64,000 nt of DNA from Acidobacteriota bacterium (GTDB lineage Bacteria > Acidobacteriota > Holophagae > Holophagales > Holophagaceae): assembly GCA_016213735.1 (NCBI GenBank), contig JACQZU010000003.1, forward strand, positions 62,001 through 126,000. Direction: 5' to 3'. The translations under genes were made by a program, and so were the position numbers. Numbering within the stretch: position 1 is the stretch's first letter; the number at the start of each line of letters is the position of its first letter. The notes beneath the pieces were generated by a model. It had not been told where the DNA came from. It saw nothing but the letters and a program-made list of their open reading frames with translations, and did no database searches. This document shows positions 1 through 64,000 of the stretch, in pieces.

Positions 1-972
1 GTTGCGGCATTCCGCCAAGGTCCGGGCCACGAGTTCGCGGGCATTTTCCGGGGCGCAGCCCGCGGAGATCTGGAGGGCCCCGGAATCCCGGTAGGGGGTG
101 GGGTACGCGGAGACCTGGTAGCAGAGGCCCCGCCGCTCCCGCAGTTCCAGGAAGAGGCGGCTGGAGAGGCCCCCGCCCAGGACGTGGGCCAGGAGGCTGG
201 TGGCGGCCCGTTCGGCGCTGGTGTGGGTGGGCCCGGGGAATCCCAGCACCAGGCTGGCCTGCTGCAGGCCCTTCCGGGGCAGGTTGAGGAGGAAGGGCCT
301 GTGGCGATTGGGCGGAGGCGGCGGCGGGGCGGGACCCGGAGGGAGCCTTTCCAACACCGGAGCCAGGAGCTCCGCGAGGCGCCCCTCCTCCAGGTCTCCG
401 GCCGCGGAGATCAGCAGGTTGGGAGCCCGGTAGTTCCGCTCGAAGAAGGCGTGGGCGTGGGCCGCGCCGAACCCGGAGACCTGTTTCCGCCCGCCCAGGA
501 TGCTGTGGGCCAGGGGGGTGCCGGCCCAGAAATTCTGGTAGAAGAGTTCGCTGGCCCAGTCCTCCGGGTTGTCCTCGCTCTGGCCGATCTCTTCCAGGAT
601 CACCTGGCGCTCCCGGGCCAATTCCTCGCCGTCGAAGCGCGGGGTCGTGACCAGTTCGCCCAGGATCTCCACCAGGGCGGGGAGCTGCTCGGGCAGGACT
701 TTGCCGTAGAAGCAGGCCACCTCCTTCCCCGTGAAGGCGTCCAGGTGTCCTCCCAGGCGGTCCGTGGCGGCGGCCAGGGATTCGGGATCGGGCCAGGAGG
801 CCGTCCCCTTGAAGACGGCGTGCTCGATGAAGTGGGCCAGTCCCTCCTCCTCGGGGCCTTCGTGGCAGGAGCCCTGCCGGATCCAGAAACCCAGGGCGCA
901 GCTCCGCAGGTGGGGGATGCGCTCCAGGAGGATTTCCGTTCCAGTGGGGCTCAGGCGGCGGGCAAGGTCCAT
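1..972 (-). CDS. M16 family zinc peptidase, 3' end beyond the window
   Basis: The frame is open to the left edge, so only the first 324 codons are present. It encodes an insulinase/processing-peptidase type (M16) zinc protease. The inverted zinc motif HFIEH lies at residues 47-51, the family-typical GGHLDAFTGKE at 74-84, and a VILEEI segment that should supply the third zinc ligand (Glu) near residue 127. M16 proteins of this type are usually about 420 aa, so roughly 100 residues are missing. No signal peptide is visible. ATG 972 begins 24 nt after the stop of the upstream ABC permease, which suggests co-transcription with the exporter genes. The substrate is unknown. Confidence 0.9.
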   Translation of the reverse strand, partial: MDLARRLSPTGTEILLERIPHLRSCALGFWIRQGSCHEGPEEEGLAHFIEHAVFKGTASWPDPESLAAATDRLGGHLDAFTGKEVACFYGKVLPEQLPALVEILGELVTTPRFDGEELARERQVILEEIGQSEDNPEDWASELFYQNFWAGTPLAHSILGGRKQVSGFGAAHAHAFFERNYRAPNLLISAAGDLEEGRLAELLAPVLERLPPGPAPPPPPPNRHRPFLLNLPRKGLQQASLVLGFPGPTHTSAERAATSLLAHVLGGGLSSRLFLELRERRGLCYQVSAYPTPYRDSGALQISAGCAPENARELVARTLAECRN

Positions 973-996
973 CCAGGGATCATCGCACGGCCCGGT

Positions 997-1788
997 TCAG
1001 CCTTCGGCGTCCTTCCCGGACAGGCCCACGGGGGTGCGGTGCAGCTTCCAGCCGCAGGCGGCCCAGCAGGCCAGGCCGAAGACGAACAGGGCGGCCAGGG
1101 CGATCCCCATCGGGGTTTCGAGCTGGGTCTGGGCCAGCAGCTCCCGGACGCCGACCTCGCTGGAACGGGAGCCGGCGATGCTCTCGGCGTAGTGCATGAA
1201 CGTGAGCCGCTGCATGTTGCCCGGGAGGATGCGCACCAGGGGATCGAAGAGGAAGATGTACAGCGCCCCCCAGAGGGTTCCCCGCTTCAGGAGCAGGCCC
1301 AGCAGGGTCAGGAAGGCCAGCTCGGCCCAGTAGAGGCCCACCAGGGCGAGGGCCCCGCGGAGGATGGATTCGGTGGAAGCCCCGAGGAAGAGCAGGCCCG
1401 CGGCGGCCACCAGGAGCCAGAGGGCTCCCCAGGCGAACCAGACCAGGCCCTTGGAGAGGGGGTACATCCACACGGGGGCCGGTCGTACCAGCATGAGGGG
1501 CAGGGTGCGCTGTTCCAGGTCCTCCCGGACCCCCGCGGGGGCGGCGGTGAGGGCCATGACGGGCAGCAGGACCTTCAGCAGGGCCTCGTGGAAGACCTTG
1601 AGCGCCTCGGCGGAGGAGAACCGTCCGCCCTGGGCCTGGACCAGGATGGAGACCAGGATGGCGGTGCCCACGGGGGCCAGGGGCATGGCGGCGAGGATCC
1701 AGCCCCGGGCCTGGAACACCCGCGGAAGGTACCCGATGAACACCGCCCGGAGGGTGGCGAGGGGAGAAGGGACGGTGACCTGGCTCAT
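997..1788 (-). CDS. ABC-2 type exporter permease
   Basis: A 263-aa polytopic inner-membrane protein with about six hydrophobic segments (for example near residues 32-50, 118-135 and 230-247), matching an ABC-2 type permease. It should pair with the ATPase encoded immediately upstream: its ATG overlaps the ATPase stop (ATGA at 1785-1788), an arrangement that implies translational coupling. The substrate cannot be told from sequence. The flanking order permease-ATPase-permease-M16 peptidase suggests export or processing of a small molecule or peptide, but this is inference. Confidence 0.8.
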   Translation of the reverse strand: MSQVTVPSPLATLRAVFIGYLPRVFQARGWILAAMPLAPVGTAILVSILVQAQGGRFSSAEALKVFHEALLKVLLPVMALTAAPAGVREDLEQRTLPLMLVRPAPVWMYPLSKGLVWFAWGALWLLVAAAGLLFLGASTESILRGALALVGLYWAELAFLTLLGLLLKRGTLWGALYIFLFDPLVRILPGNMQRLTFMHYAESIAGSRSSEVGVRELLAQTQLETPMGIALAALFVFGLACWAACGWKLHRTPVGLSGKDAEG

Positions 1789-2717
1789 TGATGATCCGTC
1801 GTCAGGTACTGGAACACCGCGTCCAGGTTGAGATCCAGGGGATCCAGGGAGCGGAGGGGGAGCTCGCCGCGCACCACCGCGTCCTGCAGCTTGGGAAGGA
1901 AGCTCCGGGGATTGCGCACCGACAGCACCGCCCCGCCGTTCTCGAGGCGCAGGGCCACCAGTTCGCCGTGCTCCACGGCCCAGCGGGCCACCGCCTGTCC
2001 GGAGTCGGCGTTCACCCGCAGTTCCACGGGATGGCGGTCCAGGAGTTCCCGGATCTCCGCCACGCTTCCCTCCGCCAGGAGGCGGCCCCGGAAGAGGAGC
2101 AGGATGCGGTCGGTGAGCTGGGCCACTTCTCCCAGGATGTGGCTGGAGACGAGCACCCGCACGCCGTCCCGGGCCAGGCCCCGGAGCATGGCCATCAGTT
2201 CCAGGCGCGCCTCCGGGTCCAGGCCATTGAAGGGCTCGTCCAGGATGAGCAGGCCCGGCTGGTGGAGCAGGGCCTGGGAGAGGCGGATGCGCTGGCGCAT
2301 CCCCTTGGACATGGAGGAGAAGGCGAGGTGGGCCCGGGTCTCCATGCCCACGGTCCTGAGGGCCCGGTCGAGGGCCTCGTCCATGCCCCGCCCGGAGAGG
2401 CCCGACAGCTGGGCCATCATCCTGAGCCAGCGAAGGGCGGAGATCCCGGAAGGGAAGCGGTCCCCCTCGGGCACCAGGCCGATGCGGCCCAGCACGGCGG
2501 GATTGCGGAAGGGAACCTCGCCGAAGATCCGCACCTCCCCGCCGCTGGGGGGCAGCAGGCCCGCGAGGACCTGGATGAGCGTCGACTTGCCCGCCCCGTT
2601 GGGGCCCAGCAATCCCGTGATGCCTCCCCCGTCGGGCAGGGAGAAGGTGGTGGGCGACAGGCCCAGGATGTCCCCGTAGCGCAGGGAGGCGCGCTGGAGC
2701 TCGATCATGCCGCTCAT
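1785..2717 (-). CDS. ABC transporter ATP-binding protein (ABC-2 exporter)
   Basis: A 310-aa ATPase. Walker A is GPNGAGKST near residue 40. The signature region reads SMSKGMRQR (a Q-less variant of LSGGQ, usual for ABC-2 exporters), and Walker B with catalytic Glu is LLILDEPFNGLDP. A C-terminal region of about 90 residues follows the nucleotide-binding domain. The frame stays open far upstream, but ATG 2717 overlaps the stop of the next permease (ATGA) and gives the normal N-terminus of the domain. It powers one or both flanking permeases at 997-1788 and 2714-3577. Confidence 0.9.
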   Translation of the reverse strand: MSGMIELQRASLRYGDILGLSPTTFSLPDGGGITGLLGPNGAGKSTLIQVLAGLLPPSGGEVRIFGEVPFRNPAVLGRIGLVPEGDRFPSGISALRWLRMMAQLSGLSGRGMDEALDRALRTVGMETRAHLAFSSMSKGMRQRIRLSQALLHQPGLLILDEPFNGLDPEARLELMAMLRGLARDGVRVLVSSHILGEVAQLTDRILLLFRGRLLAEGSVAEIRELLDRHPVELRVNADSGQAVARWAVEHGELVALRLENGGAVLSVRNPRSFLPKLQDAVVRGELPLRSLDPLDLNLDAVFQYLTTDHQ

Positions 2718-3577
2718 ATCACCGCCTCGCTGGGCCGGGTGCGCCGGGCGGAAATCCAGAGCCAGAAGGCGATGTGTCCCCCGGTCCCGAGCAGGGCGGG
2801 CACCCAGCCCAGCTTGGGAGCCTGGACGCCGCAGAGAAGCTCGGGCCAGGCGGTGACCAGCACCCCGGGACTGAAGGCCAGCCAGGCGGGGTTGCCGAGG
2901 ATGCCCGCCACCATGCCCCCCAGGGCCGCGCTGCCCAGGACGATGCCCAGCACCCAGCCGAAGCCCGCCCGGGGCGTGGAGGCCATGCTCGAGGCCCCCA
3001 GGGTCACCGCGCCCATGAGCGCGGAGATCAGCAGGGCCGCAGGGATCAGGCGAAGCGGGGCGGTGGGCCAGATGGGGCCGTGGAGGCCGGCAATCAGCAG
3101 GGAGGCGGTCCAGGGCAGCAGCACGAAGGGCAACTGGATGAGGAAGGGCAGCCCCGCCGCCACCAGGCCCTTGGCCCCCAGGTAGTCCAGGGGGCGCAAG
3201 GGGTGGGCGTACATCAGGGGCCGCACCCGGTGCAGGGTGTCCCGGGCCACCAGCCCGCCCCCGACCACCGCCACCTGGAACCACAGCACGGTCAGGAGCC
3301 AGGGGGGCAGGCAGTCCGCCTGGAAGCTGGCGCCCTGAGCCAGGAATTCCTTGGCCAGGTCCTTCACCGAGGCGAGCTGGGCCTTGGTGTCCAGGAGGTG
3401 ATTCACGTAGAGCACCCCCATGCGGATGGCCAGGATGAACACGAAGACGAAGCCGAAGAAGCGTCCCAGCTTCTGCCGGAGGATCCGCCGAACGTCGAAG
3501 CGCGCCAGGACCAGCCAGGCGGGCTGCCCCGCGTTCAGCGCCGCGCGTGGAGGCAGGGTGGGCGCGTAGATGGGCAT
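2714..3577 (-). CDS. ABC-2 type permease
   Basis: A 287-aa membrane protein, the first gene of the overlapping permease-ATPase-permease set. After a basic amphipathic N-terminus (about residues 1-40) come hydrophobic segments near 40-57 and 105-125 and four more in the C-terminal half. The string VGGGLVARDTLHRVRPLMYAHPL resembles the cytoplasmic region of ABC-2 permeases with a large periplasmic first loop. No strong Shine-Dalgarno precedes ATG 3577, so the start is less certain. The two permeases of the set are not obviously similar, suggesting a heteromeric exporter. Confidence 0.75.
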   Translation of the reverse strand: MPIYAPTLPPRAALNAGQPAWLVLARFDVRRILRQKLGRFFGFVFVFILAIRMGVLYVNHLLDTKAQLASVKDLAKEFLAQGASFQADCLPPWLLTVLWFQVAVVGGGLVARDTLHRVRPLMYAHPLRPLDYLGAKGLVAAGLPFLIQLPFVLLPWTASLLIAGLHGPIWPTAPLRLIPAALLISALMGAVTLGASSMASTPRAGFGWVLGIVLGSAALGGMVAGILGNPAWLAFSPGVLVTAWPELLCGVQAPKLGWVPALLGTGGHIAFWLWISARRTRPSEAVI

Positions 3578-3606
3578 GTCAGCGGCTCAGCTGGAAGGGA
3601 GAAGGA

Positions 3607-3629
3607 CTCGGCAGGCTCGGCCTGCCGAG
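3607..3629. terminator. Short GC-rich hairpin between two ABC operons
   Basis: CTCGGCAGGC (3607-3616) pairs perfectly with GCCTGCCGAG (3620-3629) around a 3-nt loop. It lies downstream of the ABC ATPase ending at 3764 and upstream of the permease starting at 3577, both on the minus strand. No U-tract follows, so it may be a factor-assisted terminator or only a structured leader. The rest of the 186-bp gap shows no convincing gene. Confidence 0.4.
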
Positions 3630-3763
3630 GACACGGGGGTCCGGGCGGGAGGCTTCATGGCCGAGAGCCGAAGGCGATCGGGAGGACAGCACGCACGTGC
3701 TGACCGTCCCATGGAGAGGGCGCAGCCCGGTCCCCCGGAGAATTTGGATCGCGTCGATGGGCA

Positions 3764-4681
3764 TCAGTGCGCTCCGTTCCCGTGGAGGGCCCGGATCAGG
3801 ACCTCGTCCAGGCGGTCGTGGCGGGGTGTCAGCTGCACCAGCACGGCCCCGGCTTCCTGGGCCCAGGCGAAGGGCGCCCGGGGGTCGCTCTCCTGGAGCT
3901 CGACGTCGTAGAGCCCGTTGCGCGACTCCAGGACCTGGCCGATGCGGGCGAGGTCCGCCTCCTGCTCGGGCTTCAGGGGGTCCAGGAAGCGCATTTCGAA
4001 GCGGCGGGCCAGCATGCGGCGGAGGGCGTCCATGCGCCCGTGGGCCTTGATCTCCCCCCGGTCCAGGATCACCAGCTGGTCCGCGCAGCGCTCCACGTCC
4101 TCCAGGAGGTGGGTGGCCAGGATCACCGAGGTCCCCAGTTCGGCGCGCACCTTGAGGATGAGGTCCAGCATGCGCTTCCGGCCGTAGGGATCGAGGCCGT
4201 TGGTGGGCTCGTCCAGGAAGATGAGCTCCGGGCTGTGCACCAGGGCCTGGGCCAGCTTCACGCGCTGGCGCATGCCGGTGGAGTAGCCGCTGGCGTTGCG
4301 GTAGCGCGCCTCGTCCAGGCCCACGAAGTACAGCACCTCGTGGGCCCGGTCCCGCGCCTGCTCCTGGGAGAGCCCGGAGAGTTCCCCCCAGAAGGCCACC
4401 TGCTCGTAGGCCGAGACGTCCTCGACGAGGGCGTCGTACTCCGGCATGTAGCCGATCCGGGCCCGGAGGCGGGCCGCCTCGGGGCCCCCCAGGGGGATCC
4501 CCAGCACCTCACCGGAACCTGCGGCAGGGTCCAGCAGACCCAGGAGGGTTTTCAGCAGGGTCGACTTCCCTGAGCCGTTGGGTCCCAGGAGGCCCACCAC
4601 GCCCTCCTCCAGGCCGAGGGAAATGCCCTTCAGGGCCACCGTGGCGCCGTAGCGGACTTCGAGCTGCTGGAAGGAGATCAC
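3764..4681 (-). CDS. ABC transporter ATP-binding protein
   Basis: A 305-aa ATPase of the ABC-2 exporter class. Walker A is GPNGSGKST, the Q-loop region reads YMPEYDAL, the signature is STGMRQR, and Walker B is LIFLDEPTNGLDP followed by the H-loop ATHLLEDVERCADQL. A C-terminal extension of about 90 residues resembles that of other exporter ATPases. GTG 4681 is preferred because GGAG lies five bases upstream; GTG 4687 is an in-frame alternative. It follows the acyltransferase gene by 23 nt. No permease adjoins it directly: the nearest are the two at 997-3577, which already have an ATPase. Confidence 0.85.
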   Translation of the reverse strand: MISFQQLEVRYGATVALKGISLGLEEGVVGLLGPNGSGKSTLLKTLLGLLDPAAGSGEVLGIPLGGPEAARLRARIGYMPEYDALVEDVSAYEQVAFWGELSGLSQEQARDRAHEVLYFVGLDEARYRNASGYSTGMRQRVKLAQALVHSPELIFLDEPTNGLDPYGRKRMLDLILKVRAELGTSVILATHLLEDVERCADQLVILDRGEIKAHGRMDALRRMLARRFEMRFLDPLKPEQEADLARIGQVLESRNGLYDVELQESDPRAPFAWAQEAGAVLVQLTPRHDRLDEVLIRALHGNGAH

Positions 4682-4704
4682 CGGCACTCCGGGGGACGGG
4701 GCGG

Positions 4705-5550
4705 TTACGGGGAGCGGCGGTCCGCGTTTACGCACGAGTCTAGCGGGGCGGGTTCCTTCAGGAGCTGGGCCACTTTCTCCTCGGCCGCCCGGCGCAGGTC
4801 CTCGGCGGTGGCCTCCGGTCCCAGGTCCAGCGGCTGCCCCACCTGGATGAGGTAGGGGCCCCCCGCCACCCGCCAGGTGCCCCTGGGAAGGATGGCCGGG
4901 CCCCCGTGGATGGCGAAGGGGATGACAGGCACCCCTGCCTTGCGTGCCAGGGCGAAGATTCCCCGCTTGAAGGGCAGCACGGAACCGTCCCGGCTCCGGG
5001 TCCCCTCGGGGAAGGCCAGGATGCTCTGCCCCTCCCGCACCTTTCGCGCCGCGGCCTGGAGGGACGCGGTGGCCCGTCCGAGGTTCAGGCGGTCGATGAA
5101 GATGAAGCCGGCCATGTGGATGGCCCAGCCCAGGAAGGGCACCCAGGCCAGTTCCCGCTTGGCCACGAAGACTGGTCTCCCCGGCAGCGTGGAGATCAGG
5201 AGGGGCGGATCGAAGAGGGAACAGTGGTTCCCTACGAAGACCGCGGCCTGGCGGCCCAGGCGGATCCCCTCCGGCAAGCCCTCCCACCCGGCCAGCCGGC
5301 GCCGGATGCCGAAGCCCCAGGCGGCCAGCCGGACATAGTGGGGGGCGATCCACCAGAAGGCCGAACGTCCGCCCGCGAAGGGCCAAAGCAGGAACCCGAG
5401 GCAGCAGGCCAGCACCAGGGCCGGCGCGCCCCAGGCCCAGGTCAGCAAGGGCCTCAGGAAGGGGCGCGGGGAAGGGCGTTCCCCTGTCGCTGGTTGGTCC
5501 TGGCGGGGATCGGCGCTCTCGACGGGCCCGGCCTCCTGGGAAAGGATCAT
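4705..5550 (-). CDS. 1-acyl-sn-glycerol-3-phosphate acyltransferase family (PlsC-like)
   Basis: A 281-aa membrane-associated acyltransferase that should transfer a fatty acyl group onto a lysophospholipid-type acceptor. The catalytic motif is GNHCSLFDPP (NHxxxxD) and the second conserved block is FPEGTRSRDG, with a third block VPVIPFAIHGG. A hydrophobic segment at about residues 38-58 should anchor it in the inner membrane. The N-terminal 30 residues are polar and outside the conserved domain. ATG 5550 overlaps the stop of the PPIase gene (ATGA), indicating one transcript. The acceptor and the exact role (phosphatidic acid synthesis or lipid modification) are not resolved. Confidence 0.88.
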   Translation of the reverse strand: MILSQEAGPVESADPRQDQPATGERPSPRPFLRPLLTWAWGAPALVLACCLGFLLWPFAGGRSAFWWIAPHYVRLAAWGFGIRRRLAGWEGLPEGIRLGRQAAVFVGNHCSLFDPPLLISTLPGRPVFVAKRELAWVPFLGWAIHMAGFIFIDRLNLGRATASLQAAARKVREGQSILAFPEGTRSRDGSVLPFKRGIFALARKAGVPVIPFAIHGGPAILPRGTWRVAGGPYLIQVGQPLDLGPEATAEDLRRAAEEKVAQLLKEPAPLDSCVNADRRSP

Positions 5551-6176
5551 CGGGCCTCGACGATCCTGGCGGCCTTGATCCTCACCGCGAACTCGGGAAC
5601 GTTCTGCATGCCCCGCCGCCAGACGGTGCGCACCTTCTCGATCTTCTCCACGGTCTCCATGCCGGCCACCACCCGCCCGAAGGCGCAGTAGCCGTAGCCT
5701 TCGGTCGTGGTGTCCTTGTTGTCCAGGAAGGGGTTGTCCTTGGTGTTGATGAAGAACTGGGCGGTGGCGCTGTGGGGCTCGCCCGTGCGGGCCATGGCCA
5801 CGGTGCCCCGGGTGTTCCGGAGCCCGCCGGCGGCGGAGGCGGGAGCCTCATTTCGGATGGGGGCGCGGGTCGGCTTCTCGGCGAGGTCCTCCAGGTGGCC
5901 GCCCCCCTGGATCATGAAATTCGGGATCACCCGATGGAAGACGGTCCCGGCGTAGTGCCCCTCTCTCACGTAGCGGAGGAAGTTCTCCACGGTCGCGGGG
6001 GCCAGGGCGGGCTCCAGCTCGAGCTCGATGGTTCCGAAACTTGTCTCCAGGACCACCCGGGGTTTGGCCTTGGGCGCCGGAACCGGAGCGGCCTGGGGGG
6101 AGGATCCCCGGGTCTGGGACACGAGGGGCAGGGGGGCCAGGGCGATCATCAGGGTGGCCAGGATCCAGGGCTTCAT
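5547..6176 (-). CDS. Peptidylprolyl isomerase, cyclophilin type, exported
   Basis: A 209-aa cyclophilin-type prolyl cis-trans isomerase. The conserved core runs from FGTIELELEPALAP through FHRVIPNFMIQGG, AMARTGEPHSATAQFFI and FGRVVAGMETVEKIE. An N-terminal signal peptide (MKPWILATLMIALAPLPL) indicates a periplasmic folding factor. ATG 6176 is chosen because GGAGA lies at SD distance; ATG 6200 upstream has none. A Pro/Ala-rich linker joins signal peptide and domain. It is the first gene of the minus-strand group with the acyltransferase and ABC ATPase. Confidence 0.92.
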   Translation of the reverse strand: MKPWILATLMIALAPLPLVSQTRGSSPQAAPVPAPKAKPRVVLETSFGTIELELEPALAPATVENFLRYVREGHYAGTVFHRVIPNFMIQGGGHLEDLAEKPTRAPIRNEAPASAAGGLRNTRGTVAMARTGEPHSATAQFFINTKDNPFLDNKDTTTEGYGYCAFGRVVAGMETVEKIEKVRTVWRRGMQNVPEFAVRIKAARIVEAR

Positions 6177-6234
6177 GGGGTCTCCGTGCATGCCCTCCAT
6201 TGTGCCCGGGATGGGGGGGTCCTAGGCTGGTGCC

Positions 6235-7188
6235 ATGCCCACCGCGCTCCTGGATTTCCCCCCCCCGGCCCTCTCCATCCTGCTCTTTCCCTTCGGCTTG
6301 ATCGTGGGTTCCTTCGCCAATGTCCTGATCCATCGCCTCCCGCTGGAGGCCGCAGAGGACCGGAACGTCGTCACCCGGCCCAGTCATTGCCCCAGTTGCC
6401 ACGCCCCCCTGCGGTGGCACCAGAACATCCCCCTCCTGAGCTGGCTCTGGCTGAGGGGCCGCTGCGCCGCCTGCGGCTGGCGGATCCCCTTCCGCTATCC
6501 CCTGGTGGAGGTCCTGGGGGGACTGGTCGCCGCGGGCAGCGTGTGGGTCTTCCCCTTCGGGACCTTGATCTGGTGGAAGGGGCTGCTCTGCGGGTGGGCA
6601 CTGCTGGTCCTGTTCTTCACCGATTTCACGGAGTACTTCCTGCCCGACGCGATCCAGTTCCCCCTCATGGCCCTGGGGATCCTCTTCGCCCTCCCCCAAC
6701 TCTTCTGGCCCGAGACCACGGTTAGGATCTGGACCACGGGCAATGGAATCCTGGTGGTGGACCGGTGGGCCAACGGCCTCCAGCCCGCGCCGCTCTGGTC
6801 CCTGCTCGGGGAGGCCGTGTCCTGGAAGACCAGCCTCATCGGGATCGTCGCCGGCTACGGCGGCCCCTGGATCTTCGAACGCCTCTACGTGCTCGTGCGG
6901 AACGCGATGGTCAAGGCCGCGGGGGGCCAGGCCATCGAGGCCGGAATGGGAATGGGGGACTTCAAGATGCTGGCCTGGCTGGGGGCCTTCTGGGGCTGGC
7001 AGGCCATGCTCTTCATCCTCTTCGGGGGGGCCGCCCTCATGGTGGCCTTCGCCCTTCCCCTGATCATCCTTCGCCGCGCCGGCGCCCAGACCCTGCTGCC
7101 CTTCGGCTGCACCCTGGCCCTGGCCACCTTCCCGGCGGTGTTCTACGGCCCCGCGATGTGGAGCTGGTACCTGGGGGCGATGCGCTAG
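6235..7188 (+). CDS. pilD: Type IV prepilin peptidase / N-methyltransferase (A24)
   Basis: A 317-aa integral membrane enzyme that cleaves prepilin leader peptides and methylates the new N-terminus of type IV pilins or type II secretion pseudopilins. The GSFANVLIHRLP start, the zinc-type CPSC...CAAC pairs (about residues 52-83) and the GMGMGDFKM block carrying a catalytic Asp are all present. The other Asp is in LFFTDFTEYFLPD. It is somewhat longer than the usual 250-290 aa, mainly through a segment around residues 160-200 between the two aspartates. It diverges from the PPIase gene and is not next to other pilus genes here. Confidence 0.95.
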   Translation: MPTALLDFPPPALSILLFPFGLIVGSFANVLIHRLPLEAAEDRNVVTRPSHCPSCHAPLRWHQNIPLLSWLWLRGRCAACGWRIPFRYPLVEVLGGLVAAGSVWVFPFGTLIWWKGLLCGWALLVLFFTDFTEYFLPDAIQFPLMALGILFALPQLFWPETTVRIWTTGNGILVVDRWANGLQPAPLWSLLGEAVSWKTSLIGIVAGYGGPWIFERLYVLVRNAMVKAAGGQAIEAGMGMGDFKMLAWLGAFWGWQAMLFILFGGAALMVAFALPLIILRRAGAQTLLPFGCTLALATFPAVFYGPAMWSWYLGAMR

Positions 7189-7195
7189 ACGGGAT

Positions 7196-7612
7196 TCAGG
7201 CCCCGTGATCCTGGGGCTGGCACACCTCCACCAGCACGCCCCCGGTCTCGGCGGGGTGGATGAAGGCGATGCGGTTGCCGTGGGCGCCCTTCCGCGGGGC
7301 CTGGTCGATCATGCGGACGCCCTTGGCCAGCAACTCCTTCACCGCGGCGTCCACGTCGTCGACCTCGAAGGCCAGGTGGTGGATGCCCGGGCCCCGCTTG
7401 GCGAGGAACTTGGCGATGGGTCCCTCGGGGTCCGTGCTCTCCAGGTACTCCAGGGTGCTCTCCCCGATGGGGAAGAAGGCCGTGCGCACTTTCTGGTCCA
7501 CCACCTCCTCGGTGTGGGTGGGCGCTATCCCGAAGAGGCGCTCCAGGTTGGCCAGGGCCTCGGACAGGCCCGGAGCCGCGATGCCGAGGTGGCTGATCTT
7601 GAGGAGTCGCAT
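7196..7612 (-). CDS. mce: Methylmalonyl-CoA epimerase
   Basis: A 138-aa VOC-fold protein that interconverts the R and S epimers of methylmalonyl-CoA in propionyl-CoA/succinyl-CoA metabolism. Family hallmarks include KISHLGIAAPGL at the N-terminus, RGPGIHHLAFEVDD mid-protein, and HPAETGGVLVEVCQ at the C-terminus, containing the metal-binding His and Glu residues. ATG 7612 follows GAGG at about seven bases. It converges with pilD with only seven bases between stops. No mutase gene is in view. Confidence 0.9.
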   Translation of the reverse strand: MRLLKISHLGIAAPGLSEALANLERLFGIAPTHTEEVVDQKVRTAFFPIGESTLEYLESTDPEGPIAKFLAKRGPGIHHLAFEVDDVDAAVKELLAKGVRMIDQAPRKGAHGNRIAFIHPAETGGVLVEVCQPQDHGA

Positions 7613-7637
7613 GGAGGACCTCGATGGAAAGCCCCTT

Positions 7638-7724
7638 TTAACCACGAAAGGCACCAAAAAGCACGAAAAGGGAAGGGCACCTACCGGGCAGGTTTTCGTG
7701 CCCTTCCATGCCTTTCGTGGTTAA
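7638..7724. repeat. Palindromic intergenic repeat element (ACCACGAAAGGCAC type)
   Basis: TTAACCACGAAAGGCA (7638-7653) is an exact inverted copy of TGCCTTTCGTGGTTAA (7709-7724). Inside, GGAAGGGCAC (7671-7680) pairs with GTGCCCTTCC (7699-7708), giving a two-part hairpin. It lies between divergently oriented mce and a methyltransferase gene. The CACGAAAG-type core resembles small palindromic repeats seen between genes in many bacteria; that comparison is from memory. Confidence 0.75.
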
Positions 7725-7743
7725 GTTTTTTCTTCGAGCCCCC

Positions 7744-8340
7744 ATGCACCTCCACGACCCCAGCTACTGGCAATCCATCTACGACGCCGAGGCCAGGCCG
7801 GGCTGGGACATGGATTCCCCCACCCCGCTGCTGCCGGAGCTGCTGGACCTGGCGGAGTCCCTGGGTCTGGCCCCGGGCCCCCGGGTAGCCGTTCCGGGTT
7901 GCGGCTTCGGGCACGACGCGGCGGAGCTGGCCCGCTGGGGCTTCGAGACGACGGGGGTGGACTTCGCCCCCGCCGCGATCCTGGGGGCCAGGGCGCGCTA
8001 CGGGGACGCCGTGGAATGGCGGGAGGAGGACTGGTTCCAGCTTGAGGCGCCGCCCTACGATGCGATTTTCGACCACACCTGCTTCGTGGCCATGGCGCCT
8101 GAACGGCGGGCGGAGTTCGTCGCCTGCAACGCCCGGCGTCTCCGCCCCGGCGGAATCTGGCTTGGGGCCTTCTTCCACACCGTGGCGAATCCGCCGGGTC
8201 CCCCCTTCGCCACCGAGCCGGAGGAACTCCGGCGCTTGGCTGAATCCCAATTCGAGGTGCGCCACCTGGGCCCCGCCTCCCGGAGCCATCCCCGACGGGC
8301 GGGCCGGGAATTCCTGATGGTGGGGGTCCGGAGGCCCTGA
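7744..8340 (+). CDS. SAM-dependent methyltransferase, thiopurine methyltransferase-like
   Basis: A 198-aa soluble class I methyltransferase. Motif I is VAVPGCGFGHDAAELA, motif II region is TTGVDFAPAAI, and the post-motif segment FDHTCFVAMAPERR matches the TPMT-like family, which methylates small thiols, halides or selenium/tellurium compounds. The opening HLHDPSYWQSIYDAEARPGWD is also typical. ATG 7744 is chosen over an upstream in-frame ATG lying inside the palindromic repeat. The substrate is unknown. Confidence 0.85.
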   Translation: MHLHDPSYWQSIYDAEARPGWDMDSPTPLLPELLDLAESLGLAPGPRVAVPGCGFGHDAAELARWGFETTGVDFAPAAILGARARYGDAVEWREEDWFQLEAPPYDAIFDHTCFVAMAPERRAEFVACNARRLRPGGIWLGAFFHTVANPPGPPFATEPEELRRLAESQFEVRHLGPASRSHPRRAGREFLMVGVRRP

Positions 8341-8397
8341 GGGACCTCCTGGCATTCCGGGCTCCGGTATCCTGGAGCCATTCCCGTCGAGGTCTCC

Positions 8398-9354
8398 ATG
8401 AACTTCCGCCCCCTCCTCCTTGGCCTGCTCTCCATCACCGCCCTCGGCGCCCAGGACCTGGTGCGCCTGGGGAACCTGAAGTTCGCCCACTACGGGGCGG
8501 TGTCCTACATGAAGGAGATCGCGCCCAAGTACAACCTCAAGATCGAGGAGCGGGTCTTCGCCAAAGGGATCGACATCAATCCGGCCATCATCGCCGGGGA
8601 GATCGACATGAGCGCCGCCGCCGCGGACGCGGCCGTCGCCGGGAAGGCCCAGGGAGTTCCCCTCATCGTGGTGGCAGGCTTCGCGAAGGGCGGGGCGCGC
8701 ATCGTGGTGCGGCCCGACCTGGGGATCAAGTCCCTGAAGGAGCTCAAGGGCAAGAAGGTGGGCGTGGCCCGGGGCGGGGCCCAGGAGCTGCTGCTGCTGG
8801 CGGAGCTGGGGCAGAACGGCCTCACCTGGAGCGACAAGCCCGGGAAGGATGTGACGATTCTCTACCTGCCCTTCCAGGACCTGAACCAGGCCCTGATGCA
8901 GAAGCAGATCGACGCCATGTGCCAGTCCGAGCCTTACAGCTCCCAGGCGATCAACAAGGGCTACGGCGCGGAACTGATGAAGCCCTACGACACCCCGATG
9001 GGCGAGCCCATCCGGGCCCTGGTGATGACGGAGAAGCTCTACCAGAAGCGCGACGTGGCTCTGCGGGTGCTGAAGTGCTTCGTGGAGGCCACCAAGAAGT
9101 TCATCGACGAGCCCAAGTTCGCGGAGAAATTCGTCCGGGAACAGATGTTCAAGAACCAGATCACTGCCGAGGACTACCAGGACGCCATCGGCAACAGCCC
9201 CTTCACCTACGACATCGACGTGAAGCACATCCAGATCACCACGGATCTCATGGCGAAGTACGGCGTGGGCAAGATGGCCAACCCGCCCAAGGCCGCGGAC
9301 TGGGTGAAGGTGGACCTGCTGCAGCAGGCCAAGAAGGAACTGAAGGTCAAGTAG
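8398..9354 (+). CDS. ABC importer substrate-binding protein (SsuA/TauA/NMT1 type)
   Basis: A 318-aa periplasmic binding protein with a signal peptide ending near ALGAQ. It has the type II binding-protein pattern of the nitrate/sulfonate/taurine family: INPAIIAGEIDMSAAAADAAVAGKAQG, then IVVRPDLGIKSLKELKGKKVGVARG. It starts a three-gene operon with permease and ATPase, joined by overlapping or abutting codons. The ligand (sulfonate, nitrogenous compound or thiamine precursor) is not determined. The SD-like GAGGT sits a few bases before the ATG. Confidence 0.88.
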   Translation: MNFRPLLLGLLSITALGAQDLVRLGNLKFAHYGAVSYMKEIAPKYNLKIEERVFAKGIDINPAIIAGEIDMSAAAADAAVAGKAQGVPLIVVAGFAKGGARIVVRPDLGIKSLKELKGKKVGVARGGAQELLLLAELGQNGLTWSDKPGKDVTILYLPFQDLNQALMQKQIDAMCQSEPYSSQAINKGYGAELMKPYDTPMGEPIRALVMTEKLYQKRDVALRVLKCFVEATKKFIDEPKFAEKFVREQMFKNQITAEDYQDAIGNSPFTYDIDVKHIQITTDLMAKYGVGKMANPPKAADWVKVDLLQQAKKELKVK

Positions 9355-10172
9355 TGGCCCGCCCCTCTCCGAAGGCTTTGCGGGGGCTCCTGGTCCCCCT
9401 GGCCGCCCTGGCGCTCTGGCAGCTCCTGAGCGCCAAGGGGATCCTCAACGCCCACGTGCTGCCCTCCCCGGGCGCCGTGCTGGAGCGCTGGTGGACCTAC
9501 CTTCGTCCAGGGGAGGCCTTCGATCCCTCCCAGATGTCCAAACTGCGTTGGATGCTCTCGGGGGAGCTGCCCCAGGACGCCTTCGCGAGCCTCTACCGGG
9601 TGCTGGCGGGCTTTCTGCTCGGCGGCGGCTTGGCCCTTCCCGTGGGCCTGGCCATGGGGTACAGCCGCTTCCTGCACGGCCTTCTGGACCCCCTGGTGCA
9701 GGTGCTCCGGCCCATCCCCCCCATCGCCTACATCCCCCTAGCGATCCTGTGGTTCGGCCTGGGCAATCCCCCGGCCATCTTCCTCATCAGCCTGGGAGCC
9801 TTCTTCCCCGTGCTGATGAACACCATGGCCGGGGTCCAGCACGTGGATGGCATCTACCTCCGGGTGGCCCGGAACCTCGGCGCGGGGCGGATGGCCACCT
9901 TTCTGCGGGTGATCCTGCCCGCGGCCACGCCCTACATCCTCGCCGGGGCGCGCATCGGCATGGGCACCGCGTTCATCGTGGTGATCGTCTCCGAGATGAT
10001 CGCCGTGAACAACGGCCTGGGCTTCCGGATCCTGGAGGCCCGCGAGTACATGTGGTCCGACAAGATCATCGCGGGGATGTTCACCATCGGGCTCCTGGGC
10101 CTGGGCATCGACACCCTGATGTCCCTGCTCACGAAGCGCCTCCTGCGATGGCACCGGGGGCTGGAGTCATGA
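9354..10172 (+). CDS. ABC importer permease (SsuC/TauC type)
   Basis: A 272-aa inner-membrane permease with about six helices. The EAA-type cytoplasmic loop reads RVARNLGAGRMATFLRVILPAATPYILAGARIGMG. PIPPIAYIPLAILWFGLG is the usual signature of SsuC/TauC permeases. GTG 9354 shares its G with the stop TAG of the binding protein gene, so the three genes are translationally coupled. It should form a homodimeric channel with the ATPase downstream. Confidence 0.9.
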   Translation: MARPSPKALRGLLVPLAALALWQLLSAKGILNAHVLPSPGAVLERWWTYLRPGEAFDPSQMSKLRWMLSGELPQDAFASLYRVLAGFLLGGGLALPVGLAMGYSRFLHGLLDPLVQVLRPIPPIAYIPLAILWFGLGNPPAIFLISLGAFFPVLMNTMAGVQHVDGIYLRVARNLGAGRMATFLRVILPAATPYILAGARIGMGTAFIVVIVSEMIAVNNGLGFRILEAREYMWSDKIIAGMFTIGLLGLGIDTLMSLLTKRLLRWHRGLES

Positions 10173-10969
10173 GCGCCCCCGCCCAGATCCAGGTCCGCAA
10201 CGTCCACAAGGTCTTCTCCACCGGCGGCGCCGAGGTGGTGGCCCTCAAGGGCATCGACCTGGACATCCACCCGGGGGAGTTCCTCTGCCTCCTGGGCCCC
10301 AGCGGCTGCGGCAAGAGCACCCTGCTCAACGCCGTGGCCGGATTCAGCCTGCCCACCACGGGGGAGATCCTGGTGGACGGGCGGCCGGTGACCGCGCCGG
10401 GCCCCGACCGGGGCATGGTCTTCCAGGAGTACGCCCTCTTCCCCTGGATGACGGTGGAGCAGAACGTGGCCTTCGGCCTCCAGATCAAGAAGCGGCCCAG
10501 GGCCGAGATCCGCGACACCGTGCAGGGACTCCTTCGCATGCTCCACCTGGAGGAGTTCAGGGCCCGCTTCCCCAAGGACCTCAGCGGAGGCATGCGCCAG
10601 CGGGTGGCCATCGCACGGGTGCTGGCCCTGGACAGCCAGATCCTGCTCATGGACGAGCCCTTCGGGGCCCTGGACGCCCTCACCCGGCGCACCCTCCAGG
10701 ACGAGCTCCTCCGCATCTGGTCCGAGCTGAAGAAGACCATCCTCTTCGTGACCCACAGCCTGGAGGAGTCCATCTACCTGGCGGACCGCATCGTGCTCAT
10801 GACCTACCGTCCGGGCACCCTCAAGCGCGACGTCACGGTGGACCTGCCCCGTCCGAGGGACGCGGCCTCGCCGGAATTCAACGCGATGAAGAAGGAGCTG
10901 GGCGGCCTGCTGATGGAAGAGCAGAATCGCCACGCCCAGGCGGAATTCACCGGGACCGCGGTGGATTGA
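10169..10969 (+). CDS. ABC importer ATP-binding protein (SsuB/TauB type)
   Basis: A 266-aa ATPase. Walker A is GPSGCGKST, Q-loop MVFQEYALFPWMTV, signature LSGGMRQRVAIARVL, Walker B ILLMDEPFGALDALTR, and H-loop FVTHSLEESIYLADRI, all characteristic of the nitrate/sulfonate/taurine importer ATPases. Its ATG overlaps the permease stop (ATGA, 10169-10172). It is the last gene of the importer operon, and a 335-bp gap follows. Confidence 0.93.
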   Translation: MSAPAQIQVRNVHKVFSTGGAEVVALKGIDLDIHPGEFLCLLGPSGCGKSTLLNAVAGFSLPTTGEILVDGRPVTAPGPDRGMVFQEYALFPWMTVEQNVAFGLQIKKRPRAEIRDTVQGLLRMLHLEEFRARFPKDLSGGMRQRVAIARVLALDSQILLMDEPFGALDALTRRTLQDELLRIWSELKKTILFVTHSLEESIYLADRIVLMTYRPGTLKRDVTVDLPRPRDAASPEFNAMKKELGGLLMEEQNRHAQAEFTGTAVD

Positions 10970-11304
10970 AGCGGCGGGGCGGAGCCCTTTTCAACCCTGC
11001 GGGACCGGCGCGCCCGGAGACGCAGAACCAGCGCCCGGAAGGCCTTCGGCGCGGGTGGCCTGGACACCTTTTCCAGGTCCATGGCCGCCGCCGGCCTGAC
11101 CGGCCCCAAGGGCCAGGGGGTGGACCAGCGTGTCTGGGACACCCGGGACCGGGTCAAATGATGCGGGTTCCGGGCATGGTGGGGTTTCCCGCCTCCTTGC
11201 CTTGGACCGACGGCCCGCGCAAGGGGCTGCGACCCGGGAAGCGTCCCCACCCCGTCGGAACGCGAACACGGAGGGGCCATTCGAACCACGGGGGATTTTG
11301 ATTC
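10970..11304. other. Intergenic gap of 335 bp with no identified element
   Basis: This separates the end of the importer operon from the 3' end of a convergent hydrolase gene. The left part is GC-rich with short inverted stretches such as GGCCTGACCGGCC. The right end becomes AT-rich (TTTTGATTCTTATTCG) near the hydrolase stop. Open frames here have no recognisable protein features. Confidence 0.5.
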
Positions 11305-12210
11305 TTATTCGATGGTGAATTTATTGGTTTGAATTGATTTTGTTGATCTCGTTTTTAGAAATTCCTTCAGGGCCTGTTTGAACTCAGGTCTCCAGTAGGC
11401 ATTCGCGTGGTTTGCTCCCTGGATGGTGATGATTTTCAGTTCGGGCATCGCAAGTTTTAGCTGTTGAATTCCTTCCAAAAATGGGTCATCGCTGCCGATG
11501 AGGGCCATGGTGGGATGGTGGATTCTGCGGGCCTGCTCATTCGTGATTTTCAGATTCCGGACCGAACGGGCGAAGGCGGCCAGGGCCGGGAGGTCCTGCA
11601 CCTCACGAAAACGGATCTCAGCCTGTTCCATCATCGCTTCGGCCGGCGGTGGCTGACCTTTCGGCGAAATCATGGAAACCAGGGTACGCATCGAACCCTT
11701 CTCGACATCCCCAGCCAGTTCCTCGAACCGTCGGATCTCCGAATCCGTAGGTTCCAGCAAGGCCCCCTGGCCGCCCAGCACAGCGTCCAGAAATCGATTG
11801 GGTGCGAGGGTCAACAACTTTGCGGTGATGACCGAACCCATCGAATAGCCCACGATGTGGGCTTTCGGGATCTTGAGATGATTCAGAAGGCGAACCACAT
11901 CCAGGGCCACCTCCTGTCCATATTGTCCGGGGTCGTGCGGCTTGCCGCTTTTGCCGTGGCCCCGACAGTCCAGGGCGATCACCCGGAAGTTTTTCGCCAA
12001 TTCTCCGAACACTTTCGGCGCGACCCAGTTCATCTCGATGGACCCGGTGTAGCCGTGGACCAGGACCACCGGCTCACCCGTCCCTTGGTCGATGTAGCGG
12101 ATGCGCACGCCGCTGGAGTCGAAGAAGCGGTCCTGCCACTCCTGACCAAAGGCCAGGGGGGACATTCCCGCCAAACACAACACCATGCCCAAGCGGAAAA
12201 CGATGTTCAT
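11305..12210 (-). CDS. Alpha/beta hydrolase, exported
   Basis: A 301-aa alpha/beta hydrolase with a signal peptide (cleavage likely after ...SPLAFG). The oxyanion-hole motif is VVLVHGYTG, the nucleophile elbow is VGYSMGS (Ser about residue 130), an acid is in ALIGSDDPF, and the catalytic His is in GANHANAYW. ATG 12210 is preferred because a G-rich SD (GGGGGGAA) precedes it. Its base composition is lower in G+C than its neighbours, especially at the 3' end. It shares domain order and secretion with the hydrolase at 12969-13823. The substrate is unknown. Confidence 0.88.
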   Translation of the reverse strand: MNIVFRLGMVLCLAGMSPLAFGQEWQDRFFDSSGVRIRYIDQGTGEPVVLVHGYTGSIEMNWVAPKVFGELAKNFRVIALDCRGHGKSGKPHDPGQYGQEVALDVVRLLNHLKIPKAHIVGYSMGSVITAKLLTLAPNRFLDAVLGGQGALLEPTDSEIRRFEELAGDVEKGSMRTLVSMISPKGQPPPAEAMMEQAEIRFREVQDLPALAAFARSVRNLKITNEQARRIHHPTMALIGSDDPFLEGIQQLKLAMPELKIITIQGANHANAYWRPEFKQALKEFLKTRSTKSIQTNKFTIE

Positions 12211-12317
12211 TTTTCCCCCCTTGATGCCCCGACCCTGACCGCCCAAATCTGGAAATTCCTTTTCCTGCGTCTACCGCCGTCAACCCTGGGGCCGCGAAAT
12301 TCCGGACCCGGGAAGCC

Positions 12318-12896
12318 TCATTTCTTCAAGGCCCCGACGACCTTGTAGGTGTTGAAGACGATCCCGGACGGAAAGGCCTGGGAGCTGACCAGGTCGAAGC
12401 TGCACGGCGGGGTTCCGTCGGCGAAGAAGCGCTTCCCCGTGCCCAGCAGGAGCGGATACACGGCCAGCAGCACTTCATCCGCGAGGCCGTGCTCGAGCAA
12501 GGGGGAGCATAGGGTCGAACTTCCCGAAAGGACGAGGTCCCGGCCCTCTTGGGACTTGATGCGCCGGACGCCCTCGGCGAGCGCCGGTCCAAGGCCCTCG
12601 AAGGGGCCCCATTCCAGGCTTTCGGGATGGTGGGTGGCGACGAATTTGGTGGCCGAATTCAGGGCATCCCCCATCGGGTTGCTGGGCGCCTTGGGCCAGA
12701 AGCTCGACCAGAGGTCATAGGTGCGGCGGCCCAGCAGCAGATCGAAGCTCCCGCCGTAGGCCGCGAACATGGCATCTCGACCTGCGGGGGTGCGGTAGGG
12801 CGCGGTCCAATCGCTGTAGGCGAAACCGTCGCCATCGGCGGAATGCTGGATCACGCCGTCCAGGGAGATGTGTTCGATGATTCTGAGCTTCCTCAT
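12318..12896 (-). CDS. Dihydrofolate reductase-like (RibD C-terminal family) protein
   Basis: A 192-aa cytoplasmic protein of the RibD_C/DHFR-fold family. It shows EHISLDGVIQ at the N-terminus, LLLGRRTYDLW, and LADEVLLAVYPLLLGTGKRFF near the C-terminus. These proteins bind NADPH; most of the stand-alone members have no established substrate. GGAGA lies five bases before ATG 12896. A related gene lies at 14023-14640 and another at 63188-63835. It sits between the two hydrolase genes on the same strand. Confidence 0.88.
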   Translation of the reverse strand: MRKLRIIEHISLDGVIQHSADGDGFAYSDWTAPYRTPAGRDAMFAAYGGSFDLLLGRRTYDLWSSFWPKAPSNPMGDALNSATKFVATHHPESLEWGPFEGLGPALAEGVRRIKSQEGRDLVLSGSSTLCSPLLEHGLADEVLLAVYPLLLGTGKRFFADGTPPCSFDLVSSQAFPSGIVFNTYKVVGALKK

Positions 12897-12968
12897 GTGG
12901 GTCTCCGTCGTCTGGGATGAGAGAGTCCTGGGACACCTTCGACCCTGCCGGGCCGGACGTTCCTTCTC

Positions 12969-13823
12969 CTACAGCTTTGGCTGCTTGGCGTCGAGAAAGT
13001 CGTTCACCATCGGGACGATGACGGCCATGCGCTGCATCAGCGTCACGTGGGTCGTGGCGGGCAAGATGGCCAACCGGGAAGGGGAGAGCGGCTTGATGTC
13101 GCCATGGATGTCGCCGCCCTTCATCCGAAACATTTCCGCGACGTGCTCCAGCCGTACTCCATCCGAGTCGCCGTGGATGAAGAACATCGGCGCATTGCTT
13201 GCCTTCAGTTGATCGGCGCCGATGTCGTGGCCTTTCGAACCCGAGGCGAGGACCCGATGGACGAACCTCGGGAAGTCGTCGGGAGCGGGGTTCAGTTTCT
13301 TGTACTCGGTTTCAATCGGAGAACCCTTGAATGCGTCCGCGGTGAGTGTCGCGAGCGCTTCCCGCCCTTCCTTGACCACGCCCTCACGGCGGAGAAAGGA
13401 GGAAATGAGGACCGCCTTTCGCACCTTGCCTGGATGACGGATCGCACATTGCATCGCCACGGCGCCGCCCATGCTGTAGCCGATGAGGTCCGCCTGCGAA
13501 ATTTTCAGGTGATCGAGCAGCGAGGCCACATCCTCGGCCAGATTTTCGGGAGTGATGTCGCGTGGGATGTCGGCCGTGCGCCCGTGGCCCTGCATTTCGA
13601 CGGCAATCACTTTCCTGGTTTTTGAGAGCTCGTCGATCCACCCGGTCCAGTTGTTGGTGATGGTCATGAACGCGCCGTGGAGCAGGACCACTGGATCGCC
13701 GCTGCCGTGGACTTCGTAATACATTTTGAGCCCATTCACCCGGGCGTAACCCGTCGTGGATTTTTGCTGCCCCGCTGCCGCAGCCGGCAGAAGCATCGCC
13801 AGGAGTACGACCCATGTCTTCAT
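12969..13823 (-). CDS. Alpha/beta hydrolase, exported
   Basis: A 284-aa alpha/beta hydrolase. A signal peptide covers about residues 1-18 ([18 protein letters not shown]). The oxyanion segment is VVLLHGAFM, the nucleophile elbow IGYSMGGA, the acid loop FIHGDSDGV, and the catalytic His is in [11 protein letters not shown] 13823 has AGAAAGG upstream; an earlier in-frame ATG at 13877 would bury the signal peptide. It resembles the hydrolase at 11305-12210 in organisation and is likely a paralogue. The substrate is unknown. Confidence 0.88.
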
Positions 13824-14022
13824 GATTGACCTTTCTTGTGAGGAGGTTGCAGATGCCGCGCCGCAGGACGAACTCAAACGGATATGGACTGGCCATGCGT
13901 TTCCGGTGCTATTCCGGGGGCGTATGGTGCGGCCCGTTGCGGGTTTCGGCCACCCGGAATTCCACGATCCTGCAGGTAAGGTCCGGAGGAACGAGGCGCC
14001 CGTTGGGAGCGAGTCCGGAAGC

Positions 14023-14640
14023 TCATTCCGGCCCCGGCGCCGCGCCGAGCATGGGGCGCCCGGCGGGCCGGAGGGTGCGGATCACCACGCCCTTGGAGGT
14101 GGTGCGGGTGGCCAGCGCCTCGAAGCCGGTCGGCACGGCGCCGGGGCCGAAAAGGCGCTTGCCGCTGCCGAGGACCACCGGAAATTCGAACAGGTGCAGT
14201 TCATCAATGAGCTCGTAGGCCAGGAGCGTCTGGACCAAGCCGGGGCTGCCGTGGACCTGGATCTCCGGGCCGTCCTGGCCCTTGAAGCGAGCCACTTCCG
14301 CCCGGATGTCGCGGACCACCGTGCTGCCGCTCCAATCGGCCCGCTCGAGGGTGCGGGAGGCCACGTACTTCGGCAGCCGGTTGAGGGGTCCGGCGATCGG
14401 GTCTGCCGGGTCGGTGACCCGCGGCCAGTGGCTGGCGAAGATCTCGTAGGTGCCCCGCCCGAGAAGGAAGCCGCCCGCCCGGGAGTAGACGTCCACGATG
14501 GAGCCCCCGAAATCCTCGTCAATGTGCGGGATCACCCAGCCGCCGTGGAGGAAGCCGCCGCTCTGGTCCTCCCCGGGACCGCCCGGTGCCTGCATGATGC
14601 CGTCGAGGGATACGAAGGCAGTCAGGGTAAGTCTGGACAT
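14023..14640 (-). CDS. Dihydrofolate reductase-like (RibD C-terminal family) protein
   Basis: A 205-aa RibD_C/DHFR-fold protein. It shows [18 protein letters not shown] at the start, [15 protein letters not shown], and [24 protein letters not shown] 14640 is chosen because GGAGGT lies seven bases upstream. With the hydrolase at 12969 it forms the second copy of a DHFR-like/hydrolase pair. Substrate and role are unknown. Confidence 0.88.
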
Positions 14641-14689
14641 GTTGCGGACCTCCATCGGAGCGAGGGGTTGGGGGTGTGGGTGGCGTGGA

Positions 14690-14885
14690 TCAGGCCTGCG
14701 GGGAGGCCCCCTCCACGTCGGGGAGGTCCCATTTCGTCATGCCCAGGATCGGCCGAATGACCCGGGCCGGTCCCGCCGGAGCGCGCGATCCGCGTGGTGC
14801 TGGAACCCTTGAGGAGCGGGGCGCAGAACCATGCGGCCTCTTCGGCCTCGTGGCCCAGCCAAAGGAATGGAGTCAGATTCTGCAT
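14690..14885 (-). pseudogene. PhnB-like VOC protein remnant with internal deletion
   Basis: The start MQNLTPFLWLGHEAEEAAWF (from ATG 14885) matches the N-terminus of PhnB/3-demethylubiquinone methyltransferase-like VOC proteins. After about 42 codons the sense continues in another frame with RVIRPILGMTKWDLPDVEGA, matching the family's C-terminal end, and stops at 14690. A normal member is about 150 aa, so roughly 100 codons of the middle are gone and the frame has shifted. The family assignment is from memory of its terminal motifs. Confidence 0.72.
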
Positions 14886-14924
14886 GATCCTCTCCGGAGA
14901 ACCCTGGTCCCCTTCGACTTCGTG

Positions 14925-15698
14925 TTAGCGGTTGGACGAGAGCAGGGCGAACCGGGCTCCCTGGGGATCCAGGCACTGGGCGATCCATTGGCCACCGGGG
15001 ACCTCGTGGGGGCCCATGAGCACCTGGCCGCCGCCCTCCTTCACCCGCGCGATCCCCGCGTCCAGGGCCGGCACGTTGAAGTAGTACATCCAGAGCGGGG
15101 CCGGGAAGGCAGGAACCTTGGTCATCACCGCGCCTTCGTGTTGCGGTCCGCCCATGGCGAAGGTCTGGTAGATGCCCATGGGCCCCATGTCCATGGCCTC
15201 CGCGGGGGTCCAGCCGAACAGCCCCGAGTAGAAGGCGAAGGCTTCCTTTCCGTTGCCGGCGTGGAGCTCGCGCCAGCCCACGTGACCCGGCGTGCCGGGG
15301 GGAACGGGTGACGGGGCCTGCTCCGAAGCGCCCCGCAGGATCAGGAACACCGCGCCGTGGGGATCCGCCGCCACCGCGAAGCGGCCCACCCCTGGGATGT
15401 CCGTGGGCTCCTTGAGGATGCGGCCCCCGGCGGCGCGGATCCGGGCGGCGGCATCATCCGCATCGGCCACGCCAATGTAGCCCACCCAGGCGGGCCGCGC
15501 GAAAACCTCGCTGGCCTCCCCGTGGACGCCGATGATTCCGCCCAGGTTTCCGCCTCCCGCGGCCAGCAGGGTGTAGTCCGCGCCCGGGGCGAAGGGCGCG
15601 GCCGTGCAGCCCAGCACCTTGCAGTAGAAGCGCTCCGCCGATTTGGGATCGGGAGTGTTGAGTTCATACCAGATGAACGGGCAGCATTCCGATTTCAT
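14925..15698 (-). CDS. VOC family protein with two glyoxalase-like domains
   Basis: A 257-aa protein with two tandem VOC (glyoxalase/bleomycin-resistance fold) domains. The first spans about residues 1-125 (IWYELNTPDPKSAERFYCKVLG ... GAVFLILRG), the second about 135-257 (VGWRELHAGNGKEAFAFYSGLFGW ... GARFALLSS). ATG 15698 overlaps the stop of the TetR gene (ATGA), so regulator and VOC protein are coupled. Such VOC proteins usually bind metals and act in small-molecule detoxification or dioxygenation. The actual substrate is unknown. Confidence 0.88.
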   Translation of the reverse strand: MKSECCPFIWYELNTPDPKSAERFYCKVLGCTAAPFAPGADYTLLAAGGGNLGGIIGVHGEASEVFARPAWVGYIGVADADDAAARIRAAGGRILKEPTDIPGVGRFAVAADPHGAVFLILRGASEQAPSPVPPGTPGHVGWRELHAGNGKEAFAFYSGLFGWTPAEAMDMGPMGIYQTFAMGGPQHEGAVMTKVPAFPAPLWMYYFNVPALDAGIARVKEGGGQVLMGPHEVPGGQWIAQCLDPQGARFALLSSNR

Positions 15699-16309
15699 GA
15701 ACTTCCCCTGGGATGGCGGTTGAAAAGCAGGTTCAGGTAGCGTTCGAGGTGCTCGACGCAGCCAACGGCCACCTCGGGCCCTACCTTGGCCTTGGCCAGG
15801 ATGAAGGCCCCCTGGAGCACCGCCTGGGTGAAGAGGGCGAGGCTGTCCGCGCTCCAGGGCGCGTCCGGGGCGTGGCGTTCCCGCGCCGCGGCGATGTCCT
15901 TCGCCACCTCGGCGGCGTGGCACGAGATGCTTTCTTCGCAGGCCTCCCGAACGGCGGGGTGGGTTTCGAAGGTCTCCTGCACCAGGGTCCCGGCGAGGCA
16001 CGTGAACTCCGCGGGGCGACCCTGCAGCAGGGCTTTCCGGAAGGCCACGTAGGCCATCACCCGATCCAGGGGATCCTCGGGCGCGTGGTAGGGGGCGCTC
16101 CGGAACAGCTCGCCGGTGACTTCGGACCAGTGCTCCGCCGCGGCCACCGCCAGATCCTCCTTGCCGGCGAAATGGTGAAAGAAACTGCCCTTGGTGAGGC
16201 CCGCCGCGGTGCAGATGTCCTCGATCCGGGTGGCGGCGTAGCCCTTGGCCCTGAAGACCGCCAGCGCGGCGTCGAGGAGGCGGATGCGGGATTCGTGAAG
16301 CGGGGCCAT
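15695..16309 (-). CDS. TetR/AcrR family transcriptional regulator
   Basis: A 204-aa one-component repressor. The HTH is at about residues 8-55 (RIRLLDAALAVFRAKGYAAT ... TAAGLTKGSFFHHFAGKEDL). The rest is the helical ligand-binding domain containing several Cys (residues near 105 and 133). The operator-like palindrome at 16336-16355 lies 27 bp before the ATG, which points to autoregulation of itself and the overlapping VOC gene. The ligand is unknown. Confidence 0.92.
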   Translation of the reverse strand: MAPLHESRIRLLDAALAVFRAKGYAATRIEDICTAAGLTKGSFFHHFAGKEDLAVAAAEHWSEVTGELFRSAPYHAPEDPLDRVMAYVAFRKALLQGRPAEFTCLAGTLVQETFETHPAVREACEESISCHAAEVAKDIAAARERHAPDAPWSADSLALFTQAVLQGAFILAKAKVGPEVAVGCVEHLERYLNLLFNRHPRGSS

Positions 16310-16335
16310 GGTCGGGATCTTTGGATGAAATCGAC

Positions 16336-16355
16336 CATACCAACTGGTTGGTATG
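16336..16355. promoter_or_regulatory. Palindromic TetR-type operator
   Basis: CATACCAAC-TG-GTTGGTATG is a perfect 9-2-9 inverted repeat immediately upstream of the tetR start codon. Operators of this ATACCAAC...GTTGGTAT type are common for TetR/AcrR regulators. Its position between the previous gene and the ATG fits repression of the tetR-VOC transcript. Confidence 0.85.
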
Positions 16356-16397
16356 CTGTCAACACCTGAATTCCATGACCTCCGGTCCGGGTGGTGC

Positions 16398-16853
16398 TCA
16401 GGGGTGGTCCAGCTCGAACTGCCTGGCCTCCGCCAGGGTCTGGATCTTCTCTGAAAAATCCGGGTTCTGTGCCAGCACCGCCTGGAAGTGCCTGGCCGGC
16501 AGAACGAAGACCCGGCTGGGGGCCAGGCAGGCCACCGTGGCGTTGCGCGGGGCCTGGCGCAGGAGCGACATCTCGCCGAAGCAGTCCCCGGGCTCCAGGG
16601 TCGCCACGCGCCTGGGTCTGGTTTTCGGATCTTTCCGGACCGTGACTTCGAGGGTCCCCACCTGCACCACGAAAAAGGAGTCGCCGCTGTCTCCCTGAGC
16701 GCAGACCTTTTCCCGGGCCTCGAAGGCAAAGAGCTGCAGGCCCTCCAGCACCCGTTCCAGCATCACGATGCTCATGGCCTCGAAGAAGCGGAAGCGACGC
16801 ACCATCCGGGAGAACTGGACGGTGTCGGGCGGGTCGAGGGGCAGACGCTTCAA
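16398..16853 (-). CDS. Cyclic nucleotide-binding domain protein
   Basis: A 151-aa protein consisting almost wholly of one cNMP-binding (CRP-like) domain. The phosphate-binding cassette region reads LEPGDCFGEMSLLRQAPRNATVACL, and the beta-roll start is VCAQGDSGDSFFVVQVGTLEV. No DNA-binding HTH follows, so it is not a CRP-type transcription factor but a stand-alone sensor or regulatory subunit. The RNATV form of the cassette retains the Arg that contacts cyclic nucleotide phosphate. Partner unknown. Confidence 0.85.
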   Translation of the reverse strand: MKRLPLDPPDTVQFSRMVRRFRFFEAMSIVMLERVLEGLQLFAFEAREKVCAQGDSGDSFFVVQVGTLEVTVRKDPKTRPRRVATLEPGDCFGEMSLLRQAPRNATVACLAPSRVFVLPARHFQAVLAQNPDFSEKIQTLAEARQFELDHP

Positions 16854-17032
16854 GGGGGTCCAGGCTACGGGGAACCTTGGGTTGACCCAGGATCGAACAC
16901 CCGGGCGGGATGGTCCGAACTGAATTCTACGATTTTTTCATAACCCCACCAAGGATCATCCAGGCTAAATCAGAGGGCCTTTCCACGCCGGTTCTCCCGC
17001 CTCGTTCCCCATGCAACCCCTGGAGGTGCGCC

Positions 17033-18052
17033 ATGTCCATGGTCCATTCCGCGGCTTTCCCCCGCCCCACCCGGACGCCCCGGATCGTGACAGCCTCCCT
17101 CGGACTTTCCGCCCTCCTCGGCTGCGGCGGTGGCGGGGGAGGCAGCTCCACGCCTCCCCCTGCGGTGGCGCCCGCCATCACCAGCCACCCGGCGAGCCAA
17201 ACGGTCCAGCGGGGGGCCACCGCGACCTTCACCGTCTCCGCCACCGGCACGCCCACCCCCGTCCTTCAATGGCGGAAGGGGGGCACGGCGCTCGGAGGCC
17301 AGACCTCCTCCACCCTGGCCCTGACCAATGTGCAGCTCACCGACGAGGGGACCTACGACGCCGTGGCGTCCAACTCGGCCGGATCGGCCACCTCCAACCC
17401 TGCGCGCCTCACGGTCCTGCTGCCGGGCCTGGTGGCCTACTTCCCCTTCTCCGGGAATGCCAACGATGCCAGCGGAAACAACAACAACGCCGTGGTGCAG
17501 GGGGCGGTGCCGACGGCGGACCGGCTGGGCGCCGCGAACAGCGCCTACCGGACCATTCCGGGCTACCTCCAGGTGCCGGCCAACGCCAGCCTGAACCTCA
17601 CGGATTTCACCTTCTGCCTGTGGTTCCGGATGGAGCAGGTGAACTCCGCCTTCAATTGTCTCGCCGGGAAGGACTACACCACCGCCTACGCCTTCGGGGT
17701 GAATTCGGGCGGCTCGGGGAATTGCCCGCCCCCCGCGGGCACCCTTCGCCGCATGGTGGTGTACCTCGGGGGCGTCAGCCGCACCTTCCCCACCACGAAT
17801 TTCCTCTGCGACACCTGGTACCACGCGGCGCTCACCTACAACAACAGCACGGGGGCCCTGCAACTTTTCGTGAACGGCACCCTGGTGGACACGGCCAGCG
17901 TCCCGGGCGGCACCCTCGGAACCAGCACCTACCCCCTGGGGCTCGGGAGGGACGGGCGCTTCGGGGACACCTTCAACGGCGTGATGGACGAGATCTTCAT
18001 CTTCAACCGGGTGCTCACCACCCAGGAAATCCAGGGCCTCTACGCCCGCTGA
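17033..18052 (+). CDS. Lipoprotein with Ig-like and LamG/concanavalin-like domains
   Basis: A 339-aa exported lipoprotein. The lipobox-like LLGCGGGGGG follows a hydrophobic signal, so lipidation at Cys near residue 31 is expected. Residues about 48-132 form an Ig-like domain (PAITSHPASQTVQRGATATF ... DEGTYDAVASNSAGSATS). Residues about 140-338 form a LamG/concanavalin-A-like jelly roll (LVAYFPFSGNANDASGNNNN ... GVMDEIFIFNRVLTTQEIQGLY). ATG 17033 has GGAGG seven bases before it. It is likely surface or periplasmic and may bind carbohydrate. It converges with the next gene with three bases between stops. Confidence 0.85.
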   Translation: MSMVHSAAFPRPTRTPRIVTASLGLSALLGCGGGGGGSSTPPPAVAPAITSHPASQTVQRGATATFTVSATGTPTPVLQWRKGGTALGGQTSSTLALTNVQLTDEGTYDAVASNSAGSATSNPARLTVLLPGLVAYFPFSGNANDASGNNNNAVVQGAVPTADRLGAANSAYRTIPGYLQVPANASLNLTDFTFCLWFRMEQVNSAFNCLAGKDYTTAYAFGVNSGGSGNCPPPAGTLRRMVVYLGGVSRTFPTTNFLCDTWYHAALTYNNSTGALQLFVNGTLVDTASVPGGTLGTSTYPLGLGRDGRFGDTFNGVMDEIFIFNRVLTTQEIQGLYAR

Positions 18053-18055
18053 ACC

Positions 18056-18511
18056 TCAGCGCCGCGCCTTCCCGGTCACCCGCTCGATCTCGATGCGCAG
18101 GGCCGCCGTGCGCGCGAAGTTCTTGGCCAGTTCGCGCTCCACGAGCTCCGGGTGGCCGGGGGCGAAGCGCAGGCCCAGGGCCCTCAGGGCCGCGGCCTTC
18201 TCCCCGGGCTCGGCCAGGATCCGCGCCCGGCCGAAGACGACCGCGCTCTCGTACCGCGTGGACAGTTCCAGGGGAAGGGCCTCCGCCGCCGTGACCACGC
18301 AGTAGGACACCTTGGCCTCCCCCGCCAGGTTGTCCAGCTTGTGGCCCGAAGGGGCGCTGTGGAGGATCAGCCCCCCGTCCAGCAGGGCGTGGTTCATGGG
18401 GATCGCGTAGGGCCAGCCGTCCAGGTCCACCGTGGCCAGGACGCCCCACTCGGCCCGGGCCAGGATGTCCAGGGCCTCCGCCTCGGAGAGTTCCCGGTCC
18501 CCCCGGCGCAT
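18056..18511 (-). CDS. Pyridoxamine 5'-phosphate oxidase-like flavoprotein (NimA type)
   Basis: A 151-aa split-barrel flavin-binding protein of the PNPOx-like/nitroimidazole-resistance family. It begins MRRGDRELSEAEALDILARAEWGVLATVDLDGWPYAIPMNHAL and continues LILHSAPSGHKLDNLAGEAKVSYCVVTAAE, both characteristic. ATG 18511 gives the normal family length; the frame is open further upstream without a better start. It lies 17 nt downstream of the small membrane protein gene and probably shares its transcript. The substrate is unknown. Confidence 0.85.
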   Translation of the reverse strand: MRRGDRELSEAEALDILARAEWGVLATVDLDGWPYAIPMNHALLDGGLILHSAPSGHKLDNLAGEAKVSYCVVTAAEALPLELSTRYESAVVFGRARILAEPGEKAAALRALGLRFAPGHPELVERELAKNFARTAALRIEIERVTGKARR

Positions 18512-18528
18512 GGGGTGGACCGGGGCGC

Positions 18529-18801
18529 TCAGGGCTTGGCCTTCCGGGTCATGAACCAGACCGCCGCGGTCCAGGTTGGGGCCAGTTCCACGATGGGCAG
18601 CAGCTCCACCAGGAAGGTGGGCAGCAGGGCCAGGTGCCATCCCAGGAGCCCCCAGAGCAGACCCGCGGCCACCAGGTCCAGGGCCTTGTCGACGAACATG
18701 CTGAGGCCCCCGGTGAGGGCGCCCAGCCCGATCTGGAGGGCGTCCACGGTCAGGGCCACCGCATAGGCGGCGGCGACACGGCCCTTGGCGGGTCCGGTCA
18801 T
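18529..18801 (-). CDS. Small membrane protein, function unknown
   Basis: A 90-aa protein with about three hydrophobic helices (near residues 11-33, 38-50 and 53-70). The start ATG overlaps the stop of mutS (ATGA), so it is translationally coupled to it. I do not recognise a family. The basic C-terminus MTRKAKP is probably cytoplasmic. Confidence 0.7.
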   Translation of the reverse strand: MTGPAKGRVAAAYAVALTVDALQIGLGALTGGLSMFVDKALDLVAAGLLWGLLGWHLALLPTFLVELLPIVELAPTWTAAVWFMTRKAKP

Positions 18802-21335
18802 GGCCTGCCCTCCCGGCGCTTCTCCGCGAGCCAGGCCAGGGCCTCGAGCGGCGTCATGGCGTCCGGATCCAGAGCCTCCAGTTCCCGTCGCAGGGGATCA
18901 GGCTCGGCTTCGAACAGGGGAAGGGGGGCCTGGTGGGGGCGTGGGCGTCCCGGGGGTTCGATGGGATTCTCCCTCATTTCGGCGAGCAGCCGCTGGGCCT
19001 TGGCGATGACCCCGCCAGGGAGGCCCGCCAGGCGCGCCACCTGGATGCCGTAGCTGCGGTCCGCGGGTCCCTCCTGGATGCGGTGGAGGAAAAGCAGCTG
19101 GTCCTCCCACTCCTGGACCTCCACGTGGAGGTTGCGGATGCGGGGGTCGTCCGCGAGCCGCGTGAGCTCGAAGAAGTGGGTGGCGAAAAGGGTGCGCGGG
19201 GCGCCCCCCTTCAGGTCCCGCAGGTGGAGGGCGATGGCCTCCGCCAGGGCCAGACCGTCCCGGGTGCTGGTGCCCCGGCCGATCTCGTCCAGGATCACCA
19301 GGCTGGCGGACCCCACCTGGTTGAGGATGCGGGCGGTCTCCGTCATCTCCACCATGAAGGTGCTCTGCCCCTTGGAGAGGAAATCGCTGGCTCCGATGCG
19401 GGTGAAGATGCGGTCCACCAGGCCGAAACGCATCAGGTCCGCGGGCACGAAGCTGCCCACCTGGGCCAGGACCACCAGCAGGGCGGCGGTGCGGAGGAAG
19501 GTGCTCTTGCCCCCCATGTTGGGTCCGGTCACCACGGCCATGGGAACGCCGGCGTCCAGGCGGAGGTCGTTGGGGACGCATTCCCGTCCCAGGCGCGCCT
19601 CCAGCATGGGGTGGCGGGCCCCCGCGAGGAGCAGATCGCGCTCCTCGCCCAGTTGGGGGCGGGTCCAACCGCTGTGCCGGGCCCGTTCGGCGAAGGCGGC
19701 CAGCAGGTCCAGGGTGGCCACCGCCCGGGCCAGGCCCGTGAGGTCCGCCCGGGCCTGGAGGACGGCCTCCTGGAGCCGCCCGAACTGCCGCTCCTCGAGG
19801 CGGAGCTGGTCGCCCTCGGCGGAAAGCAGGCGCTGCTCGAAGGCCATGAGTTTCTCGGTGGTGAAGCGTTCGGCGTTGGCCAGGGTCTGCTTGCGCACGA
19901 AATGGGCGGGGGCCGCGGCAAGGTTGGCCCTGGTGATCTCGAAGTAGTAGCCGAAGACCCGGTTGAACTTGATTTTCAGGCTGCCGATGCCGCTGGCGGC
20001 GCGCTCCTCCTCCTCCAGGGCCAGCATGACCTGGCGGGCGTCCCTCACCAGGCCTCGGACCGCGTCCAGGTCCGGATCCACTCCGTCCCGGATCGCCCCC
20101 CCCTTTTCCAGGTCCAGGGGAGGCGCCTCCGCCAGGCAGCGCCTCAGCTCTTCCCGCAAGCCCTCGCACAGGGGGGTGCCTTCGGGCCAGAGGCCCGCGT
20201 CCTCCGCCTCGATGAATCCCGACAGGGAGTCCAGCTGGGCCGGCAGACGCGCCGCCTGGGCCAGGCCCTCCCGGAGTTGTCCCAGTTCGGGAGGCGTGGC
20301 CAGACCCAGGGCCACCCGGCCCAGGAGGCGCTCCAGGTCCGGGATTCCCGCGAGGATCTTCTGCAACGGCTCCCGGCGGCGGTCTTCGGCGAGCCATGCG
20401 ACCTGGGACCAGCGCCGCTCCAGGGCTTCCCGCTGGCGCAGCGGCTGCTCCAGCCAGGCCCGAAGCAGGCGGCTGCCCATGCGGGTGCGGCAGAGGTCCA
20501 GGACCTGCAGGAGGCTTCCGGCCTTCCCGCCGTCCAGGCTGTTGGCCAGGATCTCGAGGTGGCGGGCGCTGGTGGCGTCCAGCAGGGGGCCCGTGGCGCC
20601 CAGTTCCACGCTCACGCCCTGGATGTGGGCAGGACGCCCCTTCTGCGTGGCCTCCACCTGGTCCAGGAGGGCCCCCAGGGCGCCCACCAGGGCCGGGTAC
20701 GGATCGAGGCCGACGCCCTCCAGGTGCTGCCATCCGAAGAACGCGAGGATCTGCTGGCGGGCCCGGGCGGTCTCGAAGCGCCAAGGTGGAAGGCGGGTGA
20801 GGGGCACCTCGGGCAGCGGGCTCTCGGCGCCCTCGGCCAGGATCAGTTCCTGAGGTTGCAGGCGCTCCAGGGTGGCGAGGAGAAGGGCCTCCCCCTCTCC
20901 GGGGATGGCCCGCACCTGGCCCGAGGCCAGCTGCAGCAGCGCCAGGCCCCAACCCACGCCCGAGCGGTGCAGGGCGCAGAGCCAGCGGGCGTCGTCGTCC
21001 AGCCAGGTTCCGGGAGTGATGATCCGCCGGATGGCCCTGGGCAGGAGGCCCTTCACCTCTTCGGGCCGGGCGGTGGGTTCGGCGATGGCTGCGGAAAAAC
21101 CGGCGGCCAGGAGCTTCGGAAGGTACTGGTCCAGGGCGAAGTGGGGCACCCCGCACATGGGGGCCTCGGCGTCCGTGCCCTTTCCGCGGGTGGTGAGCGC
21201 GATCTCCAGGGCCGGGGCCGCCTTCACCGCGTCGTCTCCGAGGATCTCGTAGAAGTCCCCCATCCGCGTGAGGAGGATGGCGTCCCCCGCCTCGCGCTTG
21301 AGGGCCGCGATCTGGTTCATCATCGGCGTGGACAT
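18798..21335 (-). CDS. mutS: DNA mismatch repair protein MutS
   Basis: An 845-aa MutS, the normal length. The mismatch-contact motif GDFYEI near residue 28 carries the Phe and Glu that read mispairs. The connector, lever and clamp domains follow, and the ATPase contains Walker A TGPNMGGKST, Walker B LVILDEIGRGTST and the dimerisation HTH region near the C-terminus. The start ATG 21335 is the first consistent with the family N-terminus, although the frame is open far upstream. It diverges from the aminotransferase gene and overlaps the small membrane protein downstream. Confidence 0.97.
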   Translation of the reverse strand: MSTPMMNQIAALKREAGDAILLTRMGDFYEILGDDAVKAAPALEIALTTRGKGTDAEAPMCGVPHFALDQYLPKLLAAGFSAAIAEPTARPEEVKGLLPRAIRRIITPGTWLDDDARWLCALHRSGVGWGLALLQLASGQVRAIPGEGEALLLATLERLQPQELILAEGAESPLPEVPLTRLPPWRFETARARQQILAFFGWQHLEGVGLDPYPALVGALGALLDQVEATQKGRPAHIQGVSVELGATGPLLDATSARHLEILANSLDGGKAGSLLQVLDLCRTRMGSRLLRAWLEQPLRQREALERRWSQVAWLAEDRRREPLQKILAGIPDLERLLGRVALGLATPPELGQLREGLAQAARLPAQLDSLSGFIEAEDAGLWPEGTPLCEGLREELRRCLAEAPPLDLEKGGAIRDGVDPDLDAVRGLVRDARQVMLALEEEERAASGIGSLKIKFNRVFGYYFEITRANLAAAPAHFVRKQTLANAERFTTEKLMAFEQRLLSAEGDQLRLEERQFGRLQEAVLQARADLTGLARAVATLDLLAAFAERARHSGWTRPQLGEERDLLLAGARHPMLEARLGRECVPNDLRLDAGVPMAVVTGPNMGGKSTFLRTAALLVVLAQVGSFVPADLMRFGLVDRIFTRIGASDFLSKGQSTFMVEMTETARILNQVGSASLVILDEIGRGTSTRDGLALAEAIALHLRDLKGGAPRTLFATHFFELTRLADDPRIRNLHVEVQEWEDQLLFLHRIQEGPADRSYGIQVARLAGLPGGVIAKAQRLLAEMRENPIEPPGRPRPHQAPLPLFEAEPDPLRRELEALDPDAMTPLEALAWLAEKRREGRP

Positions 21336-21458
21336 GGGAAGGCCAGGATAGCGCGGGGGAGGCCTCGTGACCCCCGTCACGCGAGGCAGGGTGGACCCGG
21401 GACCATGATGGACGGGCGCCCGCCCACCACCTGGAGCGCAGGCGCGGGAGGACGCCTC

Positions 21459-22676
21459 ATGGGCATCAGCCAGCTCGCGCGGTCCATCGCCGAATCCCCC
21501 ACCCTCCGCCTCAACGAGGAGGCCCGGCTCCTGCGGGAGAAGGGGGAACCGGTCATCAACCTCGGCATCGGAGAGCCCAAGAACAAGGCGCCCATCGCCG
21601 CCATCCTTCAGAGTGCCGCCAAACTGAGTTCGGGGGACGTGAAATACACGCCCACGGACGGAACCCCCGGCCTCAAGAAGGCCATCCTCCGCTACACCGA
21701 GGAGAACTACGACCGCAGCGTGGCGCCGGAGAACGTCATCGTCTCCGACGGCGCCAAGCAATGCCTCTTCAACATCCTCTACACCATCTGCAACCCACAG
21801 GACGAGGTCGTCGTCCTGGCCCCCTACTGGGTCAGCTATCCCGAGATCATCAAGATGTGCCTGGCGGTGCCGGTCATCGTCACCCCCGAGGACGGGAGCT
21901 TCCACCCCCGCTTCGAGGAGGTGGTCCGCATGGTCGGCTCCAGCACCAAGGCCATCATCCTCAACAGTCCCAACAACCCCAGCGGGGCGGTCTACAGCGA
22001 CGATTTCGTGGGCCAGATGGTGGAGTTCTGCGAGCGGAAGGGCATCTACCTCATCCTGGACGACATCTATCAGAAGCTCGTCTTCGACGGACTGCGGCCC
22101 AAGCCGGGCACAGCCTTCACCGGGGCGGACGCCGAGAACACCCGGCTCATCATCGTGAACGGCGTCGCCAAACTCTATGGCATGACCGGCTTCCGCATCG
22201 GCTGGACCATCGCCCCGAGGGAGCTGGTGCGGGTCATGACCAACGTGCAGGCCCAGACCACCAGTTGCGTCAGCCCCGCCATGCAGGCCGCCGCCGAAGG
22301 CGCCCTCACGGGGCTTCAGAACATCGTGGAGAGCCTGCGCCTCACCATCCAGAACAACCGGGACGTCCTGGTCCAGGAGCTCCGCACCTTCAACGGAGTG
22401 CACCTCCAGAAGCCCCAGGGCACCTTCTACGCGCTCGTGGACTTCCGGGCCTACTCCGGGAAGAGCGTGGAGCTCTGCGATTTCCTTCTCAAGAAGGCCC
22501 TCGTCGTGACGGTTCCCGGAAGGGAGTTCGGCATGGAGGGGCATCTGCGGCTGAGCTACGCCGGCACCGTCAAGGAGGTCCAGGAGGCCGTGGCGCGCAT
22601 GAAATGGGCCCTGGACCCCGGCAGCGCCAACGAGATCTACATCGGGGACAAGAAGCTCGTGCGGGACTGGATGTAA
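21459..22676 (+). CDS. Pyridoxal phosphate-dependent aminotransferase, class I (aspartate type)
   Basis: A 405-aa fold-type I aminotransferase. Typical blocks are INLGIGEPKNKAP, YTPTDGTPGLKKAI, LNSPNNPSGAVY, the DDIYQKLVFD loop, and GMTGFRIGWTIAP. In the aligned region the PLP lysine is expected in NGVAKLYGMTGFRIG, with a K before LYGMTG. GGGAGG lies seven bases before ATG 21459. It is followed after 18 bases by pckA, so it likely couples oxaloacetate/aspartate metabolism to PEP synthesis. Exact substrate preference is not determined. Confidence 0.88.
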   Translation: MGISQLARSIAESPTLRLNEEARLLREKGEPVINLGIGEPKNKAPIAAILQSAAKLSSGDVKYTPTDGTPGLKKAILRYTEENYDRSVAPENVIVSDGAKQCLFNILYTICNPQDEVVVLAPYWVSYPEIIKMCLAVPVIVTPEDGSFHPRFEEVVRMVGSSTKAIILNSPNNPSGAVYSDDFVGQMVEFCERKGIYLILDDIYQKLVFDGLRPKPGTAFTGADAENTRLIIVNGVAKLYGMTGFRIGWTIAPRELVRVMTNVQAQTTSCVSPAMQAAAEGALTGLQNIVESLRLTIQNNRDVLVQELRTFNGVHLQKPQGTFYALVDFRAYSGKSVELCDFLLKKALVVTVPGREFGMEGHLRLSYAGTVKEVQEAVARMKWALDPGSANEIYIGDKKLVRDWM

Positions 22677-22694
22677 GGGAACCTGGAGCTGTCC

Positions 22695-24383
22695 ATGAGC
22701 CACAACCTGCTGAACATCAAGACCCCCGCCGAGGACCAGGCCGGCGTCCTGAAGGCCGACCTCGGGCTGGGGAACCTCGGGCTCTCCAACCTGTCCAAGG
22801 TGTACTGGAACCTTCCCACGGAGGCCATCGTGGAGGAGGTGGTCTTCCGCAAGGAGGCCAAGCTCAGCCACGGCGGTCCGCTCATCGCCGACACCGGGAA
22901 GCACACGGGCCGGGCCGCCGCGGACAAGGTGGTGGTGCGGGAGGCGGAGAGCGAGGGCCACGTCTGGTGGGGGCCCTACAACCGTCCCATGTCCCCCGAC
23001 GCCTTTGACGCCCTCTTCGCCCGTCTCCAGGGCTACCTCCAGGGGCGGGACCTCTTCGTGCAGGACTGCTACGGAGGAGCGGATCCCGAGTACCGCCTGC
23101 CGGTCCGGATCGTCACCGAGCTGGCCTGGCACAGCGCCTTCGCCCGGAACATGTTCATCAAGCCCTCCAGCACCGAGGAGTACAAGCGATTCGTGCCGGA
23201 GTTCACGGTCATTTCGGTCCCGGGCTTCCAGGCCTTCCCGCCCATCGACCAAACCCCCAACCCCACCTTCATCGCCCTCAGCTTCGCGCGGAAGCTCTGC
23301 ATCATCGGCAACACCGCCTACGCGGGGGAGATCAAGAAGTCCGTCTTCACGGTGATGAACTACCTCCTGCCCCTGCAGGGCGTGCTCTCCATGCACTGCA
23401 GCGCCAACGTGGGCCAGGACGGCCATTCGGCCCTCTTCTTCGGCCTTTCGGGGACCGGCAAGACCACCCTCTCCGCGGATCCCCGCCGGGGCCTCATCGG
23501 CGATGACGAGCACGGCTGGAGCGAGCAGGGGATCTTCAATGTGGAGGACGGCTGCTACGCCAAGGTCATCGGCCTGAATCCGCAGGCGGAGCCTCAGATC
23601 CACGCCTGCACCCGGCGCTTCGGGACCATCCTGGAAAACGTGATCTACGATCCCGCCAGCCGCCGCATCGACCTCGACAGCGACGCCCGAACGGAGAACA
23701 CACGGGCCAGCTACCCCCTGGACTTCATCGACAACGCGGTCACGAGCAAGATGGGGCCCCACCCCCGGAACATCATCCTGCTCACCTGCGACGCCAGCGG
23801 GGTGATGCCCCCCATCGCAAGGCTCAGCCCGGAGCAGGCCTTGTACCACTTCATCAGCGGCTACACCTCCAAGCTGGCGGGCACCGAGGCGGGCCTGGGC
23901 AAGGAGCCCGAGATCACCTTCAGCGCCTGCTTCGGCGGCCCGTTCATGGTCCACCACCCCGCGGTGTACGCCGAGCTCCTGCGCCGGAAAATGCTGCGCC
24001 ACGGCGCGACCTGCTGGCTGGTGAACACCGGCTGGGTCGGCGGGCCCTACGGGGTGGGCAAGCGCATCAGCATCCAGCACACGCGCAGGCTCCTGAACGC
24101 CGCCCTGGACGGCCACCTGGACCGCGCCGAGTTCTACCGGGACCCCGTGTTCGGATTCGAGGTTCCCCGCCATTGCCCCGAGGTCCCCGACTCGGTGATG
24201 TACCCCGCCGAGAGCTGGCCCGACAAGGCCCAGTACGCCCAGCGTTACCGTTCCCTGGCCGCCCGGTTCCTGGAGAATTTCAAGAAGTTCGCCCCCGACG
24301 TGCCCCCGGACATTGCCGCCGCGGGACCCCTCCTGGAGGGCGTGGAGCATCTCCCCGAACTGCTGGCCAGCCATAGCGCCTGA
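22695..24383 (+). CDS. pckA: Phosphoenolpyruvate carboxykinase (ATP)
   Basis: A 562-aa ATP-type PEP carboxykinase (oxaloacetate + ATP to PEP + CO2 + ADP), slightly longer than the usual 530-540 aa. It has the P-loop GLSGTGKTTLSADP, the kinase-2 block GDDEHGWS, the ENVIYDP region, and RIVTELAWHSAFARNMFI, which carries an oxaloacetate-binding Arg. It is in one group with the aminotransferase 18 bp upstream, as expected for gluconeogenic aspartate use. Confidence 0.95.
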   Translation: MSHNLLNIKTPAEDQAGVLKADLGLGNLGLSNLSKVYWNLPTEAIVEEVVFRKEAKLSHGGPLIADTGKHTGRAAADKVVVREAESEGHVWWGPYNRPMSPDAFDALFARLQGYLQGRDLFVQDCYGGADPEYRLPVRIVTELAWHSAFARNMFIKPSSTEEYKRFVPEFTVISVPGFQAFPPIDQTPNPTFIALSFARKLCIIGNTAYAGEIKKSVFTVMNYLLPLQGVLSMHCSANVGQDGHSALFFGLSGTGKTTLSADPRRGLIGDDEHGWSEQGIFNVEDGCYAKVIGLNPQAEPQIHACTRRFGTILENVIYDPASRRIDLDSDARTENTRASYPLDFIDNAVTSKMGPHPRNIILLTCDASGVMPPIARLSPEQALYHFISGYTSKLAGTEAGLGKEPEITFSACFGGPFMVHHPAVYAELLRRKMLRHGATCWLVNTGWVGGPYGVGKRISIQHTRRLLNAALDGHLDRAEFYRDPVFGFEVPRHCPEVPDSVMYPAESWPDKAQYAQRYRSLAARFLENFKKFAPDVPPDIAAAGPLLEGVEHLPELLASHSA

Positions 24384-24436
24384 AGGGCCGATCGGACTAA
24401 GCTTCGCTCGGAGCCCTTGGCAGGGCGGGAGGGCCC

Positions 24437-25666
24437 ATGAGCCTCGACGACACCCTCGCACGGGAGATCCGGGAGGATTTCCCCGCCCTCCAGCGCACCC
24501 AAGGGGGAAAGCCCCTGGCCTACTTCGACGGGCCCGGCGGAACCCAGGTCCCCCGCCCGGTCATCGAGGCCGTGTCCCGCTACTACGCCACCTGCAACGC
24601 CAACACCCACGGTCAGTTCCCGACCTCCCGGGATTCCGACGCGGTGCTCCAGGAGGCGCGGGAAGCCGCGGCCGCCTTCCTGAACGCGCCTTCCTGGCGG
24701 GACCTGAGCTTCGGGGCCAACATGACCACCCTGGCCTTCGCCCTGGCCCGGGCCCTGGGCCGGGCGTGGAAGCCAGGGGACGAGGTGGTGATCACGCAGC
24801 TGGACCACGAGGCCAACCGGGGGCCCTGGATGGGCCTCCGGGAGCGGGGGGCGGTCGTGAAAGAGGCCGCCCTGCGCCCGGACGGCACCCTGGACCCCGA
24901 GGACCTGGCCCGCCAGATCGGGCCCCGCACCCGCCTGGTCGCCGTGGGCTACGCCTCCAACGCCCTGGGCACGGTGAACGACCTGGGCCTCGCCCGGCGC
25001 CTCAGCCGGGAGGTGGGCGCCTGGCTGTTGGTGGACGCGGTGCACGCCGCCCCCCACTTCCCCATGGACGTGCAGGCCCTGGACGCGGATTTCCTGCTCT
25101 GTTCGGCCTACAAGTTCTACGGGCCCCATGTGGGCCTGCTCTTCAGCCGGCCGGGCCTGCTGGATTCCCTGGAGCCCGACCGGCTCCGCACCGCAGACCA
25201 GGCCGCGCCCTTCCGCATCGAGACGGGAACCCAGAACCACGCCGCCCTGGCGGGGGTGGGGGAGGCGGTGCGCTACCTGGCGGGCCTCGGCCGGGGGGGG
25301 TCCCTGCGGGAGCGGGTCGTGGACGCCATGACCCGGCTGTCGGAAAGGGAATTCGCCCTGGCCAGCGCCTTCCACGCCGAGGCCGGGCGCATTCCGGGGG
25401 TGCGGACCTGGGGACCCGGCTTTGAGTCCCGGAAGCGCGCGCCGACGGTGTCCATCACGGTGGAGGGCCGGGGCGCCGATGCCGTGGCCCGGGCCCTGGG
25501 GGAGGAGGGAATCCTGACCTGGGACGGCCACTTCTACGCCGCCCGGGCCGTGGAGGTTCTGGCGGTCCCCCCGGGGGGCCTTCTTCGCAGCGGCATGGCC
25601 CTGTACACCCTGGAGGACGACGTGGCCCGCCTGGTGGAAGGGATCCGCCGCGTCGCCCGGTCCTGA
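24437..25666 (+). CDS. Class V aminotransferase, cysteine desulfurase-like
   Basis: A 409-aa PLP enzyme of the cysteine desulfurase-like family. It has LAYFDGPGGTQVPRPVIEAV, NANTHGQFPTSRDSD, VVITQLDHEANRGPWMGL, VDAVHAAPHFPMDVQALDADFLLCSAYKFYGPHVGLL with the PLP Lys in SAYKFYG, and a C-terminal TYN/TWDGHFYA region. I do not see the usual SufS active-site Cys in an RxGxxCA-type loop, so it may not be a true IscS/SufS. A GGGAGG SD precedes ATG 24437. Three bases separate it from the oxidoreductase gene downstream. Confidence 0.82.
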   Translation: MSLDDTLAREIREDFPALQRTQGGKPLAYFDGPGGTQVPRPVIEAVSRYYATCNANTHGQFPTSRDSDAVLQEAREAAAAFLNAPSWRDLSFGANMTTLAFALARALGRAWKPGDEVVITQLDHEANRGPWMGLRERGAVVKEAALRPDGTLDPEDLARQIGPRTRLVAVGYASNALGTVNDLGLARRLSREVGAWLLVDAVHAAPHFPMDVQALDADFLLCSAYKFYGPHVGLLFSRPGLLDSLEPDRLRTADQAAPFRIETGTQNHAALAGVGEAVRYLAGLGRGGSLRERVVDAMTRLSEREFALASAFHAEAGRIPGVRTWGPGFESRKRAPTVSITVEGRGADAVARALGEEGILTWDGHFYAARAVEVLAVPPGGLLRSGMALYTLEDDVARLVEGIRRVARS

Positions 25667-25669
25667 GCC

Positions 25670-26773
25670 GTGGATTCCGTCGAGAACGTCGTCGCCGGCG
25701 CCGGGGTGGTGGGCCTGGCGGTGGCCCGGGCCCTGGCCCGGGCTGGACGGGAAGTGGTGATCCTCGAGGCCGAGGACCGGATCGGCACCGGTGTCAGCAG
25801 CCGAAACAGCGAGGTCGTCCATGCCGGGATCTACTACCCGAAGGATTCCCTGAAGGCGAGGCTCTGCGTGGAGGGGAACGGCGCCCTCTACGCCTACTGC
25901 GAAGCCAAGGCCGTGGCCCACCGGCGCTGCGGAAAACTCATCGTGGCCACGGAAGGGTCCGAGGTCGACGCCTTGAAAGGGCTGCAGCGGCGCGCGGCGG
26001 ACAACGGGGTGACCCTGACATGGCTGGAATCCCGGGAGGCCCTGTTCCTGGAGCCCGAACTCCGCTGCGAGGCCGCGCTGCTGTCCCCCACCACCGGCAT
26101 CGTGGACAGCCACGGCCTGATGCAGGCCCTCCTGCGCGACGCGGAGGGAGAGGGTGCGCTCCTGGTGTTGAAGAGTCCGGTCCTGGGGGGCCGGCCCGTG
26201 CCGGGGGGTCTGGAACTGGAGGTGGGCGGGGCCGAACCCACGCGCATCCATTGCCACCGCTTTTTCAATGCCGCCGCCCTGGGCGCCCCCGCCCTGGCCC
26301 GCCGAATCGAGGGCCTGGGACCCGCTTCGGTTCCCCCTCTGCACCGATCGAAAGGGAACTACTTCTCCCTGCAGGGTCCGGCCCCCTTCTCCCGGCTCAT
26401 CTACCCGGTGCCTTCGAGCGATTGGCTCGGCATCCACCTCACCCTGGATCTGGCGGGACAGGCCCGCTTCGGCCCGGACGAGCAGTGGGTGGACCAGGAG
26501 GACTACGAGGTGGACCCCCACCGGGCGGCGGCCTTCTACCCGGCGGTTCGGCGCTACTGGCCGGGCCTGCCCGAGGGGGCCCTGAAGCCGGCCTACGCGG
26601 GCCTCCGCCCCAAACTCTCCGGACCCGGGGAGGCGGCCAGGGATTTCCTGGTGCAGGGGCCCGAGGAACACGGGGTCCCCGGGCTGTTGAATTTCTTCGG
26701 AATCGACTCCCCCGGCCTGACCGCCTGCCTGGCCCTGGCCACCCACGGAATAAAAAATGTAAAGACAACTTGA
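25670..26773 (+). CDS. FAD-dependent oxidoreductase, L-2-hydroxyglutarate oxidase-like
   Basis: A 367-aa member of the DAO/LhgO flavoprotein family. The dinucleotide-binding fold VVAGAGVVGLAVARALARAG with the acidic residue in VVILEAEDRIG is at the N-terminus, followed by SSRNSEVVHAGIYYPKDSLKA, which is distinctive of LhgO-like oxidases. GTG 25670 starts three bases after the previous stop. The extreme C-terminus (HGIKNVKTT) is AT-rich and departs from the expected final helix, as if its last codons were replaced by promoter-type sequence. The natural substrate could be another 2-hydroxyacid. Confidence 0.82.
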   Translation: MDSVENVVAGAGVVGLAVARALARAGREVVILEAEDRIGTGVSSRNSEVVHAGIYYPKDSLKARLCVEGNGALYAYCEAKAVAHRRCGKLIVATEGSEVDALKGLQRRAADNGVTLTWLESREALFLEPELRCEAALLSPTTGIVDSHGLMQALLRDAEGEGALLVLKSPVLGGRPVPGGLELEVGGAEPTRIHCHRFFNAAALGAPALARRIEGLGPASVPPLHRSKGNYFSLQGPAPFSRLIYPVPSSDWLGIHLTLDLAGQARFGPDEQWVDQEDYEVDPHRAAAFYPAVRRYWPGLPEGALKPAYAGLRPKLSGPGEAARDFLVQGPEEHGVPGLLNFFGIDSPGLTACLALATHGIKNVKTT

Positions 26774-26798
26774 CAATAAGTAAACAAGGCTTTACATT
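26756..26798 (+). promoter_or_regulatory. Sigma-70-type promoter inside a 9-bp inverted repeat
   Basis: TTGACA (26770-26775) and TACATT (26793-26798) are separated by 17 bp, a near-consensus promoter for the gene starting at 26898. AATGTAAAG (26756-26764) and CTTTACATT (26790-26798) are exact inverted copies flanking it, and the right half covers the -10 box. This looks like a repressor-controlled promoter. It overlaps the last codons of the preceding oxidoreductase gene. Confidence 0.7.
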
Positions 26799-26897
26799 CT
26801 CCTGGTCGTCCCCCGTTGCTTGAGGCGCCGGGGACGGCGAGGTTCCCGCCCACGGCCACAGGGCGGGGGAGCCTAGGTCCTGACCAGGAGGTGTCCC

Positions 26898-27989
26898 TTG
26901 TCCACCCTTTCCACGTTCCTCCTTGCCCTCGCCGTCTGCGGGCTCCAGGCCCAGGGAGTGGTTCAGGCGCCGCCACCCCGGGAGGCCTCCAAGGAGCTGG
27001 AAAAGCTCAAGGCGAAGGGCCCCGCCCAACCGGTCATGATCCTGCCGGTGCTCGTGTCGGGGAAACCCTTCGACCGGGTCACCGAGGTGCTGGCCCTGTT
27101 CCTGGAGCAGAAGGGCATGACCGCCCTGGAACTGTGCCCCACCGCCATGGATCCAGGCCGGGTGGACCTCGCCGAGCTCGCCGCCTCGGTGGGGAAGGCC
27201 GTCCAGCAGGCCCCCCCGGGTTCCAAGTCCGTGCTGTACGCCGAGTTCAACGGGTCGAGGCTCGCGGGAATGACGGAACTGCGCGCGGTGCTGGTGGACG
27301 CCTCCGGAACCCTCCTCTGGACCCTGCGGTGGGGCACCGACGATCCCGAACTCAAGGATCCGGAGACCCGGAACCCCCTGGGCATGGCGAAAGGACTGGC
27401 CGATCGGTTGGCTCCCCTCTTCGGGTGCACGGCCCAGACCGCGAAGGCCGCCAAACCGGGCCCCATGGCCCGGTTGATGGAGGTTCGCAGCGGTCTGCCG
27501 CCCCAGGCGGAGCGGGAGGCCATGGCGCCCCGGCTGGCGGCCCTGAAGAAGGCCGGGCCCACCCGCGAACTGATCCTCTTCCCCCCGAGGCTGAACGGAG
27601 AGATCGATCCCGAGGGGACGAAGCCCTTGGTCCGGCTCCTGTCGGAACTGCGGGTGGGTGTTCTCCGGGAGGGTCCCCCCGACCTGCTGCTGAAGAGCCC
27701 CCAGAAGGATCCCAACGAGATGAAGATTCTGTGGGACCTGGCCCGGGATTTCCGTGAGCAGCTCCGGCAGAAACCCGCGGGGGCCTACACCCTCTATTCC
27801 GATTTCGCGTTCAATCCCGTGAATTGGCAGCAGGGTTACGTCCACTTCGTGGTCTGCGACCCATCGGGCGAGTGGGTGCTCGTGGAGTACATGAACTCCC
27901 ACCATCCCCTCTACCAGGCCGTGAAGCCCGCCTCTCCCGAGGCCTGCCGCCTGCTGGTGGCGAAGCGCCTGGAAGGCCTCCTCCAATAG
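26898..27989 (+). CDS. Secreted protein of unknown function
   Basis: A 363-aa protein starting at TTG 26898 with AGGAGG upstream. The N-terminus is a signal peptide (STFLLALAVCGLQAQG). The mature part has two similar halves: each carries a VMILPVLVSGK / LILFPPRLNGE strand and a VLYAEFN / TLYSDFAFN strand, followed by a statement-like VLVDASGTLLWTLRW / VVCDPSGEWVLVEYM. This points to an internal duplication of about 170 residues. No family is recognised. It has its own AT-rich promoter and is followed 13 bp later by an XRE regulator. Confidence 0.72.
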   Translation: MSTLSTFLLALAVCGLQAQGVVQAPPPREASKELEKLKAKGPAQPVMILPVLVSGKPFDRVTEVLALFLEQKGMTALELCPTAMDPGRVDLAELAASVGKAVQQAPPGSKSVLYAEFNGSRLAGMTELRAVLVDASGTLLWTLRWGTDDPELKDPETRNPLGMAKGLADRLAPLFGCTAQTAKAAKPGPMARLMEVRSGLPPQAEREAMAPRLAALKKAGPTRELILFPPRLNGEIDPEGTKPLVRLLSELRVGVLREGPPDLLLKSPQKDPNEMKILWDLARDFREQLRQKPAGAYTLYSDFAFNPVNWQQGYVHFVVCDPSGEWVLVEYMNSHHPLYQAVKPASPEACRLLVAKRLEGLLQ

Positions 27990-28002
27990 GCAGCTCGGGT
28001 CC

Positions 28003-28236
28003 ATGCGTCCCCGTCACGACATCCGCAACGAGGTCCGCAGGCACCGTGTCCTGGCGGGGGGCCTGACCCAGGAGGAACTGGCCGAGCGGGTCGGGGCCAC
28101 CCGGCAGACCATCCTGGCCATCGAGAAGGGCAGCTACAACCCCTCCGTGGGCCTGGCCCTGCGCCTGGCCGCCGCGCTGGGGACCACCGTGGAGCAACTG
28201 TTCCAGCTGGAGGAAGGAGGGGCCGATGACCGGTAG
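28003..28236 (+). CDS. XRE/Cro-CI family transcriptional regulator
   Basis: A 77-aa DNA-binding protein that is nearly all HTH. NEVRRHRVLAGGLTQEELAERVG and TRQTILAIEKGSYNPSVGLAL form the XRE helices, and the end is GTTVEQLFQLEEGG. Small regulators of this YgzD-like type usually precede a membrane protein gene, as here: the next ATG lies within its last codons (11-bp overlap). Confidence 0.9.
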   Translation: MRPRHDIRNEVRRHRVLAGGLTQEELAERVGATRQTILAIEKGSYNPSVGLALRLAAALGTTVEQLFQLEEGGADDR

Positions 28237-28957
28237 CCTCGCCTGGCTCAATCCCGCGAAGAAACCCGTTCCCTGGATCTCGGGAATCCTGGTGCTCCTG
28301 GGGTTCCTCCTCCCGGTCCGTGAGGGGCACCCCTCCTGGTGGGCCATCCTGCTCACGGGACTGGGCACCTTCGGGCCGGGGCTCCTGCGGGAGCTGGGGT
28401 GGCTGAAGGACAAGGACGAGTTCCAGCTCCAGGCCGCCCGCCGGGCGGGATACCACGCCTTCCTGGCTGCGGGGCTGGTCGCCTTCCTCTGGATCGCCTT
28501 CGTGCGCTCGGGAGACCGCCAGCTGAAGAACCCGCAGGAGCTCGCGACCTTCTTCGCCGCCCTTCTCTGGTTCACCTGGATGCTCAGCTCCCTGGCGACC
28601 TACTGGGGAGCCCGGAAGATGGCCTTCCGGGTCCTGACGCTGTACGGGGCTGCCTGGCTTCTCTTCAACATCCTGAGCCACTGGAAGCAGCCCCTGGCCC
28701 TGTTCATGCAGTGCCTGCTGACCGCGCCTTTCTTTGGGGGCGCCTGGTTATCTCGGCGATGGCCCCGAAGCACGGGCATCCTGCTGCTCGGCGCCTCGGG
28801 CTTCTTCCTCATCTTCATCGGGCGTCTGCACCACCAGCGGGGCTTCCCCCTCGTGGTCACCGCCCTCACCCTGCTGCTCTTCGTGGGCCCCCTCGTGGCC
28901 AGCGGACTCGCCCTGCTTCCGAGGTCGCGCGCGGGGGAGGAGGCTCCCGAGGCCTGA
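28226..28957 (+). CDS. Polytopic membrane protein, function unknown
   Basis: A 243-aa inner-membrane protein with about seven hydrophobic segments across residues 17-235. A cytoplasmic stretch around residues 55-75 reads ELGWLKDKDEFQLQAARRAGYHAFL, as seen in membrane proteins that accompany small XRE regulators. It is translationally coupled to the regulator gene by an 11-bp overlap. Its function is not known. Confidence 0.8.
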   Translation: MTGSLAWLNPAKKPVPWISGILVLLGFLLPVREGHPSWWAILLTGLGTFGPGLLRELGWLKDKDEFQLQAARRAGYHAFLAAGLVAFLWIAFVRSGDRQLKNPQELATFFAALLWFTWMLSSLATYWGARKMAFRVLTLYGAAWLLFNILSHWKQPLALFMQCLLTAPFFGGAWLSRRWPRSTGILLLGASGFFLIFIGRLHHQRGFPLVVTALTLLLFVGPLVASGLALLPRSRAGEEAPEA

Positions 28958-28996
28958 ATCCACGGGGCCCCGAAGCGCTTCATTCCAGGAGGAACC

Positions 28997-29539
28997 ATGA
29001 GCGTCCATCGTCCTGTCCTAGGGTTCGGGTGCGCCTGGCTGATGGTCTTTTCCGGCACGGGCCTGGGGGCCCAACCGGGGGACCGTCCGGCGCGGCGGCA
29101 GCTCGCCTGGTTTCTGTCCCCGGATGACGTGCTCCTGCCGATCAGTTCCGTGGAGTGGGGCCGACCCGACCGGTGGTCCTTCACCTCCCGATACGTGCAC
29201 ATGTTCACCAAGCACCGCGACGCCCGTCCGGGTCCCGCGTGGATCCACTCCGCCACCTTCCTGGCCAGCCCGGGCACCGATGGAGGCCGCCTCGGGGTGG
29301 GCTACCACGGGGTTTTGAACCGGAAGGCCCCGATCCTCCTGGAGGCCCGGGTGGTCCTGCTGCGGACCTGGGGCCAGCCCCTGGACGGGAGGGCCCCCGG
29401 AATGAATCACGTCGGACCGGAGTTGCGGATGAGCTTCACGGGGGTGTTCAACCTGGGCGCGGGCTACTACCGCCGGAACTCCTCGGGCGCCCTCGGCGAG
29501 AAGGCTTTCTGGGGTGTCCACCTGGGGGTGGGGATGTAG
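28997..29539 (+). CDS. Exported protein of unknown function
   Basis: A 180-aa protein with a signal peptide (hydrophobic GFGCAWLMVFSGTGLGAQ) and AGGAGG before ATG 28997. The C-terminal half alternates hydrophobic and polar residues (LLEARVVLLRTWG, ELRMSFTGVFNLGAGYYRR) and ends FWGVHLGVGM, consistent with beta-strand-rich or outer-membrane-like structure. No family is recognised. Confidence 0.6.
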   Translation: MSVHRPVLGFGCAWLMVFSGTGLGAQPGDRPARRQLAWFLSPDDVLLPISSVEWGRPDRWSFTSRYVHMFTKHRDARPGPAWIHSATFLASPGTDGGRLGVGYHGVLNRKAPILLEARVVLLRTWGQPLDGRAPGMNHVGPELRMSFTGVFNLGAGYYRRNSSGALGEKAFWGVHLGVGM

Positions 29540-29594
29540 GTGCTTCACCCCGGGTCCCGGCCTCCCGGCGGCGGAGAGGCAGGAAGCTGACGCC

Positions 29595-30641
29595 ATGTCA
29601 GACTGGGCCAACCCCGGATTGGACCAGCCCATGCCCTCCCCCGCGACCTTCCCCGAACGCGCCGCCTGGATCCTGATGGGCCTGGGCCTCCTGTTCGCCC
29701 TGGTCTTCCACCTGGTTCCCGGGCTGCTGGCGGGCCTGCTGCTCTTCAGCCTCCTGCACAAGCTGGACGGGCTCCTGCAGAAGGGGCGGATGGCTTCCGA
29801 GGGCAACGCCCGGCTGCGGGCCCTGGCCCTGCTCGTCCTGGTGGCCCTGGGACTGGCCGGGGCCGCGGCCCTGGGCCTCAGTGCGCTCTGGAAGATCCGC
29901 ACCACGGCGCTTCCCGAGCTGCTGGCCCGCATGGCCCAGACCCTGGACAGCACCCGCAGCTGGCTTGGGGGCCGCTACATTCCCGAAGAACTGGCCGACG
30001 CCGACACCCTCCGGGAGGCCCTTTCAGGCTTCCTGAAGTCCCACGCCGCCGAGTTCAAGGCGGCGGGGGGGCAGGCGGGGAAGGCCCTGGCCCACATCCT
30101 CGCCGGGGTGGCCCTCGGGGTCCTGGGCGCCTTCCACCACAAGGACCCTGAAGGCCCCAGGCCCCTCGCGGCCGCCCTGGCCGGGCGCCTGGAGCGCTTC
30201 CGTTCCGCCTTCGAGGCCATCGTCTTCGCCCAGGTGAAGATCAGCCTGGTGAACACCCTGCTCACCGCCGCCTACCTCTACGGCGTGCTGCCCCTCTTCG
30301 GGGTCCACCTGCCCCTGCGTTTCACGCTCGTGCTCGTGACTTTCTTCGCGGGCCTCCTCCCGGTGCTCGGCAACGTGCTCTCCAACACCGCCGTCGTGCT
30401 CATCAGCCTGGGCAGCGGCCCCGGCGTGGCCGCCGCCAGCCTGGCCTTCCTGGTGCTGGTCCACAAGCTGGAGTATTTCGTGAACGCCAAGATCGTCGGT
30501 TCCAGGATCCACGCCCAGGCCTGGGAGGTTCTGGGATCCATGATCCTCATGGAGATCGCCTTCGGCACGCCAGGCATCGTCCTGGCGCCCATCCTCTACG
30601 CCTACGCGAAGGGCGAACTCCGGGAGCGGGGCTGGGTGTAG
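29595..30641 (+). CDS. AI-2E family transporter (UPF0118)
   Basis: A 348-aa membrane protein of the AI-2E/PerM exporter family. It has an N-terminal helix pair near residues 22-55, a central amphipathic region (about 95-180), and C-terminal helices with LVTFFAGLLPVLGNVLSNTAVVLISLG and LEYFVNAKIVGSRIHAQAW, which are hallmarks of the family. The family includes AI-2 exporters and Na+/H+ antiporters, so the substrate is uncertain. ATG 29595 is chosen because it begins at the family's N-terminus, although the frame opens earlier. Confidence 0.87.
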   Translation: MSDWANPGLDQPMPSPATFPERAAWILMGLGLLFALVFHLVPGLLAGLLLFSLLHKLDGLLQKGRMASEGNARLRALALLVLVALGLAGAAALGLSALWKIRTTALPELLARMAQTLDSTRSWLGGRYIPEELADADTLREALSGFLKSHAAEFKAAGGQAGKALAHILAGVALGVLGAFHHKDPEGPRPLAAALAGRLERFRSAFEAIVFAQVKISLVNTLLTAAYLYGVLPLFGVHLPLRFTLVLVTFFAGLLPVLGNVLSNTAVVLISLGSGPGVAAASLAFLVLVHKLEYFVNAKIVGSRIHAQAWEVLGSMILMEIAFGTPGIVLAPILYAYAKGELRERGWV

Positions 30642-30655
30642 TCGGCGACACCCCT

Positions 30656-30680
30656 GGGGCCGCCCATTCGGGGCGGCCCC
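30656..30680. terminator. Bidirectional GC hairpin terminator
   Basis: GGGGCCGCCC (30656-30665) pairs with GGGCGGCCCC (30671-30680) around a 5-nt loop. Flanking CCCCT / CGGGG can extend the stem imperfectly. It separates convergent genes ending at 30641 (+) and 30698 (-). No U-tract is present. Confidence 0.7.
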
Positions 30681-30697
30681 CGGGGAAGGCTCCGGAC

Positions 30698-32035
30698 TCA
30701 GTAGAAGGTGGCCCGGATGGTGTGGTTGGAGGTCACGTTGGTGAAGGTGTAGGTGCTCACCTGCCCTACGCTCACCCCGTCCACCACCACGTCGGAGATG
30801 GTGTAGTAGGGGTCGGCGGTGATGGTGAAGGTCTGGCTGCCCCCCGCGGCCACGCTCACGGCCCCGCTGGGGGAGATGCTTCCCCAGATGCCGGCGCTGG
30901 CGGTGATGGTGTAGGAAGCCGCAAGGGGCTGGAAGTTGGCGGTGAGGGCCAGGTTGCCCTGGACGTTGGTGACCACCAGGGGGTTGGCCGTGCTGGGGGT
31001 GAAGCCCGAACCGGTCCAGTTCACGAAGGCGAAACCGGCGCCGGGGACCGCCGTGACGGGAGAGGTGCTTCCTCCGTGGGGAACGGTCTGGGAGAGGTTT
31101 CCCGAAAGCGATCCCCCGCTCCCGGCGGAGAAGGTGACACTGCGCGGGATCGGCTGGGTGCTGACCTCCAGGCGCCGGGGGCCGTTCATGGAAAAACTGC
31201 CTGCGGGGGACACCGTCTCCCCGTCGAGCTGCACCCGCAGGTCCGTGAAGCCGGGCTTGGCGGCGTAGGCGTAGTCCACGGCGGCCCCGGCCGGGAAGGT
31301 GCCCCCGCCCCCGGGGGTTCCCGTGGCGCCGCTGTCGAGCTGGACCGTGAGGTTGTACGAAGGGGCGTCCACGGTGAGGACCGCGGCGCGGCTGGTGGTG
31401 GAGCCCAGGGGGTTCGTGCAGACGCAACGGAAACTCCAGCCGTTCATCTGCGGGGTCGTGGGCCCCGTGGTGAATGCAGGATCGGTGGCGCCCAGGATGT
31501 CTCCCCAGGCGCTCCCGTCCGGGCTGCTCTGCCACTGGCAGGCGGCCTGGGGGTTGCAGTCCAGCGTGACCTGGAAGGAAGCGGAGGCCGGGGAGTTCAC
31601 GGTCCTGTTCAGAGGTTGGGTCAGGATCGCGGGGGCCCAGTGGACGGTGAGGGAGGCCGGGCTGGAGGTCGCACTGCCGGAGGCGTTGGAGGCCTTGGCG
31701 CGGTAGCGCGAACCGTTGTCCTCCTTGGCGGCAGGGAATGCCAGCGAGCTCCCGCCGGCCCCGGGGACCGGGGACCAGGCGTTGCCGTCGGGGCTGCGCT
31801 CCCACTGGAGGCTGGGTGAGGGAGTTCCGGTCGCCTGCACGGTGAAGGAGACGGTCTGTCCGGCCGGGACCGTGGCGGAGTCCGGATTCGTGGAAATGGT
31901 GGGGGCCACGCCCTGGGGGCCTCCCCCGGGGCCGGCGCCGGGGTTCCCTCCTCCCCCTGAGCAATTCAGCAGCAGGGCCAGACCCACGATCGGGAAAACA
32001 CTGGCGAGCCAGGGGTGCGTGCGATGGATGGGCAT
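30698..32035 (-). CDS. Large lipoprotein with Ig-like and repetitive beta-domains
   Basis: A 445-aa lipoprotein. The lipobox LLLNC follows the hydrophobic signal at about residues 8-25, then a Gly/Pro linker. Two Ig-like domains follow (APTISTNPDSATVPAGQTVSF and APAILTQPLNRTVNSPASASF), then two or three copies of bacterial repeat-type modules (SVTFSAGSGGSLSGN ... FAFVNWTGSG and YTITASAGIWGSISPSG). ATG 32035 has an AGGAG SD. It resembles the lipoprotein at 17033-18052 in style. Role unknown; possibly surface adhesion. Confidence 0.82.
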   Translation of the reverse strand: MPIHRTHPWLASVFPIVGLALLLNCSGGGGNPGAGPGGGPQGVAPTISTNPDSATVPAGQTVSFTVQATGTPSPSLQWERSPDGNAWSPVPGAGGSSLAFPAAKEDNGSRYRAKASNASGSATSSPASLTVHWAPAILTQPLNRTVNSPASASFQVTLDCNPQAACQWQSSPDGSAWGDILGATDPAFTTGPTTPQMNGWSFRCVCTNPLGSTTSRAAVLTVDAPSYNLTVQLDSGATGTPGGGGTFPAGAAVDYAYAAKPGFTDLRVQLDGETVSPAGSFSMNGPRRLEVSTQPIPRSVTFSAGSGGSLSGNLSQTVPHGGSTSPVTAVPGAGFAFVNWTGSGFTPSTANPLVVTNVQGNLALTANFQPLAASYTITASAGIWGSISPSGAVSVAAGGSQTFTITADPYYTISDVVVDGVSVGQVSTYTFTNVTSNHTIRATFY

Positions 32036-32281
32036 GAAGGTCTCCTCTCGGTTCCACGGGAATTCGCGACCCTGGCGGTGAACCGTTCCGGGGCGCCCGT
32101 CCATCAGGTTGAGCCTTGGACTCAACATCAACAGATCCGGTTCTCTTTTCCCCACCCCGCCGGATCCGTCCAGGGGATCCCGTAACCGCCGAGCGCCCAC
32201 CCACCCGTTCCGGGAGGGGCGAGGAGGCTCCAGCACGAAGGCCCGGAGGAGGGACCGGATTTTTGGGATTACCCTCCCTTC

Positions 32282-32824
32282 ATGCTCCGCTTCATCCTCC
32301 GGCTCGCGCTGGCCTTCCTGGGCTTCCCCGGCGTGATCCTCCACGAGTTCGGGCACCAGTTGTTCTGCTGGCTCACGGGGACGCGGGTGCTCGAGGTCCG
32401 CTACCTCCGGGTGGGGGTGCCGGCGGGGTATGTGCTCCACGAACGCCCCGCTTCCGTGTGGCGCCACGCCCTCATCGCGTGCGGACCCTTCGTGGTGAAC
32501 TCAGGGGCGGCCCTGGGCGCGGGGTGGGCCCTGGGTCGCGGCTGGCCCTCCCTGGACCCCCCCTGGCTGGGCACGGCGGTGCTCATCTGGCTGGGGCTGG
32601 CCGCCGGGATGCACGCCTTTCCCAGCCTGGAGGACGCCACCGGGCTCCTGAGCGCGGTGTGGGAGTGGCGGTCGGGGATCCTGGCCAAGGTGCTTCTCAC
32701 CCCGCTCGGGGCCCTCATGGTGGCGGGCGCCTTCGCCTCCTGGGTCTTCCTGGACCTGGCCTGGGCAGCGGCATTGGTCTTCGCCGCGCCGTCCTGGCTG
32801 GCCAGGGGAGCGTGGCCGGGCTAG
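32282..32824 (+). CDS. Membrane protein with HExxH metallopeptidase-like motif
   Basis: A 180-aa integral membrane protein. Residues 21-25 read HEFGH, an HExxH zinc motif in a hydrophobic helix (GVILHEFGHQLFCWLTG), followed by about four further helices. M50-like or DUF3267-type proteins share this layout, with the remaining metal ligand expected later in the chain; ASLEDATG-type acidic residues are present near 118. Catalytic activity is not proven. It diverges from the lipoprotein gene and converges with the SRPBCC gene. Confidence 0.65.
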   Translation: MLRFILRLALAFLGFPGVILHEFGHQLFCWLTGTRVLEVRYLRVGVPAGYVLHERPASVWRHALIACGPFVVNSGAALGAGWALGRGWPSLDPPWLGTAVLIWLGLAAGMHAFPSLEDATGLLSAVWEWRSGILAKVLLTPLGALMVAGAFASWVFLDLAWAAALVFAAPSWLARGAWPG

Positions 32825-32843
32825 CCGGTCCGGGAGTCTGGAG

Positions 32844-33389
32844 CTACTTCTTCTCCATCGTCGCCTGCATCTGGGCCAGGCCCCGCTCGAAGTCCGGGCC
32901 CACGGCCTTGTCCATGCCGCCCATGAAAAGGCAGAAGGCCTTGCCCAGGAAGTCGTTGTCGCCGCTCATGGTCCAGGTCACGAGGGTGCCGTTGGGGGCA
33001 GGCGCGAAGTCGAAGCCGGTGTCGCACACCGAGGCGAAGGGCTTGATGAATTCGAGCTTGATGCGGATCCGTTCCCCGGGCCGGCTCTCGGTGAGGGTCA
33101 TCTTGCCCTCCCCCACTTTGTCGTTGCCTGCCCACTTGAACACCGAGCCCGCGCCCCCGGGTGGCCCCTCGAAGGTGTTGCGCACCGCCGGATCGAGCTT
33201 GGCCCAGGGTGACCAGGATTCCCAGGCCCGGAAGTCGTTCACCTTCGCGAACACCTCCGCCGGCGGGGCGGCCACCGTGGCGGAGCGGACCACCTTGTAG
33301 GTCGCGGGCTGCACCGCGATGAGGATGGCCAGCACCACGACCGCCAGGACGAAGGCGGCCAGGAGACCGAGGAGGACTTTCTTGAGCAT
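32844..33389 (-). CDS. SRPBCC family protein with N-terminal membrane anchor
   Basis: A 181-aa protein. An N-terminal hydrophobic helix (residues 4-27) is followed by a polyketide cyclase/START-like fold (KVVRSATVAAPPAEVFAKVNDFRAWESWSPW, with the strands KMTLTESRPGERIRIKLEF and GTLVTWTMSG). The last residues DMDKAVGPDFERGLAQMQ form the long helix typical of SRPBCC. ATG 33389 has AGGAG upstream. Such proteins bind hydrophobic ligands; the ligand is unknown. Confidence 0.82.
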   Translation of the reverse strand: MLKKVLLGLLAAFVLAVVVLAILIAVQPATYKVVRSATVAAPPAEVFAKVNDFRAWESWSPWAKLDPAVRNTFEGPPGGAGSVFKWAGNDKVGEGKMTLTESRPGERIRIKLEFIKPFASVCDTGFDFAPAPNGTLVTWTMSGDNDFLGKAFCLFMGGMDKAVGPDFERGLAQMQATMEKK

Positions 33390-33555
33390 GGGGAGGCTCC
33401 TGGGAAAGAAGGGGAAAGGATGGGGCACCCGAAAGGCAATGTCCAGGCAAGTCGGGGCGGGCCGTGCGCCTGGAGGGGCCGGAGTCCTGACGGGCCCTGG
33501 AGGGCAGCGGAACATTTGGAATGATAGTTCAAGAATAAGACATAGAAAATTTTAG

Positions 33556-33584
33556 TTGCTCTTTATCAAATTTATGGCATACTT
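33556..33584 (+). promoter_or_regulatory. Candidate sigma-70 promoter of clpB
   Basis: TTGCTC (33556-33561), 17 bp, then ATACTT (33579-33584), in an AT-rich patch (33515-33600) that is unusual in this GC-rich region. It ends about 20 bp before the clpB start. A CIRCE element is not seen. A heat-shock sigma site cannot be excluded. Confidence 0.45.
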
Positions 33585-33602
33585 GTTTTGTCGAGGTTTC
33601 TC

Positions 33603-36176
33603 ATGGCCCTCCTTCCCTTGACCCAGAAAGCCAACGAAAGCCTGGTCGCCGCCCGGGAACGGGCCCTTCGCGGCCCCCATGCCGAGCTTCTTCCCATGCA
33701 CCTGTTCTCGGCCCTGCTGAGCCCCGAGGCGGGTCTGCGCCCCGTCTTGGAGAAGGCTGGCCTGAGGCTGGAACAGATCCAGGCCCTGGGCGACGGGGCC
33801 GAAGGCGCCCTGGACCGGCTGCCCAAGGCCATCGGGGGCGCCGAACCCCAGGTGGGGCCGGCCTTCCGGAGCTTCCTGGAACTCGCCTCGGACACCGCCC
33901 GGGGCCTGGGGGACCGCTACCTGGCCACCGACGCCATGCTCCTGGCCTTCGCCAACGCCCACACCGAGGCCCGGAAGCTGCTCGAGTCCTTCGGCCTGGA
34001 GCGGAAGGGGCTGGAGTCCGCCCTGCGCGAGGGCCGGAAAGGCTCCCGCGTGGAGGACGAACGGGCGGAGGAGCGGTTTGCGGCCCTGGAGAAGTACGCC
34101 CGGGACCTCACGGCCGTGGCCGAGAAGGGCCGCCTGGATCCCGTCATCGGGCGGGACGAGGAGATCCGCCGGGTCCTCCAGGTTCTGAGCCGGCGGACCA
34201 AGAACAACCCCGTGCTCATCGGGGAGCCCGGCGTGGGCAAGACCGCCATCGCGGAGGGCCTGGCCCTGCGGATCGTGAAGAACGACGTGCCCGAGGGCCT
34301 GAAGGGGCTCCGGCTCATGGCCCTGGACATGGGGGCCCTGGTGGCGGGCAGCCAGTACCGGGGGCAGTTCGAGGAGCGCCTCAAGGGGGTCCTGAACGAG
34401 ATCGAGGCCGCAGAGGGGCGCATCATCCTGTTCATCGACGAACTGCACACCCTGGTGGGGGCCGGGGCCGTCCAGGGCAGCATGGACGCCGCCAACCTGC
34501 TCAAGCCCGCCCTGGCCCGGGGGGACCTGCGCTGCATCGGGGCCACCACCCTCAACGAGTACCGCCAGCACATCGAGAAGGACGCCGCCCTGGAGCGGCG
34601 CTTCCAGCCCGTGCTGGTGGAGGAGCCCTCCGCCGAGGACGCGGTCTCCATCCTGCGGGGCCTGAAAGAGCGCTACGAGCTGCACCACGGGGTGCGCATC
34701 CAGGACGCGGCCCTGGTGGCCGCCGTGGCCCTCTCCACCCGCTACATCGCGGACCGCTTCCTGCCGGACAAGGCGGTGGACCTCATGGACGAGGCGGCCA
34801 GTTCCGTTCGAATGCAGATCGACAGCCGGCCCCTGGAGATCGACGTGCGGGAGCGCAGGGAGGTGCAGCTCCAGCTGGAGCGCCACGCCCTCGCCAAGGA
34901 GAAGGACGGCGCCTCGCGGGCCCGGCTGGCGGAGCTGGAGAAGGAACGGGCCGAGCTGACGGAGGAACTGGCGCGCCTGCGGGCCCGGTGGGAGAACGAG
35001 AAAAAGCGCATCGAGGCCACGAGGTCGCTCCAGAAGCGCCTGGACGACTTCCGCATCGAACTGGAACAGGCCAAGGCCCGGGGGGACTACGAACGGGCCT
35101 CACGCCTGGAATATGGGGAGATCCCGACGCTGGAGCGGGAGATCGCGCACGCCGGACCCGGGGAAGGCGACCTGCTGCGCCTGGAGGTGGCGGAGGAGGA
35201 CGTGGCGACCATCGTGAGCCGCTGGACCGGCATCCCCGTGGCGCGGCTGCTGGAGGGGGAGGCCGCGAAGCTCCTCCACATGGAGGAGAGGCTCCGCCAG
35301 CGGGTGGTGGGGCAGGAGCCCGCCCTCCGGGCCATCGCCGACGCCCTGCGCCGCTCCCGGGCGGGCCTCGCCGACGCCAAGCGCCCCATCGGCTCCTTCC
35401 TCTTCCTGGGCCCCACGGGGGTGGGCAAGACCGAGGTGGCCCGGGCCCTGGCGGACTTCCTCTTCGACGACGAGAATGCCCTGGTCCGGGTGGACATGAG
35501 CGAGTTCACCCACGAGGCCGACGCCACGCGCCTGATCGGGGCGGCTCCGGGCTACATCGGCCACGAGGAGGGGGGTCGCCTCACGGAGGCCGTGCGCCGC
35601 CGGCCCTACTCGGTGCTGCTGCTCGACGAGATGGAGAAGGCCCACCCGCGGATCTTCGACCTCTTCCTCCAGGTTCTGGAGGACGGCCGCCTCACCGACG
35701 GCAAGGGACGGACCGTGAATTTCCGGAACACCCTGGTGATCATGACGAGCAACGTGGGCAGCCAGGAGATCTTCGCCGCGGCGGGGGAGGTGGAGAAGGT
35801 CCAGGCGGCCGTCCAGGCTCAGCTCCGGGCCTACTTCCGGCCTGAATTCCTGAACCGGGTGGACGAGGTGGTCAGTTTCCGGGCCCTGGACGCTGGGGAC
35901 CTGGAGGCGGTGGCCGCCATCCAATTGCGCCGACTGGAAGCCCTCCTCGCCGAACAGCGAATCCGCCTGGACGCCCCGCAGGAGGTCCTGGCCTGGCTGG
36001 GCAGGAAGGGCTACGACCCCCACTTCGGGGCACGGCCCCTCAAACGCCTCCTCCAGCAGGCGGTGGTGAATCCCTTGAGCCGGATGATCCTGGAGGGGCG
36101 CATCGCACCCGGGGGCCTGGCCACCCTGGCCGTGAGGGAGGACGAGCTGGAGATTCTGCCCGAAGCGGTTCAGTAA
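33603..36176 (+). CDS. clpB: ClpB-type AAA+ disaggregase
   Basis: An 857-aa Hsp100 chaperone that remodels aggregated proteins in the cytoplasm with DnaK. Two AAA+ modules are present: Walker A1 [10 protein letters not shown] and Walker B1 [15 protein letters not shown] in the first; Walker A2 [12 protein letters not shown] and Walker B2 [12 protein letters not shown] in the second. Between them lies the coiled-coil middle domain (about residues 400-520), which distinguishes ClpB from ClpA/C. The N-terminal domain ([20 protein letters not shown] ...) is recognisable but divergent. ATG 33603 has GAGGT six bases upstream. Confidence 0.95.
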
Positions 36177-36254
36177 GGAGGCATTTTCTCGCCGGGCTAC
36201 TCAAACTATCCCCCAGACCCCGGGGGCCGATAGGAAAGGCATCCGGGAGAGCGC

Positions 36255-37688
36255 TTGGAGCCCATTCCTGTCCTGATCGTGGACGACGAGGCCGACTTCA
36301 GGAGCCTCCTGGTCGAGGCCCTGGAGGGGGAAGGCTACGCCGCGGCCGGGGCCGAAAGCGCCGAGGTGGCCCTGGAACGGGTCAAGGCCCGGCACTACCC
36401 GGTGATCTTCACGGACCTGAACATGCCCGGGGGCCTGTCCGGGCTCGAACTGATCAAGATCATCCACGAGCTGGACCCCCGGACCTTCTCGATCCTGATG
36501 ACGGGCTACGCAACCACGGAGAGCGCCATCCAGGCCCTCAAGCGGGGAGCCTACGACTTCATCCAGAAACCCTTCAAGCTGGCGGAACTGGAGGCAAGCC
36601 TCGAGCGCGCCCTGGCCCACTACCGGACCTTGAGGGAGAACGAGGCCTACCAGACCCGCCTGGAGGAAATGGTCGAACAGCGGACCAAGGAGATCCTCCA
36701 CCTCAAGGACAACATCGAGAACCTCTTCGAGGGCTTCGTCCAGGCCTCCATCGTGGCCATCGAGGCCCGGGACCCCAGCACCTCGGGACACAGCACGCGG
36801 GTGGCCACGATGACCGTGGGCCTGGCGGAGGCGGTGAACCGCACCCCCCACGGACCCTACGGGGACACGACCTTCACCGAGCGGCAGATCCGGGAGATCC
36901 GCTACGCCAGCCTCCTCCACGATTTCGGGAAGGTCGGCGTCCGGGAGCAGGTGCTCGTGAAGGCCCAGAAGCTCGATCCCCAGCGGCTGGAGCAGATCCT
37001 CCAGCGCCTCCATCAGCGGGACCTGGAGTTGAGCCTGGCCCTCCTGGAGCGCGCCTGGCAGGACGGGGTGGCCTTCGAGCCCGGGCGCCTGGAGAAGGTG
37101 CTGGAGGACCGCCGGAGCGAGACCCGGGAACTGGTGGAGATCATCCTTCGATCCAACCAGCCCCACGTGCTCCCGCGGGAGGTTCGGGACGCCCTGGACC
37201 GCCTGGAGGGGCTGGAATTCCGGCACTGGGACGGGAAACCCCGGCCGGTGCTGGAGTCCGTGGACATCGAGGCGCTGCGGATCCCCAAGGGAAGCCTCTC
37301 CAAGGAGGAGCGGGACGAGATCAACAGTCACGTCACCCACACCTTCCGCTTCCTGAGCCAGATCCCCTGGACCGAGGAGCTGGCCCAGGTGCCCCTCATC
37401 GCCTATGCCCACCACGAACGGCTCAACGGCCAGGGTTACCCCCGCCAGCTGCGCCAGCCCGCCATCCCCGTCCAGTCCCGCCTGATGGCCGTCGCGGACG
37501 TCTTCGACGCCCTGGCGGCCAAGGACCGTCCCTACAAGAAGGCCGTGAGCGTGGAGCGGAGCCTGGGAATCCTGGAGGACGAGACCCGGGTGGGCCTGCT
37601 GGACCAGGAGATCTTCCGGATCTTCGTGGAAGCCAAGATCTACGAAATGACCCTCAGCCAACACAATTCCCTGGGCGCCGCGCCGTGA
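36255..37688 (+). CDS. Response regulator with HD-GYP-type output domain
   Basis: A 477-aa RpfG-like protein. The receiver domain has DDE (10-12), phosphoacceptor Asp54 and Lys105. A coiled linker (about 115-160) leads to an HD-GYP domain, a c-di-GMP phosphodiesterase family: GHSTRVATM, LLHDFGKVG, and AHHERLNGQGYP. Unusually, about 95 residues are inserted between HDFGK and the block PKGSLSKEERDEINSHVTHTFRFL that normally follows it closely. TTG 36255 with GGGAG upstream is the start. Two-gene context with the second receiver protein suggests a shared pathway. Confidence 0.88.
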   Translation: MEPIPVLIVDDEADFRSLLVEALEGEGYAAAGAESAEVALERVKARHYPVIFTDLNMPGGLSGLELIKIIHELDPRTFSILMTGYATTESAIQALKRGAYDFIQKPFKLAELEASLERALAHYRTLRENEAYQTRLEEMVEQRTKEILHLKDNIENLFEGFVQASIVAIEARDPSTSGHSTRVATMTVGLAEAVNRTPHGPYGDTTFTERQIREIRYASLLHDFGKVGVREQVLVKAQKLDPQRLEQILQRLHQRDLELSLALLERAWQDGVAFEPGRLEKVLEDRRSETRELVEIILRSNQPHVLPREVRDALDRLEGLEFRHWDGKPRPVLESVDIEALRIPKGSLSKEERDEINSHVTHTFRFLSQIPWTEELAQVPLIAYAHHERLNGQGYPRQLRQPAIPVQSRLMAVADVFDALAAKDRPYKKAVSVERSLGILEDETRVGLLDQEIFRIFVEAKIYEMTLSQHNSLGAAP

Positions 37689-37797
37689 ATTCCTCTTCCT
37701 CGCGGCCTCCAAGCCTCCCTCCGCACGCCCGGGAACGGCGGCCCGCCCTCGTCGGGCCGGCTGCCGGCGCGCGGGGCGGACACACCTAGGAGGCCCC

Positions 37798-38676
37798 ATG
37801 CATTCCCGGCCGGTCCTCATCGTGGACGACGAGAGAATGGTCCGGGAGACCCTCTCGGAGGCCCTGCTCTCCGGTGGGTACGTGGTGGATTCGGCCTGCA
37901 GCGCCGCCCAGGCCCTGGAGAAGATGGCGGACCGGGACTACGCGGTGGTGCTGACCGACATGAACATGCCCGGTGGCCCCTCGGGGCTGGACCTGCTTTC
38001 CGAGATCAAGAGCCGCTACCCCCTGGTGATGGTGATCATCATCACCGCCTACGGAACCCTGGACATCGCCGTCAGCGCCCTCAAGCGGGGCGCCTACGAC
38101 TTCATCCAGAAGCCCTTCAAGATCCGGGAGATCGAGATGGTCCTGGACCGGGCCCTGGACCACGCCCGGGTGCTGCGGGAGCTGGAGGAGTACCACCAGG
38201 AACTCGAGGCGAGGGTGCTGGCGCGCACCGAGGAGTTCCGGAGTTTTCACGAGGCGGTGCTGCACCTGAACGACATCACCCTGGAGGCCGCGGGGGCCCG
38301 GGATCCCGCGGCCGTGGCCGCCCCCTTCGCCACCTTCCTGGAGCAGCGTTTCCTGCCGGACGGCCTGGCCGTCCTCGTCCCGGCGGAAGGGGCCTGGCGC
38401 CTCCTGCTGGGACGCCCGGAGGCGGGCTGGCCCCCCCTGGAGGACATCCCCTCCCCGGGAGCCCACGCGTCCCTGCTGGAAACGAAAGGGTCGACCTTTC
38501 CCGAGATCCATTTCCTGCCTTTGAGCACGGAGGATCCTCGGGGAGCCCTGCTGCTGGGCTTCCGGAGGGCCGGCGCCTTCCACCCCGAGGATCCGGCCCT
38601 GACGCTGTGCTGCCGCCAGCTGGCGGCCCTCCTGCGGACGCGCCCGGTGCAGAACGGCCGAGCGCCGGAACCTTAG
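37798..38676 (+). CDS. Response regulator with divergent C-terminal (GAF-like) domain
   Basis: A 292-aa protein. Its receiver (residues 5-120) is closely similar to that of the upstream HD-GYP protein: DDE (10-12), Asp54, and an AYDFIQKPF with Lys. After a helical linker (ARVLRELEEYHQELEARVLA) the remaining ~120 residues are Ala/Pro/Leu-rich with alternating strands (GLAVLVPAEGAWRLLLG ... PRGALLLGFRRAG), resembling a GAF-type domain. No DNA-binding or enzymatic output is seen. Together with the previous gene it appears to be a duplicated receiver unit. Confidence 0.75.
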   Translation: MHSRPVLIVDDERMVRETLSEALLSGGYVVDSACSAAQALEKMADRDYAVVLTDMNMPGGPSGLDLLSEIKSRYPLVMVIIITAYGTLDIAVSALKRGAYDFIQKPFKIREIEMVLDRALDHARVLRELEEYHQELEARVLARTEEFRSFHEAVLHLNDITLEAAGARDPAAVAAPFATFLEQRFLPDGLAVLVPAEGAWRLLLGRPEAGWPPLEDIPSPGAHASLLETKGSTFPEIHFLPLSTEDPRGALLLGFRRAGAFHPEDPALTLCCRQLAALLRTRPVQNGRAPEP

Positions 38677-38699
38677 CAGGCGCAAGCGAGCTGACCGTC

Positions 38700-38726
38700 C
38701 CCGGGGCGGCGGAAGGGGGCCCCGGG
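38700..38726. terminator. Candidate hairpin terminator between convergent genes
   Basis: CCCGGGGC (38700-38707) pairs with GCCCCGGG (38719-38726) around an 11-nt loop, between the response regulator gene (end 38676, +) and ilvE (end 38756, -). Confidence 0.45.
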
Positions 38727-38755
38727 CCCAGGCTCTGGCGTGAGGGAGGTCCGGC

Positions 38756-39862
38756 TCAGCAGACCCGGTGCATCCACCCGTGACGATCGGGCGCGGATCC
38801 GTGCTGGAGTTGGAGCAGGGCCTCCCGCAGCCGCGTAGCCACCGGGCCGGTCTCGCCCCCGTTCACGGTCCAGGTGCCCTGCCGGCCCTTCACCGTGCCG
38901 ATGGGCGTGATCACGGCGGCGGTGCCGCAGGCGAAGGCCTCGGTCATGCGGCCCTCCGCCAGGGCCTGCCCCCATTCCTCCACGCTCAGGCGGAATTCCC
39001 CGGCGTCGATGCCCAGGTCCCGGGCCAGTTCCAGGAGGCTGGCCCGGGTGATTCCCGGCAGCAGGGTCCCCGTGAGCTGGGGGGTGCGCAGGACGGTCCT
39101 CCCCCCCTCCTCGAAGACGAAGTAGATGTTCATTCCGCCCATCTCCTCGACGAAGCGGCGCTCGAGGGCGTCCAGCCAGACGACCTGGTCGCAGCCCCGT
39201 TCCAGGGCCTGGCGCTGGGCCAGGAGGCTGGCGGCATAATTCCCGGCGCATTTGGCGGAGCCCGTGCCCCCGGGGGCGGCGCGGACGTAGTCTTCGGTGA
39301 CCCAGACCGTCACCGGCCGGACGCCTCCCTGGAAGTAGGCCCCCGCCGGGCTCGCCAGCAGGAGGAACAGGTATTCCTGGCTGGGACGCACGCCCAGGGC
39401 GGCCTCGCTGGCGATCATCAGGGGCCGCAGGTAGAGGCTGCAGCCCGGCTCGGCCGGGACCCAGGCCCGGTCCTGGCGGACCAGGAGGTCGGCGGCCTCC
39501 ACGAAAAGCTCCTCGGGCAGCTCCGGCATCGCCAGGCGCCGGGCGCTGGCGTTGAAGCGGCGGGCATTCTCGAAGGGCCGGAAGGTGGCGACGCCGCCCC
39601 CGGTCTGGTGGTAGGCCTTGAAGCCCTCGAAGATCGCCTGCCCGTAGTGGAGCACCGAAGAGGCCGGGTCCATGGAGAGGGGCCCGTAGGGCTGCAGGAC
39701 CCCGTCGTGCCAGCCCCGTCCCTCCGCGTACCGCATCAGGACCATGTGCTCGGTGAAGACGCGTCCGAAGCCGGGGTTCTCCATCCGGGCGGCGCGCTCC
39801 CCGTCGGGCATCGGGGAGGGGGAAGGACGCAGTTCGAAGCTGGGGCGGGTGGCGGTGCTCAT
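38756..39862 (-). CDS. ilvE: Branched-chain amino acid aminotransferase
   Basis: A 368-aa fold-type IV PLP aminotransferase of the group II (longer) branched-chain type. It has FEGFKAYHQTGGGVATFRPFENARRFNASARRL, the PLP-Lys block GSAKCAGNYAASLLAQR, the EEMGGMNIYFVFEE segment, and the C-terminal TEAFACGTAAVITPIG, all typical. It converts Leu, Ile and Val to their 2-oxo acids or the reverse. Eleven bases separate its start from the stop of the MocR-type regulator gene, so they are probably co-transcribed. Confidence 0.92.
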   Translation of the reverse strand: MSTATRPSFELRPSPSPMPDGERAARMENPGFGRVFTEHMVLMRYAEGRGWHDGVLQPYGPLSMDPASSVLHYGQAIFEGFKAYHQTGGGVATFRPFENARRFNASARRLAMPELPEELFVEAADLLVRQDRAWVPAEPGCSLYLRPLMIASEAALGVRPSQEYLFLLLASPAGAYFQGGVRPVTVWVTEDYVRAAPGGTGSAKCAGNYAASLLAQRQALERGCDQVVWLDALERRFVEEMGGMNIYFVFEEGGRTVLRTPQLTGTLLPGITRASLLELARDLGIDAGEFRLSVEEWGQALAEGRMTEAFACGTAAVITPIGTVKGRQGTWTVNGGETGPVATRLREALLQLQHGSAPDRHGWMHRVC

Positions 39863-39873
39863 GGGGCGCTCCC

Positions 39874-41346
39874 TCAGGCGTGGGCGTGGACGAGGCGGCC
39901 CAGCCGGGCCGTGGCCTCTCGGATGCGTTCAGGGGGGTGGGTGGAGAAGTTGAGCCGGAGGCAGTTCGCGCCGCGTCCGTCGGCGAAGAAAAGAGGTCCG
40001 GGGGCGAAACTGAGGCCCTGCCGGAGGGCTTCCCGGTGGAGGTCCAGGGCGGAGCAGTCCTCGGGAAGCATGATCCAGAGGTGCATCCCCCCCTTGGGCT
40101 CGGTGAATTCCGTGCCCTCGGGGAAGGAGGCCTGGACCGCCTCCAGCATGGCATCCCTTCGCTGCCGGAGGGAGCGCCGCAGTCGGAGCACGTGGCGGTG
40201 GAAGCCGCCCTCGTCCAGGAAGCGGGCCAGGGCCGCCTGGCTGAGGGTGGGCAGGGCGATGGTGTGCACGTCCTGCATGGGGGCCATCCGCTCGAGGAGG
40301 CCCGCCGGGGCGATGACGTGGCCCAGACGGAGGCCCGCGGCCAGGGACTTGGAGAAGCTGCCCACGTGGATCACGTGGTCCGCCCCTTCCAGGGAGCGGA
40401 AGCTGGGGATGGGGGCCCCGGTGAAGCGAAGGTCTCCGTAGACGTCGTCCTCCACCAGGGTGACGCCGTGCTGGCGGGTCATGGCCAGGATCCGCTCCCG
40501 GCGGCCCCGGGTGAGGGTCATGCCCGTGGGGTTCTGGAAGTTGGGCACGGTGAAGAGCAGCTTGGCCTCTCCCCGCTGAAGGGAGGTCTCCAGGCGCTCC
40601 GGGTCCAGGCCGTGGCGGTCCACGGGCACCGGCACGGCTTCCCGGCCCAGGGCCTGGAGGAGGGCCAGGATCCCCACGTAGCAGGGGCTCTCCACCAGGA
40701 CCCGATCCCCCGGGACCGTCAAGGATTCCACCACCAGGGCCAGGCCCGCCTGGGCTCCCGGCACCGTGCGGATTCCCCAGCCTTCGGGGATCGGCTTGCC
40801 CTCCTGGGCCAGCCAGCGGCCCAGGGCGGCCAGCAGGGGCGGGTGGCCCTCGGGATGGGCGTAGACCCAGGCCTCGGGCCCGAGGTCCTTCATGGTGTGG
40901 CGGAAGAGTCGCCCCAGGTCCGCGCCGGGAAGGAGGTCGGCGGGAGGGAAACCCGCGGAAAAGCTCACCAGGGAGGGGTCCTGGGCCCGGCCGAGGGTTT
41001 CCCCGAGCCAGGGACCCAGCTCGTGCTCCCGGGCGGCCCGGCTGGAACCCTGGAAGGGCAGGGCGTGCTCCTCCCGCCCCATCCGGAGCAGGGGGGCCTC
41101 GGGCAGCCGTGGGGCCACGAAGCTCCCCCGGCCCTGGACGGTCTGCACCCAGCCGGTGCGCTTGAGCCCCGCGAGGGCCTTGAGCACCGTGAGGCGGTGG
41201 ACCTCGAAACGCTGGGCCATTTCGGGCACCGCCGGCAGGCGCATGCCCGGCTGCCAGTCCCCCCGCTGGATCATCATGCGGAGGTTGCGCTGCAACTGCA
41301 GGTAGAGCGGGCTGGGGGCCCCAGGATCCAGGGAGACAGGCGTCAT
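39874..41346 (-). CDS. MocR/GntR-type regulator with aminotransferase domain
   Basis: A 490-aa chimeric regulator. The N-terminal GntR winged HTH is at about residues 10-80 (PLYLQLQRNLRMMIQRGDWQPGMRLPAVPEMAQRFEVHRLTVLKALAGLKRTGWVQ). The rest is a fold-type I aminotransferase domain (LPAVVEDDVYGDLRF, with the PLP-Lys in VGSFSKSLAAGLRLG). ATG 41346 is used; an in-frame TTG at 41385 with an AAAAAGA upstream is a possible alternative. Such regulators respond to PLP-bound amino acids. The neighbour ilvE is a plausible target. Confidence 0.88.
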   Translation of the reverse strand: MTPVSLDPGAPSPLYLQLQRNLRMMIQRGDWQPGMRLPAVPEMAQRFEVHRLTVLKALAGLKRTGWVQTVQGRGSFVAPRLPEAPLLRMGREEHALPFQGSSRAAREHELGPWLGETLGRAQDPSLVSFSAGFPPADLLPGADLGRLFRHTMKDLGPEAWVYAHPEGHPPLLAALGRWLAQEGKPIPEGWGIRTVPGAQAGLALVVESLTVPGDRVLVESPCYVGILALLQALGREAVPVPVDRHGLDPERLETSLQRGEAKLLFTVPNFQNPTGMTLTRGRRERILAMTRQHGVTLVEDDVYGDLRFTGAPIPSFRSLEGADHVIHVGSFSKSLAAGLRLGHVIAPAGLLERMAPMQDVHTIALPTLSQAALARFLDEGGFHRHVLRLRRSLRQRRDAMLEAVQASFPEGTEFTEPKGGMHLWIMLPEDCSALDLHREALRQGLSFAPGPLFFADGRGANCLRLNFSTHPPERIREATARLGRLVHAHA

Positions 41347-41482
41347 GGCAGGGTCAAGATGGCTCTTTCCCGGGCCAATTTCCAATCTTTTTCAGTAATT
41401 TGGACAGCCCGGCACAGACCGCCACGGAGAACCGCATGATCTCCCGGAGATCCAGACCTCCGCAGACCGGGAGCCCCGGCGA

Positions 41483-42376
41483 TCAGGACTTCCGGGACAA
41501 GCGGTCCATGGCGGCCTTCATGCTCACCCGCATCCGTTCCAGCACGTCCGCCAGGGCGCCGATCTCGTCCTTGGAGGTGGACACGATCTTTTCCTCCACG
41601 TCCCCGTCCGCCATGCGTCCCGCGATGCGGGTGAAGGTGGTGAGGGGCCGCAGCACGATCTTCGCGGTGAAGAGGACGGCGAAGGTGGACACCAGGAGGC
41701 CGCCCAGCATGAAGATCACCGACTGGATCAGGTTTTCCTTCTTGGCGGCGTCCAGGGCGCTGGAGAGCAGGCCGATGCGGAAGTTCCCCCAGTGCCGGCC
41801 CTTGACCATGACCGGGGAGGAGATGTCCAGGGCCAGTTCCCCGGTGTCCCGGGCGTAGGTCTGGACGAAGCCCTCCTGCCGGTTCCGGGCTGCGGCCAGC
41901 CCCACGGGGTCGTTGAAGATCCGCTTGGTGCGGTTGCCGGCCTTGTCCTTCTCCCGGTCGCCCGTGATGGGCTGCTGGTACTTGGAGTTGTGGGTCGGCA
42001 GGTAGCCGTTGGCGTCCACCACGATGGCGTAGAGGCAGTTGGGATTCTTCATGTACTCGTCCTGGAGGGCCAGGAGAGCCTTGTCGGTGTAGAAGTCGTA
42101 CTTGGTGTGGTACTTGGGGGGATCGAAGTTGGGGATCTGGACGTAGTCGCGGTCGAAGGCGTCCTGGACGGTGAAGACCCCGTTGTCGATGGCCTCCTCC
42201 ATGACGCGGCCCACGGCCTTGGCGGCGGTCTGGGACATGAACTTCCCGTCGGCCACGAACTGGGACATGAGGCGCTGGTTCTGCTGGTTGACGAGGATGG
42301 CCGTCCCCAGGGCCATCACCACCAGGAGGATGGTGTTGGCCACGAAGGCGACCTTGAAGCTGACGGTGCGGAACAT
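41483..42376 (-). CDS. Membrane-anchored sensor with HAMP domain and no output domain
   Basis: A 297-aa protein. A short cytoplasmic tail, a transmembrane helix (near residues 12-28), a periplasmic sensor domain (about 30-200) with the motif PTHNSKYQQPITGDREKDKA, a second TM (near 208-228) and a HAMP domain (about 229-285, LRPLTTFTRIAGRMADGDVEEKI) are visible. It ends soon after HAMP, so the methyl-accepting or other output domain of normal receptors is missing. ATG 42376 is chosen over an upstream Pro-rich stretch. The secreted paralogue is the next gene upstream. Confidence 0.8.
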   Translation of the reverse strand: MFRTVSFKVAFVANTILLVVMALGTAILVNQQNQRLMSQFVADGKFMSQTAAKAVGRVMEEAIDNGVFTVQDAFDRDYVQIPNFDPPKYHTKYDFYTDKALLALQDEYMKNPNCLYAIVVDANGYLPTHNSKYQQPITGDREKDKAGNRTKRIFNDPVGLAAARNRQEGFVQTYARDTGELALDISSPVMVKGRHWGNFRIGLLSSALDAAKKENLIQSVIFMLGGLLVSTFAVLFTAKIVLRPLTTFTRIAGRMADGDVEEKIVSTSKDEIGALADVLERMRVSMKAAMDRLSRKS

Positions 42377-42426
42377 GGACGGGCTCCTATGGGAAGGGTC
42401 GAGGGGGGGCGGGCAGGGAGGAGGCC

Positions 42427-43035
42427 TCACTCCTTCCGGAAGCCCACGCGCACGCAGCCCCAGTGCCGGCCGCCGACGTACACGGGCACGCTGAGGTCGT
42501 ACATGGTCTCCCCGGTGTCCCGCTGGTACTCCTGCAGGAGGTGGGGGGCCGTGTTGCGGGAGGCCGCGAGGCCCGTGCGGTCGTTGAACATCAGCTTCGT
42601 GCGGTTGCCCTTGGCGTCCTTCTCCCGGTTGCCGGTGAGGGGTTTGGTGAAGGCGCTGTTGTGGGTGGGGACGTAGCCGTTGAGGTCGGAAAGGATGAAG
42701 AAGACGAAGCGGGGGTGCTTGCCCAGGTAGTCGTCCAGCAGGGGCCGGAGGGCTTCATCGAAAACCCGGTCGTACTGCGTGTGGAATTTCTGGGGATAGG
42801 TGTTGGGGATGGGAACGTAGAAGGTGTCGAAGACCTGGGCCTGGGTGAGTTTCCCGCTGGCCACCAGGGCCTCGATCCGCCGCACGGCCTCGTCCCGGCA
42901 CTCCAGGGCCAGGCTCCGGACGCGGAACTCGAAGCTCCGGGGGTCCAGCCCCGGCGGCGGCGCGGCGGTGAGCAGCCCGGGGCCGAGCAGGGAGGCGCCC
43001 AGCAGGAGGGCGGGGGCCAGGTTCAAGGTGCGCAT
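42427..43035 (-). CDS. Secreted stand-alone sensor domain protein
   Basis: A 202-aa exported protein. A signal peptide (MRTLNLAPALLLGASLLGPGLLTAAPPPG) is followed by a domain similar to the periplasmic part of the neighbouring HAMP protein, sharing PTHNS, TGxREKD, GNRTK and FNDRTGLAASRN. AAGGAG lies before ATG 43035. It lacks any membrane anchor beyond the signal. It may be a soluble ligand-binding form of the same receptor domain. Confidence 0.8.
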   Translation of the reverse strand: MRTLNLAPALLLGASLLGPGLLTAAPPPGLDPRSFEFRVRSLALECRDEAVRRIEALVASGKLTQAQVFDTFYVPIPNTYPQKFHTQYDRVFDEALRPLLDDYLGKHPRFVFFILSDLNGYVPTHNSAFTKPLTGNREKDAKGNRTKLMFNDRTGLAASRNTAPHLLQEYQRDTGETMYDLSVPVYVGGRHWGCVRVGFRKE

Positions 43036-43054
43036 GCCGCAGCTCCTTTCCGAT

Positions 43055-43414
43055 TCAGTCCGGGGAGAGGGTTTCTTTCCAGGCGGCCACCCGGGCCAGC
43101 AGCTCGGAGCCGATGGCATCCTTCTTCTGGAAGAATCCGAGCGCGCTGCCGCCGAGGGGGACCACCAGGAACCGCTCCCCGGCGCGGCGCTGGAAGAGGG
43201 CGTGGTTCAGGTCCGGGGACCCCAGTTCTGCCCCGATGGCGCGACCGCACGCGGCGCAGACCGCGACCAGGGCCGCCAGGCCCTCCGTGTCCTCGGCGTC
43301 GTGGGACAGCACCTGGCCCTGGGGACCCACCAGGACATGGCGGCCGACGCCGGGGATCTCCGAGAAGTGGGCGAGCTGGATGGGGTCGGGGAACACGGCG
43401 GCGTCCGGGGGCAT
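43055..43414 (-). CDS. Roadblock/LC7-like protein
   Basis: A 119-aa protein. Its features (FSEIPGVGRHVLVGPQGQVLSHDAEDTEGLAALVAVCAACGRAIGAEL) match the roadblock/LC7 fold, known for small GTPase regulation and scaffold roles in bacteria. The first codon overlaps the stop of the preceding roadblock-like gene. It is probably a small cytosolic partner of the kinase encoded upstream. Confidence 0.7.
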   Translation of the reverse strand: MPPDAAVFPDPIQLAHFSEIPGVGRHVLVGPQGQVLSHDAEDTEGLAALVAVCAACGRAIGAELGSPDLNHALFQRRAGERFLVVPLGGSALGFFQKKDAIGSELLARVAAWKETLSPD

Positions 43415-44079
43415 CAGGGCAGGGCTTCGACCATGTTCCGGTAGCGGGCGGCCTTTTCGGGGTCGTCGATCTCCCGGAGCACGAGGTTCAGGAGGCTCCC
43501 GAGGTTGTCCTTGGAGGGCTCGTTGAGCTGGAGCCACTTCTCGAGGCACTCGGTGAACACGATCTTGGCCATGGGACCCATCACCTTGGCCAGGGCGCTC
43601 TGCATGCCCAGGAGGGCCGGGGCCAGGGAGCCGCGCTCCATGAGGTCCCGTGGGGTCAGGGGGGCCCGGGCCCCGGTGGCCGGTCCCGGGGCAGGGGCTT
43701 CGAGCGCCTGGGGGCGCGCCCGCTCCTGGGCCGCCGGGGACTCCAGGAAGCTTTTCAGGTCGTCCATGAGCAGGTTGACGGTGAGGGTGGCGAGGTGGAC
43801 GTTCAGGTCCGGGGCGCCCAGCAGCACCAGCCAGGCCTTCTCCGCGATGGGCCGGGCCATCACCGTGGACTCGTCGTAGGCCAGCACCACGTCGCTCACC
43901 TCCTGGAGCGTCATGGCCCCGGCGGCGTGGACCTTGGAGAGCTGCTTGCCCATGGCCAGCAGGCGGGCGGGCTTGAAGAGGGCCGGGAGCGTGTTCTCCA
44001 GGATGGCCCCCGGGAGCTGGTAGATGTACGCGCCGGTCAGGCCGGGCACGCTGGCGAACTCTTGCAGGACGTTTTCCAT
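43414..44079 (-). CDS. Roadblock/LC7-like domain protein
   Basis: A 221-aa protein. The N-terminal ~110 residues (LQEFASVPGLTGAYIYQLPGAILENTLPALF ... PDLNVHLATLTVNLLMDDLK) resemble the roadblock fold. A Pro/Ala linker follows (residues 125-145), then a helical tail ending in YRNMVEALP. ATG 44079 fits the start of the domain. It lies between the kinase gene (20 bp upstream) and the smaller roadblock gene, which it overlaps. Confidence 0.65.
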   Translation of the reverse strand: MENVLQEFASVPGLTGAYIYQLPGAILENTLPALFKPARLLAMGKQLSKVHAAGAMTLQEVSDVVLAYDESTVMARPIAEKAWLVLLGAPDLNVHLATLTVNLLMDDLKSFLESPAAQERARPQALEAPAPGPATGARAPLTPRDLMERGSLAPALLGMQSALAKVMGPMAKIVFTECLEKWLQLNEPSKDNLGSLLNLVLREIDDPEKAARYRNMVEALP

Positions 44080-44098
44080 GGGGGATCCAGGGTTGGAA

Positions 44099-45421
44099 TC
44101 AGGCTTCGGGAAGGTCCAGGCCGGCGAGGGCCTCCAGGACGGAGGCGGGCGAGGCCCCGGGCCGGAGGGCGAAGGCGATGGCCAGGTGTCCCTTCCGCAG
44201 GGACAGCACCTGCACGCGCTTGGGCGAGCGGAACAGCACGCTCCGGACGGGCACATTTCCCCCGGGGTCCGGGAGCCCGGCCGCCAGGTCGAGCACCGGG
44301 GCGGGTTCGAAGGAGCCGAGGACATGGCGATGGGCCGAGGCCGAAACCACCGTGGCCCCTTGCTGGACGACCACTTCCGCCACGCCGGGAAGACCTTCCA
44401 GCTGGCGCAGGAGGCGGCGGAGGGTCTCCGGAGCCGGAGCGGGCGGAGGCGGGGCGGACGGCGGGGCCGGGTCCTCCGCCGGCGTGGGCTGGATGGGGCG
44501 GGTGGCCCGGGGGGAGGGCGCGTGGCGCCTCGCCATCAAGGCCTCCACCCCTTCCAGGGGGACGGGCCGGCCGTCCAGGAAGGCCAGGAGGGCGTCGAGG
44601 CGGTCCTCCTCCAGGGGGGAGGCGGCGATCAGGACCCCCATGAAGTCGTGGAGATTGGAGAAGCGCTGCTCGGGATCCCGGTCCAGAGCCTTGGCGAAGA
44701 CCCGCTGCATCACCTCGGGCATGTCCTCGGGGAACACCGGATCGGACCAGTCCCCGGCGGCCGCGGCCTCCCCGTCCTTCGGGCCGGGGAAGGGCAGGCG
44801 CCCCGTGAGGGTCTGGAAGGCGGTGGCGGCGAAGGAGAAGAGTTCGGATTTGGGCGAGGGGAGTTCCCCCCGCAGCAGCTCGGGCGCGGTGTAGCCGGGA
44901 GACCCCACCGCCGGTCCGGGGCCCAGGCGGGAGGCGAGGTTCCGGCTCGCGCCGAAATCCATGAGCTTGAGGGTTCCCCGGGGATCCACCCAGAGGTTGT
45001 CGGGCTTGAGATCCCCGTGGAGGATGCCCTCCCGGGCCGCCGATTCCAGGACGTGCATCAACTGGATCAGGAGGTGCAGGGCGGTGAAGGGAGGCAGGCC
45101 GTCCTGCAGCAGGGCGCCCAGGGGCAGGCCCTCCTGGTACTCCAGGACCAGGTAGGGGCCGAAGGCCTCGTCGTGCTCCAGCTCCAGGACCCGGCGAACT
45201 CCCGGGTGGCGGAGGCGGAGCGTGGTCTCCCACTCCCTCTGGAAGCTCTCCGCCAGCGCGGTCCCGTCGCTGCCGGGCAGGGCGGTCTTCAGGGCCACCT
45301 GCCCCCAGGTCTTGGGGTCGCTGGCCAGGTAGACCATGTGGCTGGCGCTCCGTCCCAGGACGCGCGTCACCTGGAAGCGTCCGATGGACAGGGGGGGCGT
45401 AGCCATGGAGGGATGGTTCAC
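44099..45421 (-). CDS. Serine/threonine protein kinase with C-terminal roadblock-like domain
   Basis: A 440-aa Hanks-type kinase. The domain spans about residues 13-275: the Gly-rich loop is degenerate (LGRSASHMVYLA), the Lys is K45 in VALK, the catalytic loop is HGDLKPDN (HGD instead of HRD), and the metal-binding DFG is in LMDFGAS. A Pro-rich linker (about 305-335) leads to a roadblock-like domain (LRRLLRQLEGLPGVAEVVVQQGATVVSASAHRHVL) to the end. GTG 45421 is used; ATG 45406 is an alternative. It heads the roadblock and sensor gene cluster. No transmembrane segment is seen. Confidence 0.85.
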   Translation of the reverse strand: MNHPSMATPPLSIGRFQVTRVLGRSASHMVYLASDPKTWGQVALKTALPGSDGTALAESFQREWETTLRLRHPGVRRVLELEHDEAFGPYLVLEYQEGLPLGALLQDGLPPFTALHLLIQLMHVLESAAREGILHGDLKPDNLWVDPRGTLKLMDFGASRNLASRLGPGPAVGSPGYTAPELLRGELPSPKSELFSFAATAFQTLTGRLPFPGPKDGEAAAAGDWSDPVFPEDMPEVMQRVFAKALDRDPEQRFSNLHDFMGVLIAASPLEEDRLDALLAFLDGRPVPLEGVEALMARRHAPSPRATRPIQPTPAEDPAPPSAPPPPAPAPETLRRLLRQLEGLPGVAEVVVQQGATVVSASAHRHVLGSFEPAPVLDLAAGLPDPGGNVPVRSVLFRSPKRVQVLSLRKGHLAIAFALRPGASPASVLEALAGLDLPEA

Positions 45422-45594
45422 GGGGAGCTTTCCGGAAGGGAGAGAGAGGCCATTCCAGAGTTGCTGGGAAACAATTTTTGCACGCCCCCGGCGCCAGGGA
45501 TTGTTGGGTGAGTCACAATCTTTTTTGGCTGTCAGGAAGGGGACAGGAATTGAATCCTTTCACCGGCTCCTCCTTTCCGGCCGCCCGCCGCCCC

Positions 45595-46161
45595 ATGCGC
45601 GTCCTCATCCTCGACCACTTCGATTCGTTCACCTGGAACCTGGCCCACCTGGCCGCGGCCTGCGGGGCCACCCCGCGGGTCCTGCGCGTGGATCGCGCGG
45701 CTCCCGCGGACTTCCAGGACTTCCAGGAGGATCTGCTGTTGCTCTCCCCGGGGCCCGGCCACCCGGCCGACGCCTTGGCCACCCTGGCGGCCGTGCGGTC
45801 CCTCGCCGGCCGGGTTCCCATCCTCGGCGTCTGCCTCGGCATGCAGATCCTGGCCCTGGCCTTCGGGGGCCGGGTGGGCCCCGCGGCCGAGCCGGTCCAC
45901 GGCAAGGCCTCCGACCTGCGGCACGACGGCCGGGGGCTCTTCGCGGGTCTGCCCTCCCCCCTGCGGGCGGCCCGCTACCACAGCCTGGAGGTGACGGGCC
46001 TGCCGGAGGATTTCGAGGCCCAGGCCTGGACCGCCGAGGGCACCGTCATGGCCATGCGGCACCGGACCTGGCCGATGGCCGCCGTGCAGTTCCATCCCGA
46101 ATCCTTCCTCACCGACGGGGGGGCGGGGATGATGGCGAATGCCCTCCGTGGAAATCTCTGA
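45595..46161 (+). CDS. pabA: Glutamine amidotransferase component of PABA synthase
   Basis: A 188-aa class I glutamine amidotransferase that supplies ammonia to aminodeoxychorismate (or anthranilate) synthase. The nucleophile Cys is in GVCLGMQIL, with the His/Glu in VQFHPESFLT. DHFDSFTWNLAH at the N-terminus is typical. ATG 45595 fits the family N-terminus; no strong SD is visible. It overlaps pabB by 23 bp and is followed by pabC, so PabA is preferred over TrpG. Confidence 0.88.
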   Translation: MRVLILDHFDSFTWNLAHLAAACGATPRVLRVDRAAPADFQDFQEDLLLLSPGPGHPADALATLAAVRSLAGRVPILGVCLGMQILALAFGGRVGPAAEPVHGKASDLRHDGRGLFAGLPSPLRAARYHSLEVTGLPEDFEAQAWTAEGTVMAMRHRTWPMAAVQFHPESFLTDGGAGMMANALRGNL

Positions 46162-47389
46162 ACGCTGGCGCGAGGGGACCTGGGAGGGCCCCGAGGACCT
46201 CTTCTCCCTCCCCGGGGGGCCGGCCTTCGGCCTGCTCCACGGCGGGGACTGGGTGATCTTCGGCGAGGATCCCCTCTGGGTGCTCGCGGACCTGGATCTG
46301 CCCGAACTCCGGTGGGACCGGCGGGGCGATCTCCCGCCGCTGCTGCCGGACTTCATGGGCTTCGCCGCCTACGAACTGGGCTTCACGCTGGACCCGGTCC
46401 TGGGGGCCCCCCGTCCCGCCCCCTGGCCCTTCCCGGCCTGCCATTTCGCGCTCCACCGCCGGGTGCGCCTTCTGCACCGTCCCTCGGGCCGGGCCTGGGA
46501 GGCCCTGCGGGAAGGCCCGGCGCCCCTGGGTCTCCGCCACGGCCTCAAGGAAGGTCCCTTTCGCGCCGTCCGGATCGGGGACAGCGACGGTCCGGAGAGG
46601 TTCCAGGAAAAGGTTCGCCGCATCCGGGAGGAGATCCGCCGGGGAGACGTCTACCAGGCCAACCTCTGCCGCCAGGAATCCTGGAGCTTCCAGGGAGACC
46701 TGCGGAACCTGGCCCGGCGCCTGGCCCTGGAGAACCCCGCGCCCCATTCGGCGCTGATCGCCGCGGAGGGCTGGGCCCTGCTGTCCACCTCCCCCGAATC
46801 CTTCCTGAAGCTCCAGGACGGCCGCCTGGAAAGCCGCCCCATCAAGGGCACCGCCCCCCGGGAGGCGGATCCCGTGGCGGACCGCGCGCGGGCGGAGGGA
46901 TTGCTGGCCAGCGCCAAGGACCGCTCGGAACTGGCCATGATCGTGGACCTGGTGCGCAACGACCTTTCCCGGGTCTGCGCGTGGCCTTCGGTCCAGGTGG
47001 GAGGCTTCCCCCGGCTGGAATCCTTCGCCAACGTGCACCACCTGGTGGCCGCCGTGGAGGGACGGATCCGGGAGGGGGTGTCCCTCCGGGACCTCTTCGC
47101 GGGGCTCTTTCCCGCGGCTTCCATCACGGGCTGTCCCAAGCTGGCCGCCATGGCCCTGCTGCGGGAGCTGGAGGACCAGCCCCGCCTCGCCTCCACGGGG
47201 GCCCTGGGCTGGTTCCGCCACGACCTGGGCCAGGCCGACCTGGCGGTGGCCATCCGCACCCTCAGCGTGGGCCCCGGGGAGCTGCGCCTGGGCCTGGGGA
47301 GCGGGATCGTGTGGGACTCGGAGCCCGAGGCGGAATACCTTGAGACCATCGCCAAGGGGAGTTCCCTCGTCCGATGCTTGAGCTCGTAG
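46139..47389 (+). CDS. pabB: Aminodeoxychorismate synthase component I
   Basis: A 416-aa chorismate-binding enzyme. The core carries GDVYQANLCRQ, the PIKGTAPR block, KDRSELAMIVDLVRNDLSRVC, and the C-terminal ITGCPKLAAMALLRELE and LRLGLGSGIVWDSEPEAEY. Together these show a PabB-type rather than an ordinary TrpE. Its start lies 22 bases within pabA and its end overlaps pabC by 16 bases, the three forming one operon for p-aminobenzoate synthesis. Confidence 0.9.
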   Translation: MPSVEISERWREGTWEGPEDLFSLPGGPAFGLLHGGDWVIFGEDPLWVLADLDLPELRWDRRGDLPPLLPDFMGFAAYELGFTLDPVLGAPRPAPWPFPACHFALHRRVRLLHRPSGRAWEALREGPAPLGLRHGLKEGPFRAVRIGDSDGPERFQEKVRRIREEIRRGDVYQANLCRQESWSFQGDLRNLARRLALENPAPHSALIAAEGWALLSTSPESFLKLQDGRLESRPIKGTAPREADPVADRARAEGLLASAKDRSELAMIVDLVRNDLSRVCAWPSVQVGGFPRLESFANVHHLVAAVEGRIREGVSLRDLFAGLFPAASITGCPKLAAMALLRELEDQPRLASTGALGWFRHDLGQADLAVAIRTLSVGPGELRLGLGSGIVWDSEPEAEYLETIAKGSSLVRCLSS

Positions 47390-48129
47390 CCCACACCCGC
47401 CTGGACCTGGCCCGCTCGGCGGCGCGGCACGGCCGGGGCCTCTTCGAGACGATCCGCGTGGAGGAGGGGCGTCCCCTTCGCCTGCCCCTCCACCTGGAGC
47501 GGATGGCCCGGGGCTGCGCCTTCCTGGAGATGGACGAGCCCCCCGAAACCGCGGCCGTGGCCTCCTGGCTGGAGGCCCACACGCCCTGCCGGCACCTGGC
47601 CCTGGGGGTGCTGCGCCTCGTGGCCCTGGACGACCGCCTCCTCGCCTGGGCGGAGCCCCTGGAGCCGGGGCCGGCGGGGGCGGTGGAAGTGGGCCTGGCC
47701 CGTTCCCTGGCCCGCTTCAGCCGCAGTCCTCTGAACCGGCACAAGACCCTCTCCTACCTCGAGAACGCCCTCCTGGCCCGGGAGGCCGAGGCCCGGGGCC
47801 TCTACGAGGTCCTGGCCCTGAACGAGGCCGGGGGGCTCACGGACGGATCCCGCTGCAATGTCCTGCTCGTCCGGGGGAACCAGGTCCTCACCCCCCCGGT
47901 GGAGGCCGGCGCCCTGCCGGGCACCCTCCGGGCCCTCCTCCTGGCCGCCGGCGGCGTGCAGGAAGCCCCCCTGGACGCGGGGGACCTGGCGGGGGCGGAG
48001 GCCCTGCTGCTCTGCAACGCCCTGCGGGAATTGATCCCCGTGGCCACCCTGGAGGGCCGCGGGGGCCTGGATCCCGATCCTCCCGCCCTGGCCCGGCTGC
48101 GGGCCGCGGTGGCCGCCGCCAAGGGCTGA
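47374..48129 (+). CDS. pabC: Aminodeoxychorismate lyase, class IV aminotransferase family
   Basis: A 251-aa fold-type IV PLP enzyme. It has the HGRGLFETIRVEEGRPLRL start, the PLP-Lys in LNRHKTLSYLENALLAREA, and a LTDGSRCNVLLVRG segment. It removes pyruvate from aminodeoxychorismate to form p-aminobenzoate for folate. It follows pabB with a 16-bp overlap. The order pabA-pabB-pabC is a complete PABA branch. Confidence 0.88.
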   Translation: MLELVAHTRLDLARSAARHGRGLFETIRVEEGRPLRLPLHLERMARGCAFLEMDEPPETAAVASWLEAHTPCRHLALGVLRLVALDDRLLAWAEPLEPGPAGAVEVGLARSLARFSRSPLNRHKTLSYLENALLAREAEARGLYEVLALNEAGGLTDGSRCNVLLVRGNQVLTPPVEAGALPGTLRALLLAAGGVQEAPLDAGDLAGAEALLLCNALRELIPVATLEGRGGLDPDPPALARLRAAVAAAKG

Positions 48130-48195
48130 GCATTCCTCCTGGACAGGCCCGGCGGGCGCATCCAGAATCGCCGGAACCATTCCTGGAGCCCTGCC

Positions 48196-49512
48196 ATGTT
48201 CGGTCTCATGCGGACCCGGATCGCGGCCCAGCCGCCGGAGGCCAGGGAGGCCCGGCGCCTGGCCTACTGCGGCACCTGCAAGGCCCTCGGGGCCGGTTAC
48301 GGCCAGCGGGCCCGCCTGCTGCTCAGCCATGACGCGGTGTTCCTGGCCGAGCTGCTGGAGGCCCTCGATCCTTCGCCGGGTCCCGCCGACCCCGGGCTCC
48401 GCTCCTACAACTGCCTGGCCCGCCCCGAGGCGCTGCCCCTTGCCCTGCGCTTCGCGGCCGCGGCCAACGTCTTCCTGGCCGAGGGACTGCTGGCCGACCG
48501 CCTTCTGGATGCGCCGGGTCCGGGGACCCGCCTCGCGGGCCGCCTGCTGGAGGAACCCTTCCGCCGCGCCGCCGCGGACCTCGAGGCCTGGGGCGTGCCG
48601 GTGGACCGGATCCGGGACCTCCTGGCCACCCAGGAGGGGCGGGAGGCCCGCGCCCGGGAGGGGGTCCGCTCCCCCGAGCAGAGCCTCCTGGACCTCGCCG
48701 AACCCACCGCCGAGGGCAGCGCCCTCCTCTTCGCCGCGGCCGCCCGGCGGGTGGGCCGGCCCGATGCGGAACGAAGCATGGAGGCCCTGGGTCGGGCCTT
48801 CGGCCTCCTGGTCTACCTCCTGGACGCCTACGAGGACGAGGCCAGGGACGCCCGCCGGGGCGAGTTCAACGCCTTCCTCGCGGCCTACGCCGGCGCTCCC
48901 GGTCCCGAGGCCCGGGCCGCCTACCGGCGCCGCCTGCGCGGCGCCGGCGCCGCGGTGGCCGGGGCCCTGGCCGACCTGCCGCTGCCGGGCCCGATCCGTG
49001 GGCGCCTGGAACAGCGCCTGAACGCCAACCTGGCCCTCCGCCTGGGGGATTCCGAAGCCTGCGGCTGCCCCTCCAGGACCCCCGGGCTCCGGGCCCTGGC
49101 GCGTCGCGGGCTGGAACGGGCCCGGGAGGTCGCCGAGTCCACCGCGCCCGGCGCCCCTTCCTGGCTGCGCGCCCTCCTGGCGCCCCCCGCCTTCCTGCTG
49201 ATCCTTCCCCTGGCCCTGGTCTGGCCCGCCTGGGTTCCCCGGGGCCGCGGCTTCCGGGAGGCCCTGGGGCTGGCCTTCAACCTCATGGTGGTCGGCGAGG
49301 CGGGACGCCTCCTGCTGAGGCCCCTCCGCTTCGCCGCAGGACCCGAGGATCCCTCCGGCCTGGCCGGCGCGGCCACCGAGGCCGTCGCCGAGCACGTGAA
49401 GAAGAAGGGCCACGGCGGGGGCGGGGGCTGCTGCGACGCCTGCGACTGCTGCGACAGTTGCGACTGCTGCGATTCCTGCAATTGCTGCGACAGCTGCGAC
49501 TGCGACTGCTAG
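48196..49512 (+). CDS. DUF5685-like protein with Cys-rich CDCC-repeat tail
   Basis: A 438-aa protein. The N-terminal half resembles the DUF5685 family: LAYCGTCKALGAGYGQRARLLLSHDAVFLAELLEAL, SYNCLARPEALPLALRFAAAANV and VYLLDAYEDEARDARRGEFNAF. A hydrophobic segment (about residues 330-350, LLAPPAFLLILPLALVWPAW) is near the end. The last 27 residues consist of CDxC/CCDS repeats with about 15 Cys, a likely metal-binding tail. The family has no known function to me. The tail could chelate Fe, Zn or Cu. Confidence 0.7.
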   Translation: MFGLMRTRIAAQPPEAREARRLAYCGTCKALGAGYGQRARLLLSHDAVFLAELLEALDPSPGPADPGLRSYNCLARPEALPLALRFAAAANVFLAEGLLADRLLDAPGPGTRLAGRLLEEPFRRAAADLEAWGVPVDRIRDLLATQEGREARAREGVRSPEQSLLDLAEPTAEGSALLFAAAARRVGRPDAERSMEALGRAFGLLVYLLDAYEDEARDARRGEFNAFLAAYAGAPGPEARAAYRRRLRGAGAAVAGALADLPLPGPIRGRLEQRLNANLALRLGDSEACGCPSRTPGLRALARRGLERAREVAESTAPGAPSWLRALLAPPAFLLILPLALVWPAWVPRGRGFREALGLAFNLMVVGEAGRLLLRPLRFAAGPEDPSGLAGAATEAVAEHVKKKGHGGGGGCCDACDCCDSCDCCDSCNCCDSCDCDC

Positions 49513-49588
49513 GCCCCGCCTTTGCCTCGAAGGGAATCCCGCGGGCAGGAAGCGCGGCCCGGACCCCGGCCGAAGGCTCCCCGGCGCC

Positions 49589-49607
49589 GCCCCTGCGGCC
49601 GCGGGGC
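49589..49607. terminator. Weak GC hairpin between convergent genes
   Basis: GCCCC-T-GCGG pairs with CCGC-GGGGC with one unpaired base, between the DUF5685-like gene (+) and engB (-). The loop is very tight, so the signal is weak. Confidence 0.35.
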
Positions 49608-49636
49608 TGGGCGGTGAGCCTTCCCTGGACGCAGGA

Positions 49637-50227
49637 TCAGAGCAGGTCCAGCAGGACCGCGATCTCCCTGCGGAGCTCGGGGATGCCGGTGCCCTTGTCG
49701 GCGCTGGCCCAGGCGATGTCGCCCGGCTGGAGGCCCAGGGCCGCCGCCACCTCCCGGCGCCGGGCCAGGGCCCGGCTCGGCTTCACGCGGTCGGCCTTGG
49801 TGGCCACGATGCGGCCCGGCAGGCCCTCCCCGCGCAGCCAGTCCAGCATCTGGTGGTCGAGGGGGGTGGGGCCCACCTCCGCGTCCACCAGCACGAAGAC
49901 CATGCGAAGGGTGGGGCGGCCCCGGAGGTAGCCCTCGATCATGGCCCGCCAGCCCTCCCGCTCCTTGGCGGGGCCCGCGGCGAAGCCGTAGCCCGGCAGG
50001 TCCACGATCCAGCGGTCCGGGCCCGTCACGAAGACGTTGATCAGCCGCGTGCGGCCGGGGGTCTTGGAGACCCGGGCGAGCTGGCGCTGGTTGGCGAGGG
50101 CGTTCAGCAGGGAACTCTTCCCCACGTTGGAGCGGCCCACGAAGGCCACCTCGGCGTGGCAGACGCCCAGCTGGCGCACCTCCGAGGCGGAGGTGAGGAA
50201 ACGGGCGTCGGTGAGGGGCTGGGGCAT
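49637..50227 (-). CDS. engB: Ribosome biogenesis GTPase EngB/YsxC
   Basis: A 196-aa GTPase required for large-subunit assembly. G1 is GRSNVGKSSLLNAL, G3 is DLPGYGFA, and G4 is ATKADRVK. The length and order match EngB. ATG 50227 gives the normal N-terminus (TDARFLTSASEVRQL), although the frame is open further upstream. It converges with the DUF5685-like gene. Confidence 0.95.
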   Translation of the reverse strand: MPQPLTDARFLTSASEVRQLGVCHAEVAFVGRSNVGKSSLLNALANQRQLARVSKTPGRTRLINVFVTGPDRWIVDLPGYGFAAGPAKEREGWRAMIEGYLRGRPTLRMVFVLVDAEVGPTPLDHQMLDWLRGEGLPGRIVATKADRVKPSRALARRREVAAALGLQPGDIAWASADKGTGIPELRREIAVLLDLL

Positions 50228-50300
50228 GGATGGGAGGATAGCGCGGGAACTCCGCGGCCCGGACCGCCCCCCCGGCCCCGGGGGGCCCCCGTCGCGGGGC

Positions 50301-50648
50301 CTAGGGCTCCCGGGAGCGCCGCTCCATGAACTCCACGAGGCGTCCCGCCAGGGCCTCGGGGATGATCTCCTGGTAGATGAAGCGGCTCCCCACGCACCCC
50401 AGGGCTCCGACGACACAGGCCAGGGGCAGGAGGTACTTCTGGCTGAAACCGGGCCAGAAGTACACCACCGGGGCCCAGCCCACGAGGATGGCCAGGCTGT
50501 TCAGGAACACCGTCCGCACCAGCACCGACCGGATGCGGGACCCGTAGCAGATCTTGTAGTAGGGGTAGTTCACCAGGACGAACAGGACCATGAGGGCTTC
50601 GGAAAAGGCGAAGCAGGTGCCGTACACGGCCAGGTCCATCCGGATCAT
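50301..50648 (-). CDS. Small membrane protein, function unknown
   Basis: A 115-aa protein with about three hydrophobic segments (near residues 8-29, 43-65 and 70-90). AGAGGT precedes ATG 50648. The ending FIYQEIIPEALAGRLVEFMERRSREP is charged and likely cytoplasmic. I do not recognise a family. It is followed by engB at 73 bp. Confidence 0.7.
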   Translation of the reverse strand: MIRMDLAVYGTCFAFSEALMVLFVLVNYPYYKICYGSRIRSVLVRTVFLNSLAILVGWAPVVYFWPGFSQKYLLPLACVVGALGCVGSRFIYQEIIPEALAGRLVEFMERRSREP

Positions 50649-50870
50649 CGCGCACCTCTCATCGGCGACCGCAGGTCCCGACCGCGGGAACGGAAACCTC
50701 TTGGGGAATCATGGCCTGGAGCCGACGACGGTCAGGGAGCAGCCGGGGAGCATGGGTGCTCCATTATGGGTCCATTCCTCCACGCCAGGAGACCCCGCCC
50801 GGGGCCCTCCCCTTGTCCCCGCCCGGAGAGGAACCCATCCTTGCAGCGCGTTCCAGCCACGGAGGCCGCC

Positions 50871-51326
50871 ATGCCCACCAGCAGGCTCAAGGAATTTCTC
50901 GACGCCCACGGCGTGAAGTACATCACGATCCAGCATTCCCAGGCCTACACGGCCATGGAGCTGGCCCAGAGCGCCCACCTCTCCGGAAAGGAGATCGCCA
51001 AGACGGTGATCGTGGACGTGGACGGGAAACTGGCCATGGCGGTGCTGCCGGCCACCCGGAAGGTGGACCTGGAACACCTCCGGGCCGGAACCGGGACCTC
51101 CCGGGTGGAACTGGCCCACGAGGGCGATTTCCGCTTCGAGTTCCCCGGCTGCGAGGTGGGCGCCATGCCCCCCTTCGGCAACCTCTACGACATGGACGTC
51201 TTCGTGGATCCGCACCTGGCGGAGGACGAGACCATCGCCTTCAACGCCGGCACCCACACCGAGCTGGTGCGCATGGCGTACAAGGACTTCGAGCGCCTCG
51301 TGCACCCCAAGGCCGTGGCGATGTGA
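50871..51326 (+). CDS. YbaK/EbsC family aminoacyl-tRNA deacylase-like protein
   Basis: A 151-aa editing-domain protein that probably hydrolyses mischarged aminoacyl-tRNA (Cys-tRNAPro or similar). Family blocks are IQHSQAYTAMELAQSAHLSGKEIAKTVIV, MAVLPATRKVDLEHL, and GCEVGAMPPFGNLYDMDVFVD with a FNAGTHTELVRM end. GGAGG lies five bases before ATG 50871. The exact specificity is not known. Confidence 0.88.
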   Translation: MPTSRLKEFLDAHGVKYITIQHSQAYTAMELAQSAHLSGKEIAKTVIVDVDGKLAMAVLPATRKVDLEHLRAGTGTSRVELAHEGDFRFEFPGCEVGAMPPFGNLYDMDVFVDPHLAEDETIAFNAGTHTELVRMAYKDFERLVHPKAVAM

Positions 51327-51362
51327 GGCGGACAGGCCTTCACAGGTTCATCACCCCCCGTC

Positions 51363-51436
51363 AAGAACCCAAGTCGCCAAGAAAAGTAAATCCAACATCC
51401 AGGCAGTTCTTGGCGTGCTTGGCGGCTTGGCGGTGA
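51363..51436. repeat. Small palindromic intergenic repeat (CTTGGCG type)
   Basis: CGCCAAGAA (51375-51383) and TTCTTGGCG (51407-51415) are exact inverted copies. The right arm continues into CTTGGCGGCTTGGCGG, a short tandem. It lies between the YbaK-like gene and dnaE. Similar small elements are common between genes in many GC-rich genomes (from memory). Confidence 0.7.
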
Positions 51437-51481
51437 GGATGGCAGTTCCCTGGTCTTCCTGACTTCGTGCCGGGGGATTTC

Positions 51482-54400
51482 CTAGTACATCCAGCTGAGG
51501 GTGCAGCCGGTCTCCCGGGCGATCTTCTCCGCGAGGTCTGGGTCGTGGCGCAGCTTCATCTCGGGACCGGCCTTGATGCGGGCCCGGAGCCCCGTCCCGG
51601 AGCGGAACTCGAAGAAGAGGGGGATGCTGCCGGGAAACTCCTTCAGCAGGCGCAGAAGGTTCGGGGGGCAGGCCCCCACGGGCAGCTTCACCAGGGCCCC
51701 GTTGAAGCCCTGGCCCTGGAACCCCTCCAGGGGCTCCAGGCTGTGGGCGAAGAGCTTCAGGACGTCCTGCTCCTCGTCCTCCTCCTCGGAGCCGTTGCCC
51801 GCGAGGTGCTCCACCTTGAGTTCGCCCTTGATGCGCAGCAGGGCGTCGGCCACCACCAGGTGGCGGTTCATCTCGAAGGGGCGCAGGCGCTGCTTGGTGG
51901 CGGGGTTGAAGGTGCTGGACATGAGCAGCACCTCCATCTTCCCCAGGGGGTCCTCCACCTTGAGGATGGCCATGGGATCGCCCTTGCGGGTGGTCTTGAA
52001 GGCCACGTCGCTGATCATCACCCCCACCACCACCTCGTCCCCGTCCCCCAGGCGGCCCTCCTGCACGGCCTGGTGCAGGGCCCCGATGGAGCCCACGGTG
52101 TGCACCTTGAGGGCGTCCGCGAACTCGTCCAGGGGGTGGCCCGAGACGTAGAGGCCCAGGGTCTCCCGCTCGGCCCGCAGCCGGTCCTTCCGGGACCAGG
52201 GCTCCACGTCCTCCGGCAGGCGCCACTCGGCGCTGAGGCTGGCCATCTCGGCGTCGTCGAAGAGGCTGGTGAGGCCCGCGTCCGCCGCCCCGCTGGTGGC
52301 GGCGGAGAGGGCGTCCGGGAGCCCCGCCAGGAGCGCGGCCCGGTTGGGCTCCAGGCTGTCGAAGGCCCCGGCCTTGACGAGGGACTCCCAGACCTTCCGG
52401 TTGGCCTTCTGGTGGTCCGTGGACTTCACGGCGTGGAAGAAGTCCTTGAAGCGGCCCTCCTTGGCCCGGGCCTGGAGGATGGCCTCGTAGGCCGCCTCGC
52501 CGAGCCCCTTCACGGCGGCGAAGCCGAAGCGGATCTGCTTGTCGCCCGTGATGGTGAAGTCCAGGCCGCTCTCGTTGATGTCCGGGCCCAGGACCTGGAT
52601 GCCCCGCTCCCGGCAGTTCTGGGTGTACTTGACCACGTCGTCGGTGCGCCCGCTCTTGGTGCTCAGCAGGCCCGCCATGAACTCCACGGGGAAGTTGGTC
52701 TTGAGGTAGGCGGTCTCGTAGGCCAGGGCCGCGTAGGCGGCGCTGTGGGACTTGTTGAAGCCGTAGCCCGCGAAGTACTCGATGGTGTCGAAGAGCTCCG
52801 CCACCCGCCGCTCCTCGAAGCCGTTGGCCTTCCCCCGCTCGACGAAGGCGTCCTTCTCCTTCTTCATCTTGGCCTGGTCCTTCTTGCCCATGGCCCGGCG
52901 CAGGATGTCCGCCTCCCCCAGGCTGAAGCCCGCCACCCGCTGGGCGATCTGCATGACCTGCTCCTGGTAGAGGATCACGCCGAAGGTGGGCTTGAGGATG
53001 GGCTCCAGCTCGGGGAAGGGGTAGCTCACGGGCTCCCGGCCGTGCCGGCGGTTCACGTAGATCTCCGCCATGCCCGCGCCCAGGGGGCCCGGGCGGAAGA
53101 GGGCGTTCAGCGCCACCAGGTCGTCGAAGCGGTCCGGCTGGAGGTTCCGCAGCAGCTGCTTCATGCCGCTGGACTCGAACTGGAAGATGCCGTCGGTGTC
53201 CCCGGCGGCGAAGAGCTCGTAGGTGCGCCGGTCGTCGAAGGCCCGGACGGTCCCCGGATCCACGGGGCGGCCCCGCCGCTGGGCGATGTAGGCCTGGGTC
53301 TTCTCGATCTGGGTGAGGGTCTCCAGGCCCAGGAAGTCCATCTTCAACAGGCCCGCCCGCTCGGCGTCCAGCATCGTGTACTGGACCATCACCTTGCGGT
53401 CCTTGTCCACGCTGAGGGGGGCGAAGTTGGTGAGCTCCTCCGGGGCGATGATGACGCCCGCGGCGTGGACCCCGGTGTTCCTCGCCAGGCCCTCCAGGCG
53501 GGACGCCGTGTCCAGCACCCGGCGCACCTCGGGGTCCTTCTCGTACTGGTCCCGCAGGCCGTCGCTGCGCTCCAGGGCCTCCCGGACGGTGATGGGCTTG
53601 CCGGGCTCCTGGGGCACCAGCTTGGTGAGGTTGTTGGCCCAGGTGAAGTCCTTCTCGAAGACCCGGGCCACGTCCTTGATGACGGCCTTGGTCTTGAGCT
53701 GGTTGATGGTGATGATGCTGGAGACCCGCTCCTGGCCGTACTTCTGGGTGACGTAGTCGATGACCTTCTGGCGTCCGTCCCGGCAGAAGTCGATGTCCAC
53801 GTCGGGCATGGTGATGCGCTCGGGGTTGAGGAAGCGCTCGAAGAGCAGTTCGTGCTGCATGGGGTCGATGTCGGTGATGCGCAGCGCCCAGGCCACGATG
53901 CTGCCCGCGGCGGAGCCGCGCCCGGGGCCCACGGGGACGCCCATCTCCCGCGCCTTGGCGATGAAGTCCCAGACCAGCAGGAAGTAGCCGGGGAAGCCCA
54001 TCTTCAGGATCATCTCCAGCTCGAAGTCCAGTCGCCGGCGGTACTCCTCCTCCGTGTGGCGGAGGCGCCCCTCGGACCAGAGGGCCCGGCACTCCGCGGT
54101 CCTCTCCTCGAAGGCCTGGCGGGTGACGTGGACGAAGTAGTCCTCCAGGCCGAAGCCCGGCGGCACGGGGAAATTGGGCGTCACCGGCTTGCGGCTCAGG
54201 GGGAAGGTCTCCACCTTGGCGGCGATCTCCAGGGTGCGGGCCAGGATCTCCGGGTGCTCCGGGAAGACGGCGGCCATCTCCTCCGGGGTCTTCACGAAGA
54301 ACTGGTCCGAGGAGAAGCGCATGCGCCGCTCCTTGGACTTCAGGGTCTTGGTGCCGATGCAGAGCAGCGTGTCGTGGAGGTCGTGGTCCTCGGCGTTGAG

Positions 54401-55099
54401 GTAGTGGGCGTCGTTGGTGGCCACCAGGGGGATGCCCAGCTTGCGGGCGAGCTCGTGCTGGGCGGGCAGGATGCGGCGCTCCGCCTCGAAGCCCTGGTCC
54501 TGGATCTCCAGGTAGAAGTCCTCCCCGAAGATCTCCCGGAACTCCGCCGCGGCGCGCTCCGCCTGGTCCGCGCGCCCCTGGAGGAGCTTGGCCTGCACCT
54601 CGCCCCCCAGGCAGGCGGTGAGGGCGATGAGGCCCCCGGCGTGGTCCCGGAGGATCTCCTTGTCGATGCGGGGCTTGTAGTAGAACCCCTCGGTGAAGCC
54701 CTTGGAGACCAGGCGCGAGAGGTTGTGGAAGCCCGTGGCGTTCTTGGCCAGGAGCACCAGGTGGTAGCCCGCGTCCCGGGACCCGCTGGGGTCCACGCAG
54801 TCCTCCAGGCCCTCCTCCGCGGTGTCCAGGTTCTTGGCGTCCAGCTTGCGGTCGAAGCGCGAGCGGGGGGCCACGTAGACCTCGCACCCGAAGATGGGCT
54901 TCACCCCCCAGTTCCCCTGCTCGTCCGCGGTCTTCTCGCAGGCGTCCAGCAGCCGCATCATCCCGAACATGTTGCCGTGGTCCGTGACGGCCACGGAGGG
55001 CATCCCGGAGGCCTGGCACTTCTTCACGAGCTCGGGGATGCGGGTCAGTCCGTCCAGCAGGGAGTACTCGGTGTGGAGGTGCAGGTGGACGAACGACAT
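51482..55099 (-). CDS. dnaE: DNA polymerase III alpha subunit
   Basis: A 1205-aa replicative polymerase. The N-terminal PHP domain starts SFVHLHLHTEYSLLDG. The catalytic palm carries PDVDIDFCRDGRQKVIDYV. The polymerase C-terminal modules include the HhH region (YGFNKSHSAAYAALAYETAY) and an OB-fold segment (VGVMISDVAFKTTRKGDPMAILKVED). The length is that of a standard DnaE1. ATG 55099 is the first Met before the PHP motif. Two further residues of C-terminal tail end CTLSWMY. Confidence 0.96.
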   Translation of the reverse strand: MSFVHLHLHTEYSLLDGLTRIPELVKKCQASGMPSVAVTDHGNMFGMMRLLDACEKTADEQGNWGVKPIFGCEVYVAPRSRFDRKLDAKNLDTAEEGLEDCVDPSGSRDAGYHLVLLAKNATGFHNLSRLVSKGFTEGFYYKPRIDKEILRDHAGGLIALTACLGGEVQAKLLQGRADQAERAAAEFREIFGEDFYLEIQDQGFEAERRILPAQHELARKLGIPLVATNDAHYLNAEDHDLHDTLLCIGTKTLKSKERRMRFSSDQFFVKTPEEMAAVFPEHPEILARTLEIAAKVETFPLSRKPVTPNFPVPPGFGLEDYFVHVTRQAFEERTAECRALWSEGRLRHTEEEYRRRLDFELEMILKMGFPGYFLLVWDFIAKAREMGVPVGPGRGSAAGSIVAWALRITDIDPMQHELLFERFLNPERITMPDVDIDFCRDGRQKVIDYVTQKYGQERVSSIITINQLKTKAVIKDVARVFEKDFTWANNLTKLVPQEPGKPITVREALERSDGLRDQYEKDPEVRRVLDTASRLEGLARNTGVHAAGVIIAPEELTNFAPLSVDKDRKVMVQYTMLDAERAGLLKMDFLGLETLTQIEKTQAYIAQRRGRPVDPGTVRAFDDRRTYELFAAGDTDGIFQFESSGMKQLLRNLQPDRFDDLVALNALFRPGPLGAGMAEIYVNRRHGREPVSYPFPELEPILKPTFGVILYQEQVMQIAQRVAGFSLGEADILRRAMGKKDQAKMKKEKDAFVERGKANGFEERRVAELFDTIEYFAGYGFNKSHSAAYAALAYETAYLKTNFPVEFMAGLLSTKSGRTDDVVKYTQNCRERGIQVLGPDINESGLDFTITGDKQIRFGFAAVKGLGEAAYEAILQARAKEGRFKDFFHAVKSTDHQKANRKVWESLVKAGAFDSLEPNRAALLAGLPDALSAATSGAADAGLTSLFDDAEMASLSAEWRLPEDVEPWSRKDRLRAERETLGLYVSGHPLDEFADALKVHTVGSIGALHQAVQEGRLGDGDEVVVGVMISDVAFKTTRKGDPMAILKVEDPLGKMEVLLMSSTFNPATKQRLRPFEMNRHLVVADALLRIKGELKVEHLAGNGSEEEDEEQDVLKLFAHSLEPLEGFQGQGFNGALVKLPVGACPPNLLRLLKEFPGSIPLFFEFRSGTGLRARIKAGPEMKLRHDPDLAEKIARETGCTLSWMY

Positions 55100-55127
55100 C
55101 CTGGCATTCTGGGGCCTGGGCCCGGGG

Positions 55128-55149
55128 GTGGGGGAAGTCCTCCCCCCAC
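55128..55149. terminator. Hairpin between the rhodanese-like gene and dnaE
   Basis: GTGGGGG (55128-55134) pairs with CCCCCAC (55143-55149) around an 8-nt loop, lying after the minus-strand rhodanese-like gene and before dnaE. It could be a terminator or a dnaE leader structure. Confidence 0.4.
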
Positions 55150-55166
55150 AGCGGGAAGGCGCGCCC

Positions 55167-55655
55167 TCAGCGGTAGACCGGCAGCTTCTTGGCCGCCCAG
55201 GCCTTCATGCCGCCCTGGAGGACGTAGATCCACTCGAAGCCCTCCCGGCGCAGCAGGGCCACGGACATGTGCGAGCGGGTGCCCGTGGCGTCCACCAGGA
55301 GGATGGGGCGGTTGCCCGTGGTCCCCCGCAGCTCGTCCAGGCGGTGGGGCAGCTGCTCGTAGGGGATGTTCATGGCCGAGCGCAGGTGCCCCAGCTTGCC
55401 CTTGAATTCCTCGGGGCTCCGCAGGTCCACGACGATGGGGGGGTTGCCCAGCATCAGGACCTCCACCTGGTCGGGGTCCATGACGGGATTCACCTTGGCC
55501 CAGTTCTCCTGGGTCATCTGCCGCAGCTTGATCGCGAGGTAGACCAGCAGGGCCGCGAGGACGATCCCCCCGCCGATGATGATCCCCAGCTCCTCCTCGG
55601 GGGTCCACTCCATGACCAGCAGGGCACTCGGGAAGGCCAGGGCGCACGGGGGCAT
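55167..55655 (-). CDS. Rhodanese-like membrane protein without the catalytic Cys
   Basis: A 162-aa protein. A hydrophobic helix (about residues 23-42, LGIIIGGGIVLAALLVYLAI) anchors it. The rhodanese domain covers about 55-160: VVDLRSPEEFKGKLGHLRSAMNIPY, then LLVDATGTRSHMSVALLRREGFEWIYVLQGGMKAW. The position that holds the catalytic Cys in active rhodaneses is Asp in VDATGTRS, so sulfurtransferase activity is unlikely. ATG 55655 has CGGAG five bases upstream; ATG 55613 lacks it. Confidence 0.82.
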   Translation of the reverse strand: MPPCALAFPSALLVMEWTPEEELGIIIGGGIVLAALLVYLAIKLRQMTQENWAKVNPVMDPDQVEVLMLGNPPIVVDLRSPEEFKGKLGHLRSAMNIPYEQLPHRLDELRGTTGNRPILLVDATGTRSHMSVALLRREGFEWIYVLQGGMKAWAAKKLPVYR

Positions 55656-55702
55656 GCGGGCTCCGGGATTTTCACCAGTATGCTTCCGCTCCCTCCGGGC
55701 CG

Positions 55703-56713
55703 CTACCCGGGCAGGGGCAGGCCCAGGGCCTCCGCCGTCCGGCGGAAGGCCTCCGGCAGGGGGGCCTGGACCTCGATGCGCTGTCCCGAGCCCGGGTGGT
55801 CCAGGGCCAGGCGCCAGGCGTGCAGCATCGGGTGGGGCAGGGCCAGGGAGCGGCCCTCCGGGTCCAGCCAGGCGGCGGGGCCCCCGTAGAGCCCGTCCCC
55901 CAGGATGGGGGAGCCCAGGTGCCGGAGGTGCACGCGGATCTGGTGGGTGCGCCCCGTGAGGAGCTCGCATTCCACCAGGGCCACCCCGGCGCTGCGGGCC
56001 AGCACCCGGAAGCGCGTCTGGGCGGGCCTCCCGGCGGCGCTGACCGTCATCTTCATGCGCTCCGCCCGGTGGCGCGCCAGGGGCTCGTCCACCAGCAGGG
56101 AGCCGGCCTCGGGCAGGCGGCGCCCGTTCCGTGCCAGGGCAAGGTAGATCTTGGCCACCGAGCGGGCCTTGAACTGGGCCTGGAGCGAGGCCTGGGCCGC
56201 GGCGTCCTTGGCCAGGGCCAGGCAGCCCGTGGTGAAGCGGTCCAGGCGGTGGACCAGGCCCGGCCAGGGCAGGGGCGGGACCTCCTCGTCGCCGTCGTTG
56301 TCCTCGTCCACGGTCCTCCCCCCCGCCAGGGTGTCCCCGCCCAGGTCCACCGCCGGGGCCCGGAGCCGCCAGAGCAGGGCGTTGACCACGGTGCGGTCGG
56401 GGTGTCCCGGGCCCGGGTGCACCACCAGGTCCGGGGGCTTGTCCACGATCCACAGGCGGGCGTCCTCGAAGAGGGTGGGCAGGTCCAAGGCTTCGGGCTC
56501 CAGGTGGAGGGCCGGCGGCGCGGCCGGGGGCATCTCGGTCTCCACCAGGGCCCCCGCGCGCAGGCGCAGCCCCGGCTTGGCCGCGGGGACGCCGTCCACC
56601 CGGACGCGCCCCTCCCGGATCCAGGCTTCCCAGCGGGAACGGTTGACCCCGGGGAAGCGCTCGGTGAGGAAGCGGTCCAGCCGGCCCTGCTCCTGCTCGA
56701 TCCGGATCTCCAT
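55703..56713 (-). CDS. RluA-family 23S rRNA pseudouridine synthase
   Basis: A 336-aa pseudouridine synthase of the RluA/RluD type. An N-terminal S4-like domain (residues 1-55, LDRFLTERFPGVNRSRWEAWIREGRVRVDG) precedes the catalytic part with VHRLDRFTTGCLALAK, carrying the catalytic Asp (the typical HRLDxxTSG). RTHQIRVHLRHLGSPILGDGLYG is at the C-terminal side. An acidic insert (TVDEDNDGDEEVPP) sits just before the catalytic motif. Its start overlaps the lgt stop. The target rRNA position is unknown. Confidence 0.9.
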   Translation of the reverse strand: MEIRIEQEQGRLDRFLTERFPGVNRSRWEAWIREGRVRVDGVPAAKPGLRLRAGALVETEMPPAAPPALHLEPEALDLPTLFEDARLWIVDKPPDLVVHPGPGHPDRTVVNALLWRLRAPAVDLGGDTLAGGRTVDEDNDGDEEVPPLPWPGLVHRLDRFTTGCLALAKDAAAQASLQAQFKARSVAKIYLALARNGRRLPEAGSLLVDEPLARHRAERMKMTVSAAGRPAQTRFRVLARSAGVALVECELLTGRTHQIRVHLRHLGSPILGDGLYGGPAAWLDPEGRSLALPHPMLHAWRLALDHPGSGQRIEVQAPLPEAFRRTAEALGLPLPG

Positions 56714-57504
56714 CAGGCCTCGGCCGCCTTGCGCCGGAAGGCCCACACCAGCACCCCGATGCCGAAGAGGATGAAGAGGAAGCCCGAGAGGCGGCCCGTG
56801 GAGAGCCAGGCCTGGCCGAACCACACGCCCCGGTCGGGGTCCCCGCGCCAGGTCTCCATGATGGAGCGGCCGAGGCCCTCCAGGACGAAGTAGGCGCCGA
56901 ACACCGAGCCCTTGCGCGGGCGCTTCCGGTGCAGCAGCAACAGGATCCCGAAGACCGCCAGGTTCATCAGGGAGGTGTAGATCTGCACCGGGTGCAGCGC
57001 CTGGAACAGGGGGGTGCCGGAGAAGCGCAGGGCCGCGGGGTCCGTGAAGGTCACCGCCCAGGGGGCGTGGCACTCGGTGCCGTAGCAGCACCCGGCCGAG
57101 AAGCAGCCCAGGCGGCCGATGCCCTGGGCCAGGGCCAGGGGCGGCGTGAGGGCGTCCATGGTCTCCGCGTAGGGCAGGTGGTGCTTCTTCATGCGCCAGA
57201 AGAAGGCCGCCGCCCCCGCGACCACGCCCCCGTGCACCGCGCCCCCCGCCCGGAGGGTCGAGAGGCTGAAGGCCTGGGAGGCCGGGACGCCGTTGGCCAG
57301 GTCCACGATCACCATGAGCACCTTGGCGCCCACGATGCCCGCCAGGAGCACCGTGATGGCCAGGTCCGTCATGGCCTCCGCCGGAAGGCCGTCCCCCTTC
57401 CCCAGCCGCTTCGCCAGCGCCAGGGCCAGGAAGAAGCCCACCGCCAGCATGAGGCCGTAGGTGCCGACCTCGAAGGAGCCAAGGCTGAAAAGAACAGGAT
57501 GCAT
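56713..57504 (-). CDS. lgt: Prolipoprotein diacylglyceryl transferase
   Basis: A 263-aa integral membrane enzyme that transfers diacylglycerol to the Cys of lipobox-containing prelipoproteins, consistent with several lipoprotein genes in the window. The signature IGRLGCFSAGCCYGTECHAPWAV and the HPVQIYTS segment match the family, as does the first helix block FEVGTYGLMLAVGFF. Length is normal. It is followed by the pseudouridine synthase with a TGATG overlap. Confidence 0.93.
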   Translation of the reverse strand: MHPVLFSLGSFEVGTYGLMLAVGFFLALALAKRLGKGDGLPAEAMTDLAITVLLAGIVGAKVLMVIVDLANGVPASQAFSLSTLRAGGAVHGGVVAGAAAFFWRMKKHHLPYAETMDALTPPLALAQGIGRLGCFSAGCCYGTECHAPWAVTFTDPAALRFSGTPLFQALHPVQIYTSLMNLAVFGILLLLHRKRPRKGSVFGAYFVLEGLGRSIMETWRGDPDRGVWFGQAWLSTGRLSGFLFILFGIGVLVWAFRRKAAEA

Positions 57505-57600
57505 GCGGTCCCCTGGGAAGCTCCATTGGAACCGAGGCGGGAGGGGAAGGCTAGGGCCGGGGCTGGAGGGGGTTCGCGGGAGTCAATGCTGGAGCGGGAA

Positions 57601-57660
57601 ACGGTCACGGACGCGGCCACGGACGCGGCCACGGTGACGGTCTCGGCCTCGGCCACGGCC
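57601..57660. repeat. Ten degenerate ACGGNC hexanucleotides
   Basis: Read in steps of six from 57601, each unit keeps CGG with C or G in the last position (ACGGTC, ACGGAC, GCGGCC, ACGGAC, GCGGCC, ACGGTG, ACGGTC, TCGGCC, TCGGCC, ACGGCC). Its reverse complement resembles the array at 58302-58361 on the other side of the four-helix-bundle gene. Confidence 0.85.
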
Positions 57661-57667
57661 ACGGGGG

Positions 57668-57726
57668 ACGAGAACGAAATACGGCGAGGAGGGAGCGGCC
57701 GTCCCCCTTTCGTTTTTCGTTCTCGT
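57668..57726. repeat. 12-bp inverted repeat, ACGAGAACGAAA type
   Basis: ACGAGAACGAAA (57668-57679) and TTTCGTTCTCGT (57715-57726) are perfect inverted copies 35 bp apart. A near-direct repeat of the left part, ACGGGGAACGAGTACGAAAA, is at 57787-57806. These lie in the gap after lgt. Confidence 0.7.
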
Positions 57727-57841
57727 GCTCGTTTCTCGAGGCCGAGGCCGTGGTTCGTTTTTCGAAAATCGACCTCGGCCAGGAGCACGGGGAACGAGTA
57801 CGAAAAACGGCCCCCCTGTGATCGCCCTGTCATCACCCGCC

Positions 57842-57916
57842 GCCTCCTGCCTCCCGTCCGCGGCACGCGGCCGTGTCTCGGCGAGGGCCGCGCGCCGCGG
57901 ACGGGAGACAGGAGGC
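57842..57916 (+). promoter_or_regulatory. 23-bp hairpin covering the RBS of the four-helix-bundle gene
   Basis: The left arm (57842-57864) and right arm (57894-57916) pair over 23 bp with a single G-U position and a 29-nt loop. The right arm contains ACAGGAGGC, the ribosome-binding site of the gene starting at 57921. If folded in the mRNA, the structure would block translation initiation. Confidence 0.75.
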
Positions 57917-57920
57917 TTCG

Positions 57921-58289
57921 ATGGAAACGACGAAGATGGATCGGCTCGAGCACGAGCGGTTGGACGCGTACGCCGCCGCGGTGGAGTTGGACGCCGCGGT
58001 CATCGCGCTGGCCCGCAGGGCCGGGCGGGGGCACGGGTGGCTGTGCGACCAGGCGGTGCGGGCCAGCGCCTCGGTGGTGCTGAACCTGGCGGAAGGCATG
58101 GGCCGCGAGGGCCTGGACCGCGCGCGGGCGCTGCGCATCGCGCGGGGATCGGCGCTGGAGCTGGATGCCGCCCTGACGCTGCTTCTGAACCGGGGTGCCT
58201 GCAGGGAAGCCGAGCGCGTTGCCGCCAAGCGCTTCACCGTTCGCGTGGTGGCCATGGTGACCGGCCTGCGGAACCGCGCCGCACCTTGA
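57921..58289 (+). CDS. Four-helix-bundle protein (S23/TIGR02436-like)
   Basis: A 122-aa all-helical protein resembling the four-helix-bundle/S23 family: HERLDAYAAAVELDAAVIALARR, WLCDQAVRASASVVLNLAEGMGREGLDRARALRIARGSALELDAALTLLL, and the final basic helix. The middle helix pattern (ASASVVLNLAEGMGR ... ARGSALELDAAL) matches family spacing. The family includes the 23S-intervening-sequence proteins and the Avd factor of diversity-generating retroelements; no reverse transcriptase is present here. ATG 57921 is chosen because of its SD in the hairpin. Confidence 0.82.
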   Translation: METTKMDRLEHERLDAYAAAVELDAAVIALARRAGRGHGWLCDQAVRASASVVLNLAEGMGREGLDRARALRIARGSALELDAALTLLLNRGACREAERVAAKRFTVRVVAMVTGLRNRAAP

Positions 58290-58301
58290 GGGCGCGGGGG
58301 G

Positions 58302-58361
58302 GGCCGTGGCCGAGGCCGGTTCCGTGACCGTGACCGTGCCCGTGGCCGAGGCCGTTTCCGT
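58302..58361. repeat. Ten degenerate GNCCGT hexanucleotides
   Basis: From 58302 in steps of six: GGCCGT, GGCCGA, GGCCGG, TTCCGT, GACCGT, GACCGT, GCCCGT, GGCCGA, GGCCGT, TTCCGT. It is inverted relative to the block at 57601-57660 and lies just after the four-helix-bundle gene. Confidence 0.85.
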
Positions 58362-58614
58362 GGGCGGACTGGGTGCTCTGGCTGGCACCCCACCCCCCAG
58401 CCGTCTATCGGCACTTGCTGCCGACAAACGAAACCCCTACACTTTCCGCATTCAGGACCCGCAGATGACGATCCCCTACCTTCGCCCCACCCCGGCCGGC
58501 GCCCGAAAACCGCCTGTGGGCAAGGCCCGGCCATCTTGGACCGGAACCCTGGAGTTCGTGTTTGCTTTTCGTAGCCCCTTGGGATTTTCAACAGTTACGT
58601 TTTCAGAAACCTGT
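58362..58614. other. Gene-free sequence before the cassette array
   Basis: A transition from GC-rich to AT-richer DNA (for example TTTGCTTTTCG at 58561). No credible gene. An integron integrase, which would normally diverge from this side of the array, is not present. No clear cassette promoter was identified. Confidence 0.55.
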
Positions 58615-58663
58615 TTAGGCGTACTCGTACAGCGGTGCCAGTACGCCTAATTCAAAGTTAGGC
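58615..58663 (+). other. attI-like / first recombination site of the cassette array
   Basis: CCTAATTCAAAGTTAGGC (58646-58663) differs at two positions from the core of the class 1 integron attI1 (CCTAAAACAAAGTTAGGC, recalled). GTTAGGC (58657-58663) is a proper R box. Just upstream, TTAGGCGTACT (58615-58625) and AGTACGCCTAA (58640-58650) form an exact 11-bp inverted repeat with a 14-nt loop. It could also be an atypical attC. Confidence 0.55.
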
Positions 58664-58670
58664 AGACAGC

Positions 58671-59123
58671 ATGCAGAAAGATCTGAAAGTAAACCCTACC
58701 CCAAGCGTTCTCCAATTCGCCGTTAATCCACGCGCCCAGGCATTTTACCTGCGGTTTTGGTTTATCGCTGATCTTCTGATGGCTATTGCAGTTGTTACTT
58801 TTTGGGTTACGATTTTGGTTTGGGTGGGCCGGTTTTTTGGGGTCCTTCGCCCCCTCGAGCCAAATCTTATTCGTACTTGTTTAGGGGTTGGCGGAGTTCT
58901 TTTGGCAGGAATCGCCGCCTACGTTTTGCGTTTATGGTTGCGGCGTGCATACGGCATTGCAGAAGTAATATTTGCGCTGGTGGTCGCTTGGGGAATAATG
59001 AGCGGTAATAATCAGTTTAGTAGATTTGATATTTTAATTGGTTTTGCAACAACTGTATATTTGATTGTCCGTGGTCTTGATAATTGGTACCAGGGGGTCG
59101 AGGACCGTGCTTCAAAAAATTGA
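58671..59123 (+). CDS. Cassette 1: membrane protein, function unknown
   Basis: A 150-aa AT-richer cassette gene. Three to four hydrophobic segments lie near residues 28-57, 65-90, 95-108 and 119-132; the N-terminus and a polar tail (NWYQGVEDRASKN) flank them. ATG 58671 is eight bases after the R box, and no strong SD is seen. No family is recognised. The composition differs from the host genes, fitting cassette origin. Confidence 0.72.
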   Translation: MQKDLKVNPTPSVLQFAVNPRAQAFYLRFWFIADLLMAIAVVTFWVTILVWVGRFFGVLRPLEPNLIRTCLGVGGVLLAGIAAYVLRLWLRRAYGIAEVIFALVVAWGIMSGNNQFSRFDILIGFATTVYLIVRGLDNWYQGVEDRASKN

Positions 59124-59155
59124 TTTACAATGTCAAAGTTTTTGTCTAATCACCC

Positions 59156-59281
59156 GCCTAACCACGCGCTCAACTCGGACCCAGCCGCTACTGTCTTCCA
59201 ATCTCCTATGAACTCTTCAGATTTCTCGTCCCCAACAATCTTCCGGCATACGGCTGGGCCGGTTAGCTTCAATCGTTAGGC
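59156..59281 (+). repeat. attC site 1
   Basis: R'' is GCCTAAC (59156-59162) and R' is GTTAGGC (59275-59281). Inner arms ACCCAGCCGC and CGGCTGGGCCGG form the imperfect hairpin stem. Length 126 bp. Confidence 0.85.
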
Positions 59282-59309
59282 GGCCCCTTTGTATCCAACT
59301 GGAGATTGA

Positions 59310-59696
59310 ATGCGCATCATCTTATTCGCTTCATTCCTTCTTCTCCTAAATTGTTCTCGACCAACTTTGGAATCTCGGACATCCAAAGTCATCGATGCAG
59401 CGACGGATGAAGTCCTGGAAGTTGAATTGAGTGATGTGCGTTTCAAGTATCAACCTGCTCCTGACCCGTATCCTGAAGAAGCCAAAGCCGCCGGAGTTTC
59501 CGGCGCGGTTATTGTATTAGTAACCGTCGATGCAGAAGGTAAGGTACTGTCTTCTTCCGCAATTGATGGCCCTAAGCTACTTTTTAATGTTGCAGAAAAA
59601 TGGTGGTCGAAATATATTTTTCATCCATATATTAAAAATGGAGTCCCACATAAATTTCGATTTAAAACCGTCACGGTTTTCAGGCTAAGAAAGTAA
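59310..59696 (+). CDS. Cassette 2: lipoprotein with TonB C-terminal-like domain
   Basis: A 128-aa protein. A hydrophobic signal ending LLLNC is a lipobox, so lipidation at Cys15 is likely. The C-terminal ~90 residues (YPEEAKAAGVSGAVIVLVTVDAEGKVLSSSAIDGPKLLFN ... FRFKTVTVFRLRK) match the TonB C-terminal fold (energy-transducer/TonB family). The N-terminal TM anchor of true TonB is replaced by a lipoprotein signal. GGAG precedes ATG 59310. Function unknown. Confidence 0.78.
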   Translation: MRIILFASFLLLLNCSRPTLESRTSKVIDAATDEVLEVELSDVRFKYQPAPDPYPEEAKAAGVSGAVIVLVTVDAEGKVLSSSAIDGPKLLFNVAEKWWSKYIFHPYIKNGVPHKFRFKTVTVFRLRK

Positions 59697-59717
59697 TCCA
59701 TATGGAATTACTCTCCT

Positions 59718-59841
59718 GCCTAACCAGGCGTTCAACCCGGACCCAGCCGCGAGTATCTTCCGTGCTCTCTCCTGCCCACGCTTCCTCGTCTCTGTTCGTC
59801 GCCCGGCTTGCGGCTGGGCCGGTTAACTTCCATCGTTAGGC
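59718..59841 (+). repeat. attC site 2
   Basis: R'' is GCCTAAC (59718-59724), R' is GTTAGGC (59835-59841), with the shared arms GACCCAGCCGC and CGGCTGGGCCGGTTAAC. Length 124 bp. Confidence 0.87.
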
Positions 59842-59849
59842 GAACGCAT

Positions 59850-60293
59850 ATGGGCATAGGTTGGAGCGCTCACAGAAACAACGGTTGGCAAGGCCAGTTC
59901 GCTAGGATTGAGCGTTGGCACACACGTGTCCACTCTGCTGCAGGGTCTGCAAACCCAGATCTAGAAGATTTCGTTTACGCATACTTCCAGAACTGCTACC
60001 ACCTTCGTGATTGGATACCGGCGACTTCTTCAATCACAGTCCAAGATGTTGAAGAGCTGTTTCAAAATTCTCGTGAACTTCAACTTTGTCGCGATATTTG
60101 CAACGGTACCAAACATCTCAACATTTCTCGGCCAAGCGTCGATGCTGATTTTTCTATTGGGCGCGAGTACGTACCAAGTGAACCATCAAGGGCTCGACTT
60201 TTCGTTATTGCCGATGGCAAATACGACCTACTTGATCTCGCAGATACATGCCTTTCCACATGGCGCACTTTCCTTTCTTCTCGGGGCGCCTAA
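59850..60293 (+). CDS. Cassette 3: hypothetical protein
   Basis: A 147-aa soluble protein beginning MGIGWSAHRNNGWQGQFARI, eight bases after the R box, so its transcript leader is nearly absent. A helical middle contains DICNGTKHLNIS, a motif style seen in several uncharacterised proteins and weakly HEPN-like. Its stop codon lies inside the R'' box of the next attC. No family is recognised with confidence. Confidence 0.68.
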   Translation: MGIGWSAHRNNGWQGQFARIERWHTRVHSAAGSANPDLEDFVYAYFQNCYHLRDWIPATSSITVQDVEELFQNSRELQLCRDICNGTKHLNISRPSVDADFSIGREYVPSEPSRARLFVIADGKYDLLDLADTCLSTWRTFLSSRGA

Positions 60294-60411
60294 CCAGGCG
60301 TTCAACTCGGACCCAGCCGCTACGATCTACCATGCTCCTTCTTGTTCAATCTTTCCCGTCTCTGTTCCGCGTTCGGCTTGCGGCTGGGCCGGTTAACTCC
60401 AATCGTTAGAC
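60288..60411 (+). repeat. attC site 3
   Basis: R'' is GCCTAAC (60288-60294), overlapping the stop of cassette 3. R' is GTTAGAC (60405-60411). Arms as in the other sites. Length 124 bp. Confidence 0.85.
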
Positions 60412-60433
60412 CGGCTACAACCCAAGAGGACTT

Positions 60434-61324
60434 ATGCCCAAAGAGCAAAAAATCGAAATCGGTGCCTTAAACATAACTATTCATCCGCACCCTTCTCCAG
60501 AAATCTATATTGATCTTTTCAAATACGCTTTTTCACTTAAACACCAGGTTCAATTGTGGGGAGAAATCCATGGAATTTTAAGATCAGTCTACGCACCAGA
60601 CAAAAAAGAATCATTCGAATTGTTGACTGGTGAAATTACTCGATTTATCAAGCTTAAAACAGATAATCCGTGGTTTGATCTTGATAAATTCGATGAAGCC
60701 GACGAAGAGGAATGTCAGAAAATACGAATACCAGAGAATCTAAGACCAAACTACTTCCACATAGATTACAAATTATGGCCACAAAAGCATATTATCTTTT
60801 TTGAAACATACCATGAAACACCCAAATTATCGCCAGCAATGGCACTTAGGTTTTTTAGAAGGTTATTTAGTCACGAAAAAATAATAAAAAAATTTGGAAT
60901 CGTTGAAACAACAATTATACCGCAAAAAGAAATAGTTGAATCAATTCTCGATAGTGATGGCCTAAAGGAATTGCATATCCTTATCACCCGTCCAAACGCT
61001 GACGACCTTGCCGATGCCGAGCGTGAATTATTAGATGATTTGAACAATCAACATTCAAAAGAATTACGGATTAGCCAGAAAGCTCAAAGTGGTAAAACAA
61101 TTCAACCAAGCCAACGAACCAAAATTCTTGGCAGGATAGCGTCAAAAAATGGAGTCCTTTCGGCCAAGGTCAGAAATGATATCGGTGGTGTCTCTCCAAT
61201 TTCAACAGTTGATCATCCAGAAACAAAGGGCGTCAAATATAATCCGGCAACAGAAACCAGCACGGAGGCATTCCGTAGAGCCATTAATCTGATGTGCCCA
61301 CCACCTATGGAAACCAATCAATGA
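60434..61324 (+). CDS. Cassette 4a: DUF4747-like protein
   Basis: A 296-aa soluble protein. The features (FELLTGEITRFIKLKTDNPWFDLDKF, then IRIPENLRPNYFHIDYKLWPQKHIIFFETYHETPKLSPAMALRFFRRLF, then ITRPNADDLADAE) match my memory of DUF4747 (a family without known function). AGAGG precedes ATG 60434. Its last codon overlaps the next gene's ATG (ATGA), so the two are translationally coupled. The composition is very low in G+C compared with the host. A role in phage defence is an inference from integron context and gene pairing. Confidence 0.65.
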   Translation: MPKEQKIEIGALNITIHPHPSPEIYIDLFKYAFSLKHQVQLWGEIHGILRSVYAPDKKESFELLTGEITRFIKLKTDNPWFDLDKFDEADEEECQKIRIPENLRPNYFHIDYKLWPQKHIIFFETYHETPKLSPAMALRFFRRLFSHEKIIKKFGIVETTIIPQKEIVESILDSDGLKELHILITRPNADDLADAERELLDDLNNQHSKELRISQKAQSGKTIQPSQRTKILGRIASKNGVLSAKVRNDIGGVSPISTVDHPETKGVKYNPATETSTEAFRRAINLMCPPPMETNQ

Positions 61325-61986
61325 TTACCCTTTTTTCGTCCTATCCGGATGTCTGGGATATATTCAAACGCTACTGGAATTCCTATGGTGGCGTAAGATC
61401 GTTTGCCAAATCTCCATATTTTCACATTTCGCTATTGATCACATCCATCTCGTTCTCTATTTGGACTAAATCTGGTTGGTGGGATCTGCCCACCTCAATA
61501 TTGCCCAATTTGATAGGATTTTCTTTAGGTGGATATGCAGTTTGGCTTTCTTTTGGAAATGACAAATTCAGGGCGTGGCTATGCAAATCAAGAAAGTCGA
61601 ATGTGACGGCATTTATGCAAGTCAACTCGGCCTTTGTACACTTTATCATTATTCAAATTCTTGCACTAAGCTATGCGATTGTGGCCAAGTCACTGCCATT
61701 GTTTCATGCCATTTATTTACTCAATGGCCGACATGATCCAAGCGCTCTCAACATTTGGACTCACAAAGCCATATTTATCTCCGTACGTTTTGGCTGGTTT
61801 ATCGGGGTGCTTTTATTTGTGTACGCAGTGCTCTCTGGTTTGGCCGCAACGATAGCTGTGTTTAGATTTTCTTATTGGCTTGAGATCTTTATCAAGAATG
61901 GCGCACCCAAAAAGCCCAAGAAGTCTAAGCATGTAAAAAAATTCAAATGCATTTCTAGGCGAACTATCGCTTTAGGTGTGGTCTAA
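61321..61986 (+). CDS. Cassette 4b: membrane protein coupled to the DUF4747-like gene
   Basis: A 221-aa membrane protein. Helices lie near residues 33-49, 55-72, 100-125 and 155-182, followed by a strongly basic tail (NGAPKKPKKSKHVKKFKC). ATG 61321 overlaps the stop of the preceding gene. Its stop overlaps the R'' box of attC 4. No family is recognised. A membrane effector paired with a cytoplasmic sensor-like partner is a plausible organisation. Confidence 0.7.
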   Translation: MITLFSSYPDVWDIFKRYWNSYGGVRSFAKSPYFHISLLITSISFSIWTKSGWWDLPTSILPNLIGFSLGGYAVWLSFGNDKFRAWLCKSRKSNVTAFMQVNSAFVHFIIIQILALSYAIVAKSLPLFHAIYLLNGRHDPSALNIWTHKAIFISVRFGWFIGVLLFVYAVLSGLAATIAVFRFSYWLEIFIKNGAPKKPKKSKHVKKFKCISRRTIALGVV

Positions 61987-62104
61987 CCTTGCGCTCAACT
62001 CGGGCCCCGCTTGCGTTGCCTTCCGTTCTCTCTCAACCACTCGCTTCCTCGGCTTCGTTCATCGCCTCAGCGCAGGCGGGGCCGGTTAGCTTCCTTCGTT
62101 AGGC
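61981..62104 (+). repeat. attC site 4
   Basis: R'' is GTCTAAC (61981-61987), R' is GTTAGGC (62098-62104). The inner arm is GGGCCCCGC / GCGGGGCCGG, a variant of the other sites with compensating changes. Length 124 bp. Confidence 0.83.
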
Positions 62105-62154
62105 GCAATTACAAAAATGACATACTTGACCATTAACATCATTGGGAGTATCAA

Positions 62155-62532
62155 ATGAAAACACATATTATTTCGAGCCTTTCTAATCTTGCCCAGTTCA
62201 TCTACGAAGACGGAAAAATTAATCCACACATACCGGCTCATGCTATATCCATGCTTTCATCTATGATTCTTAACAAATCCAAGATTTTGGTTATCGAATC
62301 TCCAATGGCATGGATGTTGGTTTTTCAACCACAACCAAAGGAAGAATCATCAAACCCTGAAGACAAATTGGCCTTAGCATACCTCTATCAACCAAAAGGT
62401 GAAGATTGGGATTTTACAAATTTAATCATTTCACAAAATTTATCCTGTATTACGATTTCTGGAGTGGTTGTAAAAAATTTGGAAAAGTTGGGCCCGGCTA
62501 CCGACAAAATCAAGAAATGGATGTCACAATAA
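62155..62532 (+). CDS. Cassette 5: hypothetical protein
   Basis: A 125-aa soluble protein; no transmembrane segment. Sequences such as ILVIESPMAWMLVFQPQPKE and FTNLIISQNLSCITISG alternate strand-like hydrophobics. GGGAG precedes ATG 62155. No family is recognised. Confidence 0.65.
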   Translation: MKTHIISSLSNLAQFIYEDGKINPHIPAHAISMLSSMILNKSKILVIESPMAWMLVFQPQPKEESSNPEDKLALAYLYQPKGEDWDFTNLIISQNLSCITISGVVVKNLEKLGPATDKIKKWMSQ

Positions 62533-62562
62533 CAATAATAGTATATTAATAGCCTCTGAAGC

Positions 62563-62687
62563 CCCCAACCCGGCGCTCAACTCGGACCCAGCCGCTACTG
62601 TCTTCCAATCTCCCATGAACTCTTCGGATTCCTCGTCCCACACAATCCTCCGGCCTGCGGCTGGGCCGGTTAGTTTTCATCCTAGGT
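62563..62687 (+). repeat. attC site 5 with degenerate end boxes
   Basis: The R'' position reads CCCCAAC (62563-62569) instead of RYYYAAC, and R' reads CCTAGGT (62681-62687) instead of GTTRRRY. The inner arms GACCCAGCCGC and GCGGCTGGGCCGGTTAG are intact. Length 125 bp. It is probably unable to recombine. Confidence 0.72.
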
Positions 62688-62703
62688 ATCAATTGGAGAT
62701 CCC

Positions 62704-63006
62704 ATGAATCGCTACCGATTTCGTGCCTACTACCAATTTAACGGCCCCTCTCATTCGAACCCTTTTCGAACTGAATTAACCAAATCCGAAATCCAATCAG
62801 CACTTGATGAATTCCCGAATGCTTTATCAATTTTTTTCGGCCCACAAGGCACGACCATTGAACCCGAAAATCCACAACCCATCCAAAATTCTTGCATTGT
62901 TAATTTGGTTACTAACAAATTCCATGATGAGGTAATCGACTTAGTATCGAAGAGTTTAAATTCTCTCGATTTATACGGAGAAATCCTTTCCCAACCCCCC
63001 CATTAA
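62704..63006 (+). CDS. Cassette 6: hypothetical protein
   Basis: A 100-aa soluble protein (MNRYRFRAYYQFNGPSHSNPF ... IVNLVTNKFHDEVIDLVSKSLNSLDLYGEIL). GGAG lies before ATG 62704. The fold cannot be recognised. Low-G+C composition matches the other cassettes. Confidence 0.62.
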   Translation: MNRYRFRAYYQFNGPSHSNPFRTELTKSEIQSALDEFPNALSIFFGPQGTTIEPENPQPIQNSCIVNLVTNKFHDEVIDLVSKSLNSLDLYGEILSQPPH

Positions 63007-63008
63007 CT

Positions 63009-63141
63009 GCCCGTCCCGTCGTTCAACTCTGGCCCAGCCACCTGTGTCTTTCGTCTACCTCTTTGCGCTCCGGCCTGAAATAGTGTCGGCCTCCTCCGTC
63101 GCTTCGCTGGTGGGTGGGGCGGTTAAATTCAACCGTTAACC
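63009..63141 (+). repeat. attC site 6, degenerate, end of array
   Basis: The R'' position reads GCCCGTC and R' reads GTTAACC (63135-63141), each with departures from consensus. The arms keep only part of the shared sequence (GGCCCAGCCACC ... GTGGGTGGGGCGGTTAA). Length 133 bp. Host-like GC-rich DNA follows. Confidence 0.65.
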
Positions 63142-63187
63142 CCCACCCCCCGTCTTTCCCCGGCCCTCGCCCCCCCCCGGATCCCCC

Positions 63188-63835
63188 ATGTCCAAGCTCC
63201 GCGTTGAAGGTTTCACGATTTCCCTCGACGGTTTCGGGGCGGGTCCGGACCAGGACCTGGACAATCCGCTCGGGGTCGGGGGGACGGCGCTCCACGGCTG
63301 GGCGCTCTCCACGCGGACCTTCCAGCGGCACCTGCTCGGGCGCGAGGGCGGGGAAGGGGGGCTGGACGACGACTTCGCGGCCCGGGGCTTCCAGAACATC
63401 GGGGCCTGGATCCTGGGCCGGAACATGTTCGGCCCGGTGCGCGGGCCCTGGCCCGACGAGAGCTGGCGGGGGTGGTGGGGCGAGAACCCCGTCTACCACG
63501 TCCCCGTGTTCGTGCTGACCCACCATCCCCGCGCCCCGCTGGTCCTGGAAGGGGGGACGACCTTCCACTTCGTGACCGAGGGCATCGCTGCGGCCCTGGA
63601 GCAGGCCCGGGAGGCCGCTGGGGGGAAGGACGTGCGCCTGGGGGGCGGCGTGAGCGTCATCCAGCAGTACCTTCGCCACCGCCTGATCGACGAGCTGCAC
63701 CTCGCGATTTCGCCGGTCCTCCTCGGCGCGGGGGAACGGCTCTTCGAGGGGATCCACCTTCCGGCCCTGGGCTACGCCTGCACCCGGCACGAACGCTCGC
63801 CCCTCGCTACCCACGTGATCCTCACCCGGCAGTGA
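63188..63835 (+). CDS. Dihydrofolate reductase-like (RibD C-terminal family) protein
   Basis: A 215-aa RibD_C/DHFR-fold protein. It has VEGFTISLDGFGAGPDQDLDNPLGVGG, AWILGRNMFGPVRGPWPDESWRGWWG, VLEGGTTFHFVTEG, and LIDELHLAISPVLLGAGERLF. It is GC-rich like the host, so it is probably chromosomal flank and not a cassette; no attC follows it in the window. It is a distant relative of the two genes at 12318 and 14023. Confidence 0.85.
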   Translation: MSKLRVEGFTISLDGFGAGPDQDLDNPLGVGGTALHGWALSTRTFQRHLLGREGGEGGLDDDFAARGFQNIGAWILGRNMFGPVRGPWPDESWRGWWGENPVYHVPVFVLTHHPRAPLVLEGGTTFHFVTEGIAAALEQAREAAGGKDVRLGGGVSVIQQYLRHRLIDELHLAISPVLLGAGERLFEGIHLPALGYACTRHERSPLATHVILTRQ

Positions 63836-63906
63836 GGGGGGCGGCGCCCCGCCATGGAGGACCCAGGGACCCCGCGGCCGCGCGGCCACGGGGGATCGGC
63901 CCCCGG

Positions 63907-64000
63907 TTTCGGAATCGGAATCGGACTCGGGTTCGGAATCGGAATCGGATTCGGGTTCGGGTTCGGAACCTGATGCCGACACCGATGCCGATGCCGACTC
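63907..64000. repeat. NNTCGG hexanucleotide tandem array, runs to window edge
   Basis: From 63907 units of six such as TTTCGG, AATCGG, AATCGG, ACTCGG, GTTCGG repeat ten times, then change to ATGCCG/ACACCG units to the end of the window. The period matches the hexamer blocks at 57601 and 58302, although the unit differs. Confidence 0.82.

Follow-up and report, generated by a model that had tools for sequence, protein, structure and literature searches.

Roadblock proteins such as MglB are known as regulators of GTPases (PMC4316618). In the actinobacterial conservons (CvnA-D), CvnA is a histidine kinase, and CvnC and a small GTPase, CvnD, are present (PMC4316618, PMC13343842). PATAN proteins have been reported near some MglA genes (PMC4316618), as have PATAN-roadblock loci near MglA (Makarova 2006 and Wuichet 2014, as cited in PMC4316618).

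Here, we analyse a locus of five consecutive genes, K, RB1, RB2, SS and TM, located in a 64,000-nt stretch of the genome of a member of the Holophagaceae (hereafter, the window). Like a conservon, the locus is an operon combining a HAMP-containing membrane sensor with roadblock proteins, and RB1 has a Streptomyces avermitilis roadblock (3kye) among its best fold matches; however, its receptor has no output domain, no GTPase is encoded, and the parts include three roadblock domains together with a tail and a secreted sensor. The roadblock fold is shared with the MglA/MglB system, a canonical pair of which is encoded elsewhere in the host genome, but the window roadblocks appear to form their own family and have no GTPase linked to them. 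Most relatives of the module are PATAN (DUF4388)-roadblock or REC-PATAN-roadblock loci, whereas the window lacks a GTPase, carries a Ser/Thr kinase in place of PATAN and additionally encodes a HAMP stub, the tail and the sensor pair. Cache-like sensing and a HAMP relay, together with the histidine kinase and REC domains of the Desulfobacterota relatives, are reminiscent of two-component systems and chemoreceptors, although the window locus encodes no histidine kinase, receiver or MCP signalling domain. Finally, roadblock dimers of LAMTOR/Ragulator (MP1-p14) serve as membrane-tethered platforms for kinase signalling, and p14/MP1 is among the fold matches of RB1, but that complex is eukaryotic and linked to Rag GTPases, the likeness being one of fold and principle only.

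The locus thus departs from conservon, MglAB, two-component and chemoreceptor systems in at least one tested feature each. In the open-access literature, outside which most subscription journals lie, we found no description of a module consisting of HAMP stub, tail and sensor pair; the roadblock papers touching on HAMP, PATAN or kinases were conservon, MglAB or Ragulator work or unrelated. Because the known systems each fail a tested feature and no description was found in that literature, we rate the module as a new variant of roadblock-based signalling. An earlier note on this DNA had not recognised the layout from known bacterial pathways; the layout is not isolated, however, but one variant of a module of Desulfobacterota and Acidobacteriota.

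Organization of the locus

Gene positions and Pfam domains bore out the reading of five consecutive minus-strand genes. The intergenic gaps, in the order K-RB1-RB2-SS-TM, are 19, -1, 19 and 50 nt. Several starts had been described as overlapping or abutting; RB1 and RB2 do overlap by 1 nt, their stop and start codons sharing one base (TGATG), but they are the only such pair, with 19, 19 and 50 nt between the other genes. The start codon of K is GTG, preceded by GGAAAG.

Features of the locus (41483-45421, minus strand; coordinates are positions within the 64,000-nt window, and K-RB1-RB2-SS-TM run from 45421 down to 41483)
Feature	Description	Position	Strand	Evidence
K	Ser/Thr kinase-roadblock fusion, 440 aa	44099..45421	-	Pfam Pkinase and hhalign
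Kinase domain of K		about 44657-45376	-	Pfam kinase, 103 bits
C-terminus of K	roadblock-like	about 44102-44434	-	hhalign
RB1	roadblock domain and five-helix tail domain, 221 aa	43414..44079	-	profile matches, AlphaFold, Foldseek
Roadblock domain of RB1		about 43735-44079	-	
Tail of RB1	separate five-helix domain, residues 143-218	about 43426-43653	-	AlphaFold
RB2	single roadblock domain, 119 aa	43055..43414	-	Robl_LC7, hhalign to RB1
SS	secreted sensor, signal peptide and single Cache-like domain, 202 aa	42427..43035	-	identity to TM sensor
TM	TM helix, Cache-like domain, TM helix, HAMP, 297 aa	41483..42376	-	Pfam HAMP, AlphaFold, Foldseek
HAMP of TM	sole cytoplasmic module of the receptor	41522..41671	-	Pfam, residues 236-285

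All five genes are present in identical order in G033, a genome from another genus of the Holophagaceae, with protein identities to the host of 59% (RB1), 48% (RB2), 77% (TM), 70% (SS) and 44% (K), and the order RB1-RB2-SS-TM is kept in Desulfobacterota. Given this recurrence, the arrangement is more than chance and its description as one signalling locus holds. Taken as a whole, it looks like a receptor divided into pieces: an output-less membrane sensor, its secreted twin and roadblock adaptors tied to a kinase.

A paired secreted and anchored sensor

The N-terminus of SS resembles a signal peptide by inspection, and the protein has no membrane anchor; SS is 51% identical to the sensor domain of TM, and its aligned relatives likewise terminate with the sensor domain. 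In the AlphaFold model of TM (pLDDT 88.8), a Cache-like fold of the sensor was confirmed by Foldseek matches to the sensor domains of DcuS, WalK and Tlp3 (Cache/extracytoplasmic PAS), the Pfam sCache_3_2 match lying below the cut-off; querying solved structures with the alignment of the sensor gave no convincing match. On the cytoplasmic side, TM carries a Pfam HAMP domain (35.7 bits) and stops 12 residues past the match, with no HisKA, HATPase or MCPsignal domain detected by Pfam, as expected from its initial description as a HAMP protein without an output domain. We rejected the reading of TM as a truncated receptor gene because the same ending is common to other such proteins: in our first survey, 48 of the 49 HAMP proteins had their C-terminus at most 12 residues from the stub model. 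Elsewhere in the host genome, each of the 19 remaining HAMP stretches is followed by at least 211 residues, none of them being output-less.

In the sensor-domain tree, in which some support values are low and distant MCP sensors give a weak root, SS and TM fall into separate clades with the same main internal arrangement: in each, the window groups with G033 beside the Desulfobacterota, with Anaeromyxobacter and a further acidobacterial genome, G112, outside. Because the clades mirror each other, SS and TM were passed on as a pair, and a single ancient duplication followed by joint inheritance explains their relationship. The reading of the two sensors as a secreted and anchored pair is supported.

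Three roadblock domains and a tail

Roadblock identity had been set beforehand as one of the points on which the interpretation could fail, and the profile and structural comparisons upheld it. RB2 narrowly passes the Pfam Robl_LC7 threshold (23.8 bits versus a cut-off of 23) and matches RB1 with a probability of 94 in hhalign. RB1 has no match in Pfam or NCBIfam, but its profile matches solved roadblocks (7f8m, E 3e-4; 7yh1, E 1e-3). Its AlphaFold model, based on an alignment of 19 sequences (pLDDT 89.5), displays the roadblock topology of helix, two strands, helix, three strands and helix, and was matched by Foldseek to solved roadblocks from Asgard archaea and Streptomyces, to MglB and to MP1-p14 (probability 1.00; TM-score normalised by target up to 0.82). 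For the C-terminus of K, the assignment rests on profile-profile comparison with hhalign, in which it probably represents a roadblock related to RB2 (probability 94.5, E 8e-8) and RB1 (probability 76), sensor-domain controls remaining below 12.

The label of roadblock protein that RB1 had been given is correct as to fold but incomplete, since its C-terminal tail is the part most tightly tied to the HAMP stub. The Foldseek matches listed for RB1, all of them roadblock structures, leave the tail unexplained. The tail contains a conserved GPMA motif.

The roadblocks of RB1, RB2 and K resemble one another, whereas a canonical MglB profile of the host's bacterial family gave low hhalign probabilities for all three. 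We considered whether this narrow profile, in missing all three, argues against the fold, and instead take the window roadblocks as a family separate from MglB.

Distribution of the module and exchange of the effector

Scanning public genomes with the TM alignment yielded 20 loci, which came mostly from Desulfuromonadia and other Desulfobacterota and included those of G033 and G112 (one other member of the Acidobacteriota) and one of Anaeromyxobacter. SS adjoins TM in 20/20. The order X-RB, RB1, RB2, SS, TM, where X-RB in these loci combines REC-DUF4388 with a C-terminus homologous to that of K, recurs in nine Desulfobacterota loci, and only the last four genes are found in L123. The trio of roadblock-tail protein, output-less HAMP receptor and X-roadblock protein is complete in the window and G033, and related parts are encoded by the isolate Geothermobacter hydrogeniphilus HR-1. 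Since relatives recur in many genomes of Desulfobacterota and other Acidobacteriota, the set is a real module; the suggested examination of relatives' neighbourhoods, in which dispersal of the genes would have spoken against it, found the set kept together.

The effector depends on the lineage. In most relatives, it is a PATAN-roadblock or REC-PATAN-roadblock protein, often accompanied by a histidine kinase; the Desulfobacterota have REC-PATAN(DUF4388)-roadblock in the position of the kinase, with a histidine kinase upstream in the loci examined. Among loci added later, the first gene encodes REC-PATAN-RB in L176 and a PATAN protein in L177 and L178. In L114, REC-DUF4388 in the first protein precedes a homologue of the C-terminus of K, and a PAS histidine kinase is encoded upstream; the C-terminus of K likewise matches that of REC-PATAN-RB proteins. 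The window kinase therefore occupies the place of the REC-PATAN of its relatives.

Full-length matches to K were found in only 2 genomes (the host and G033) of the 77 in the family, among the matches listed. In G112, the kinase of the locus is encoded by a gene of its own and has intact motifs, and in G040 a REC-kinase, also with intact motifs, adjoins a tail protein and a HAMP stub, although its C-terminus allows no roadblock assignment from sequence. Counting the fusion of the window and G033, the separate kinase of G112 and the REC-kinase of G040, kinases appear in at least 3 module variants of Acidobacteriota.

Whether these kinases phosphorylate anything bears on a second reading of the same split-receptor layout, in which the kinase domain is a nucleotide-sensing or docking platform, phosphorylates no substrate, and the output is conformational or achieved by recruitment. 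The G033 ortholog has GFG for DFG, losing the DFG aspartate, and HGDLR for HGDLK, with Arg replacing the catalytic-loop lysine, so that catalysis may be dispensable there; the glycine loop of the window K is also degenerate, and HGD stands in place of HRD. Against a pseudokinase scaffold, the window K keeps VALK, HGDLKPDN, DFG and APE, including the Lys and the catalytic Asp, and thus has the catalytic residues expected of a Hanks-type Ser/Thr kinase, and the kinase-bearing variants of G112 and G040 have intact motifs. We regard this scaffold reading as possible but rather unlikely.

The tail is linked to output-less HAMP receptors

Tail-bearing loci were located with RB1 and tail profiles, HAMP not being used, and a stub was counted if within about 5 kb. 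A HAMP stub was nearby in 42 of the 50 tail-bearing loci (15/20, 17/20 and 10/10, the last batch from Acidobacteriota), counts that are non-independent trials since neighbouring genomes are related, the HMMs being partly built from surveyed loci. One of the three stub-less loci in the 17/20 batch sits at a contig end. Where the RB1-like protein of a roadblock locus had no tail, no stub was found nearby (0/4). Some tail proteins have no roadblock at all, being wHTH-tail or PATAN-wHTH-tail proteins, and a HAMP stub still adjoins them. The linkage spans different sensor domains and phyla. Because the tail is so tightly linked to output-less HAMP receptors, even where the roadblock is missing, we infer that it may read the HAMP stub, the linkage being the best clue. 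Two observations count against this: a search for proteins fusing HAMP to the tail or to a roadblock found none, and in one batch 5/20 loci encode RB1 with its tail but no HAMP stub nearby, so that RB1 may also serve without a local receptor.

HAMP domains are dimeric, and the TM stub could accordingly act in trans, in mixed HAMP dimers or arrays with full chemoreceptors or histidine kinases encoded elsewhere, the roadblock genes being only operon partners. Related sensor domains do occur in longer Holophagaceae proteins, including one MCP of the host genome, but this MCP has its sensor at the C-terminus and no HAMP match, and the association of stub and tail across sensor domains and phyla is hard to derive from operon sharing alone. 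We therefore consider action in trans very unlikely.

No GTPase in the module

The earlier note had singled out a missing small GTPase. None is indeed encoded among the five window genes, but this is no gap peculiar to the locus: in the neighbourhoods of relatives searched, which comprised all but the last batch, the only MglA-like gene was a contig-edge fragment in L183. The proposed search elsewhere in the host genome recovered four MglA-like GTPases, one of them adjoining a canonical MglB. It is thus conceivable that RB1, RB2 and the roadblock of K act on one of these, the receptor controlling hydrolysis or exchange of GTP in the manner of MglA/MglB or a conservon, a role in keeping with the regulation of GTPases by roadblock proteins such as MglB and with the PATAN proteins reported near some MglA genes (PMC4316618). 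We consider this unlikely, given that neither the locus nor the searched neighbourhoods supplied a GTPase beyond that fragment and that the three roadblocks resemble each other rather than the canonical MglB of the host family. Judging from the gene neighbourhoods, probably no GTPase belongs to the module.

A proposed split receptor with an exchangeable effector

What we observed comprises the domains, a gene order that is conserved, joint inheritance of SS and TM, the linkage of tail and HAMP stub and the lineage-dependent effector; the mechanism that we prefer would connect them as follows. The five genes would encode a split transmembrane receptor in which the signal passes from the HAMP stub to the RB1 tail and on to a roadblock scaffold bearing an exchangeable effector, a reading to which we assign an even chance. 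Besides the missing fusions and the stub-less loci, the altered catalytic motifs of the G033 kinase, the degenerate glycine loop of K and the listing of the kinase fusion in only 2 of the family's 77 genomes count against it. The Cache-like domain of TM would sense a periplasmic ligand and shift the HAMP domain, and SS, the soluble twin, could tune this sensing by buffering the ligand, competing for it or acting as a hetero-partner. Since TM lacks an output domain, its stub would be read by a separate adaptor, the putative contact being made by the five-helix tail of RB1. The roadblocks of RB1, RB2 and the effector may pair and so keep the effector at the receptor, the effector being PATAN-roadblock or REC-PATAN-roadblock in most relatives and, here, a Ser/Thr kinase attached to a homologous roadblock. 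The direction of the signal, catalysis by the kinase and a downstream target are likewise presumptive parts of this scheme.

If so, the module would represent an undescribed class of bacterial split receptors, combining an output-less Cache-HAMP protein, an adaptor with a new five-helix HAMP-reading domain, a roadblock-dimer chassis and an effector exchanged in evolution (REC-PATAN, PATAN or Ser/Thr kinase), a proposal that we hold to be evenly balanced between right and wrong. HAMP domains have usually been studied as relays within a single protein. The module points to a widespread design, with the relay stopping at the membrane protein, a separate adaptor reading it and roadblocks providing the coupling, with no linked GTPase. 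The tail is a candidate HAMP-reading domain, and the Ser/Thr kinase standing where relatives have REC-PATAN, sometimes with an upstream histidine kinase, offers a natural comparison. The module can be tested, since the isolate Geothermobacter hydrogeniphilus HR-1 has related parts. If true, this arrangement would imply a GTPase-independent role for bacterial roadblock proteins.

Related sensors and loci

In the genome carrying the window, an MCP signalling protein lacking HAMP ends C-terminally in a relative of the sensor domain of the secreted and membrane sensors (SS and TM), and a HAMP protein extending 211 residues beyond HAMP adjoins a DUF4388 (PATAN) frame and is possibly another PATAN-linked receptor. 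On C23 of this genome, outside the window, a PATAN-roadblock protein accompanies an RB1-like roadblock protein without the five-helix tail, with putative CheA/CheW-like genes upstream and a putative PilT-like ATPase gene directly beyond (both named by reading the sequence); this neighbourhood contains no HAMP stub (a HAMP receptor without output domain). Elsewhere, SS/TM pairs are doubled in tandem in an Anaeromyxobacter MAG, and the G040 locus, ordered receiver-Ser/Thr kinase, then tail protein and HAMP stub, is a third variant of the module with a kinase.

Coordinates of the loci and of a cysteine-rich window protein
Feature	Source	Position
MCP signalling protein	C13	L043:6778-8373
HAMP protein, DUF4388 frame	C12 (L213)	219931-221061
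PATAN-roadblock, tail-less RB1-like	C23	L040:7746-9277
Two SS/TM pairs, single locus	Anaeromyxobacter MAG	L173:270-3573
Receiver-kinase variant	G040	L111:5331-8256
Protein with dense C-terminal cysteine cluster (...CCDACDCCDSCDCCDSCNCCDSCDCDC)	Window	48196-49512 (+)

Follow-up and report, generated by a model that had tools for sequence, protein, structure and literature searches.

Near the head of a gene cassette array in a Holophagaceae genome lies a short gene whose product joins a signal segment to a domain of the TonB C-terminal type (TonB_C). The genome is a 3.59 Mb assembly (G000) from a relative of Geothrix that falls outside the latter's genus code, and the stretch analyzed here, 64,000 nucleotides that we call the window, corresponds to C23:62001-126000. 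Repeats of about 120 bases stand on both sides of the gene, which has a G+C of 0.42 against 0.68 for the window. The features of the locus are collected in table 1.

Table 1. The TonB_C cassette and its surroundings, in positions of the window.
Feature	Position	Strand	Basis
ORF just outside the array, which we take to resemble lgt, lipoprotein diacylglyceryl transferase	56713-57504	-	
attI-like core CTAATTCAAAGTTAGGC, head of the array	58647-58663	+	pattern scan
First cassette ORF, 150 aa, hydrophobic, without Pfam or NCBIfam match	58671-59123	+	
attC 5' of the TonB_C cassette	59155-59280	+	R1, 117.9 bits
TonB_C gene cassette	59276-59835	+	sequence and flanking attC matches, G^TT crossover points
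GGAG, resembling a ribosome-binding site, 5 bases 5' of the ATG	59301-59304	+	sequence
TonB_C ORF, 128 aa, ATG start	59310-59696	+	open-frame list, sequence
Signal segment MRIILFASFLLLLN, residues 1-14	59310-59351	+	translation; hydropathy
Codon of Cys15, the putative site of lipidation; +2 is Ser	59352-59354	+	signal-end Cys in 10 of 11 family members
Tether	59355-59465	+	Cys15 to Tyr-Pro motif (Y54), 39 residues
TonB_C domain, residues 53-126	59466-59687	+	PF03544, model, PDB matches
attC of the TonB_C cassette, 3' side	59717-59840	+	R1, 128.7 bits
attC of the next cassette	60287-60410	+	R1
DUF4747 protein in another cassette	60434-61321	+	PF15931, E 1.7e-59
Further attC	61980-62103, 62562-62687, 63008-63136	+	R1
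Run of CGGAAT/CGGGTT-like six-base units directly past the array	63904-63987		

The TonB_C Gene as an Integron Cassette

The attC sites were located with a covariance model (R1) built from 41 aligned sites of the window array and related arrays. It recognizes six attC sites in the window, all in the same orientation, the first three of which, including both that flank the gene, belong to its training set. The bottom strand of each flanking site folds with complementary paired ends; the fold of the 3' site is better than all 200 shuffles (z -2.87), and that of the 5' site does not stand above them (z -1.06; 29 of 200 as good). The bounds of the cassette follow the G^TT crossover rule, which we take to hold for attC sites. 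Since an attI-like core heads the array and attC sites flank the gene, the TonB_C gene is the second cassette. A short gene between attC sites of one orientation, in a genome with an integrase, is thus what we find. The gene is a cassette, as the earlier note had held, and we take it to be mobile and to belong to an integron of the chromosome.

A single integron integrase gene (intI) exceeds the model cut-off in this genome (C3:31205-32146; TIGR02249, 453.7 bits against 265), on a contig other than that of the window. The attI-like core CTAATTCAAAGTTAGG also lies beside intI on C3 (L084, about 2424) and on C27 (L085, about 2033); with two extra bases it was also seen in L180 (about 8007). Arrays with no integrase of their own seem to retain an attI-like site. 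Across the genome R1 yields 50 attC matches at E ≤0.001, spread over eight contigs and scoring 34 bits or more. Because arrays stand at the ends of contigs C3, C6, C7, C19, and C27, the assembly probably breaks there and further cassettes are likely. No Rfam family reached its gathering score in the window, and PADLOC-DB 2023 returned no match for the TonB_C protein or four other ORFs of the array.

Fold and Signal End of the Encoded Protein

The presence of a TonB_C-like domain, proposed in the earlier note, is borne out by Pfam (PF03544, E 8.2e-9, 36.2 bits, cut-off 24.6), and TIGR01352 of NCBIfam is just reached (27.2 bits, cut-off 27.1). A PDB search by sequence gave marginal TonB matches (best 2k9k, E 0.00089). 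Structure prediction, which the note had suggested as a check, gave a confident model: AlphaFold2 with 53 aligned sequences reached a mean pLDDT of 86.4. In blocks of ten residues the values are 52-55 up to residue 30, where the tether forms the low-confidence part, and 89-99 beyond it. The best Foldseek matches in the PDB are TonB domains (6fip, 2.9e-5; 6i97, 7.8e-5). In structure comparison the model aligns with FoxA-bound TonB at Z 10.0 (6i97_D, rmsd 1.8 over 86 residues) and with BtuB-bound TonB at Z 8.9 (2gsk). Among the entries listed, nine have Z of at least 8; all are TonB-type domains, FusB included, and they comprise TonB from complexes with FoxA (6i97), TbpA (9dc4), and BtuB (2gsk). 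Against a viral structure library the best E was only 0.31. On the strength of the model, the protein is predicted to have the TonB C-terminal fold. Residues 32-37 form a strand ahead of the core; as a V-D-F-S-Q-I-like stretch is common in the Holophagaceae TonB_C consensus, this strand is not specific to the cassette. At one alignment column at least 90% of the 53 sequences share a Trp, and the window protein has Tyr there.

The cassette proteins share with the C-terminal domain of E. coli and Pseudomonas TonB (PF03544) a common fold, the Tyr-Pro motif, and the domain boundary. In contrast to these TonB proteins they have a short tether in place of the TonB-type membrane spanner and proline-rich spacer, a Cys that closes the signal segment in 10 of 11 members, and carriage by attC cassettes. 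The usual inner-membrane anchor is indeed absent from the window protein, as the note had stated: neither the anchor nor the periplasm-spanning spacer that together mark a TonB energy transducer is found. The TonB of the host itself (C13:5318-5614) has a TonB_C domain with a similar start, DFSQI...QPPAPPYP, but its frame of 276 residues includes, by eye, a segment that spans the membrane and a long spacer rich in proline.

The earlier note had further read LLLNC, residues 11-15, as a lipobox. The Cys and the hydrophobic segment before it (mean hydropathy 2.59 over the 12 residues preceding Cys15) are present, but the box is atypical, with Leu at -2 and Asn at -1 both outside the consensus [LV][ASTVI][GAS]C given in PMC8689077. 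In the family described below, a Cys follows a hydrophobic run at residue 15-19 in 10 of 11 members, the signal ends being LLNC (window), MISC, SLGC, TMCC, GLGC, IVAC, LVGC, AIGC, LDGC, and TFGC. LVGC alone fits the consensus fully and IVAC nearly; the window box misses -2 and -1, and the rest depart from it at -3, -2, or both. Gly, Ala, or Ser stands at -1 in eight of the ten. The remaining member, G212, ends its signal in SSLC-AEE and looks like an ordinary cleaved signal of type I. Among 71 attC-bounded cassette ORFs, a list that leaves out the members G133, G410, and G182 and whose eight TonB_C entries have attC on both sides, the Cys flag falls on 8/8 TonB_C proteins against 12/63 others (1.2e-5), the flag being a loose rule (Cys after a hydrophobic run) that also marks the type I-like G212. 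The support for lipidation thus comes from a Cys that the family conserves, and not from the box of the window protein itself. Judged from sequence, the cassette TonB_C family is likely to be lipidated, whereas for the window protein itself the irregular box leaves us less sure, with moderate doubt.

Recurrence and Origin in Holophagaceae

The note had also proposed a search for other lipidated TonB_C proteins in integrons, and this search was productive. We searched 77 Holophagaceae genomes and took short-frame loci from among the matches listed. At least 11 TonB_C cassette proteins occur in at least 10 of these genomes, under three genus codes (g1, g2, g3): the window protein, a second one on contig C6 of the same genome, and those of G133 (Geothrix terrae SG184, L121), G390, G410, G406, G053, G106, G182, G212, and G236. 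Nine of the ten additional proteins carry the signal-end Cys. All 11 pass the PF03544 cut-off. The ten others score 41.8-58.9 bits and have 27-39% sequence identity with the window protein. Each gene adjoins at least one attC. That of G410 has attC downstream only, its upstream side being cut off by the contig end; an attI-like site stands upstream of the G133 gene; and for G182 R1 finds the upstream attC only, with a degenerate-looking site 3' of the gene. The C6 gene (C6:147454-147846, minus strand; 131 residues, signal end MISC) has attC on both sides.

A further lipoprotein-like cassette of this genome, on C7 (L086:2675-3061, minus strand; signal end LIAC), has a sub-threshold TonB_C match (E 0.028); it may be a more diverged member or a chance match, and was left out of the 11. 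Lipobox-like N-termini were also seen in other cassettes (L082, reverse complement, between attC 6472-7093 and 7218-7834; L176:1288-1702; L170:5237-6018), and lipoprotein cassettes may be common in Holophagaceae arrays.

Association with attC distinguishes the short proteins. Among 69 sources scanned with R1, attC was confined to integron arrays and cassette loci. The scanned loci hold 82 distinct TonB_C domains, and attC lies within 700 bases of 12, namely the 11 and the sub-threshold relative; R1 found none in 58 other TonB_C loci, nor in 17 more (some genes being present twice). Beside TonB_C frames of at least 230 aa there was none in 55, and for 53 of these the sequence continues at least 300 bases downstream. 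Fifteen short frames stand without attC. Nine run off the end of their contig or locus, and one of these (L172, from G284) resembles the cassette proteins and has no downstream attC; five are short and complete and belong to other lineages (L159 of Ignavibacteriae, L191-L193, and L195); and the single exception is L123, a Holophagaceae protein of 129 aa with neither a visible signal nor attC. Complete short Holophagaceae TonB_C proteins thus adjoin attC in 11/12 cases against 0/55 for longer frames (Fisher 9e-12, a value to be read knowing that the groups were drawn after the data were seen, that rows share ancestry, and that cassette sites helped to train R1).

No relatives of the window protein were found in plasmids, phages, or viral contigs, nor in genome contigs searched with its single sequence. 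A genome-contig search with alignment A1 gave 43 loci, with attC matches only in L121, the Geothrix terrae cassette. We also searched 396 Acidobacteriota genomes with an 11-row profile (E ≤1e-10, mostly ten candidates scored per genome), a survey that may miss weaker cases beyond Holophagaceae. Among the matches listed, those from outside Holophagaceae are mainly longer TonB_C frames; two shorter ones, from G112 (147 aa, L192) and G187 (173 aa, L195), have no attC by R1, which was trained on Holophagaceae sites, those of the cassette loci included, and may not recognize attC of other lineages. A third, from G248 (185 aa), was left out.

In a tree of 53 domains the cassette proteins fall in several places, with seven label changes, of which starred branches force at least two. 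Nevertheless, the AU test does not reject a single clade of cassette proteins (p 0.183), and the tree, with its few columns and many long branches, is compatible with one recruitment or with several. The C6 cassette lies in the neighborhood of the host TonB (85/73 support, drawn open). The cassettes would have been recruited from the Holophagaceae's own TonB or from other TonB_C proteins.

Possible Roles and Known Systems

To envisage what such a protein might do, the distance between Cys and domain is informative. From Cys to Tyr-Pro motif the ten Cys proteins have 30-59 residues, whereas the host TonB has about 132 between its spanner and that motif. The residue at +2 is Ser, Ala, Thr, Val, Asn, or Lys, never Asp. 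In E. coli, lipoproteins without Asp at +2 are sorted to the outer membrane, so by this rule the outer membrane is favored. Given the short tether, a domain anchored in the inner membrane should not reach the outer one, while outer-membrane anchoring would put it at the receptors, for which nine Plug-domain matches over cut-off in G000 are candidates.

We propose that the cassette encodes a TonB C-terminal domain without its motor, exported and most likely lipid-anchored. The lipoprotein would go to the outer membrane, where the domain would lie directly beneath TonB-dependent receptors and, in the manner of TonB itself, pair with the TonB boxes that these expose. Having no link to ExbB-ExbD, it could not pull and would act as a decoy, holding receptors idle or rationing their access to TonB. 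Production of TonB's periplasmic domain in vivo is said to have inhibited transport through FecA and FhuA in a 2001 study by Howard and colleagues, cited in PMC9769762. Phage T5 provides another precedent in its lipoprotein Llp, which acts on FhuA from the periplasmic side and jams it (PMC9586334). If the decoy reading is right, the cassette proteins would resemble Llp and the Cor exclusion lipoproteins as small periplasmic lipoproteins that disable a TonB-dependent receptor; as Llp binds the plug and not the TonB box, according to the same paper, we draw a functional likeness and claim no homology. The role sketched in the earlier note, namely TonB-box binding with interference in uptake or in phage and colicin entry, would fit the fold, the short tether, and these precedents. 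An outer-membrane decoy that binds TonB boxes and passes on no energy is a tentative reading, to which we give somewhat less than an even chance; binding, localization, and protection from phages or bacteriocins are the conjectural parts of it. Most speculative is its selected value: receptors might be closed to phages, bacteriocins, or toxic cargo while the cassette stands near the array promoter, and the cost relieved when it is shuffled away.

Fold and tether are also compatible with a helper rather than a brake, in which the anchored domain docks on receptors or TonB and keeps them primed or clustered, with more uptake of scarce nutrients. A TonB_C stretch can belong to a receptor, since positions 8-89 of the 792 in the NCBIfam model of the MxcH receptor (NF038079), its N-terminal TonB_C, match the cassette proteins, although these have neither barrel nor plug and score 16-36 bits against 925. 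Without a motor link, however, such a domain could not energize a receptor by itself, and the single in vivo precedent for a free TonB domain that we found is said to be inhibitory; we consider a helper improbable. The protein might instead be exported and unlipidated, with a Sec signal that is cleaved off or an anchor that is retained, as a soluble or inner-membrane periplasmic TonB domain. The irregular LLNC, the type I-like signal of G212, and a parallel in other Acidobacteriota families all point that way: L191, L192, L193, and L195 are short free-standing TonB_C proteins like those of the cassettes, and the signals of L191, L193, and L195 look type I by eye. That of L192, LVSC-AGLAAAA, is ambiguous and could mark a lipoprotein outside an integron. 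In contrast to the cassettes, these four loci show no attC with R1, a model that suits Holophagaceae sites. Against an unlipidated protein speak the position of the Cys, kept in a segment that otherwise varies, the small residues at -1, and the length of the hydrophobic run, which gives way to a polar tether after about 12 residues and is short for an anchor. This reading, too, appears unlikely to us.

TonB_C domains also occur in Holophagaceae sensor proteins, of which the cassette protein, rather than acting on receptors, might be a ligand or regulator. Fusions to M56 (BlaR1-type) peptidases were seen in L015 (by Pfam), L019, L022, and L187 (by eye), and kinase-like proteins ending in TonB_C in L200, L201, and L203 of G000 (by eye). 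The M56 fusion L015, the kinase-like proteins, and, weakly, the position of G212 beside a tree group that holds L015 and L019 would agree with a sensor ligand, but few splits of the tree are resolved, and we regard such a role as very improbable. It is also distinctly unlikely that the gene is silent cargo with no present function. Cassettes of massive integron arrays are mostly non-expressed, according to PMC11023631; the window gene, by contrast, is the second cassette after an attI-like site, and the frame, the fold residues, and the Cys have been kept despite the divergence among members.

The TonB_C domain, exported TonB_C proteins that stand alone, and cassettes with a signal are already known; PMC8618304 puts the share of cassettes that encode signal peptides at 10-30%. 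The LIC10042 TonB-like protein (NF047760) is likewise a short free-standing TonB_C, but the G406 protein scores only 18.9 bits with its model, against 100. The words TonB and lipoprotein are absent from the main texts of three integron papers (PMC7370490, PMC8618304, PMC12444791), and no published lipoprotein TonB_C cassette was found among the top matches, few of them subscription papers, in the literature on integrons, lipidated TonB, and Geothrix or Holophaga. We put forward, as a doubtful extension of the decoy reading, that Holophagaceae integrons stock diversified lipoprotein decoy TonBs which jam receptors on demand, a reversible immunity to phages and bacteriocins that is carried on cassettes and acts through the TonB box; it would be the cell's equivalent of the Llp and Cor lipoproteins of phages. 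Recurrence in three genera together with the divergent sequences makes the question directly testable. If the decoy reading is true, integrons would supply inhibitors, dominant and ready for use, against a core uptake system; in the papers searched we found no description of such a role for a cassette. Such a protein would be a natural, tunable blocker of the TonB box, and cassette shuffling would be tied to receptor-mediated attack or to the choice of nutrients.
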